A stretch of 32,119 bases of DNA, from positions 1 through 32,119 of IMG/VR virus record IMGVR_UViG_3300030503_000109; one strand, written 5' to 3'. This stretch comes from a virus. How positions within the stretch are numbered: the first letter of the stretch is position 1; each line of letters starts with the position of its first letter. A program made the position numbers and the translations under genes. The notes beneath the pieces are model-generated. The model was not told the DNA's origin, ran no database searches, and saw only the letters and a list, made by a program, of their open reading frames with translations. Below are positions 1 through 32,119 of this stretch, one piece after another.

Positions 1-1
1 G

Positions 2-496
2 GAAATCCCTACAACCACGAAGAATAGTATTAACGGAGATGGTCCGAAGAAGCCCATCCAAAACGTGACGCAAGCCCAACCGGACCAGCGCCGCATCCCC
101 GTAATCAGCTACGTGCAGGCCGGCATGATGACTGAAGCTGTGGACCCGTTCGCGCTCGGCGCCGGGTTCGAGACAATACTTACTGATTTGGATGTGTCAG
201 AGCAAACGTTTGCTCTGATCATCGAAGGGCCATCCATGCTTCCTGAGTTCAACGATGGTGATAAGGTCATCATCGACCCTGCATTACCGCCGCGACCAGG
301 CGACTTTGTTGTGGCAAAGAACACTGAGGAAGAAGCTACTTTCAAAAAATATCGCCCGCGTGGCACCAGCGATCGCGGCGAAATGGTTTTCGAACTGGTG
401 CCGTTAAATGATGATTTCCCGACGCTGCAGAGCGAGCGAGACCATCTGCGGATCATTGGTGTGATGGTGGAGCACCGCAAATATAGAAGGCGGTGA
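2..496 (+). CDS. Phage repressor, S24 peptidase (CI/LexA-like) C-terminal part, 5' end outside window
   Basis: The reading frame is open from the first bases, so the gene starts upstream of the window and an N-terminal HTH domain is probably cut off. The GTG at 65 is only an internal codon. The visible part is a linker followed by a LexA/CI S24 domain. It shows the Ala-Gly autocleavage pair (119-124, in VQAGMM), the nucleophile serine in GPSMLP (codon 233-235) and the general-base lysine in TFKKY (first Lys, codon 344-346). In this family RecA filaments stimulate self-cleavage, which inactivates the repressor and induces the prophage. It lies on the same strand as the early genes and ends at the edge of the next gene. 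Its operators may be the palindromes at 1339-1446, which is inference. Confidence 0.9.
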   Translation, partial: EIPTTTKNSINGDGPKKPIQNVTQAQPDQRRIPVISYVQAGMMTEAVDPFALGAGFETILTDLDVSEQTFALIIEGPSMLPEFNDGDKVIIDPALPPRPGDFVVAKNTEEEATFKKYRPRGTSDRGEMVFELVPLNDDFPTLQSERDHLRIIGVMVEHRKYRRR

Positions 497-501
497 CACG
501 G

Positions 502-1269
502 ATGATGCTCCGCATGAAGCCGCTCATTGCCGGCGCGACTTGCTTCGCCATTCCGTTTGCCTGTTTTTCTGCCCCGACGGATCTGCAAGCCACCTTCACG
601 GTGCCGGCGTCACAAGTTGTTGATGCCTGCGCACGGCAATTGCCGGAGGCCGGCGTCGAGTGCTCCATTGACGGAGCAGAACCGCGACCGTTCGACCTCA
701 ACCGAATGGGAATATCGCTGACGCGTGGCGATGCGATGCCGTGGGACGTCAATGGGCCGCCTCGGGTCTACGGAGTTTTGCATTTGACATCGCATACCAC
801 TGCCGCCGGGGTTGCCTATTTCACCGGCACGGCATCGGTCTTCAAGCAGAACCTCTTTCGGACCGGACTCACTGAAACCGACATGTATCGCCAACGGTTC
901 TGGGAGGCGGTAGGCGCCAATTTGCCAGATGTCGTTTCGGGTAGCCCTGAAGAGGATCGGTTCCTCGCAGACGCAGACGCGCGATATACCGAGCAGCAGC
1001 AACGCAAAGAGCGCGAGGAACAGAAGAAAGCGGCTGCCGAGGCGGCTAAGCAGGCAGACGAGGCTTACCGAGCTTCTCCGCAGTACAAAGCGGCGACGGC
1101 TACAAGGCAAGTCGAATCCTGTCGGAACACTATTTCCCGCGCGCGGAAAATGATCGCCCAGGATGAGCGCGTTGCCCAAATATCCGGCTACGAAAACAAG
1201 CTGCTGCGCGAGCAAGCTGCAGTCGCTATCGTGAACTGCCAAGACTTGATTGCACGCGGCGGAAACTAG
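502..1269 (+). CDS. Secreted protein of unknown function with charged helical C-terminal half
   Basis: I do not recognise the family. The N-terminus is a plausible signal peptide: basic start MMLRMK, a hydrophobic run, then a cleavage-like FSA before PTD. The middle is a compact region with paired cysteines. Around residues 155-190 there is a Glu/Lys/Ala-rich stretch that looks like a coiled coil, and the C-terminus again has paired cysteines. The ATG at 502 is preferred because a GAAGG Shine-Dalgarno (486-490) lies 11 nt upstream. A GTG at 493 overlapping the repressor stop is the alternative. Being directly behind the repressor, it is probably transcribed in the lysogen and could be a lysogenic-conversion gene; that role is inference. 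Confidence 0.7.
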   Translation: MMLRMKPLIAGATCFAIPFACFSAPTDLQATFTVPASQVVDACARQLPEAGVECSIDGAEPRPFDLNRMGISLTRGDAMPWDVNGPPRVYGVLHLTSHTTAAGVAYFTGTASVFKQNLFRTGLTETDMYRQRFWEAVGANLPDVVSGSPEEDRFLADADARYTEQQQRKEREEQKKAAAEAAKQADEAYRASPQYKAATATRQVESCRNTISRARKMIAQDERVAQISGYENKLLREQAAVAIVNCQDLIARGGN

Positions 1270-1338
1270 CCCCGCGAACCCATCCCCCAATTCGCCCGCG
1301 GCCGTCGATCGGCACCGCGTGCGCTTCCATTTTAGGCC

Positions 1339-1357
1339 TATTGCACGCGCTGCAATA
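1339..1357. promoter_or_regulatory. 19-bp palindrome, probable operator
   Basis: TATTGCA and TGCAATA form perfect 7-bp arms around a CGCGC centre. The site lies in the non-coding stretch between the repressor unit and the first early gene. A -10-like TATAGC (1365-1370) is close by. The size and symmetry fit a dimeric HTH repressor site, but which protein binds is not shown. Confidence 0.5.
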
Positions 1358-1420
1358 AGTCGCCTATAGCTATTACCCGACCAGTAGAAACAATCAATCA
1401 CGACTATTACCCCACGGGAC

Positions 1421-1448
1421 TTGCTATTTTCTACCCGCAGGGTAATAT
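1421..1448 (+). promoter_or_regulatory. Putative early promoter with operator in the spacer
   Basis: A -35-like TTGCTA (1421-1426) and a -10-like TAATAT (1443-1448) are 16 nt apart. The palindrome TACCC-GCA-GGGTA (1432-1444) sits between them. Two more copies of the half-site ATTACCC occur upstream at 1372-1378 and 1406-1412, in the same orientation relative to the early genes. A repressor bound here would block polymerase, the usual logic of a phage early promoter. Neither hexamer is a strong consensus match. Confidence 0.4.
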
Positions 1449-1487
1449 TCATCTCAAGCGCAGTCCACCGCGCGAATCGTGACAAGT

Positions 1488-1531
1488 GCCCTAAGTTGAG
1501 CGGATTCTCGCGAGTCCTCTGTTCTTAGGGC
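1488..1531 (+). other. Structured 5' leader, long inverted repeat
   Basis: GCCCTAAG (1488-1495) and CTTAGGGC (1524-1531) are perfect 8-bp inverted repeats. The loop between them contains the small palindrome CTCGCGAG. The element precedes the first small ORF at 1567 and could fold in the early transcript. There is no T tract, so it is not a typical intrinsic terminator. Its function is unknown. Confidence 0.35.
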
Positions 1532-1566
1532 GCATCTCACCAACTTCCAGATTCTTGGAGTGAGAG

Positions 1567-1743
1567 ATGAACGTCCGCAAAGCCATGCACCGTGCTGCAA
1601 CCAAAAGCCTCGACGGCCATTGCCGTTTCGTCGCGCAGCTCGGCCGCACAGTAGTTGTTCTCTCACTTTCTGATCTGGCCCATTGTCCGAAGGCGCGCAT
1701 TCAAGTTGCCTTCGCCCGCGGTAAAGAAGTTTTGCCGCGGTGA
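1567..1743 (+). CDS. Small hypothetical phage protein, 58 aa
   Basis: The ATG is preceded by GGAGTGAGAG, a good ribosome binding site, and the frame runs 58 codons to TGA at 1741. The product is basic at the N-terminus (MNVRKAMHRAATKS) with no recognisable domain. It is the first gene after the early control region and starts a chain of tiny, closely packed ORFs. Confidence 0.6.
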   Translation: MNVRKAMHRAATKSLDGHCRFVAQLGRTVVVLSLSDLAHCPKARIQVAFARGKEVLPR

Positions 1744-1758
1744 TCGGGAGACATTGAG

Positions 1759-1836
1759 ATGCTGGCAAATCAGGAACAACACACCGCCAAGTCGCGCACT
1801 CGCGATGAGGTGGACTACTTCACGCGGGGCATGTGA
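1759..1836 (+). CDS. Very small ORF, 25 aa
   Basis: The ORF starts at ATG 1759 and its TGA (1834-1836) overlaps the next start by one base. The upstream GGGAGACATTGAG gives a reasonable Shine-Dalgarno. The product is hydrophilic and charged, with no known motif. Support comes mainly from spacing and coupling to the next gene. Confidence 0.4.
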   Translation: MLANQEQHTAKSRTRDEVDYFTRGM

Positions 1837-1973
1837 TGAACAGCGCCGCGATCAACCTCGAAGCGCAACGAATTGCCGACTATGCGGCCGGCTGGAATGA
1901 TGCGGCAAGCGGCCGCGCGTCGCAAAGCCAGTCCATCGGCTACGCCCTCGGCTATCTGGATGCGAGCCGGTAA
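1836..1973 (+). CDS. Small hypothetical protein, 45 aa
   Basis: The start overlaps the stop of the preceding ORF (TGATG) and the stop overlaps the next start (TAATG), the usual mark of translational coupling. The product is a short Ala-rich peptide with alternating Gly and Tyr near the C-terminus. The family is unknown. Confidence 0.5.
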   Translation: MNSAAINLEAQRIADYAAGWNDAASGRASQSQSIGYALGYLDASR

Positions 1974-2098
1974 TGCGCGATCTCCTGAAAATCTGGGCTT
2001 CCATTTTGGGCCTGGTCCTCGTCGCAGCACTCTTGTCCGGCGTGCTCGGGCAGGCTGATGCGGAAATGAAGCGCTGCAGCGTGGTTCGCTGCACCTGA
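1973..2098 (+). CDS. Small single-span membrane protein, 41 aa
   Basis: It begins within the TAATG overlap. Residues 6-25 form one hydrophobic segment (IWASILGLVLVAALLSGVLG), followed by a short basic and Cys-containing tail. It is probably an inner-membrane peptide of the early region. The function is unknown. Confidence 0.5.
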   Translation: MRDLLKIWASILGLVLVAALLSGVLGQADAEMKRCSVVRCT

Positions 2099-2116
2099 TC
2101 CCGTAAAGGCTCACCG

Positions 2117-2302
2117 ATGAACTCCTTCATTCTGGCCCAGTTAGTACTGCTTCTGATTGTGGCGTTTGTTGCTGGCTGCGCCGGGTTCATCCTGGGGAGC
2201 GTTTGCGCCACCAGCTCGCACGCAGATCGGCGTGACCCGCTCCTGCTGCGCGAGTTTGAACACGAATGCGATGCGCACTGCTATTCGCGCATTGGCGATT
2301 AA
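2117..2302 (+). CDS. Small membrane protein, 61 aa
   Basis: An N-terminal hydrophobic helix (about residues 4-28, including LVLLLIVAFVAGCAGFI) is followed by a hydrophilic tail rich in Asp, Glu, His and Cys. It is the second small membrane protein in a row and no family was recognised. It ends about 30 nt before a terminator-like hairpin. Confidence 0.5.
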   Translation: MNSFILAQLVLLLIVAFVAGCAGFILGSVCATSSHADRRDPLLLREFEHECDAHCYSRIGD

Positions 2303-2335
2303 CTCTCGGTCCGGCCGCTTCCCAGCCGCGGCTTC

Positions 2336-2363
2336 GTGGGCGCTGTCCCGGCCCACTCTTTTT
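2336..2363 (+). terminator. Terminator-like hairpin in the early operon
   Basis: GTGGGC (2336-2341) and GCCCAC (2351-2356) pair around a 9-nt loop and are followed by TCTTTTT (2357-2363). This fits an intrinsic terminator for + strand transcription between the small-ORF cluster and the gene at 2375. Antitermination or partial read-through would be needed for genes further down. Confidence 0.45.
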
Positions 2364-2374
2364 GGATACCTGAC

Positions 2375-2896
2375 ATGAGCTACGTGACGATGGATCACGC
2401 AGGATGGGTCGAAAGCAATATTCGGTATGGCAAGCAGCGCGAACTCAAGAGCCATCCGCTGAAGCGCCCGCGCGACGTCACCAAGGGCTATCGCGCTGCA
2501 CCGGCCGAGCTTTCACCGTTCCTGCGAAACGTGTTCAACATCCTCGGCATGGTCGGCGGTGGCATCTACAACGCGCCGATCGCGTGGGATGCAGTTCGCT
2601 GGAAAGGCTGGGCGGATGGAATCGCAATCCCTTGGAAGAACGATCTGGCGACGTGGGACTTCAACGGGCTGACCAAGCTGGTTTTCCTGTGTCACGAAGC
2701 GCGCATCCGGTGCGAGATCCGTTCGAGCGGATTCCACGGCCTGCTGCTCTGCTTCTGGCCGCGCAAAGCCGAGGGCTGCATGGCGACACGTCACCCGAAC
2801 CTCGCTGAGGCCGTCGAGGCGTTTCGTGAGTACCTCGGTGACGATCACTCGATCGTCTATCGCGAGACTCAAAGCGAAAGCCCGCAAACCGCATAA
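2375..2896 (+). CDS. Hypothetical phage protein, 173 aa
   Basis: I chose ATG 2375, just behind the terminator-like hairpin, over an upstream in-frame GTG at 2336 that lies inside the hairpin stem. The protein is soluble and rich in Trp and Arg, with no signal peptide. A central region with several Trp (AWDAVRWKGWADG, then ATWDFNGLTKL) looks like a compact globular domain. I do not recognise the family. It lies directly upstream of the sliding-clamp gene and probably shares a transcript with it. Confidence 0.65.
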   Translation: MSYVTMDHAGWVESNIRYGKQRELKSHPLKRPRDVTKGYRAAPAELSPFLRNVFNILGMVGGGIYNAPIAWDAVRWKGWADGIAIPWKNDLATWDFNGLTKLVFLCHEARIRCEIRSSGFHGLLLCFWPRKAEGCMATRHPNLAEAVEAFREYLGDDHSIVYRETQSESPQTA

Positions 2897-2923
2897 CCGA
2901 TCACCACTTTTCCGAGAAACATA

Positions 2924-3988
2924 ATGATCTCGATCCAGTCATCCTCGCTGAAAGAGGCTCTCAAGCGAGTCGGCCCGTCGGTCGATCGGCGCTCACATAT
3001 CGCCGCGTTTCACTCCGTCAGGATTCGCGTCGATGGCGCTTTCTTCGAAATGATCGCGGCCGGCGTTGACGGACAGGCTATGTATCGCGAGGAGCGCTTG
3101 GGCGACCCCGACAATGCAATGGACATCTGCGTCCACGCCGACCGCCTTGCGCCTCTATTGAATGTGTCTGGTGACTATATCGACGTCGCGCTTCAGAAAA
3201 ATTCACGGGCGAAGTTTTCGACGGCAGGCTATGCCGTGACGGTTCCGACGCTCCCCGGCGAAATCCTGCCGCTTACGAAGGCCGACGGTGACGTTATCGC
3301 CGACTTCGACGTCGTCGGACTGTCGGAGTTGGTATCGAGCGTGGCCTTCGCTGCCAATGAAAAGGACATCCTCGAGTTCTGCCGCGGCGTATGGATCGAA
3401 TCGGATGGCGCGCAACTCACGGCTACGGCAACGAACGTGAATATGTTGGCGACGGCGCAGGTAACGACCCGTGCTCCAGAGTTCTCGGTTCTCCTGCCGT
3501 CTCGGGCTGCTGAGTTGCTTGTCGACATGGAGCCGAACCGCCTCGTCATCACGAAATCGCATCTGACGGCCTTCCACGGAAACTCCGAGCTCGTGCTCAA
3601 GCCGATGGCGACGAAGCCGATCAACTGGCGCAGCGGCCTACCGGCACTGAAAAACGCAATCTCATTCGACGCCGAACCGCTTCGCGAAGCTGTCTCGATG
3701 CATCGCTTCTATGGCGACAAGATGGGTTCGGTCAAATTCAGTGCAGAAGGGTCGGAGTGCTCTATCGGGATTGTTGGCCCGGATAACGAGGCAAACATCG
3801 ATCTCGACGCATCTGACGTGGTCGGCGATGAGCCGTTCAACTTCACATTTCGCGGTGACCAGCTCGCAAAGATCCTGACGCGTGCGCCGGCGGAAACGGT
3901 CACCTTTTATTGGGATGCAAAAAAGCCCCGCGCATTCCTCGTTCAAAACGGAAATTGGCGGGGCGTCGTCTCGCCGCTCATCGTGTAA
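2924..3988 (+). CDS. DNA polymerase III beta subunit-like sliding clamp
   Basis: The 354-residue product is close to the usual 366 of bacterial DnaN. The three-domain clamp pattern is recognisable: LKEALKRVGPSVDRRSHIA at the start, an internal VSSVAFAANEKDILEFCRGV segment with ATATNVNMLA, and a C-terminal domain ending in a beta hairpin (GNWRGVVSPLIV). The C-terminal end differs from the host-type MPMRL terminus. Clamps are dimeric rings that tether polymerases and other partners to DNA. No phage polymerase is visible in the window, so it may recruit host polymerase or redirect clamp-binding proteins; that is inference. It sits immediately upstream of the gene block that leads into the retroelement. 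Confidence 0.85.
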   Translation: MISIQSSSLKEALKRVGPSVDRRSHIAAFHSVRIRVDGAFFEMIAAGVDGQAMYREERLGDPDNAMDICVHADRLAPLLNVSGDYIDVALQKNSRAKFSTAGYAVTVPTLPGEILPLTKADGDVIADFDVVGLSELVSSVAFAANEKDILEFCRGVWIESDGAQLTATATNVNMLATAQVTTRAPEFSVLLPSRAAELLVDMEPNRLVITKSHLTAFHGNSELVLKPMATKPINWRSGLPALKNAISFDAEPLREAVSMHRFYGDKMGSVKFSAEGSECSIGIVGPDNEANIDLDASDVVGDEPFNFTFRGDQLAKILTRAPAETVTFYWDAKKPRAFLVQNGNWRGVVSPLIV

Positions 3989-4000
3989 CGGAGATTCACC

Positions 4001-4333
4001 ATGAACCTGATTCTTCAAGCAGCCTCCAAACGTGCCGGCCGTGCAGCCAAGCGTGGCGACATGCGTGCGGCCGACGAGGTCGAGCTCGACTACATCAAGA
4101 GCAATGTGCCGCTGTACTCGGCCCGTGCCGATGACGTCATCCCGGGCGAATGCACTCGCATGTGCCGCGGCGCCGGGCCGAACGGCGAAACGCGCCTCGA
4201 ATGGCTCCTGCCAAACGGCAAGACGGTCTATTCAGACATGGATGCGACTGTGCTGCCGGAGTACGAGGACGACGCATGCGGGATGTTTGTGGGCCTGCAT
4301 CCGGGCCGAATCTTCGAGCTGCTCGAGGCGTGA
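4001..4333 (+). CDS. Hypothetical protein, 110 aa
   Basis: It starts 12 nt after the clamp stop with an ACGGAGA ribosome binding site. The N-terminus is basic (RAGRAAKRGDMRAADE). The rest is a small acidic soluble domain containing CTRMCRG and a predicted beta region. No family was recognised. Spacing suggests co-transcription with the clamp. The 73 bases that follow hold no gene and no clear promoter. Confidence 0.6.
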   Translation: MNLILQAASKRAGRAAKRGDMRAADEVELDYIKSNVPLYSARADDVIPGECTRMCRGAGPNGETRLEWLLPNGKTVYSDMDATVLPEYEDDACGMFVGLHPGRIFELLEA

Positions 4334-4406
4334 TCTGTCTCGAATGGTTCACTTTGAAAGTAGTTTAACGGCGGTCCGATTGGGTCGCTCTTTCCAAGGA
4401 GATGCA

Positions 4407-4772
4407 ATGCAACAGCTTCAGATTCCCCCGCTGGCCGAAGGCGAAGTATATGTAGGCGCGATCGGTGACAAGAGCGGCGATTTCCATCACGTGATTCTGC
4501 TGCCGGGTGATAGCGGCTATGCATCGTGGCAAGCCCAGATGGATTGGGCCAAGAGCATCGGCGGCGATCTGCCGACGCGTGTCGAGCAGGCCATGTTGTT
4601 CGCCAACTTTCGCGATCAGTTCGAACGGGATGCCTACTGGTCGAACACGCTGGATACCGATCCCAGCTATAGCGGCTGGGCCTGGTTTCAGTACTTCGGC
4701 TACGGCTGCCAGAGCAGCGGCCCTCAGTCCACCGAGTTGCGCGCCCGTGCCGTCCGCAGATTGTCAATTTAA
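4407..4772 (+). CDS. DGR target protein 1, small C-type-lectin-fold (DUF1566-like) variable protein
   Basis: The 121-residue protein starts at ATG 4407 behind AAGGAG. It has no signal peptide or membrane segment, so it is probably cytoplasmic. The middle holds the conserved GGDLPTRVEQAMLFANF block and an AYWSNT motif, as in DUF1566/formylglycine-generating-enzyme-like C-type lectin folds. The last 30 residues are the variable region, ending in the invariant ELRARAVRRL. Relative to the template, codons for Tyr, Asn and Tyr have become Phe, Tyr, Gly, Tyr, Cys, Ser and Ser. In this fold such residues cluster on one exposed ligand face. The gene is a paralogue of the next one. The ligand is unknown. 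Confidence 0.88.
   Translation: MQQLQIPPLAEGEVYVGAIGDKSGDFHHVILLPGDSGYASWQAQMDWAKSIGGDLPTRVEQAMLFANFRDQFERDAYWSNTLDTDPSYSGWAWFQYFGYGCQSSGPQSTELRARAVRRLSI
4673..4763 (+). repeat. DGR variable repeat VR1
   Basis: These 91 bases align without gaps to the template repeat at 5798-5888. All differences but one are at template adenines: 9 adenines are changed to T, G or C, and one T reads A (template TAC, VR1 AGC). The 3' part (TTGCGCGCCCGTGCCGTCC and the bases after it) is identical in VR and TR. It is GC-rich and fits the initiation-of-mutagenic-homing element of DGRs. Confidence 0.95.
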
Positions 4773-4799
4773 TCATTCGTCCATTTAGGAGCATCCGCA

Positions 4800-5258
4800 A
4801 TGACGATCACGCTTGAGGCCATCAAGGTCGAGCACACGAAAGTCGCCGAAATGATCGCGGCTTTTGAGAAGCAGGCCGCGACCACCGAGTATCACGTCAA
4901 AGCCGCGGCGATCACGCTCGCGCCAGGCGAGCGCTATGCCGGATTGATTCTCGGCGAAAACGGCGAAGCCGACTATCACCTGATCCTTTTGCCTGGTGAA
5001 GTCGAAGACATCGATTGGGAGGGTGCCGGCAAGTGGGCTGCCGCACTCGGCGGTGCACTGCCGACACGCCGCGAGCAATCGCTGCTGTTTACGAACCTGA
5101 AGGTCGAATTCCAAGGCTCTTGGTACTGGTCCGGTCAGCAGCATGAGGCGGACAGCGGCTGGGCCTGGTGTCAGGACTTCCGCCACGGCCACCAGTACAG
5201 CGGCCCTCAGTCCACCGAGTTGCGCGCCCGTGCCGTCCGCAGATTAGTTCTTCAGTAA
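4800..5258 (+). CDS. DGR target protein 2, C-type-lectin-fold (DUF1566-like) variable protein
   Basis: The 152-residue protein starts at ATG 4800 behind AGGAG. An N-terminal helical segment of about 35 residues (EAIKVEHTKVAEMIAAFEKQ) is absent from target 1 and may mediate oligomerisation. The lectin-like part follows, with YHLILLPGE, GGALPTRREQSLLF and WYWSGQ. The variable region (codons within 5156-5245) ends in ELRARAVRRL. No secretion signal is present. The shared scaffold and separate variable sequences show that one template serves both genes. Confidence 0.9.
   Translation: MTITLEAIKVEHTKVAEMIAAFEKQAATTEYHVKAAAITLAPGERYAGLILGENGEADYHLILLPGEVEDIDWEGAGKWAAALGGALPTRREQSLLFTNLKVEFQGSWYWSGQQHEADSGWAWCQDFRHGHQYSGPQSTELRARAVRRLVLQ
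5156..5245 (+). repeat. DGR variable repeat VR2
   Basis: The 90 bases align gap-free to the template. Seven adenines are substituted (A to G three times, A to C four times) and no non-adenine base differs. VR1 and VR2 differ from each other at most of these sites, so they were mutagenised independently. No clear hairpin or cruciform lies just downstream, unlike the Bordetella phage prototype. Confidence 0.95.
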
Positions 5259-5276
5259 TTTGATTATTTATCCCCC

Positions 5277-5654
5277 ATGGCCCTGCATACCCAACTACCG
5301 ATCTACAAGGCCGCGTACCGGCTGCTTGATGTAGTGACTGACATTGTCACCAACATGGAGCGCGCCTTTAAGCGGTCGATCGGCGAGAAGATCAGCGTCG
5401 AATGCCTCGAGATCACTGTGCTGGTGTTTCGCGCCAACGTCGCGGCCAACAAGACGCCGCATCTGTCGGAGCTGCTCGAGCGCTTGCAGGTGATCGAATT
5501 GATGCTTCGACTAGGTATGGACAAGAAGAAGATCATGCGTCCCGCGTATGCGGCCGCAGTCGAGCTCACGACCAGCATCGGGAAGCAGTGCAATGGGTGG
5601 AAAAACGCCGCAAATAATCGCCCGCATCGTGGAGGCCAAGGTTTTCATGACTGA
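5277..5654 (+). CDS. avd: Accessory variability determinant (Avd-like) protein of the DGR
   Basis: The 125-residue protein is almost entirely helical with evenly spaced basic residues (YKAAYRLL, RAFKRSIGEKI, LRLGMDKKKIM, IGKQCNGWKNA). This is the pattern of Avd and the related four-helix-bundle S23 (23S rRNA intervening sequence) proteins. Avd forms a pentameric barrel that binds the DGR RNA and the reverse transcriptase and is needed for mutagenic retrohoming. Its place between the last target gene and the template is canonical. The stop (5652-5654) overlaps the preferred RT start at 5647, suggesting coupled translation. No strong Shine-Dalgarno precedes the ATG. Confidence 0.88.
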   Translation: MALHTQLPIYKAAYRLLDVVTDIVTNMERAFKRSIGEKISVECLEITVLVFRANVAANKTPHLSELLERLQVIELMLRLGMDKKKIMRPAYAAAVELTTSIGKQCNGWKNAANNRPHRGGQGFHD

Positions 5655-6987
5655 GCGATCTTTCAATCTGGTCGTGCCGCTGGCTCACAAGGCCACCGCC
5701 ATGCGCATCACGGATACCGACCGCCAGCGTGCGGATCGGTCCGGCGCAGTTTCCCAACTGAGCAATCAGATGGGCGACGTAGATAGCACGATTTCTCCGG
5801 CTGGGCCTGGTATCAGAACTTCAACAACGGCAACCAGTACAGCGGCCCTCAGTACACCGAGTTGCGCGCCCGTGCCGTCCGCAGATTGGAACAATGGCTT
5901 TACGTTCGCCGATCTGGTCGAGGCCTACCTCGACTGTCGGCGCACCAAACGCAACAGCGCGACAGCTCTCGCCTTCGAGGCGAATCTCGAGCACAACCTG
6001 AGGCGCCTGTACGACGAGCTGGCAGATGGCAGCTATGTGCCGGGCCGCTCGAAGTGCTTCGTCATCCTGCGCCCGAAGCCCCGCGAAGTTTGGGCGGCAG
6101 AATTCCGCGATCGCATCGTGCATCACTTGGTGTACAACCGGATCGGCCCACGCTTCGAGCGCGCATTCATCGCCAACTCGTGCGCGTGCATTAAGGGCCG
6201 TGGCACGCTGTATGCCGCACATCGCCTCGAGGCGATGATTCGCTCGGTCACCCAGAACTGGTCACGACCGGCGTTCTACCTGAAGTGCGATCACGCGAAT
6301 TTCTTCGTCAGCATTAACAAGCCGATCCTGCTCGAGCTGCTACTTGCGAAGATATTCGAACCCTTCTGGCGTGCGCTGACCGAGCTCGTGCTGATGCACG
6401 ATCCACGGGCTGACTTCGAATACCTCGGTGATCCGGTGCTGCTGGAGTTGGTCCCGCGCCACAAGCGCCTGATTGAGCAGCCCGCACATCTCGGCTTGCC
6501 AATCGGGAATCTGTCGAGTCAGTTTTTCGCCAACGTACTGCTCGACGTGCTCGACCAACGCGCAAAGCATGAACTCGGCGCGCGGCATTACATCCGCTAC
6601 GTCGACGACTTCATTTTTCTCCACGAATCGGCTGACTGGCTGAATTCGGTGTTGGCCGACGTAACGGCCTTCCTGCCGGAGCGGCTCGGCGTTAGCCTAA
6701 ATCCCAGCAAGACAATCTTGCAACCGGTCTCGCGCGGCGTCGATTTTGTCGGACAGGTCATCAAGCCATGGCGACGTTCAACGCGACGCCGCACGGTTAG
6801 CGAGGCAGTCAGGCAAATCAGCAGCGTCGGTGCCGCCGATTTCCTCGCCGTATCGAACAGCTACTTTGGTTTAGTCGGTCAGGCGTCGAGCAGCCATCAC
6901 GACCGCGCGAAGCTTGCGAACGCTGCACGCCGGCGCGGCCACGCGGTAAATCGTGCACTGACGAAGACCTATCGAGGTTCGCTATGA
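5647..6987 (+). CDS. DGR reverse transcriptase
   Basis: This retron/DGR-type reverse transcriptase copies the template RNA with adenine-directed errors. With the start at ATG 5647 (GGAGG 11 nt upstream, ATGACTGA overlap with avd) it has 446 residues. The recognisable RT domain begins near residue 81 (NNGFTFADLVEAYLDCRR). Motifs visible are KPREVWAAEFRDRIVHH, the metal-binding Asp215 in KCDHANFF, the DGR-type GLPIGNLSSQ (283-292), the catalytic YVDD (Asp320 and Asp321) and a thumb region. The first 80 codons include the template repeat in another frame. Alternative in-frame starts are ATG 5701, ATG 5770 and a GTG at 5872 within the template, the last giving a more typical length of about 371. 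The end is certain, the start is not. Confidence 0.92.
   Translation: MTERSFNLVVPLAHKATAMRITDTDRQRADRSGAVSQLSNQMGDVDSTISPAGPGIRTSTTATSTAALSTPSCAPVPSADWNNGFTFADLVEAYLDCRRTKRNSATALAFEANLEHNLRRLYDELADGSYVPGRSKCFVILRPKPREVWAAEFRDRIVHHLVYNRIGPRFERAFIANSCACIKGRGTLYAAHRLEAMIRSVTQNWSRPAFYLKCDHANFFVSINKPILLELLLAKIFEPFWRALTELVLMHDPRADFEYLGDPVLLELVPRHKRLIEQPAHLGLPIGNLSSQFFANVLLDVLDQRAKHELGARHYIRYVDDFIFLHESADWLNSVLADVTAFLPERLGVSLNPSKTILQPVSRGVDFVGQVIKPWRRSTRRRTVSEAVRQISSVGAADFLAVSNSYFGLVGQASSSHHDRAKLANAARRRGHAVNRALTKTYRGSL
5798..5888 (+). repeat. DGR template repeat TR
   Basis: It matches VR1 over 91 bases and VR2 over 90. Read in the target frame it would encode WYQNFNNGNQYSGPQYTELR, with four AAC codons and several TAY codons. 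Replacing their adenines cannot give ochre or amber codons at the AAC sites. Eleven adenines lie in the seven mutable codons. It lies between avd and the RT core and, for most candidate RT starts, inside the RT reading frame. Confidence 0.95.
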
Positions 6988-7079
6988 ACGGCCTGGGATG
7001 GTTCGCGCTCACCATATTGGTCGCAGCCGCAGTGGGTGTGGGGTTGGCACTTCTCGGTGAACGGATGAAACGGAAATAG
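6984..7079 (+). CDS. Small membrane peptide, 31 aa
   Basis: The start overlaps the RT stop (ATGA). The product has one hydrophobic segment (WFALTILVAAAVGVGLALL) and a basic tail ERMKRK, so it would sit in the inner membrane with its C-terminus inside. The tight overlap supports translation. Any link to the DGR is unproven. Confidence 0.45.
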   Translation: MNGLGWFALTILVAAAVGVGLALLGERMKRK

Positions 7080-7080
7080 C

Positions 7081-8118
7081 GTGGCCGCTTACTACAACGA
7101 GATCGACCCATACGCCGCGCAGTGGCTGCGCAACCTGATCGCCAAGGGGCATATCGCCGCCGGCGAAGTTGATGAACGGAGCATAGAGGATGTTCGACCA
7201 GACGACCTTCGCGGATTTACCCAGTGCCATTTCTTCGCCGGAATCGGTGTCTGGTCTTACGCGCTTCGACTCGCCGGCTGGCCTGATGACCGACCTGTTT
7301 GGACCGGTTCCTGTCCGTGCCAACCTTTCAGCGCGGCAGGCAAAGGACTTGGGTTTGCTGACGAGCGGCACCTCTGGCCAGCGTGGCACTGGCTCATCCA
7401 GGAGCGTAGCCCTGCAACCCTCTTTGGCGAACAGGTTGCAAGCAAGGACGTCGACCCTTGGATCGACCTTGTTTTCGATGACCTGGAAGCCTTGGGTTAC
7501 GCCTGCGGGGCGACACCTTTCCCGTCTGCGGGCGTCGGTGCGCCGCACATCCGCGACAGAACGTACTTCGTGGCCGACGCCGACTACGCGCGATCACAAG
7601 GACGGAAGCGAGTGCGCCAACGTACCGCTGAACGCACTGCTCGGTCGAGTGGCGTGGCTGGCATCGTGGCCGACGCCGAACGCGGGGCCGCAGAACGACA
7701 ACGACTCAACGTGGGAAGCGCGGCGAGCGGAGTGCGCAGCTCGTCACGGGAACAACGGATTCGGGATGACGCTGGGCATGGCTGCGACGCTGGCGGGATG
7801 GCCGACGCCGCAGACGTCAGACTCGACGGGCGGTGGTCAAGCGAAGCGAGCGATGGGCGAGACGCGGCACGGATCGAACCTGAACGACTTCGCTTTGTTG
7901 AGCGTGTCGAACCAGCCGGCCCGACTAACGGTTTCTGGCGAGCTGCTGACTGGCTGCTCTGCCGGGACGAAAAGTGGCGGCCAGTTGAACCCGGCACATT
8001 CCCGCTGGCTGATGGGGCTCCCGCCCGTGTGGGACGACTGCGCGCCTACGGTAACGCGATCAACGCGCAAGCGGCAGCCGAGTTCATCCGCGCAGCGCGC
8101 GAAGCAATCGAACAATGA
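7081..8118 (+). CDS. dcm: C5-cytosine DNA methyltransferase
   Basis: The protein starts at GTG 7081, two nt after the previous stop, with an ACGGAAAT ribosome binding site. Motif I is FFAGIGVWSYALRLAGW. Motif IV is GSCPCQPFSAAGKG with the catalytic Cys80. Motif VI is GEQVAS and motif VIII is HIRDRTYFVAD. The C-terminal RLRAYGNAINAQAAAEF corresponds to motifs IX/X and closes the fold. The family transfers methyl from S-adenosylmethionine to cytosine C5. A phage enzyme of this kind usually protects DNA from host restriction, and no cognate nuclease is present. The middle (about residues 170-270) is Arg/Ala/Ser-rich and looks like a shadow of the other reading frame at 7190-8122. Confidence 0.9.
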   Translation: MAAYYNEIDPYAAQWLRNLIAKGHIAAGEVDERSIEDVRPDDLRGFTQCHFFAGIGVWSYALRLAGWPDDRPVWTGSCPCQPFSAAGKGLGFADERHLWPAWHWLIQERSPATLFGEQVASKDVDPWIDLVFDDLEALGYACGATPFPSAGVGAPHIRDRTYFVADADYARSQGRKRVRQRTAERTARSSGVAGIVADAERGAAERQRLNVGSAASGVRSSSREQRIRDDAGHGCDAGGMADAADVRLDGRWSSEASDGRDAARIEPERLRFVERVEPAGPTNGFWRAADWLLCRDEKWRPVEPGTFPLADGAPARVGRLRAYGNAINAQAAAEFIRAAREAIEQ

Positions 8119-8122
8119 GTGA
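7190..8122 (+). CDS. Overlapping gene nested in dcm, WPTP-repeat phage protein of unknown function
   Basis: The 310-codon frame is offset by one base from dcm and overlaps it for 929 bases. It has its own ATG with GGAG (7178-7181) 8 nt upstream. The product has three WPTP motifs (SWPTPTTRD, SWPTPNAGP, GWPTPQTSD) and a Trp-rich C-terminal box, HSRWLMGLPPVWDDC. I recall similar proteins annotated next to phage methyltransferase genes, but their function is unknown to me. Between about 7600 and 7900 third codon positions are far more GC-rich in this frame than in the dcm frame, so this frame looks selected there. It could instead be a conserved shadow of dcm. Support is from codon bias, the ribosome binding site and motif regularity. 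Confidence 0.6.
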   Translation: MFDQTTFADLPSAISSPESVSGLTRFDSPAGLMTDLFGPVPVRANLSARQAKDLGLLTSGTSGQRGTGSSRSVALQPSLANRLQARTSTLGSTLFSMTWKPWVTPAGRHLSRLRASVRRTSATERTSWPTPTTRDHKDGSECANVPLNALLGRVAWLASWPTPNAGPQNDNDSTWEARRAECAARHGNNGFGMTLGMAATLAGWPTPQTSDSTGGGQAKRAMGETRHGSNLNDFALLSVSNQPARLTVSGELLTGCSAGTKSGGQLNPAHSRWLMGLPPVWDDCAPTVTRSTRKRQPSSSAQRAKQSNNE

Positions 8123-9326
8123 GGACACCATGACCACTAATACAGACGCAATGCAGACACAAACTCTCGACGAGCAGGCGGCGACGCTTCAGCGAGTCTA
8201 TGACCTCGTTGGGATGGGCGCACTTGCGCGCACGCCGGGGATCTTGTTGGCGAACCTCGAAAACATGAAGCGCCGCTCGGACTGCCTCTCTGGCATCGAG
8301 CAGCTTTTTACCTACGAGGTTCCCGACGACGACATGCCAGATGAGATGGTCGACGAGTGCGATCTCAACTGGGGCCATGACCGAGCCGAATACGTCGAAG
8401 CTTTCAAGGCTGCGCTGCCGGCGTTCATCGGGCGCAATCCCGAACTCGCCCTGCTATCTGCAAGCAAGCCTGCCGCGCCCGAAGGGTGGAAGCTGGTGCC
8501 GGTTGAGCCCACTGAGGGGATGATGAATGCGTTTCAATGCGCGAGCACAAAGGAATATCAAGACATGCTCGCCGCAGCCCCTGCCGCGCCAGCGCAATCG
8601 GGGGAGTGGGATGCGTACAGACTGAAGGTGGCCGAAGACTGCAACGAACGGCTTATGTCCGCTTGCTCAGACGCTGGCTGTCCTGATGGCGTCAATATGG
8701 CCGACTGGATTCGCGGCTTAGGGATGCTCGCTCCCTCTTGTGTCGCTCCGGCGCCGGATAAACGGTTGCCGTCACGAGAAGAAATACAGAATCTTCGCGA
8801 TCACGGACACGGGGAAGAAGCCGCCTATTGGGAGGAAGCGTTACGCAAAGCCGCCCCTCAACCATCCCAGCCAGCGCAATCGGGGGAGGCGGTGGCGTGG
8901 GAATCTACGACGCCGGCCTATCGGCGCTTCATCACCGACAGCCGGTATCAGAAGCTCAGTCAGCAGGCTCGCAAATGGTACAAGCCATATCGGTGCCATC
9001 ACTGCGCCGCCCCGCAGCCATCCCAGCCCGCGCAATCTGGCGTGCCGCTGGACGATGAGCTGAAATTGGGCGTCAGTGTGCTGGCTCGACTTAGCGCACA
9101 GATATTCGATTGCCCGCTCAATCCAACGATCTCGAAATTTGCACGTGCAGTCGAGGCCAATGTCCGCGCCGCATCCCAACAACCTGTAGAGCAGACTGCT
9201 GGATATAGAGATTTCAATGAATTTTGGTCGATGAATTGGGGAGATTTCCCGCACACGGAGGAAGCGGACGCTCGTCATATTTGGGAAGTTGCGACCGAGT
9301 CGAAAAACGGAGGCAGCCATGACTGA
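8115..9326 (+). CDS. Mosaic hypothetical phage protein with Ala/Pro/Gln linkers
   Basis: The ATG overlaps the dcm stop (ATGA). An in-frame ATG at 8130 with GAGGA just upstream is an alternative. The 403 residues consist of unrelated short modules joined by the linker APxPxQPAQSG, which occurs in full twice (AAPQPSQPAQSG) and once as AAPAAPAQSG. The repeat is also visible in DNA. Segments such as GWKLVPVEPTEGMMNAF recall the short domains that phage early genes shuffle. No enzyme motif is seen and the function is unknown. Confidence 0.7.
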   Translation: MSEDTMTTNTDAMQTQTLDEQAATLQRVYDLVGMGALARTPGILLANLENMKRRSDCLSGIEQLFTYEVPDDDMPDEMVDECDLNWGHDRAEYVEAFKAALPAFIGRNPELALLSASKPAAPEGWKLVPVEPTEGMMNAFQCASTKEYQDMLAAAPAAPAQSGEWDAYRLKVAEDCNERLMSACSDAGCPDGVNMADWIRGLGMLAPSCVAPAPDKRLPSREEIQNLRDHGHGEEAAYWEEALRKAAPQPSQPAQSGEAVAWESTTPAYRRFITDSRYQKLSQQARKWYKPYRCHHCAAPQPSQPAQSGVPLDDELKLGVSVLARLSAQIFDCPLNPTISKFARAVEANVRAASQQPVEQTAGYRDFNEFWSMNWGDFPHTEEADARHIWEVATESKNGGSHD

Positions 9327-9864
9327 ACGCGGAGCATGCATTCACGCTGATAACCCCAAGGCTTGCTACCGAGTGCGGTGCCAGCTTGGCAATAAGTGCG
9401 TTGACGACGATATGTCGCCGCGCGGCGAGGATGCGAATCGCTCGACCGGGATATGTTTCTTCTGTAGTGAACCGATCAATGGCCCGCACGAAGCAGATTG
9501 CCCGCAGGCTAATACGGCTCCTGGGGCGCCCGATCGACACGCGATCCTCTACGAGGCAGGCGAAGCGCTGTTGGCAGCAGATCACGGTGAGGCATATGAA
9601 GTCCTCTACCGAATGATGGAGAAGTGCCGCCCCATCGCGCAACCTTTGGAGCAGACGCGGGCGCTGACGGATGATGCGCGCGACGCGGCACGGTATCGCT
9701 ACCTTCAGGGATTCGTCTTTGCTGACCGCGGGCGACGTGGTCCGGCGTACTTCGGCCTGCCATTACCGCGTCCAGTGAGCGACCCAATGCGCGGATCTGT
9801 GGCGGAACACTTCGATGCCGCCATAGACGCAGCTCTGGCTAACCAACAGGCGCAGGAGGGGTGA
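9319..9864 (+). CDS. Hypothetical protein with Cys-rich N-terminal half, 181 aa
   Basis: I chose ATG 9319 because CGGAGG lies just upstream and it overlaps the previous stop by 8 nt. The N-terminal 65 residues contain many Cys and His (GACIH, KACYRVRCQLGNKC, CFFCSEP, HEADCPQ) that could bind one or two zinc ions. The C-terminal half (RDAARYRYLQGFVF to the end) resembles short phage modules seen in mosaic early proteins. The function is unknown. Confidence 0.65.
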   Translation: MTERGACIHADNPKACYRVRCQLGNKCVDDDMSPRGEDANRSTGICFFCSEPINGPHEADCPQANTAPGAPDRHAILYEAGEALLAADHGEAYEVLYRMMEKCRPIAQPLEQTRALTDDARDAARYRYLQGFVFADRGRRGPAYFGLPLPRPVSDPMRGSVAEHFDAAIDAALANQQAQEG

Positions 9865-10172
9865 TGGACACTTTACGGGGGAAACGGGTCAGTGCGACGG
9901 AGGCTGCCGAGATCCTCGGCGTGCCCCGCTACGCGATCAGCCGTATAGACCGCGCCGGCGAGATCATCCAGCGGTACAAGCTCGGGCATAAAACGCACGT
10001 CTACGAACTCGAATCGCTCTATAAATTCCTCGCATCATGCCAATCGAAACCATCACAAAAGCCGGCCGCCGGCGCTACCGTTGGACGTTCGAACGCGTCA
10101 TCGAAGGTGGCCGCGTTCGAAAAGCCAAGCTTCTCCCTGCGGGCATTTCTGCAAAGCAGGCCGACGAGCTAG
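9864..10172 (+). CDS. Small helix-turn-helix DNA-binding protein, excisionase-like
   Basis: The start at ATG 9864 overlaps the previous stop, with AGGAGGGG upstream. Residues 10-50 (SATEAAEILGVPRYAISRIDRAGEI, then KLGHKTHVYELESLYKFLA) fit the MerR/excisionase-type winged HTH in which the recognition helix is followed by a short wing. Its place immediately before the integrase suits a recombination directionality factor or integrase regulator. The last 45 codons overlap the integrase gene by 136 nt in another frame, so its real C-terminus is worth checking. Confidence 0.7.
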   Translation: MDTLRGKRVSATEAAEILGVPRYAISRIDRAGEIIQRYKLGHKTHVYELESLYKFLASCQSKPSQKPAAGATVGRSNASSKVAAFEKPSFSLRAFLQSRPTS

Positions 10173-11029
10173 GGCGAAAGTGGGATGCGGAAACATACGC
10201 CCTGCACACGGGCGTGACGAAAGAAGTCGTCACAATCGGAGACTGCGTTCTCGCGCACCTGACAGATAAGCGAGCGGGTTGGAAGGACGGCCTGAAACGA
10301 GTACAGATTCTCGAAAAATGGGCGCCGGAGTACGCAGAACAGGATGCGAACGATCTGCATGCCTGGTCGATCCGTTTCGTCGGCTACATGCGAGCGAACG
10401 TCGACCATCTTGGCCGGCCCAAGCACCCGCTTTCCGATGCGGCGATCCGTAACGTGCTCGCGTACCTTCGGGCAGCGATCAAGTATGCCCACAAGATCGG
10501 GCGCATAGAAATCGACCAGACCGCGCGCATGGTCATACCGGCAGTCAACAACGAGCGGCACCACTACCCGCAAAGGAGGGAGATGCTGGAGATCGCGCGG
10601 GCGTGCAGACATCGCGAGGTCCGCGCGGCCGTCCGGATAGCGTTCTACTCTGGTATGCGCCGCGGCGAGATCCTGCGGGCGAAGGTGACGCGCCAGGGAT
10701 ACTCGCTCGACGACACGAAGAATGGGCGGCCGCGCATCATCCCGATACACCCGCGCGTCGCCGTGCTGGCTCGCCGCGTGCGATTCACCCTGACGGTCAA
10801 GCAGTTCGAAGAGGCATGGAAGAAAGCCAGAATTGCGGCCGGCTACCCGAACACAAAGTTTCACGACTTGCGGCACGGCGCTGCGTCGGAAATGATCAAC
10901 GCGGGCATCGACCTGTTCACGGTAGGGGGCGTGCTCGGGCACAAGTCAGTCGTATCGACTAAAAGATACTCGCATCTGGTTACAGACCGGCTTGCGGCTG
11001 CCGTCGGAAAGATCGGTCAGAAGCGGTGA
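10037..11029 (+). CDS. int: Tyrosine recombinase, phage integrase
   Basis: The 330-residue protein has an N-terminal arm-binding-like region (RRRYRWTFERVIEGGRVRK), a core-binding SAM-like domain (about residues 70-160) and a full catalytic domain. Visible catalytic residues are Arg in SGMRRGEI, Lys in DDTKNGRPR, the HDLRH box, the His in LGHKS and the nucleophile Tyr311 in KRYSHL. It joins attP to the bacterial attB, here probably a tRNA gene. The attP-like site lies 80 bases downstream. The start at ATG 10037 overlaps the excisionase-like gene but gives the expected N-terminus. Confidence 0.93.
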   Translation: MPIETITKAGRRRYRWTFERVIEGGRVRKAKLLPAGISAKQADELGRKWDAETYALHTGVTKEVVTIGDCVLAHLTDKRAGWKDGLKRVQILEKWAPEYAEQDANDLHAWSIRFVGYMRANVDHLGRPKHPLSDAAIRNVLAYLRAAIKYAHKIGRIEIDQTARMVIPAVNNERHHYPQRREMLEIARACRHREVRAAVRIAFYSGMRRGEILRAKVTRQGYSLDDTKNGRPRIIPIHPRVAVLARRVRFTLTVKQFEEAWKKARIAAGYPNTKFHDLRHGAASEMINAGIDLFTVGGVLGHKSVVSTKRYSHLVTDRLAAAVGKIGQKR

Positions 11030-11034
11030 AATCT

Positions 11035-11055
11035 GGTTTAAGGCAGAAAAACCCA
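11035..11055 (+). repeat. Putative integrase arm-type repeat, left copy
   Basis: GGTTTAAGGCAGAAAAA followed by CCCA occurs here and again at 11265-11286, in the same orientation, on either side of the tRNA fragment. Paired direct repeats flanking the crossover core are typical of integrase arm sites. This copy begins 6 bases after the integrase stop. Confidence 0.5.
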
Positions 11056-11109
11056 CACCATGAAGATTTGCCGGAAATGAACAAAACGACGAATCGCTTG
11101 CTGGACGGA

Positions 11110-11163
11110 TGGTGCCGGGGACCGGACTCGAACCGGCAAGCTGTGAAGCGGCGGACTTCAACT
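11110..11163 (-). other. attP core: 3' part of a class II tRNA gene, probably tRNA-Leu
   Basis: On the - strand the sequence reads part of an anticodon arm, a long variable arm, a T arm GCCGG-TTCGAGT-CCGGT, the acceptor strand CCCCGGC and ACCA. The discriminator A with a long variable arm favours Leu over Ser. No 5' half (acceptor GCCGGGG, D arm) is present on the far side, so it is not a functional tRNA gene. Phages that integrate in tRNA genes carry this 3' part to rebuild the tRNA after integration. The whole stretch 11030-11397 holds no gene. Confidence 0.75.
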
Positions 11164-11264
11164 CCTTAGTCACTGTGAGTAAACACAGGCTTTTGGCATG
11201 GAGCCTACGGTGTTACGAGGGTTTCAGGGCGATGTGATGCTGTATATGTGAACAGTGGTTGGCG

Positions 11265-11286
11265 GGTTTAAGGCAGAAAAATCCCA
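11265..11286 (+). repeat. Putative integrase arm-type repeat, right copy
   Basis: GGTTTAAGGCAGAAAAA followed by TCCCA repeats the left copy with 17 identical bases and one inserted T. Between here and 11397 there are also a GCGCC/GGCGC hairpin (about 11339-11352) and a GGGCGA/TCGCCC inverted repeat. Neither has a T tract, so no terminator is called. Confidence 0.5.
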
Positions 11287-11397
11287 TACGGGGTAGGTGA
11301 CGCGCCAGCTAAACTAAACGCTGGGCTGATTGATGTGCGCCAGTAGGCGCGATGAGGGGTGCGGGCGACGCCCATACGGAGCATCGCCCGGATGATG

Positions 11398-12015
11398 TTA
11401 CGCCGGCACGCTCGAGACAGCGGCAGCCTGATTCACGGGAAACGCTTCAATCACCCGCGCAATCATATGGTCTTGCACGTTCGCAATCGGCAATGCGGGC
11501 TTGCCGATGTGTGCGAGCAGAGCGGCGTGATTCAAGCCGGGCGGCACATCCGGAACGACGTCGTTGCCGTTCTTGTATAGGTGCACCGGCACCTTTGCCA
11601 GAAGCGTGCGCACGCCCATGCCGGAGCTCACGCGCGGAGGCTCGAACCCATACACGGCCGCCGGCGGCTTGCCGGCCAGCGTCAGCGACACTGCAGCCAG
11701 AATTGCGATGGCCGCGCCAAGCGAATGCCCGACGAGGGTAACGGGCTGCTCGCCGATCGCGCTTATCACGGGCAACGCAATCGCCTGCCACGCGCCCCAA
11801 AAACCGCGATGCACGTCGCCGACACCTTCCACGGACACCAGGCGAATATCCAAATCGGCGAGCCAGCCTGGAACGTTGTCGGTGCCCGGGAAGGCTACGA
11901 CGAGCCCCGCCGTCGTCTGCCGCACGATAGCGCGCGATGCGCTGTCAGCCTTCCCGATGTCCGGTGCCGCGCTATACGCTTCCTGCGCCAGCAGGGCATA
12001 GTCGCGGGGCGTCAT
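11398..12015 (-). CDS. Class 3 lipase-family alpha/beta hydrolase
   Basis: The 205-residue protein has the lipase 3 pattern: FPGTD near residues 42-46 (oxyanion region), VHRGFWGAW, the nucleophile elbow GHSLG with Ser98, an acid in NGNDVVPD (Asp152 or Asp156) and His183 in QDHMI. There is no signal peptide, so it would need the lysis proteins to reach the envelope or act in the cytoplasm. It is the last gene of the leftward late block, next to attP. A part in lysis or in lysogenic conversion is possible; neither is shown. Substrates of the family are acylglycerols or phospholipids. Confidence 0.82.
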   Translation of the reverse strand: MTPRDYALLAQEAYSAAPDIGKADSASRAIVRQTTAGLVVAFPGTDNVPGWLADLDIRLVSVEGVGDVHRGFWGAWQAIALPVISAIGEQPVTLVGHSLGAAIAILAAVSLTLAGKPPAAVYGFEPPRVSSGMGVRTLLAKVPVHLYKNGNDVVPDVPPGLNHAALLAHIGKPALPIANVQDHMIARVIEAFPVNQAAAVSSVPA

Positions 12016-12495
12016 TTACTGACTCGCTGCGACCGGTGCCGATGCGGCAACAGCGCCTGATGCTGGAGCAGCTGGCATGACCTGCGCGACGATCTGGTTA
12101 AGGATCGGCTGTGCGAGCGTTAGGCCAATCAGAATCGCCGGCTGATTTGGGATCATCGGTAGCGCTGATACGAGTCCGATGAGTGCAGGGAATGCCGTGT
12201 TGTTGAGCGTCTGCAGATCGGTCACGTTGATCTGTCCACCCGCAGCACAGACAGCGTTATTGATCGCGATGATGCCGGGCTTCGTCGAGTCACCCGGGAC
12301 GCCATTCAGCAATTGCTGCTGCGATGCGTTTAGAAGCGGCGACGTGGACAAGACCTTCAGATCCGCATTGACGGTCGGACAGAAGTCGGTAACGAGTTGC
12401 TGGGGAGTCGGAATGGACGGCGAGCCGGGGGATGCGCAAGCGCCGAGAGCGAGCGCGCCAATACCTGCCGCAAGAGCGGCAAAAAGCTTTTTCAT
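12016..12495 (-). CDS. Lipoprotein of unknown function
   Basis: The N-terminus MKKLFAALAAGIGALALGAC has a basic start, a hydrophobic core and a lipobox with the acylated Cys20. The mature part has two further Cys, a hydrophobic helical stretch in the middle (PALIGLVSALPMI onward) and an Ala/Pro/Ser-rich tail. Residue +2 is Ala, which predicts outer-membrane sorting. It starts 38 nt after the small membrane protein and abuts the lipase gene. A spanin role is possible but the sequence does not show it. Confidence 0.75.
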   Translation of the reverse strand: MKKLFAALAAGIGALALGACASPGSPSIPTPQQLVTDFCPTVNADLKVLSTSPLLNASQQQLLNGVPGDSTKPGIIAINNAVCAAGGQINVTDLQTLNNTAFPALIGLVSALPMIPNQPAILIGLTLAQPILNQIVAQVMPAAPASGAVAASAPVAASQ

Positions 12496-12533
12496 GGTGA
12501 TTCCTTCAGAGGTGCCGCGAGCGGCGGAGGGAG

Positions 12534-12767
12534 TTATTGCTGGGCTGGTGCAGCGGGTTGAGCGGGAGCTGGCGCCGTGACGGAAGTCGTCGGCGCAGCC
12601 CTGCTAAAGCTGATTGGCAGGCTCTTCACGCCATGCCAGGTCGTGATGGTTCCAATCATCCCGAACGCCGCATCACGCAGCATCGGGTCATTGATCTTCA
12701 GGAAGTCGCAGGCCGCCAGAAACACGAATAGCAGCCCGACCGAGACAGGTTTGATGAGTTCGTCCAT
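12534..12767 (-). CDS. Small membrane protein, holin-like candidate
   Basis: I chose ATG 12767 rather than longer forms because the product then starts MDELIKPVSVGLLFVFLAACDFL, a clean membrane protein of 77 residues. It has one clear hydrophobic segment, a second weaker one (MLRDAAFGMIGTITTWHGV) and an Ala/Pro/Gln-rich tail. Size and position fit a second holin or a regulator, but no family was recognised. Confidence 0.6.
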   Translation of the reverse strand: MDELIKPVSVGLLFVFLAACDFLKINDPMLRDAAFGMIGTITTWHGVKSLPISFSRAAPTTSVTAPAPAQPAAPAQQ

Positions 12768-12775
12768 TGATGCTC

Positions 12776-13261
12776 CTATTGCTGGTGGTGAATGACTTCT
12801 GAAGCGGAGAACTGATAGCCCTCCTTGCCATATTTCTGCGCAATCCAGATCGGAAAAGGCAATGCATGCATGCCCTCGTCCTTCCCGATGTGATGGACCT
12901 TGCAAAGCAACATGCCGTTGACGGTCATGTCGTCGACGAACTGGGTCCAGTCGGTGAAGCTGTCCCAGTCGAATGCCCGGATCGCTTCGCCCCAGACGCC
13001 GGCCTGCGCATCGACCTTAAAGCGGTCCCAGTCGATCATCTCGGCGAACGAGCGCTCGATCGGGTGGTGGTGCGCCTCGAGCGGGTGGCCGGATTCTTCA
13101 GCGGTGGCGTTGCAGATGTAGCAGCGGCCCCCCTCGCGCTCGATCAGTTCTTTGCGCGTACGCGTGAACAGCGCGGTCGTCGTACGCGGGTCGTGGCCCG
13201 GGATGTTGACGTCGACCGTCAACGTTTCTTTCTCTTCGTGGATCTGGGTAACGTCGGTCAT
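12776..13261 (-). CDS. HNH-like zinc-binding protein
   Basis: The 161-residue protein has CYIC (CxxC), then EAHHHPIERS and later CKVHH, an arrangement that recalls HNH nuclease folds with a structural zinc. The canonical order is loose, so nuclease activity is not certain. The N-terminus is acidic and there is no secretion signal. Terminase-linked HNH proteins sit beside packaging genes, whereas this one lies downstream of the tailspike. It could be a free-standing nuclease or a repurposed fold. Confidence 0.55.
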   Translation of the reverse strand: MTDVTQIHEEKETLTVDVNIPGHDPRTTTALFTRTRKELIEREGGRCYICNATAEESGHPLEAHHHPIERSFAEMIDWDRFKVDAQAGVWGEAIRAFDWDSFTDWTQFVDDMTVNGMLLCKVHHIGKDEGMHALPFPIWIAQKYGKEGYQFSASEVIHHQQ

Positions 13262-13272
13262 GTCCGTAAACG

Positions 13273-13293
13273 AAAAAACCGGCCTAAGCCGGT
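13273..13293 (-). terminator. Intrinsic terminator after the tailspike gene
   Basis: ACCGGC (13278-13283) and GCCGGT (13288-13293) pair around CTAA. On the - strand the stem is followed by TTTTTT. It separates the tailspike from the HNH-like gene. Confidence 0.85.
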
Positions 13294-13341
13294 GTGGTGA
13301 TTCGAGGGGCGTAACGTGGTGGGGTGTTACGGGGAGAGTGC

Positions 13342-15771
13342 CTAACCGAAACCGAACGGGATAACTGTGACCAGTCGCGAGGACGTGTACAGACTATGCA
13401 CAACAATGTCGCCGCTCGAATTCATGTAGACATTGAACGTGCCGCTCACCGCTGGATCGACACCAACGGTCGTTCCTACGGTGAACTTCGAGCCCACCGC
13501 TCCGGCAGTGCTTATTGCCGCGGATGCGCCGGCGGAATTAATCCATGCGTAGCCGCCGGTCCCTTCCGTGTCGGCCTGGATCAAGATTGTCCCGCGCTTG
13601 AACGACGCCAGATTTGGCAACACGAACGTGGACACCTGTCCAACAGCCATGTTCACCGACTGAAGTCCGGGTAGCACGCCGGGGTACTGTCCAATATAAG
13701 GCGTTATCCAGCAGCCATCCACATAGACATTTTCCGGATTGGACGCGCCCGTTTCGATGCGTAGGCGCGCGCCAGTCGCCTGCAATAGTGCAGCAGTAAT
13801 CTGCGCCGCTGAAATATAAAACTGGATGGCTCCATAGGTTGCAGGACACGCCACAGGCGTCGATACGGTTGCTCCGACATGCGAACTCAACGTTCCCAGC
13901 CCAGACTGCGAGCGACAGCGAACGGAAACGATAAATCCCTGCGGGCAGTCCTGCATCGAACCAATCGGGATGGTGAGGATTGGAATGCCTGAGCCGTTTG
14001 ATACCGCAACAGTACCTTCGATGTTGTTCAATACATTCGATCCGTCTGCAGCAAACGGATTATTCCCACTGGTCAACTTGTGTGCGCTGATGAACATCGG
14101 ACCATAGCTTGCCAGCGCCTCGCCCACGATTGTCCCGTTACTAGCCTTTCGCACGGGTTCGACACGAATTGCTGACGTTGATGTGTTTACAGTTGCGGGA
14201 ATAGAGCCTGTTGTATCGACGTTCTTCAGCGTGAGCGCGGTATTGCTTGTGATGTTGTACAGATTAATGAGGGTGTCAACGCCACTCAGCATGATCTTGT
14301 CGATCATCACATTTACATTGATTCCCGACGAGCCCAGCCGAAAGATATTCAGAAATCCATTTGGGTTGCTGAAGTTTGTGATGCTTAGGCCCGTGAACCA
14401 CCCTTCAGAGCACTGGTTAAGGTCGAAGATAGAGTACGCAGGCGATCCGGGAACGGTCGCACCGCCCCATTCAAACTTTGCGTCTGTCACGCGGAAGATG
14501 AAAAGTCCCGAAAGCAGCGACGATCGAAAGATGGTGCCGGTATTTGCCTCAAAATGACATTTGTCGAGAAAGTTAATATCATTTACGTTGTTCTGACCAT
14601 TGCTTGCGACCACGTCGTCGAACAGAATAATCTGCGAGGATGGCGCGCTGTTGCGTCGAAATACCGTATTGTTGAATGTGAATTCCTGGCACGCCTGCAT
14701 GCGCATCGCACAGCCGTTCGAGTACTGCACGCCGCAGCTATCGAACTCACAGACGGCAACGCCAAGCATAGTCAAAAGCGAGTCTGACGCTGGCAGATTA
14801 TTGCCATGAAACAAGACGTTTTCAAACTTGACGCCGAGCGTGTAATTGACGATTCCGCCTGGCGCAGTGTCCGATACCTTGCCGACGAGCAGCAACTGTG
14901 CCGCCGTCGAACTATTCAACATCAGGGTCGCACCGCCACCCGAGAAAGTGGAGGGTCCTTCGCCTTTTATGCCAAATGATTTTCGAATGATGGACAGGCT
15001 ATTGCACAGGTACACTGCGCCCGACCGCAACAGCATCGTGCCGCCGACTGGAAGCGCAGCGAGGCAGGCGTTAAGCGCAGCGCTGCTGTCGAATGTTGAC
15101 ATGCCAGGCTGAGTCGAATCCTGCGCGCCCCACCATTCTGGCCGACACCCACCCAGACTATTCAGACGTTGCCAGGCGTTGCCATTGCCATCGAAAATGA
15201 TCGTTCCGCCATTGTCGGAAAGTCCCGTCGCGCTGCTCAGCCTGCCGAACTCGCCAGCTATCCCTGGTGCATTTATCACGCAATACGTGCGTATGCCGGT
15301 ATAGCTGCGCAATGCGGAATAACTCGGCAAGGTCAGCGTGCCGATGACGAAATCCGCTATTGCATTGAGGGTCGTTTGAAGTAGCCCGGCCCCGCGTGAC
15401 AGCGGAACGGTTTCGGCTCCCGTCAACGTCCCGGCAGACGTAGCCGTCCCATTCGCAATAGCGCTATAAGCATTCGCCGAAGCGGTAGCAGAAGCCGCCG
15501 CAGCCTCCGCTTCTGCTGTTGCCGTACCTGCGGCCGCAGTAGCTACGCCCGCCTCAGACGTAGCAGTAGCCGCCGCTGCTGTGGCAGTCGCGGCGCTCGC
15601 CGTCGTACTGGCAACCGCTTGCGTGATCTGCTGATTAGCAGCCCCGCTGATCGAGCCAAGTTGAAGAATCTGGGTCTGCGGCGGCTGTGTAATCTCAATC
15701 GTCGACCCAGATGGTCCGGAAACCTCAAGCGAAGGGACCGAATAAGTGACCGTAATTTCGAGCGTGCTCAT
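13342..15771 (-). CDS. Tailspike with right-handed beta-helix (pectate-lyase-like) domain
   Basis: The 809-residue protein starts at ATG 15771. The N-terminal part is a short beta domain for particle attachment. An Ala/Thr/Ser-rich helical stretch follows (about residues 45-110, many ATA/AAA triplets), as in trimeric phage fibres. From about residue 200 (GCRPEWWGAQDST) the sequence fits pectate-lyase-like phage depolymerases, with regularly spaced Asn and short beta strands. The last 200 residues look like a carbohydrate-binding and trimerisation domain. Such spikes bind and often cut host capsule or O-antigen. The sugar specificity cannot be read from the sequence. The gene is visibly less GC-rich than neighbouring tail genes. 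Confidence 0.85.
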   Translation of the reverse strand: MSTLEITVTYSVPSLEVSGPSGSTIEITQPPQTQILQLGSISGAANQQITQAVASTTASAATATAAAATATSEAGVATAAAGTATAEAEAAAASATASANAYSAIANGTATSAGTLTGAETVPLSRGAGLLQTTLNAIADFVIGTLTLPSYSALRSYTGIRTYCVINAPGIAGEFGRLSSATGLSDNGGTIIFDGNGNAWQRLNSLGGCRPEWWGAQDSTQPGMSTFDSSAALNACLAALPVGGTMLLRSGAVYLCNSLSIIRKSFGIKGEGPSTFSGGGATLMLNSSTAAQLLLVGKVSDTAPGGIVNYTLGVKFENVLFHGNNLPASDSLLTMLGVAVCEFDSCGVQYSNGCAMRMQACQEFTFNNTVFRRNSAPSSQIILFDDVVASNGQNNVNDINFLDKCHFEANTGTIFRSSLLSGLFIFRVTDAKFEWGGATVPGSPAYSIFDLNQCSEGWFTGLSITNFSNPNGFLNIFRLGSSGINVNVMIDKIMLSGVDTLINLYNITSNTALTLKNVDTTGSIPATVNTSTSAIRVEPVRKASNGTIVGEALASYGPMFISAHKLTSGNNPFAADGSNVLNNIEGTVAVSNGSGIPILTIPIGSMQDCPQGFIVSVRCRSQSGLGTLSSHVGATVSTPVACPATYGAIQFYISAAQITAALLQATGARLRIETGASNPENVYVDGCWITPYIGQYPGVLPGLQSVNMAVGQVSTFVLPNLASFKRGTILIQADTEGTGGYAWINSAGASAAISTAGAVGSKFTVGTTVGVDPAVSGTFNVYMNSSGDIVVHSLYTSSRLVTVIPFGFG

Positions 15772-15774
15772 CGG

Positions 15775-16197
15775 TCACGCCTCCGGGTCAAAGAACACCG
15801 GGCCTTCGAACAGGAAATTTGCTTTCCCAGTGGGATCGATATATTTGAGATTCGTGACCCCGAGTTCGAATACTTTGAAGCCGCCCGGAGCTCCCGGCTG
15901 CGGCATTGGAATGCCGCTAGCGGACAGCACGCTCGTATCCGCATTTGCGAAGATCAGATCGAACGTTCCGGCCGTTCCTCCGAGCCAGATATAGCTTCCC
16001 GACGATTGCGCAGACGACAGCGTCAGCAATGTATCCGGACTTCCGATGGAGGCGCGGATTGGCAGGAACATCTGGTAGCCCGTCAAATTCATCGGGTTGC
16101 CGTTGTCGTCCTTCCAGAGGCACGAGAGCGTCAGATCTGCGCCCTGCTTTATGGTGAACGAAAAAGGCGCGACGCCCGAGCCTACGAAAGTGTTCAT
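15775..16197 (-). CDS. Hypothetical tail-associated protein upstream of the tailspike, 140 aa
   Basis: ATG 16197 has CGGAG just upstream, and the gene ends 3 nt before the tailspike start, so the two are probably translated together. The product is beta-rich (FSFTIKQGADLTLSCLWKDDNG), resembling an immunoglobulin-like or BppU-type N-terminal sandwich. It may attach the spike to the baseplate or act as its chaperone; that is inference from position. Confidence 0.6.
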   Translation of the reverse strand: MNTFVGSGVAPFSFTIKQGADLTLSCLWKDDNGNPMNLTGYQMFLPIRASIGSPDTLLTLSSAQSSGSYIWLGGTAGTFDLIFANADTSVLSASGIPMPQPGAPGGFKVFELGVTNLKYIDPTGKANFLFEGPVFFDPEA

Positions 16198-16213
16198 GCA
16201 AATCTCCGGGCGC

Positions 16214-16236
16214 AAAAAAGCCGCCTCTCGGGCGGC
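16214..16236 (-). terminator. Intrinsic terminator after the endolysin gene
   Basis: GCCGCC (16220-16225) and GGCGGC (16231-16236) form the stem, and the - strand continues into TTTTTT. It closes the holin/endolysin pair. Confidence 0.85.
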
Positions 16237-16258
16237 CTCATGGTGAGAATGTTCGGGA

Positions 16259-16831
16259 TCAGGAAATGCCGAGCGCCTTCTTGGCCGCGCCGTACAGCGC
16301 CGCGCGATCGACCCAGCCGTTTGGCATCGCCTTCGACGTCGCGCTTCCCAGATTCACCGCGCGCGAGACCCCGAGGAAGTTGCCGGCGAGTGCGAGCGTG
16401 CTGAGCTTCCGATTGAACCAGTACCAGCCTGCCGACATCGCGGCGTTCGCTGGCTGCTCGAGCAACTCGGGATGATTCAGGAGGTCGAGATCAAGGCCGA
16501 CCGCGGCGAGCGTGTAATTGCGCCGGCCAGTGATCTGGATGAGGCCGCGGCCGCAGAACAGATGGCCGTCGCCGGGCTGCGTATTGCCGAGCTCGGTCGC
16601 TTTCGTCGAAGGCGGCTCATATGCGCGCTGAGCCTGCGTCGGGCCCCAGATCTCCTGGGTATATCCGAGGTACACGGACTCGACGCCGATGGTCGCGAGG
16701 AAGGCAGCGACGTCCAGCGGCTCAGCAATCTGGTACTTATCGCAAGCCTCTTGGATTGGCTGCACCCATTGCGCAGCGCGCATCTGCGTAGCGCCGCAGC
16801 CGGCGGCAATGATGGCGGGCGTGAGATTCAT
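16259..16831 (-). CDS. Endolysin, GH19 chitinase-like muramidase
   Basis: The 190-residue protein has the GH19 signature: FLATIGVES with the likely catalytic Glu51, then GDGHLFCGRGLIQITGRRNY and a C-terminal SAGWYWFNRK region. GH19 phage lysins cut peptidoglycan glycan strands. There is no signal peptide or SAR domain, so a holin is needed for export. The start overlaps the stop of the holin-like gene by 4 nt. Confidence 0.9.
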   Translation of the reverse strand: MNLTPAIIAAGCGATQMRAAQWVQPIQEACDKYQIAEPLDVAAFLATIGVESVYLGYTQEIWGPTQAQRAYEPPSTKATELGNTQPGDGHLFCGRGLIQITGRRNYTLAAVGLDLDLLNHPELLEQPANAAMSAGWYWFNRKLSTLALAGNFLGVSRAVNLGSATSKAMPNGWVDRAALYGAAKKALGIS

Positions 16832-17007
16832 AGCGCCGAGCTACCGTGTAGCACCAGCGTTGTAATAAGAGCCGCCATCCCGCATATCAGCGCCCCCACG
16901 CTCGTAATCAGGATCCGCTCGAGTCTTGCCAATCTGGAATTGATCTGGCCATATCGCTCGAGGCAGACCGCCTCATGGCTATTCAGGCGGGCTTCGGTTT
17001 CTGTCAT
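16828..17007 (-). CDS. Holin-like small membrane protein (XhlA-like)
   Basis: The 59-residue product starts at ATG 17007. An upstream in-frame TTG at 17022 is the alternative. A charged N-terminal helix (MTETEARLNSHEAV, then INSRLARLERI) looks like a coiled coil and is followed by one membrane segment, LITSVGALICGMAALITTLVL. This layout is that of XhlA-type holin/haemolysin partners. It is directly upstream of, and overlaps, the endolysin gene. The start lies just 17 nt after the T run of the preceding terminator. Confidence 0.7.
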   Translation of the reverse strand: MTETEARLNSHEAVCLERYGQINSRLARLERILITSVGALICGMAALITTLVLHGSSAL

Positions 17008-17023
17008 GAGGAGTCCAGGCAAG

Positions 17024-17045
17024 AAAAAAGCCGCCCGAAGGCGGC
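17024..17045 (-). terminator. Intrinsic terminator just before the lysis genes
   Basis: GCCGCC (17030-17035), loop CGAA, GGCGGC (17040-17045), with TTTTTT following on the - strand. Leftward transcription arriving from the tail genes would stop here, only 17 nt before the holin-like start. Lysis expression would therefore need read-through or antitermination. Confidence 0.85.
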
Positions 17046-17071
17046 TTGTTGGTCGAGTCGTTATTTACTAC

Positions 17072-17100
17072 TTGACACATAGGCGGATTCCGCCTACCTT
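17072..17100 (+). promoter_or_regulatory. Moron promoter with palindromic operator in the spacer
   Basis: TTGACA (17072-17077) is a perfect -35 and TACCTT (17095-17100) a fair -10, with a 17-nt spacer. The spacer holds a perfect 17-bp palindrome: TAGGCGGA (17080-17087), T, TCCGCCTA (17089-17096). It points to the HTH, barrel and GH32 genes. A regulator bound here would block initiation, and the HTH protein encoded next is the obvious candidate (inference). The GGAAAT ribosome binding site and ATG 17153 follow. Confidence 0.7.
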
Positions 17101-17198
17101 TCGGTCCATAGGAAGCGCACTCGCGCGGCCGCCATCCGAAAGGAAATTCATCATGAAATACCGCTTTCGCGCCCTCGCGCGTATTGGATCAACTCGAC

Positions 17199-17498
17199 AT
17201 GCTCTTTCGCCCGCCTTCGGTCGCACAAATGAAGCAGTGGAAGGAGCGGCTCGGCTACTCCGGCACTCAGATGGCCCGCATTCTTGGGCTCAAAACAAGC
17301 CGACGCTGGCGCGAGTATGCGGACGAGAACAAGCCGCAAGGCATGCCGCCGGCGAACCTCTTCATGGGCGCCGCGCTGGTCACGCTCCCGCAATCGGACA
17401 TCGACCGAGTTCTAGAGACCATGCGCGAGATCGGCGCGGTTATCGACCTGGACGCGGCCTCCGATTCCCCGGCGCACGATGGAGAGCCGCAGCCGTAG
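17199..17498 (+). CDS. Small HTH (XRE-like) regulator in the moron island
   Basis: The product is about 99 residues from ATG 17199 (104 if TTG 17184 is used). WKERLGYSGTQMARILGL fits a helix-turn-helix of the XRE type, followed by SRRWREYADENKPQGMPP. Neither start has a good Shine-Dalgarno. The good one (AAGGAAAT) serves ATG 17153 in another frame. The stop is 2 nt before ATG 17501 of the barrel gene. It may autoregulate through the palindrome at 17080-17096. It appears to sit inside the signal-peptide region of the barrel gene. Confidence 0.65.
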   Translation: MLFRPPSVAQMKQWKERLGYSGTQMARILGLKTSRRWREYADENKPQGMPPANLFMGAALVTLPQSDIDRVLETMREIGAVIDLDAASDSPAHDGEPQP

Positions 17499-17500
17499 CC

Positions 17501-18208
17501 ATGACGCTTGGGTGTGCCGCCGTCGGCGCACACGCTGAATCGTTCTTCCATGCAGAGGCCGGGCTAGGCGCCACAAACTTCACGGCGATGGGCGATGGCA
17601 TGTATTACCAGCAGGGCTTCTCGCATCACCTGAAGCTACGCGTGCCCGCCGGCCAAGTCGGTATCGGCATCGACGCCCTTCCCTACTCGCCCGGATCATG
17701 GGTTCCAGGCGTGGCCGCGAATCTCTCATATCTCTACTTCGGGACCGCCAACATCCGTGGCGACGCCGTCCCGGATGCGACCGACTATGCGAACGGCGTC
17801 GGCGGCTACAACCCGAAGACGCAAGCCTGCAACGGCACGTGCGGCCCGATGCGCTACTTCGACACCGGCGGCTCGCTGCAAGCGTTAGCGCTCACGATCG
17901 AGCCGTTCTACGAAGTCGGCAACTGGCGCTTCAGCGTCGAGGGCGGCCCTGCCATCTTCAAGGGCACGTGGACGTCGACAATGACGGTCATTTCGCCGAC
18001 CAGCCCATGGGGGCCGCAGGGTTCCGTCCAGACGCTGGCGCACGATCCGAAGCCGCAACTGACCTGGACAGCCGGTGCATCGGTCGCCTACAAGAAGGTG
18101 ACGCTGCGCTACACCTATATCAGCACACCATCGAAGAACGTGAGCAACTCGAACGTGCCGCTCGGGTTCCGCGCGGCGCATATGGTGACGCTCGGGTATA
18201 AATTCTGA
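17501..18208 (+). CDS. Phage-encoded outer-membrane beta-barrel protein
   Basis: The mature part has alternating hydrophobic/polar strands (HAEAGLGATNF, LKLRVPAGQVGIGID, TIEPFYEVGNWRFSVEGG) and ends in Phe (VTLGYKF), the usual C-terminal signal of outer-membrane barrels. From ATG 17501 the leader is only MTLGCAAVGAHA, lacking a basic N-region. In the same frame, ATG 17153 with a good Shine-Dalgarno begins MKYRFRALA. Joining the two pieces would restore a perfect signal peptide. Surface barrels carried by phages often modify adhesion or block superinfection; none of this is shown here. It is a moron on the strand opposite to the late genes. Confidence 0.72.
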   Translation: MTLGCAAVGAHAESFFHAEAGLGATNFTAMGDGMYYQQGFSHHLKLRVPAGQVGIGIDALPYSPGSWVPGVAANLSYLYFGTANIRGDAVPDATDYANGVGGYNPKTQACNGTCGPMRYFDTGGSLQALALTIEPFYEVGNWRFSVEGGPAIFKGTWTSTMTVISPTSPWGPQGSVQTLAHDPKPQLTWTAGASVAYKKVTLRYTYISTPSKNVSNSNVPLGFRAAHMVTLGYKF

Positions 18209-18289
18209 ACCATTTGGCTTCGCGAATGCGTCTGCTACCATTTGCCGCCACGCAGCACCTATTTTGACCTCTGCACAAGGCGGATACAC

Positions 18290-19801
18290 TTGAAACTGCT
18301 TATCGGACTTATTTTGTCGCTGGCTTTTGCTGGCATCTGTCAAGCTGCGCAAGGCCAGCGTCCCGAATTCCATTTTACGCCGTTACATGGCTGGATAAAT
18401 GACCCTAACGGGATGTTCGAAGAGAACGGAATTTACCACCTTTACTACCAGTACTACGGTGGGGGCTGGGAACTCAGTGACGGCCGCTTTAAGAACGGCT
18501 TGGACTGGGGGCCAATGCAATGGGGCCACGCCACCAGTACTGATCTGATGCATTGGCGCCAGCAAAGCGTGGCTATTCTGCCCGATAAACGTATAGCAAA
18601 TCGAGAAGTCGAAGGGATGGCCTATTCAGGGAGTGTGGTCCTCGATAGTCAGAATACTAGCGGCTTCGGAAGTAAGGCGAATCCTCCGCTAGTCGCAGCG
18701 TACACGGCGGCCGACACTTTTGGACCTGGCAGCGGTCAGCGTCAGGCGTTGGCATATAGCCTCGACCACGGCTACACGTGGAAAAAATATGCCGAAAACC
18801 CCGTCCTTCCATACAACAACACGGCGGACTTTCGTGACCCTAAAGTGTTTTGGGATGAAGCCCGATCGCGATGGTCAATGGTCGTCACGTGCGGAGACCA
18901 TTTGTGCTTCTTTCGATCATCCAATCTAAAACTGTGGACTCCATCGGGTCGGTTTGGTGATGCCTTTGCGAAGGACGAGGCACCTTGGGAATGCCCCGAT
19001 CTGTTTCCCCTGCAAACAAAGAAGGATGGCCGTCTCGTAACTAAATGGGCCCTTCTCGTCAGCGTTCAACATGGTGCGCCATCGGGTTCGTTCGGGACGC
19101 GCTATTTCATAGGCGATTTCAATGGTGAGACGTTCACCCCTGATTCATCAGATTCAACGCCTCAATGGCTCGACTACGGAAGCGATTTTTATGCTGCACG
19201 GACATTCGAGCCATATCCTGCAGGTCCCTCAAAGCGAGTCTTGCTAGCATGGATGAGTAACTGGACGTATGCCCATGTTTTACCCGCTCAGAACTATCGC
19301 GGGGAAATGAGCGTTCCAAGAATCATCTCGCTTAAGAGCACCGCGCGCGGTTATTACCTCGCCCAGCGGCCGGCGCCATCCATCATGAAGCGGTTGCACA
19401 ACGAAAATGTGTCCATCAATCTTGATGGATCAATGTTCAACCAAATCAAGAAGGTCAATTCTGTTGCTGTCCTGAATGTCCATTTCAAACCGACAGGAGG
19501 GCGCAAGAACCTAAGCGTTGAGATGGCTCAAGTGAGCGGCGGCAAGATCAAGATTACCTACTCGGAAAAAAACTCGACTCTCACCGTCGATCGTAGCGAC
19601 TATGCTGGATATGCATTCCCGAATCCTACGAACGTTATATCGGCGCCAGTACCTCAGACTGACGAAGGCCTGAAACTTTCAATTTTGTTAGACCGGACAT
19701 CGATGGAGATATTTGCCGACGACGGGAAAGTGACCTTCACAAATCTGATTTACCCTAAAAACTTAGGTCCTTATATCGTCACCGCCGGAATGGGTCGTTG
19801 A
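18290..19801 (+). CDS. Secreted GH32 beta-fructosidase (levanase/inulinase-like)
   Basis: The start is TTG 18290, with AAGGCGG shortly upstream; it gives the signal peptide MKLLIGLILSLAFAGICQA and a 503-residue protein. The GH32 five-blade propeller is complete. WINDPNG carries the nucleophile Asp38, FRDP the transition-state Asp183 and WECPD the acid/base Glu234. The C-terminal beta-sandwich ends with SMEIFADDGKVTF. Enzymes of this family hydrolyse sucrose, levan or inulin, and the sequence does not separate these. The DNA is more AT-rich than neighbouring genes, a sign of transfer. It sits between tail-fibre and lysis genes on the opposite strand and ends 14 nt from a convergent gene. It could feed the lysogen or strip levan from cells. 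Confidence 0.92.
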   Translation: MKLLIGLILSLAFAGICQAAQGQRPEFHFTPLHGWINDPNGMFEENGIYHLYYQYYGGGWELSDGRFKNGLDWGPMQWGHATSTDLMHWRQQSVAILPDKRIANREVEGMAYSGSVVLDSQNTSGFGSKANPPLVAAYTAADTFGPGSGQRQALAYSLDHGYTWKKYAENPVLPYNNTADFRDPKVFWDEARSRWSMVVTCGDHLCFFRSSNLKLWTPSGRFGDAFAKDEAPWECPDLFPLQTKKDGRLVTKWALLVSVQHGAPSGSFGTRYFIGDFNGETFTPDSSDSTPQWLDYGSDFYAARTFEPYPAGPSKRVLLAWMSNWTYAHVLPAQNYRGEMSVPRIISLKSTARGYYLAQRPAPSIMKRLHNENVSINLDGSMFNQIKKVNSVAVLNVHFKPTGGRKNLSVEMAQVSGGKIKITYSEKNSTLTVDRSDYAGYAFPNPTNVISAPVPQTDEGLKLSILLDRTSMEIFADDGKVTFTNLIYPKNLGPYIVTAGMGR

Positions 19802-19815
19802 TTTATCATCGCGGC

Positions 19816-20004
19816 CTATCCTGCTAGTGGCGGCAACCCGATTTGCGACATCGATGTCTTCGACAAGAAATACTCACTCCATCGAGCATCGCTCGTGTCG
19901 ATTTCACCTTGGAATGGCCAACTCGAAGCGGGTTGAGGGCTATCCGCGTATCCAGTGATCGTCGCTTGAGTTGCGTCGGAGAATTGCACGTTGATCGTCG
20001 CCAT
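19816..20004 (-). CDS. Small protein downstream of the tail fibre, 62 aa
   Basis: The ATG at 20004 lies just after the tail-fibre stop (20007), so translation is probably coupled. The start MATINVQFSDATQATITGYADS and the tail with ARWSEYFLSKT resemble short proteins often found behind phage tail fibres. It is probably a fibre-assembly or tail-tip component. The function is unknown. Confidence 0.6.
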   Translation of the reverse strand: MATINVQFSDATQATITGYADSPQPASSWPFQGEIDTSDARWSEYFLSKTSMSQIGLPPLAG

Positions 20005-20006
20005 AA

Positions 20007-21167
20007 TTAAATCTCGTACGCGGAAATATAGAGAGACATAGTCGGTGTTCCTGCTGTATTTGAGAATGTGTAGTACAGCGTCTGGATTGTCATGATGTCG
20101 ATAGCCCAATCGCCGGTGTAGGCCGTGCCGCCGGAGCCGCTCACATTTTGATAGCCAAGGTTCTGCGCGCCATCGCAAGCCAGAGCCATGCCGATCTGGC
20201 TTGTCGCTGTGCTCACCAGCTGGGTTTCACCGGAAACGCGAACTGCCGCCTTCGGTATCGCTCCAGTTAACGAGAAACTCGTGAAGGTTGACTGCGTCGT
20301 CGAGGTCTGCAGAGTGAGAAGCTGCGGCACACTGATGCGCCGCCCATTCACCAGGCAGCCCTTCAACTGCCCAGTCGTTGAACTCACAGGGATAACCGCA
20401 AGGAGCGCCGATGCCGTATAGCCGGATGGCATGTTTACGCCACCATAAATCGTAGGCGCAGCCGATGCCGCCTCCATCGTGCCGAGCAGTGCAGCGGCAC
20501 TGGCCGTAAGCGATGCGCTCGCCAAAGTTTGCGAAACGGAAACAGTATAAGTGCCTGCCCCACCAGTGCCGGTACCCAATGCCGTGATCGCAGTTCCAGG
20601 GGCCGCCCCCTGAACAACCTGCCCGACAGCCAGGGCGCCAGACGAAACGGAAGACGCGGTTAGGGTAGTGCCGCTGATCGATCCATTGAACACCGCAGCT
20701 TGTGGATTGAAGATCGCATATACCGCTAGCCAGCCTCCCGCCGTCGCCGTGCCGGTGTCCATCCCACCTGCACCGGTCGTTGCGAGATTCAGCGTCTTGT
20801 TGAAGCTAGGCAGCACAAAGGGCGTGCCGTTCAGAGCGGTTTCGACCGATACCTGATCCGCAGAAAAGGCGATTGTCGTCGCATTGGCGAGACACGACGC
20901 TTTGAGATTGCGAGCGGTTCCCACTATAGGCGAGAACATCGACTTCAGTGCAGTCAGGATCTGGTTATACGTCGTCTTGCTCGGTGTCAAGCCGGCAGCC
21001 ACCGGAATGGCGCGCAACTCCTCCTGGACCATATTGAACCAAGAGGCGCGCTCGAGCGTCGCGAGTATGCCCGACCCCGGGTTCCCTTCCGTCCAATATC
21101 CCTCGGTCAATGCGGCCTCAGGAACCGGCAGTGTCGCAGATGCAGACGGGTCATCAATTCGATACAT
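20007..21167 (-). CDS. Tail fibre protein
   Basis: The 386-residue product starts at ATG 21167 behind AAGAGG. The N-terminal WTEGNPGSGILATLERASWFNMVQEELRAI is the baseplate-attachment module found in many myovirus tail fibres. The centre is rich in Gly, Thr, Ser and Ala with an inserted beta-rich repeat (GSISGTTLTASSVSSGALAV). The C-terminus is a beta-strand tip (DWAIDIMTIQTLYYTFS). It follows gp48, where Mu carries its fibre gene gpS. It probably makes the primary receptor contact. Confidence 0.8.
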   Translation of the reverse strand: MYRIDDPSASATLPVPEAALTEGYWTEGNPGSGILATLERASWFNMVQEELRAIPVAAGLTPSKTTYNQILTALKSMFSPIVGTARNLKASCLANATTIAFSADQVSVETALNGTPFVLPSFNKTLNLATTGAGGMDTGTATAGGWLAVYAIFNPQAAVFNGSISGTTLTASSVSSGALAVGQVVQGAAPGTAITALGTGTGGAGTYTVSVSQTLASASLTASAAALLGTMEAASAAPTIYGGVNMPSGYTASALLAVIPVSSTTGQLKGCLVNGRRISVPQLLTLQTSTTQSTFTSFSLTGAIPKAAVRVSGETQLVSTATSQIGMALACDGAQNLGYQNVSGSGGTAYTGDWAIDIMTIQTLYYTFSNTAGTPTMSLYISAYEI

Positions 21168-21175
21168 AGAGCCTC

Positions 21176-21778
21176 TTACGAGTAGGCAAAAATAACTATC
21201 GTGTGTGCTGGAATTACTTCGCTGATCTCGCACTGCAAGACTGCGTTTCCCCAGGACGCCAATGGATCACCGGCCCGCGCAGAACCCACGCGCGATTGCG
21301 TGATGGTATTTAGGGGTGCATTTATCTGCCAGACGAACGACCATTGCTGACCCATCCGGCTGACGGGCTGCCCAACTCGGCTTTGTCCGACGCGAGATGC
21401 CGCGTACTCGGTCACAGTGACCGTATATCCGAGCAACGCGGCGTATTGAATGAAATATGGAACAGACTGGCCACCAGATCCGGCGAAGCGTGCGACGACT
21501 TGCGCCTGACGCGCGGCGACCGTAGGCGCCGGGCCAGCGCATGGATCGGGCAATCCAAGCGCCGCCTCCCACTCAGGAAGAAGTTGTACGGCCGTCGCTG
21601 GGAACGCATCAACCAGAAGGTTGTTGTTCTGCTCGGTGTGGCGTTGCCATGCCGGAGTAAGCCCCGCCTCGACTTGCGCCATCACCGATGTTGGGTCGCG
21701 CGACCACGCCAGCCCGCGCGGCATAAGAGCCTGCAGTGCCGTCAGAAAATCCGAGGCTTTATAGTTGGGAGCGGCCAT
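21176..21778 (-). CDS. Mu gp48-like tail protein (DUF2313)
   Basis: The 200-residue protein begins with the family hallmark LTALQALMPRGLAWSRDP, includes a LLPEWEAALGLPDPCAG segment, and ends in a beta-rich region. In Mu-like phages this baseplate component links the wedge to the fibre. It starts 1 nt before the gp47 stop region and ends 9 nt before the fibre start, as in the Mu order. The middle contains repeated SRVGQ units (SRVGQSRVGQPVSRMGQ). Confidence 0.88.
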   Translation of the reverse strand: MAAPNYKASDFLTALQALMPRGLAWSRDPTSVMAQVEAGLTPAWQRHTEQNNNLLVDAFPATAVQLLPEWEAALGLPDPCAGPAPTVAARQAQVVARFAGSGGQSVPYFIQYAALLGYTVTVTEYAASRVGQSRVGQPVSRMGQQWSFVWQINAPLNTITQSRVGSARAGDPLASWGNAVLQCEISEVIPAHTIVIFAYS

Positions 21779-22939
21779 TTAGGGATTCCACGTGATGACG
21801 CCCAACGTCGGCAACTGGCCTGTCGTGCCGACAATGTTTGCCGTCGGCGACGTGATCACGAAGCCTTGCGTACCAGGAATCGCTGCGATGGCCGACTCGA
21901 TATACGACAGGTCGATCGTCCCGTTCTGCCCCGGCGTCGTACTCAGCGGCGAGCCATATAGAACGAACACGCCTGCGATAGCCGCGGCGATCAGTGATTT
22001 GGTCGCTGCGGAGAAATTCGCCGTCCCGCTAATCGTGAAATTGATCACGTCCTGCGTAGGCGCATAGATGTACACCAGCGCCGTCGCCGGCCGTAGCGGG
22101 TAGATCCAGTTCGCTACATTCAACAGATCGAGCGTCGCCGTCGGCGAGCCGCGCGTCTCTAGCGTCGCAACGCCGCTGACGCCTTGCGGGAAACCGTTGT
22201 TTGCAGCCTCGGTGACGTCGAGCATCGGATAAACGACCACCGTGCCCGCGCCAAACCCATTCGGGTTGCACCACGCGCGCGTGACGCCATTCACCTGCAG
22301 CGCCCACGTTACATAGTCTTTCTGCGCCCCACCCTGCGGAACGTTCTGGTACGCCTGCAGCATGTTCGAGCGCAGGCTGTCATCGTTCTCGACATCGGCG
22401 CCGCCCGTGAAAGCGGTCGTCACGGAACCCGTCGAACTGATGCCGTTGATCGACGTCCCGATGGTCATCACGGTGCCGATCGGGCAATTACCGAATGCGC
22501 CGGTCAAGCCAGCCGGGTCGGCGTTTGCCACCGCGTTGACGGTCACATTGGTTCCCGACCACACACCGGCGGACGTCGTCGTGTATCCAACGCCATCGCC
22601 ACGCGTGATCGGGGTACCGATAGGCAGCGGCGTCCCGTTCGTGCCCGGAAAGGTGATCTGCCCGGGAACTGCTAAACCAGCCTGCGTGGCCGGCTCGCGG
22701 AACACATTCTTTAGCGCAGCCCATGCCTCAAGGAATTCATCCGTTGCGGTGAACGGATTCGCCTGTTGCGCGACCCAATCGGTGTATCCGTATTGGAGTT
22801 GAGCAAGACCAGAGAGCGCCGTGCCGAGGATCTTGAGAACCGAGAACCGCAGCAACGGATCTGAGCCGGCCACGCTCGCCTGAATGTCGGCTGCGACCTG
22901 TGCTTTGATCGAAGTGAGTGTTGGACGCGCGAACGGCAT
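21779..22939 (-). CDS. Baseplate J-like wedge protein (Mu gp47)
   Basis: The 386-residue protein starts at ATG 22939, overlapping the gp46 stop by one base. MPFARPTLTSIKAQVAADIQ is the typical opening of this family. Later, GTPITRGDGVGYTTTS and ALQVNGVTRAWCNPNGFGAGTV match the baseplate J pattern, with a C-terminal domain of about 100 residues. It forms the baseplate wedge together with gp46 and gp48. Confidence 0.92.
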   Translation of the reverse strand: MPFARPTLTSIKAQVAADIQASVAGSDPLLRFSVLKILGTALSGLAQLQYGYTDWVAQQANPFTATDEFLEAWAALKNVFREPATQAGLAVPGQITFPGTNGTPLPIGTPITRGDGVGYTTTSAGVWSGTNVTVNAVANADPAGLTGAFGNCPIGTVMTIGTSINGISSTGSVTTAFTGGADVENDDSLRSNMLQAYQNVPQGGAQKDYVTWALQVNGVTRAWCNPNGFGAGTVVVYPMLDVTEAANNGFPQGVSGVATLETRGSPTATLDLLNVANWIYPLRPATALVYIYAPTQDVINFTISGTANFSAATKSLIAAAIAGVFVLYGSPLSTTPGQNGTIDLSYIESAIAAIPGTQGFVITSPTANIVGTTGQLPTLGVITWNP

Positions 22940-24186
22940 TATGTGTTGATCCCCGACCAGGCCCATGCATACTGGCCCGTCATCAGTTGAGTTCCGTTTT
23001 GCTTGTACGCAGTGATCTGCGCACCCAGTACGCTTGGCCGCGCCCACTGCACGCTGATGTCGAAGCGCGCGACTACGCCGTCATCAATGAGCCACTGCAG
23101 GGCTTCGGCGAGGTAGTCATACGCAAGCTGCAGCGTCTCGGGGATCTGCTTCGAGCGCTTGAGCAGCCACATTCGCGAGCCGATCGGCACATCGTCATCA
23201 CCCCACCAGCCACGCGGGTCGTTTGAACCATCGGGAATCACGTCGCCCGGCTGCGCCATGCGATCCGTGAAAAGGCTGATGATGATCGCCGTTTGAAGGT
23301 CGTTACCGGTTTGCACAAACCCACCAGCGGCGACCGTGTTAAGCGTGTAGGTACCAGTCCACGTGAGTTGCGCGCCAAAGACCGGGGCAGCCGCAAGCGC
23401 CACTGAACCGGATGCGCTCAGCGTGTAATCCGTGACCGTTACAGCGGATGTGGTCGTGGGGATGTAGCTGCCTGCCGTATTGCCTGCCGCGCCAAACTGC
23501 GGGCCAAAGAATGTAACGTTGTCGCCAATAACCAGCGCGTTAAAGTCGATGCCTGCGACATTGTCCGACGCAGTGCTCGTCGGCGTCATGATGGCCGAGC
23601 AGAAATACCATCCGCCGCCAAGCGATGTTATTTGCGCATTCGAAGCGATGCCCGTGACCGATGTCACCGATCCAGCGCCGGAGAGCGAGAATGTCGCATC
23701 TCCGGCCTGCGTGAAAGAGTGCAGAGAGATGGCACTGATGGACCCCGCCTTTGCAAACACGCTAATCGGATATGCCTGCCCGGCAACGACCGACATGCTC
23801 TGGTACAGATATGCACTTCCGACCGCATTGGCCACCACGTTGTACGCGTGAGTGCTGCCGTCAGGGCCTGTGACTGCCGTAGCGGAGCCGACGCGCGATG
23901 AAACCCACGAGCCAGATGCGAGATTTGTGGATTGAAGAAAGCCGTTCGTCCGTGGCGTCGCATACAGCAACTGGTTGCCTTGCCAGTCGTTGCGGTAAAT
24001 CGAAGCAACGATGTTGCTTATGACGTTCGCGCTAGGTACTAGCGGAAACTGCGTCGCGATGCCATCACCCACCCCGAACAAAGCGGGCGATGCGACAGAT
24101 ACAGCCTGCTGTAACAGGGTCGGTGGGCTAAAAACAAGATCCCCACGATTGTTCACGGGGTCCCACATAAGAGTTGCGTCGGCCAT
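22939..24186 (-). CDS. Mu gp46-like baseplate protein with a large inserted beta domain
   Basis: Residues 1-20 (ADATLMWDPVNNRGDLVF) and about 265-415 (GNDLQTAIIISLFTDR, then DPRGWWGDD, IGSRMWLLKRSK, ALQWLIDDGVV) are a split gp46 protein, normally about 150 residues. Between them is an insert of about 240 residues. It begins FGVGDGIATQFPLV and IYRNDWQGNQLLY, continues as a jelly-roll-like region (YNVVANAVGSAYLYQ, GWYFCSAIMTP) and ends VTVTDYTLSASGSVALAAAP. These are features of carbohydrate-binding modules seen in other tail proteins. The reading frame is intact through both junctions, so it is a domain insertion, not a frameshift. Confidence 0.85.
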   Translation of the reverse strand: MADATLMWDPVNNRGDLVFSPPTLLQQAVSVASPALFGVGDGIATQFPLVPSANVISNIVASIYRNDWQGNQLLYATPRTNGFLQSTNLASGSWVSSRVGSATAVTGPDGSTHAYNVVANAVGSAYLYQSMSVVAGQAYPISVFAKAGSISAISLHSFTQAGDATFSLSGAGSVTSVTGIASNAQITSLGGGWYFCSAIMTPTSTASDNVAGIDFNALVIGDNVTFFGPQFGAAGNTAGSYIPTTTSAVTVTDYTLSASGSVALAAAPVFGAQLTWTGTYTLNTVAAGGFVQTGNDLQTAIIISLFTDRMAQPGDVIPDGSNDPRGWWGDDDVPIGSRMWLLKRSKQIPETLQLAYDYLAEALQWLIDDGVVARFDISVQWARPSVLGAQITAYKQNGTQLMTGQYAWAWSGINT

Positions 24187-24201
24187 TTCCGCTCACGCAT
24201 G

Positions 24202-24223
24202 AAAAAAGCCCGCAAAAGCGGGC
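24202..24223 (-). terminator. Intrinsic terminator between gp45 and gp46
   Basis: GCCCGC (24208-24213), loop AAAA, GCGGGC (24218-24223); the - strand continues into TTTTTT. It lies just after the gp46 start on the transcript's upstream side, 16 nt from that start codon. Confidence 0.85.
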
Positions 24224-24245
24224 TTCGTCGTTGAGCGCATGCGCG

Positions 24246-24860
24246 CTACATCGGCACGGTCGGTGTGCCAGTGGTAATCGTGCTGCCGCCAGTCTGGACG
24301 TTGACGACCGGATGGCCGTGCGTGTCGTAGTCCTGGCGCATATCGGCCATCGTGTCTGCGTTCGTGGCCGAGTTATCCTGGATGTCGCCGGTCGAAGAGA
24401 CGAGAGGCGTTACGAACTGCACACCGCCGGGTGCCACTACCTTGAACACTCCGGTGCAGTTCACTGTGAAATTTGTTGCGTTGTTGCACGTGACCGGCAA
24501 GCCAGCCGCGTTGATGACCAGGCCACCATTGCTCAAGTAAACCTGTATGCCGTTTTGCTGATACAGCATCGACTCGCCAATCGCGAGCGCCTTCGGGCGA
24601 GATGGTTGATGGTTTGTCGCCACCACGGCAACATCGCCCGGATCACCCGCGATAGCACCGTAAATCACATCGGACCCGACTGGCGGGTTTGATGTGAGGC
24701 CGTATTCGGCCAGCCGCATCCTGTTGTCAGAAGTGAACAGGTCATTCCCTTTCACCTGCATCTTCTGAACGGTGCCGCTGTCGTCGACGAATGTCACACG
24801 ACCGCGCCCGAACAAGCCACGCAGCCGCATGAACATCCGGTCTAGTGCGCCTGAGTCCAT
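24246..24860 (-). CDS. Baseplate spike protein (Mu gp45 / gpV-like)
   Basis: The 204-residue product starts at ATG 24860, overlapping the gpP stop. It has an N-terminal OB-like domain (GRVTFVDDSGTVQKMQV and GLTSNPPVGSDVIY) and a beta-helical C-terminus of short repeats. DTHGHPVVNVQTGG near the end has the HxH arrangement of membrane-piercing spikes that bind a metal ion at the tip. Confidence 0.88.
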   Translation of the reverse strand: MDSGALDRMFMRLRGLFGRGRVTFVDDSGTVQKMQVKGNDLFTSDNRMRLAEYGLTSNPPVGSDVIYGAIAGDPGDVAVVATNHQPSRPKALAIGESMLYQQNGIQVYLSNGGLVINAAGLPVTCNNATNFTVNCTGVFKVVAPGGVQFVTPLVSSTGDIQDNSATNADTMADMRQDYDTHGHPVVNVQTGGSTITTGTPTVPM

Positions 24861-25978
24861 CAATTCCCCGCAGTAACGTCTGGAGCGATTGGGTTGAGGA
24901 TGATCGGCTCCTGATAGAAGGCCGCCGGCGGCATGATGGTGAGATCGGCAGTCGTGCCGTTCTCATCGCGCTTGTAGGTCACGTCCGAAATCAGCCACGT
25001 TTGCGGCTTCAACTTCAGGCCCGGCAGATCGATTGCGACGAGCGTATTGGGCGTCCACAGCGCGCCGGCCGAGTCGCGCCAGCTATCCGTCGTCAGGCGA
25101 ACCTGAAACGACCGGCCATACCGACGAGCCATTTCCCATTGCGCCCGCTGCGCCGCGACATCCTGCCCACCAAAAACCGACTCAGCGACGATCGCGCGGT
25201 ATCGAAACCGCGGCACTGTCTGGTCTTTCACGCTCGCGATGAGATTCCCACCGTCGCCGACGTCCTGACACGTGTCCAGACTCTGCCGAACGGCGTCATA
25301 GTCTGAAAAGCGGCCATCCATCCCATACATCATGCTGGCCGACTGGACGTTAATACCCTCAGTGAACCCGCTCGCTTGCTGCTGTGTGCCGATTCCAGAC
25401 AGCAGGAGGCTGCCGTCGGGCTGGTCGTATAGCAGGAGAGCCCGGAACCGGCACAGCCTCTCCAGCACGTCATAGATCGGCTCGCCGACCATGATGTTGA
25501 GCTGCGGTATCGGTGCTCCCTGGTCCGCGCCGGCCGCAAGGTTTGCCGGGATTCCATAGACCGAGCACAGGTTCTGCGCAATCTGTAGCAGCGGCATATT
25601 CAGCAACTGACCGCCGGGCCACTTCGCCGAACAGTCGACGAGATCCTGACACTTGCTGCGGCCAGTTATCCTGATGGTGTGCTGCCGCGCGTTGTAGGAC
25701 GGAAGATACCGGTCCACAAAGCCGCTCAGCACCAGATCGGCGCCGAGATACACCTCGCACTGGTCGCCCGGCTGTACGATCACTTCCGAAACGCCCGGGT
25801 ACGGCTCCGTGAACTCCACGTCGAAGTCCGACGGGCACCGCTCGATGCCGCGCGTCACGCGCACATTCAGCCAACCCGTGATCTCGCGTGCGTTCGACGT
25901 CGTATAGGTCTGCTGCCCCGCCGCGGCACCGGTGTTCCGTGTGCACGTCGAAACCTTCAGGGTGAGATCGTCGCTCAT
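24860..25978 (-). CDS. Baseplate hub protein (Mu gpP / gpD-like)
   Basis: The 372-residue protein begins with SDDLTLKV and contains ITGWLNVRVTRGIERCPSDF and GFVDRYLPSYNARQHTIRITG, typical of the Mu gpP hub family. A C-terminal segment, RAQWEMARRYGRSFQVRL, is shared with late control gpD-like hubs. It makes the ring between tail tube and spike. It follows the gp43-like gene with a one-base overlap and precedes the spike gene, the usual order. Confidence 0.9.
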   Translation of the reverse strand: MSDDLTLKVSTCTRNTGAAAGQQTYTTSNAREITGWLNVRVTRGIERCPSDFDVEFTEPYPGVSEVIVQPGDQCEVYLGADLVLSGFVDRYLPSYNARQHTIRITGRSKCQDLVDCSAKWPGGQLLNMPLLQIAQNLCSVYGIPANLAAGADQGAPIPQLNIMVGEPIYDVLERLCRFRALLLYDQPDGSLLLSGIGTQQQASGFTEGINVQSASMMYGMDGRFSDYDAVRQSLDTCQDVGDGGNLIASVKDQTVPRFRYRAIVAESVFGGQDVAAQRAQWEMARRYGRSFQVRLTTDSWRDSAGALWTPNTLVAIDLPGLKLKPQTWLISDVTYKRDENGTTADLTIMPPAAFYQEPIILNPIAPDVTAGN

Positions 25979-27411
25979 CAGGTCGCGAGTGCTTGGAAGG
26001 AGGGGCCACAGAATGCGGGGTGAATAGGATTGATCTGCTGCACGAGCCCCAGCTCACGCGTTGGATCGCGATAAATTCGCTGAGCCAGTACGAGCGAAGG
26101 GAGCGTCGTCTGAAACGTGAACGTTGCGATCGATGCCAGATCCGCGCCACGGGCCTGCAGATCGGAAATAACCGACTGCCGGAGCGCGCGCAGCGCCTGA
26201 AAGCTATTGTCGTCGCCAGCATCCCCTGCAACATCGATTTCCGCATCAATCAGCCCAACTGCCGTCCCCATGACCGTATTGGCGTCCTCTTGCGAGGTCG
26301 GCTGATAGGTCGTGAGACTGATTGCCAGCTGCGCCAGCGCGGTGCGGCGCAACAGCGCGGACAGCGCCGTCTGCATCTCAAGCATCGCGGCGCCGATCTG
26401 CCCCGGCGTCGTGACTGGCACCGGCGAGAACTGAGCAAGGTCGCCGACGAGCCGCACCGCGTCGGTCGGATCGGTCGATGCAGCCACAACAGATGCAAGC
26501 AGCGACTGCGCCGCGGCCTGCACCGCGGCCGCATTCGACGGATTCGCCGCAGCGATCTGCAACACGGTACCGGCTGCAGCTACGGCAGCACGCGCGGCAG
26601 TCGCCTGCGCCAACAGATCATCGGCCGTTACGCTGGGCGATGACTGCGCATTCGAGCCGGCATAGCCGCTATTCGTGCCGCCGAAGAGCCGCCCGAAATT
26701 GCCGAACAGCGTTGACACCGAACCGATCACGCGCTTGACGTCGTTCACGGCCGTGGTCGCGAGCTGATACCAGCCCACTGCGGTTGAAACAGCCTGCTGC
26801 ACGACTGCGGCGCCGTTTTGAATTGAAGACGCCGTAGATTTTATGAAGTCCGTCAGCGATGAGCTGCTCAGCGCGTCAGCATTTTGGTTGCTCTCATCGC
26901 CAGTCGATGCGACTGCTTTCGGAAACAGGCGGTCGCCTGAAACCATTAGCGTCAGACGTATCTCGAAGACACGCCCCGCGATCGTTTCCGTTATCTCAAC
27001 GCCCAAACAGACGACGTTTTCGACCCTGCCCAACGTGGGATGCACGAGGACAGTTCCGCCGGGGTCTTCGCACACGGCCAACAAATCATCGCGCTGCTTA
27101 ACTACTGGCCCTTTCCCGGTAATCAGGTCGTCCTCGACGAGGAACCCAACCACTTCAAAACGGCGCTGCTTCTTGCCAAGGTCCTCAATCCACGACTCAT
27201 CGCGGAACGGATAGTCGTGAATGGCGACCTTGCGGCCGGCAGCGGTACGCACCGAGTCGACACCAAACGGCACGCTGCCATAGCTCGCCGGCTTGAGCAA
27301 ATCCAGCCAGCTCCCGGACTGAAATCCCGCGAGGCTGGCCAGATTCCCAACAGAAGACGCAACACCGCCAATGCTGCCGGCGACGTTCAGCGCGTTCGAG
27401 ATGGTGCTCAA
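25978..27411 (-). CDS. Mu gp43-like tail protein, DNA circularisation N-terminal domain family
   Basis: The 477-residue protein shows the family block GSVPFGVDSVRTAAGRKVAI, then RDESWIEDLGKKQRRFEVVG and GRVFEIRLTLMVSG. The rest is Ala-rich and helical. In Mu-like phages the protein belongs to the tail and lies between the tape measure and hub genes. The start overlaps the tape-measure stop by 4 nt. The family name reflects early annotation, not a shown activity. Confidence 0.88.
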   Translation of the reverse strand: MSTISNALNVAGSIGGVASSVGNLASLAGFQSGSWLDLLKPASYGSVPFGVDSVRTAAGRKVAIHDYPFRDESWIEDLGKKQRRFEVVGFLVEDDLITGKGPVVKQRDDLLAVCEDPGGTVLVHPTLGRVENVVCLGVEITETIAGRVFEIRLTLMVSGDRLFPKAVASTGDESNQNADALSSSSLTDFIKSTASSIQNGAAVVQQAVSTAVGWYQLATTAVNDVKRVIGSVSTLFGNFGRLFGGTNSGYAGSNAQSSPSVTADDLLAQATAARAAVAAAGTVLQIAAANPSNAAAVQAAAQSLLASVVAASTDPTDAVRLVGDLAQFSPVPVTTPGQIGAAMLEMQTALSALLRRTALAQLAISLTTYQPTSQEDANTVMGTAVGLIDAEIDVAGDAGDDNSFQALRALRQSVISDLQARGADLASIATFTFQTTLPSLVLAQRIYRDPTRELGLVQQINPIHPAFCGPSFQALAT

Positions 27412-29375
27412 GGATTTGCTCCGCTATTTACGCCCATGGCGTAGTTGACCTTCGTCGGCAGGAATCCGCCATCGGAGCCTCTCGCCTCGGGCCGAACGCC
27501 TGCAGGAACGCCGTGAAACGTCACATTGACTGCAGTGGCTCGAGATTCACGATCATTCTCAAAGCGCTGCGACAAACCGCCGGCCGGAGGCGCAGTAGAA
27601 GAGCCAGGCGCAGTCGGTGCACCAGCCGCTCCTCCGGCCAACGCCGCGCCGACGCCGGCATTGATTTGCGCATCCGTATAAGGCTGCTGACCATTCTCTG
27701 CACGGATCTGCGCTTTCACGAGCGCGGCCACGACCGCAGGATTGTTCAAGTCAGGAGTCTGGTCGCCAGACAGTCCGGTACCCTTCGACAAAATGCCGAC
27801 GTAGTTGGCCATCTGCTGCGGGGTGTTGCCAGTACGAGCTCCGCCAGTCCACTTATCGGCAATGGCCGCGAGAGTCAGCCCTCGATACCCCTTCCGGAGA
27901 TTTTCAGCCGCAGCCGCGATCCCCTTTTCCGGCGTGTCGTAGACAATCTCGTTGTCATGGTCGAGCATGTTCAACGGGTTGTTGCTGCGAATCCCGAGAG
28001 GCGCAAGGCCACCGGTGCCGCCGTGCGCATTTCTGTCGCCGCGAGACACGAAGTGGCCGCCGCTGAACGAAAAGAAATCCTTGGCTGCCTGCACCTCGCG
28101 CGCCCACCACGCCGCGTTGGTGTCTTCCTGCCGAAGGGACTGGGGAAGCTTGCCGCCGGCATTGCGCGGTACGAAATGCCCGCCTTCCGTCGATTCCTGA
28201 ATCTTCTTGATTGCAATGCCCGCACCGACGGCCAGCGCAGCCATTGCGCCGACAGCGCCCAACGAGAGACCGGCGACGCCCGTTACCGCCGCCGGAATTG
28301 CGCTCGTCGAAAGCGTCGTCAGCGCAGTAACCAGGCTGAGCACGCTCGTAATCGGCCCAGCAAGAGTTATGGCAGCGATGCCGATCAAAACACCATTCAC
28401 GCCACCGATCGCATCCCAGAACCCTTTGATCTTGCTCGTGACCGCATCCCAGTTGACGCTGTTCAGCCAGGCGACGAATTTGCCGACGGCTGCCGCAATC
28501 TTGTCGGCGATCTCAACACGATGCGCATCGAGCCACTTCGACAAGCCAGTTACCAGCGGGCCGAGAACTGGGATCAGGTTTGAGCCAATGCTGTTACCGA
28601 GGCCCGACACCGAATCCTTCAGATCGTTGACGTTTTCCCAGAAGACCTTTGCGCGCTGGATTTCATCCGGCGTCGGCACAAGCCCCTTCTTGTAGGCTCG
28701 CGCCTTGTCCGCGTCCCACGTGCCGTTCTGGATCATCGGCAGCAGACTGCCCATACCCAACGAATTCGCCGCCTCACGCTGCCCCTCGACGCTCGGCTGC
28801 TTACGCAGCGCATCCATGATGCGTTGCTGGGTGGTCAGGTAGTCGATCGAGCCGTCGTTGTTCCGTTTGATCTGCACGCCCATCTTTTGCAGCATCACCA
28901 TCGCATGCGGATCGGCGCCATATGCCGCGCCGCGGATCGACATTTGCGACGATGACATGCTCGAATCGAACTCTTCCGCCGAGACGCCCGCCCGCTTCGC
29001 GGCCACATGCCACGCGGCCAGATCCTGCGCATTCATGCCGAGCAACCTCGACGACTTGTTCAGGCCGAACCCAAACGACCCGAAGCGCTCCGCCAACGCC
29101 GACAGGCCCGCGAGGGACGCGGCTCCGCCGATCGCCGTCAAGCCCGGGATGATCTCCACGATGCGGTCAACTACCTTACGCGCCGCGCCCGCGACGCCGC
29201 CGAGACCCTTCTTCAGCTTTTCAAGGCCACCTTGGCCGACATCGCCCAGCTTGCTCATGCTCTTCTGGGACTTCTCGATCGGCTCCGTTACTTTGCTGAG
29301 CGCAGCCTTGATCTTGTTGACCGTGGCAGTCGCGGCATCGTCGGCACGGATGCGAATGACGAATTCTTGAGCCAC
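27408..29375 (-). CDS. Tape measure protein with C-terminal transglycosylase-like domain
   Basis: The 655-residue protein starts at GTG 29375, one nt after the frameshift ORF ends. It opens with a helical region (ADDAATATVNKIKAALSKV), has hydrophobic stretches in the middle (VLIGIAAITLAGPITSVLSL and GLSLGAVGAMAALAVGAGI) and then a soluble domain. The segment GIRSNNPLNMLDHDNEIVYD, followed by EKGIAAAAENLRKGYRG, LAAIADKWTG and QQMANYVGILS, is a muramidase-like fold found in tail proteins. The protein fixes tail length and, with this domain, could open the peptidoglycan during DNA entry. Confidence 0.88.
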   Translation of the reverse strand: MAQEFVIRIRADDAATATVNKIKAALSKVTEPIEKSQKSMSKLGDVGQGGLEKLKKGLGGVAGAARKVVDRIVEIIPGLTAIGGAASLAGLSALAERFGSFGFGLNKSSRLLGMNAQDLAAWHVAAKRAGVSAEEFDSSMSSSQMSIRGAAYGADPHAMVMLQKMGVQIKRNNDGSIDYLTTQQRIMDALRKQPSVEGQREAANSLGMGSLLPMIQNGTWDADKARAYKKGLVPTPDEIQRAKVFWENVNDLKDSVSGLGNSIGSNLIPVLGPLVTGLSKWLDAHRVEIADKIAAAVGKFVAWLNSVNWDAVTSKIKGFWDAIGGVNGVLIGIAAITLAGPITSVLSLVTALTTLSTSAIPAAVTGVAGLSLGAVGAMAALAVGAGIAIKKIQESTEGGHFVPRNAGGKLPQSLRQEDTNAAWWAREVQAAKDFFSFSGGHFVSRGDRNAHGGTGGLAPLGIRSNNPLNMLDHDNEIVYDTPEKGIAAAAENLRKGYRGLTLAAIADKWTGGARTGNTPQQMANYVGILSKGTGLSGDQTPDLNNPAVVAALVKAQIRAENGQQPYTDAQINAGVGAALAGGAAGAPTAPGSSTAPPAGGLSQRFENDRESRATAVNVTFHGVPAGVRPEARGSDGGFLPTKVNYAMGVNSGANP

Positions 29376-29376
29376 G

Positions 29377-29852
29377 TTATTTCACCTTTTTCAGTATGAG
29401 TTCGGCGTGCGCTGCGTAGTTGCGGATCTCGCTCCATGTCAGCAGCTTCGTTTCGCTAGGCTGCCAACGCCAGAACCGCTCCATCACCCGGACGGAATGC
29501 TCCCAATCTATGGGGAGCCCACCTCGTTTCCCTCGGGGTCGTCCTCATCAGGCGGGCTCAAGAAATACAGCAGATAATCCTGCGCCTTGTAGTAGTCCGT
29601 CGCGCCCATGCGGTCGATGACGGGTTGCGGGACGCCGGAGATTATCGAGATCAGATACTTGACGGTGTCGACAGCGTTTTCCTTCTGATTCTTCTTCAGG
29701 AATTTGCTGATTTCGTCGACATTCGGCTCGCGGAGGTTGATCTCCGTGATGGCCGTCGTCTCAGTGCCGGTCAGCTCGATCGGCTTGCGCAGCTCGATGG
29801 TCATTTCGAATGGCATGACCTTGAGCGGTTTCTTTTTTTGTTCTTCACTCAT
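29377..29852 (-). CDS. Tail assembly chaperone, long form by -1 frameshift
   Basis: The short form (29508-29852) can shift -1 at GGGAAAC (29532 down to 29526). Reading then continues as RGGLPIDWEHSVRVMERFWR and TWSEIRNYAAHAELILKKVK to TAA at 29379-29377. The downstream frame has no good start of its own. A stop pair (TGATGA) upstream in that frame means it can only be entered near the slip site. Two overlapping chaperone products upstream of the tape measure are conserved in long-tailed phages. Confidence 0.75.
29508..29852 (-). CDS. Tail assembly chaperone, short form (Mu gp41-like)
   Basis: The 114-residue product starts MSEEQKKKPLKVMPFEMTIE, has TTAITEINLREPNVDEISKF and ends in an acidic tail (SPPDEDDPEGNEVGSP). 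It lies between the tail tube and tape measure genes, where the chaperone that coats the tape measure is expected. The slippery heptamer is 6 codons before its stop. Confidence 0.85.
   Translation of the reverse strand: MSEEQKKKPLKVMPFEMTIELRKPIELTGTETTAITEINLREPNVDEISKFLKKNQKENAVDTVKYLISIISGVPQPVIDRMGATDYYKAQDYLLYFLSPPDEDDPEGNEVGSP
29526..29532 (-). promoter_or_regulatory. -1 programmed frameshift heptamer GGGAAAC
   Basis: The zero frame reads GGA AAC preceded by G, which is the X-XXY-YYZ pattern. Both tRNAs can re-pair one base back on GGG AAA. Phage lambda uses the related GGGAAAG in the same position in its tail genes. Mu itself is known to use a different (-2) shift. Confidence 0.75.
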
Positions 29853-29855
29853 CGC

Positions 29856-30233
29856 TTAGCTCACAGAGACAGTTTGCTCGCTGACTTGCGGGCCTTCGAA
29901 CCGAACGGTGAACTTCGCATCTTCGGTATCGACTTCCTGCACGTCGACGGTAGCCATGTTTCGGCCTGTAATGATCTTGCCGTTCGCGAGCGTCGCGCTG
30001 ACCGTGGCGTTGCGCATCGCATTGAAACTTGCAACCGTCAGATTCCCGGCATCGCGAAGCGCCATTTCAATAAACGGCGCCACCGGCGTTTCTTTCACCC
30101 CATGAAACCCGTCTTTCCCCATAAGCACTTCACGCTTGACGGTGGCGACCGAATATTTCAGGCCGCCCTCGAGCTGCTCTGTGACGCCGTCCACCGTAAC
30201 TTGCGCAGTGCCTGCAATCAGGTTGGTTGACAT
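29856..30233 (-). CDS. Phage tail tube protein (Mu gpM-like)
   Basis: The 125-residue protein starts at ATG 30233 behind GAGGAAG. NLIAGTAQVTVDGVTEQLEGGLKYS and the following VKREVLMGKDGFHG match tail tube proteins of Mu-like myoviruses. It polymerises into the inner tube beneath the sheath. A terminator lies just upstream, between it and the sheath gene. Confidence 0.9.
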   Translation of the reverse strand: MSTNLIAGTAQVTVDGVTEQLEGGLKYSVATVKREVLMGKDGFHGVKETPVAPFIEMALRDAGNLTVASFNAMRNATVSATLANGKIITGRNMATVDVQEVDTEDAKFTVRFEGPQVSEQTVSVS

Positions 30234-30253
30234 TGCTTCCTCTCCAGAAAATG

Positions 30254-30275
30254 AAAAAGCCACCCGGCGGTGGCT
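30254..30275 (-). terminator. Intrinsic terminator between sheath and tube genes
   Basis: AGCCACC (30258-30264) and GGTGGCT (30269-30275) pair around a 4-nt loop; the - strand continues into TTTTT. It may lower tube and downstream expression relative to the sheath, or be read through. Confidence 0.75.
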
Positions 30276-30295
30276 CTACTGCGGCTGTTGTTGGC

Positions 30296-31780
30296 CTACT
30301 GGAGGCGGAATTGCACGAGCGTCGCGAACGTGCGCATCTGATTGACCGGTGTGCCCGGCCAAAGGATGTCAACACGGTTCGGGTTGACGGTGTTCTTGTT
30401 CACGACAAGCGCCGCGGCAAACGCATCGCTGTTCTGCACGAACCCGCCCGCTTCACGCTCCTGATACAAAGCGATGATGTCGGACGCGATGATGTTCGGC
30501 GTGACCAGTCCACTGCCGGCCGGCGGCCGCGATCCGTTATCCGCCAGCTTGCAGCGCGCGTACTTCGACGAGAGCATCGCGTTGAGCGTCCGGATTTCCA
30601 GCATGAGCTGGAACATCGTTTCGATCTCGAGGTAGCTATCGTCCGGTGCGCCCTGCGCGTTAAGCTGGTACGTCGTGATGATGTTCTCGGTCTGCACCAC
30701 GCCGCCCTGCGCCACGGTGAAGGTCGAAATGCCGTCGTACAGCAACGTCTCGCGCTGGCTCGGCAGGAACTGCGACTGCACCGGGGGCGGCAGCACGCCG
30801 GCGAGCGGCAAATACTGCAGCGGAATACCCGGGTCAGCGCGCACGCTCACTGCGGCTTGCGCAGCCAGAGCGGCCGCCCACATCCAGCTCGGCGTCGGGC
30901 TGTTGTAGAAGCCCAGAATCGTCTGATGCTGGTTGTTTTGCGTCAGACCAAGTGTCGTCTGCGATGCGAACGTGCCCGCATATGCGTAAAACGCGTGGCC
31001 GTATAGTTGCTGCTGCCAACTCCACCGGCCGGTCGAATCGTTGAGGAGTGCCTGCATCGCGAGCAGCGACGCCGAATCCGTGTACGGCGACACGATGAAG
31101 TCGAACGTCATGTTGCCGAGATTGCCCAGCGCGGTCGTCAGCGTCGGATTCGTCGCACCACCGGACATCGCCGTGATGGTGTACGCCAAGCCCGTCGGCG
31201 TCGATTCGCCGCCCGCGGTGCCGTAGTAGTTCAGGCGGATGTCGATCTCGTTGCCGCACAGACCCTTGTTATCCATCGTCAGGGTGACAGTGCTGGTCGA
31301 CACGCTCGCCGTGACCATCATCGACGGAATGGCGTTGATCGCTGCGGCAACAGCCGTTGCGATCGAGGTCGTCGCCTGAGCGGCGGTGACCGGCACGTCG
31401 ACCACGGTACCGGCGATATAGAGCGCAATCACGCCCGCCGCCGTCGGCGCGCTCGTAAATGCAATCGAACCGGTTGCCGCAGTGCCGCCGCCCGCATCCG
31501 CCACCGGCAGATACCAGACTTCCCCGAAGGTGTCATTGAGACGATACGCCGCCACCATGTTGGCAAGAATCGAATTCGCGCCCGCCTGAATGTTGGCGTC
31601 GCCGACACCGCCCGAGATGAGCGGAACATTCGGCGTTGCAATGCCGGCAGCCGTGATCTGGCCGATGATCAGCGCGCGCTGATTGCTCTGCGCAGTATTG
31701 GCTTGCGAGTTATCGAGCTCGAAGAACGAACCCGGCAGACGCAAACCAGAGGGAATGACCCGGAACGGAATGTCGCTCAT
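30296..31780 (-). CDS. Contractile tail sheath protein (Mu gpL-like)
   Basis: The 494-residue protein starts MSDIPFRVIPSGLRLPGSFF. It has the N-terminal LPGSFFELDNSQA segment, an inserted variable beta domain (about residues 120-200) and the conserved C-terminal GTPVNQMRTFATLVQFRLQ. It makes the contractile tail sheath, so the virion is a myovirus. The start overlaps the DUF2635 stop by 4 nt. Confidence 0.93.
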   Translation of the reverse strand: MSDIPFRVIPSGLRLPGSFFELDNSQANTAQSNQRALIIGQITAAGIATPNVPLISGGVGDANIQAGANSILANMVAAYRLNDTFGEVWYLPVADAGGGTAATGSIAFTSAPTAAGVIALYIAGTVVDVPVTAAQATTSIATAVAAAINAIPSMMVTASVSTSTVTLTMDNKGLCGNEIDIRLNYYGTAGGESTPTGLAYTITAMSGGATNPTLTTALGNLGNMTFDFIVSPYTDSASLLAMQALLNDSTGRWSWQQQLYGHAFYAYAGTFASQTTLGLTQNNQHQTILGFYNSPTPSWMWAAALAAQAAVSVRADPGIPLQYLPLAGVLPPPVQSQFLPSQRETLLYDGISTFTVAQGGVVQTENIITTYQLNAQGAPDDSYLEIETMFQLMLEIRTLNAMLSSKYARCKLADNGSRPPAGSGLVTPNIIASDIIALYQEREAGGFVQNSDAFAAALVVNKNTVNPNRVDILWPGTPVNQMRTFATLVQFRLQ

Positions 31781-31956
31781 GCCTTATCACCTTCCTTTGC
31801 GGGAACCGGCTTAGCCGACACCAGCACCACATCACCGTCGTTGAGAATCTTGGTCCAGAGGATGTCGCCGTCTGGAACGTCGATACCTTCTGGCGGCAAC
31901 AATTGCTTATCAGCCGGGTTCCTCACTGAGAGGCCCGGCGCAGGTTTGACGCGCAT
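31777..31956 (-). CDS. DUF2635 protein (Mu gp38-like)
   Basis: The 59-residue protein starts MRVKPAPGLSVRNPADKQLL and continues PPEGIDVPDG with a C-terminal DGDVVLVSAKPV, the pattern of DUF2635. It is always upstream of the sheath in Mu-like phages. Its role in tail assembly is not established. Confidence 0.85.
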   Translation of the reverse strand: MRVKPAPGLSVRNPADKQLLPPEGIDVPDGDILWTKILNDGDVVLVSAKPVPAKEGDKA

Positions 31957-31965
31957 TCGGCGCTC

Positions 31966-32119
31966 CTACGGGATTGGGTTTGTAAAGGTGATAGAGAAGC
32001 CGGGCTCGGTCGTCCCAGCTGGCATCTGCACGCCGGCGTCAAAGCCTTCCAGGGGAATACTCGGGATCGGGAAGAAGTCTTCCGGCCCCTGCGTGAAGTC
32101 GACTTCGATGTGCATCAGC
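31966..32119 (-). CDS. Mu gp37-like (DUF1834) neck/tail protein, C-terminal end, continues beyond window
   Basis: The frame is open from the right edge to TAG at 31968-31966. The visible 50 residues (HIEVDFTQGPEDFFPIPSI, then GTTEPGFSITFTNPIP) are beta-rich. Position directly before DUF2635 and the sheath is that of gp37 in Mu. The assignment rests on gene order more than on sequence. Confidence 0.6.
   Translation of the reverse strand, partial: LMHIEVDFTQGPEDFFPIPSIPLEGFDAGVQMPAGTTEPGFSITFTNPIP

Follow-up and report, generated by a model that had tools for sequence, protein, structure and literature searches.

How does a diversity-generating retroelement (DGR) choose the point at which its mutagenic cDNA begins when its template repeat (TR) runs almost directly into the conserved domain of its reverse transcriptase (RT)? 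In BPP-1, cDNA synthesis is primed by an adenosine of the spacer that lies 3′ of the TR, and it starts within IMH* (PMC12875486). The DGR analyzed here lies in a viral sequence record 32,119 bases long, referred to below in its full length as the window, and it has no spacer at this position: the gap from the TR to the conserved RT domain is about 11 nt.

Results

A temperate phage carries a complete two-target DGR

The window carries repressor, sliding-clamp, integrase and contractile-tail genes, a gene content that identifies it as a temperate myophage with a DGR region like that of Burkholderia phage Magia (MT701587). A potential DGR was reported in the genome announcement of that phage (PMC7883833), and the DGR as such was thus already known. 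Magia shares with the window the same gene order, lectin-fold targets and Avd, and the two RTs are 77% identical. It differs in having a third, remote variable repeat (VR) in gene 57 and a TR with 27 adenines. Neither an RNA nor a permuted order is described in the Magia paper (PMC7883833).

An earlier note on the window DNA, made from the sequence alone, had described the cassette as a complete DGR. This identification holds: we found a DGR-type RT, an Avd, adenine-specific change from TR to VR and a C-type-lectin fold in the targets, and re-mapping placed the TR, both VRs, avd and the RT gene on one strand (Table 1). The RT contains the LPIGNLSSQ (IGxxxSQ-type) and YVDD motifs to which the note had drawn attention, and the profile search that it proposed returned phrog_1423 and PF00078, with BPP-1 bRT as the closest solved structure (8ub7, E 1.5e-47). 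Our own structure model of the RT was of medium confidence (pLDDT 72) and was set aside. The avd product matches phrog_3206, 'Avd protein of DGR', at 1.5e-25 and PF22296 above its cut-off; a match to NCBIfam NF033474 falls below the cut-off of that family. These results support a temperate-phage DGR that is complete, with two cis targets and one TR. The earlier description omits the RT-15 RNA (5616-5798), the location of the TR within an open RT frame and the poverty of the TR in adenines.

Table 1. Features of the DGR cassette, in window coordinates
Feature	Position	Strand	Description or evidence
Target gene 1	4407..4772	+	ORF, 121 aa, Lcl_C / C-type-lectin-like; VR1 at its end
VR1	4673..4763	+	91-base gap-free TR match
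Target gene 2	4800..5258	+	152 aa; N-terminal helix and Lcl_C / C-type-lectin domain
VR2	5156..5245	+	90-base gap-free TR match
avd, accessory variability determinant	5277..5654	+	phrog_3206, PF22296
RT-15 RNA (RF03018), structured 5′ domain of the template RNA	5616..5798	+	Rfam 165.1 bits against a gathering score of 82
Helix strand a1 (CAAUCUG)	5664..5670	+	Single-stranded in Rfam model; covariation with 5882-5888
Invariant G adjoining a1	5671	+	G in 138/138 and 33/33 loci; candidate priming nucleotide
DGR reverse transcriptase	5701..6987	+	phrog_1423 3.3e-107, PF00078
TR	5798..5888	+	Gap-free alignment with VR1 and VR2; 19 adenines
Helix strand a2 (CAGAUUG)	5882..5888	+	TR 3′ end; covariation with a1

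The two targets are homologous to each other, and in both the VR ends shortly 5′ of the stop codon. Their resemblance to the Lcl C-terminal domain is weak by sequence and clear by fold: PF07603 matches target 1 at E 0.0023 and target 2 at E 5e-5, both below the cut-off, and the AF2 model of target 2 (pLDDT 93) finds the Legionella Lcl C-terminal domain (8q4e) as its best PDB fold in Foldseek, with C-type lectins next. Since the targets are small, contain nothing recognisable as a tail module and map to the early region, a role as tail adhesins is without positional support. In BPP-1, by contrast, the target is a tail fibre, whereas the targets in the window stand apart from the tail genes.

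Several other genes of the window were also recorded. Directly upstream of the DGR, on the + strand at 2924-3988, lies a gene for a DNA polymerase sliding-clamp-like protein (phrog_947, 6e-32). Two long + strand ORFs in different frames, 7081-8118 and 7190-8122, overlap by about 930 bases and match separate phage DNA-methyltransferase families (phrog_363, 6.6e-90; phrog_1008, 1e-37). A GH32 levanase-like enzyme with a signal-peptide-like N-terminus (18242-19801, +; PF00251 5e-81, phrog_21583) is encoded next to tail and lysis genes and may be a cargo gene. A class 3 lipase-like protein (11398-12015, -; PF01764 8e-15) adjoins the integrase.

Variation is concentrated at template adenines

Realignment reproduced the gap-free matches of VR1 and VR2 to the TR over 91 and 90 bases. 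VR1 differs from the TR at 10 positions, 9 of them TR adenines; the tenth, a T-to-A change at TR index 41, is the single non-adenine difference within these alignments, as previously noted. All 7 differences of VR2 fall on TR adenines, and a 91st base of VR2 is also mismatched (5888, G to A). The counts of nine and seven adenine substitutions given earlier stand, whereas the accompanying total of 11 adenines holds only for the codons chosen there, the whole TR containing 19. The 3′ identity that had been described is likewise present: the last 30 or more bases before 5888 match, and the TR, VR1 and VR2 are mutually identical from index 58 to 90. A search for a further VR on both strands of the window yielded none, the next best match being 56/90 as against 89-90/90.

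The same bias, which greatly exceeds what chance would give, extends through the family. We collected 484 RT relatives from viral contigs and examined the best 80 of these 484 together with 80 loci from bacterial genomes; 152 RT relatives from the two sources had a detectable TR-VR pair. Among these 152 loci, 4087 of 9659 TR adenines (42%) were changed in the VR as opposed to 75 of 22832 other bases (0.33%), so that the spread over all template bases named in the earlier note as counter-evidence was not seen. It is conceivable in principle that paralogous lectin genes simply duplicated and underwent gene conversion, producing the repeats with no reverse transcription at all, and the homology of the two targets and the near identity of the 3′ half of VR2 with that of the TR fit such an origin. 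However, 98% of the substitutions over the 152 loci lie at TR adenines, a bias that refutes this idea, and avd and RT are always present; we give it practically no weight.

Mutation also depends on position. Counted relative to G5881, adenines upstream of -24 are each mutated in mostly 30-70% of VRs, and those from about -16 to +3 in a few per cent. Identity between TR and VR stops between +4 and +7, which is inside strand a2 of the helix described below. A GC-rich hairpin with a 4-nt loop, a feature of the BPP-1 target, was not found after the VRs of the window, and family-wide a qualifying hairpin follows 20 of 320 VRs. The difference between IMH and IMH* that marks a BPP-1-type target site is also absent from the window, where TR, VR1 and VR2 are the same at index 58-90. 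Some relatives of the window DGR have VRs beyond the first two, located several kb away from the cassette (L010 805, L015 3636, L053 4343, L082 6039, L110 3392 and others), and judging by ORF size these lie in small ORFs that resemble the cis targets instead of in large tail genes.

An RNA domain on the 5′ side of the template

The interval between avd and the TR is occupied by a full-length match to the Rfam family RT-15, which runs from inside the 3′ end of avd to the start of the TR. The stop at the TR start recurs in 10 of 10 relatives examined, and RT-15 is also present in 4 of 4 hold-out phages. We further searched for RT-15 by itself, without reference to an RT, in 398 genomes each of the families Burkholderiaceae and Pseudomonadaceae (family names inferred from the centre loci, L083 and L117). 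Matches above the cut-off were obtained in 27 genomes of each sample, and avd and RT adjoined the RNA in all 56 above-cut-off loci that were examined. A class-wide sample, which was sparse, gave a match in its centre genome alone.

BPP-1 (NC_005357) resembles the window in having avd, TR, RT, adenine-specific change and a C-type lectin target. It lacks RT-15, and its order is avd-TR-144 nt spacer-brt, with the Rfam Phage_DGR RNA (RF03022) matching the spacer 3′ of the TR, as opposed to the spacerless avd-RT-15-TR-RT of the window. The TR also adjoins avd in four further DGR phages, and in these as in BPP-1 a spacer of 135-165 nt precedes the RT. In Bacillus phage BalMu-1, the RT-14 RNA (L231 1295-1438) fills exactly the TR-RT interval of a standard DGR, which suggests that RT-14 is a spacer RNA of the BPP-1 type. 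Neither RF03022 nor RT-14 has a match at E 1 in positions 3900-7100 of the window. Given an RNA 5′ of the TR here and a 3′ spacer in the DGRs used for comparison, this clade has its structured RNA on the 5′ side and is missing the spacer. We therefore infer that RT-15 is a substitute for the 3′ spacer, in an arrangement that resembles that of a retron.

Retrons are arranged as a1-G-msr-msd-a2. The window cassette is similar to a retron msr-msd-RT unit in that a structured 5′ RNA is followed by the template and then the RT, and in that an a1:a2 helix lies beside an invariant G; it is unlike a retron in its DGR-type RT, its TR template with VR targets and its Avd. RT-15 was reportedly first described by Weinberg et al. 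in 2017. The description paper is cited in PMC8143477, and the Rfam entry (RF03018) is labelled just 'RT-15 RNA', sRNA. Our literature search, which did not take in the primary description of RT-15, returned nothing linking this RNA to the template of a DGR or to base pairing at a TR end. DGRs whose TR overlaps the RT ORF at its 5′ or 3′ end were recorded in 2012 as structural group 3 of DiGReF (PMC3521204), which also lists multi-VR DGRs in Burkholderia; the sections consulted describe no RNA domain or TR-end pairing for group 3.

Covariation supports a helix between RT-15 and the TR 3′ end

A covariation scan of 138 sequences ranked the pair 5664 x 5888 third, behind two known RT-15 pairs. 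These positions can pair in 134 of 138 loci (permutation mean, 66), and all four Watson-Crick types occur (CG 61, UA 29, GC 29, AU 8), together with UG 7. On a tree of the RT proteins, the two positions change together on 11 branches, where 1.84 are expected (p<1/2000; first of 295 columns); the neighbouring columns are not significant. In hold-out loci, which did not belong to the discovery set and whose a1 positions were placed by alignment, the terminal pair is formed in 33 of 33 cases, with all four Watson-Crick types among them. Below it lies a variable pair, 5665 x 5887, which is often A-C, and stacked below that is the nearly invariant pairing of 5666-5670 with 5882-5886, with compensated changes at inner pairs in L183 and L165. 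Taken as a whole, the a1:a2 structure is 90.5% paired, shows double changes at 3 of its 7 pairs and was matched by none of 500 shuffles; sliding it along the alignment lowers pairing to 24-40%. The minimum-energy fold of the window RNA includes the helix, and the stability of that RNA relative to shuffled sequences (z -1.66) is not significant. The Magia sequence fits the family alignment. A different partner was also considered, in which UCUGGU in the a1 region pairs with ACCAGA, which is invariant in the TR, as RNAalifold preferred for 30 sequences; this pairing is conserved, and we do not favor it because it shows no double changes. These data support an a1:a2 helix by which RT-15 would clamp the 3′ end of the TR.

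Could the element nevertheless work in the manner of BPP-1, with a priming structure 3′ of the TR inside the 5′ part of the RT coding sequence and RT-15 as a separate device, for example one that regulates RT translation or terminates the cDNA? BPP-1 primes from its 3′ spacer and terminates upstream of its TR (PMC12875486), and RT-15 overlaps the region in which RT translation may start. On the other hand, the scan of 138 sequences contained no covarying helix that joins the TR to downstream sequence, whereas RT-15 pairs with the TR 3′ end; no Rfam family matches the window 3′ of the TR, even with the threshold relaxed to E 1; and only the 11 or so nucleotides given above separate the TR from the conserved RT domain. 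We consider a BPP-1-like layout unlikely.

The TR lies within the RT reading frame

The start codon of the RT is uncertain. ATG 5701 is assigned by analogy with Magia, and 5647 is also possible; both lie upstream of the TR, which falls inside the open RT frame. In 136 of the 152 loci this frame crosses the TR without a stop. No ATG, GTG or TTG occurs within 60 nt 3′ of the TR in 107 of the 152. Start codons are found only upstream of the TR in 45 loci, and 29 loci have a start within the TR and none upstream. Judging from this survey of start codons, many members of the family probably translate the TR, at least in part.

Evidence for recent activity and for loss of template adenines

The earlier note had deduced from the mutation pattern that the DGR has been active in both targets. 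One further contig of the same phage, L002, was the only one found when more were sought. It overlaps the window by 10,065 bp and differs from it at two bases, both in VR1: one at index 57, a TR adenine, and one at index 48, an adenine in the TRs of relatives. Both sequences are assemblies, and the two differences could thus in principle be errors. In a second pair, L028 and L029, the RTs are identical and 24 of 184 VR positions differ, compared with 39 of 2389 outside. Other near-identical pairs in the collection are mostly duplicate copies of one prophage and are uninformative on activity. Recent activity of the window DGR is supported by these comparisons of related sequences.

The TR of the window contains fewer adenines than those of most of its Burkholderiales relatives (19 versus 24-28). 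The likely reason, erosion of the template at adenines, is well supported by the sequences in the case of L032, where the TR has lost 13 adenines relative to that of L043 with no other change (P 5e-9 if positions were random) and where each of the 8 TR/VR1 mismatches at a TR base other than adenine coincides with a lost adenine. Half the adenines of the L032 TR (7564-7654) are gone, and it differs from its own VR2 at two positions, both of them A. In this DGR family the 3′ ends of TR and VR are alike, and the TR itself could therefore take up cDNA; the pattern left by such self-overwriting would resemble that of gene conversion from a VR to the TR. Most of the eroded bases recur in both VR1 and VR2, so copying probably continued after erosion.

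A more pessimistic interpretation is that the DGR is decaying, a third of its TR adenines having been lost by self-overwriting and its variation being a relic. The window TR does differ from that of L011 by 8 adenine differences and 1 other, and L032 provides an extreme case. Yet all open frames of the window DGR are intact, the differences between L002 and the window are confined to VR1, and most eroded bases are common to both VRs as just described. Decay thus seems to us an improbable account, and we favor an element that is still at work with an eroded template.

Discussion

Taken together, our analysis points to a recently active DGR with two lectin-fold targets, in which a 5′ clamp formed by RT-15 replaces the 3′ spacer and cDNA synthesis starts at the clamped end of the TR. 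We put the probability of this reading, which is built on comparative sequence evidence, at roughly 85%. The template transcript would consist of the 3′ end of avd, the RT-15 domain, the TR and the RT coding sequence, in that order. Pairing of a1 with the final seven TR bases would hold the 3′ end of the TR against the RT-15 core, near the invariant G5671 and opposite the invariant G5881. By analogy with BPP-1, RT and Avd would bind this RNA, cDNA synthesis would begin at the clamped TR 3′ end, adenines would be misread and the cDNA would then substitute for VR1 or VR2. We infer that it is the clamp that sets the cDNA start. As for the primer, our leading guess is the 2′-OH of an RT-15 nucleotide such as G5671, in the style of a retron. 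Additional RNA structure within the RT coding region is also possible.

A broader proposal, which we regard as tentative and somewhat less probable than its negation, is that one clade of DGRs in proteobacterial prophages has a retron-like permuted RNA, in which RT-15 serves both as clamp and, through a nucleotide of its own such as G5671, as primer, the TR is translated as the N-terminus of the RT, and adenines are slowly exhausted. According to this proposal, the template can be overwritten, and its adenines slowly spent, because the ends of TR and VR are identical.

How the start of mutagenic cDNA is chosen has been known in detail for BPP-1 alone, where the 3′ spacer is responsible. In a large clade of DGRs, this task appears to fall to an RNA located 5′ of the template, which gives a role to the orphan Rfam RNA RT-15 and links DGRs to the RNA layouts of retrons. 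The RT-15 DGR is a compact system whose RNA parts are open to compensatory mutation. Finally, the eroded templates of the window and of L032 raise the question of what shields the template of a DGR from its own enzyme.
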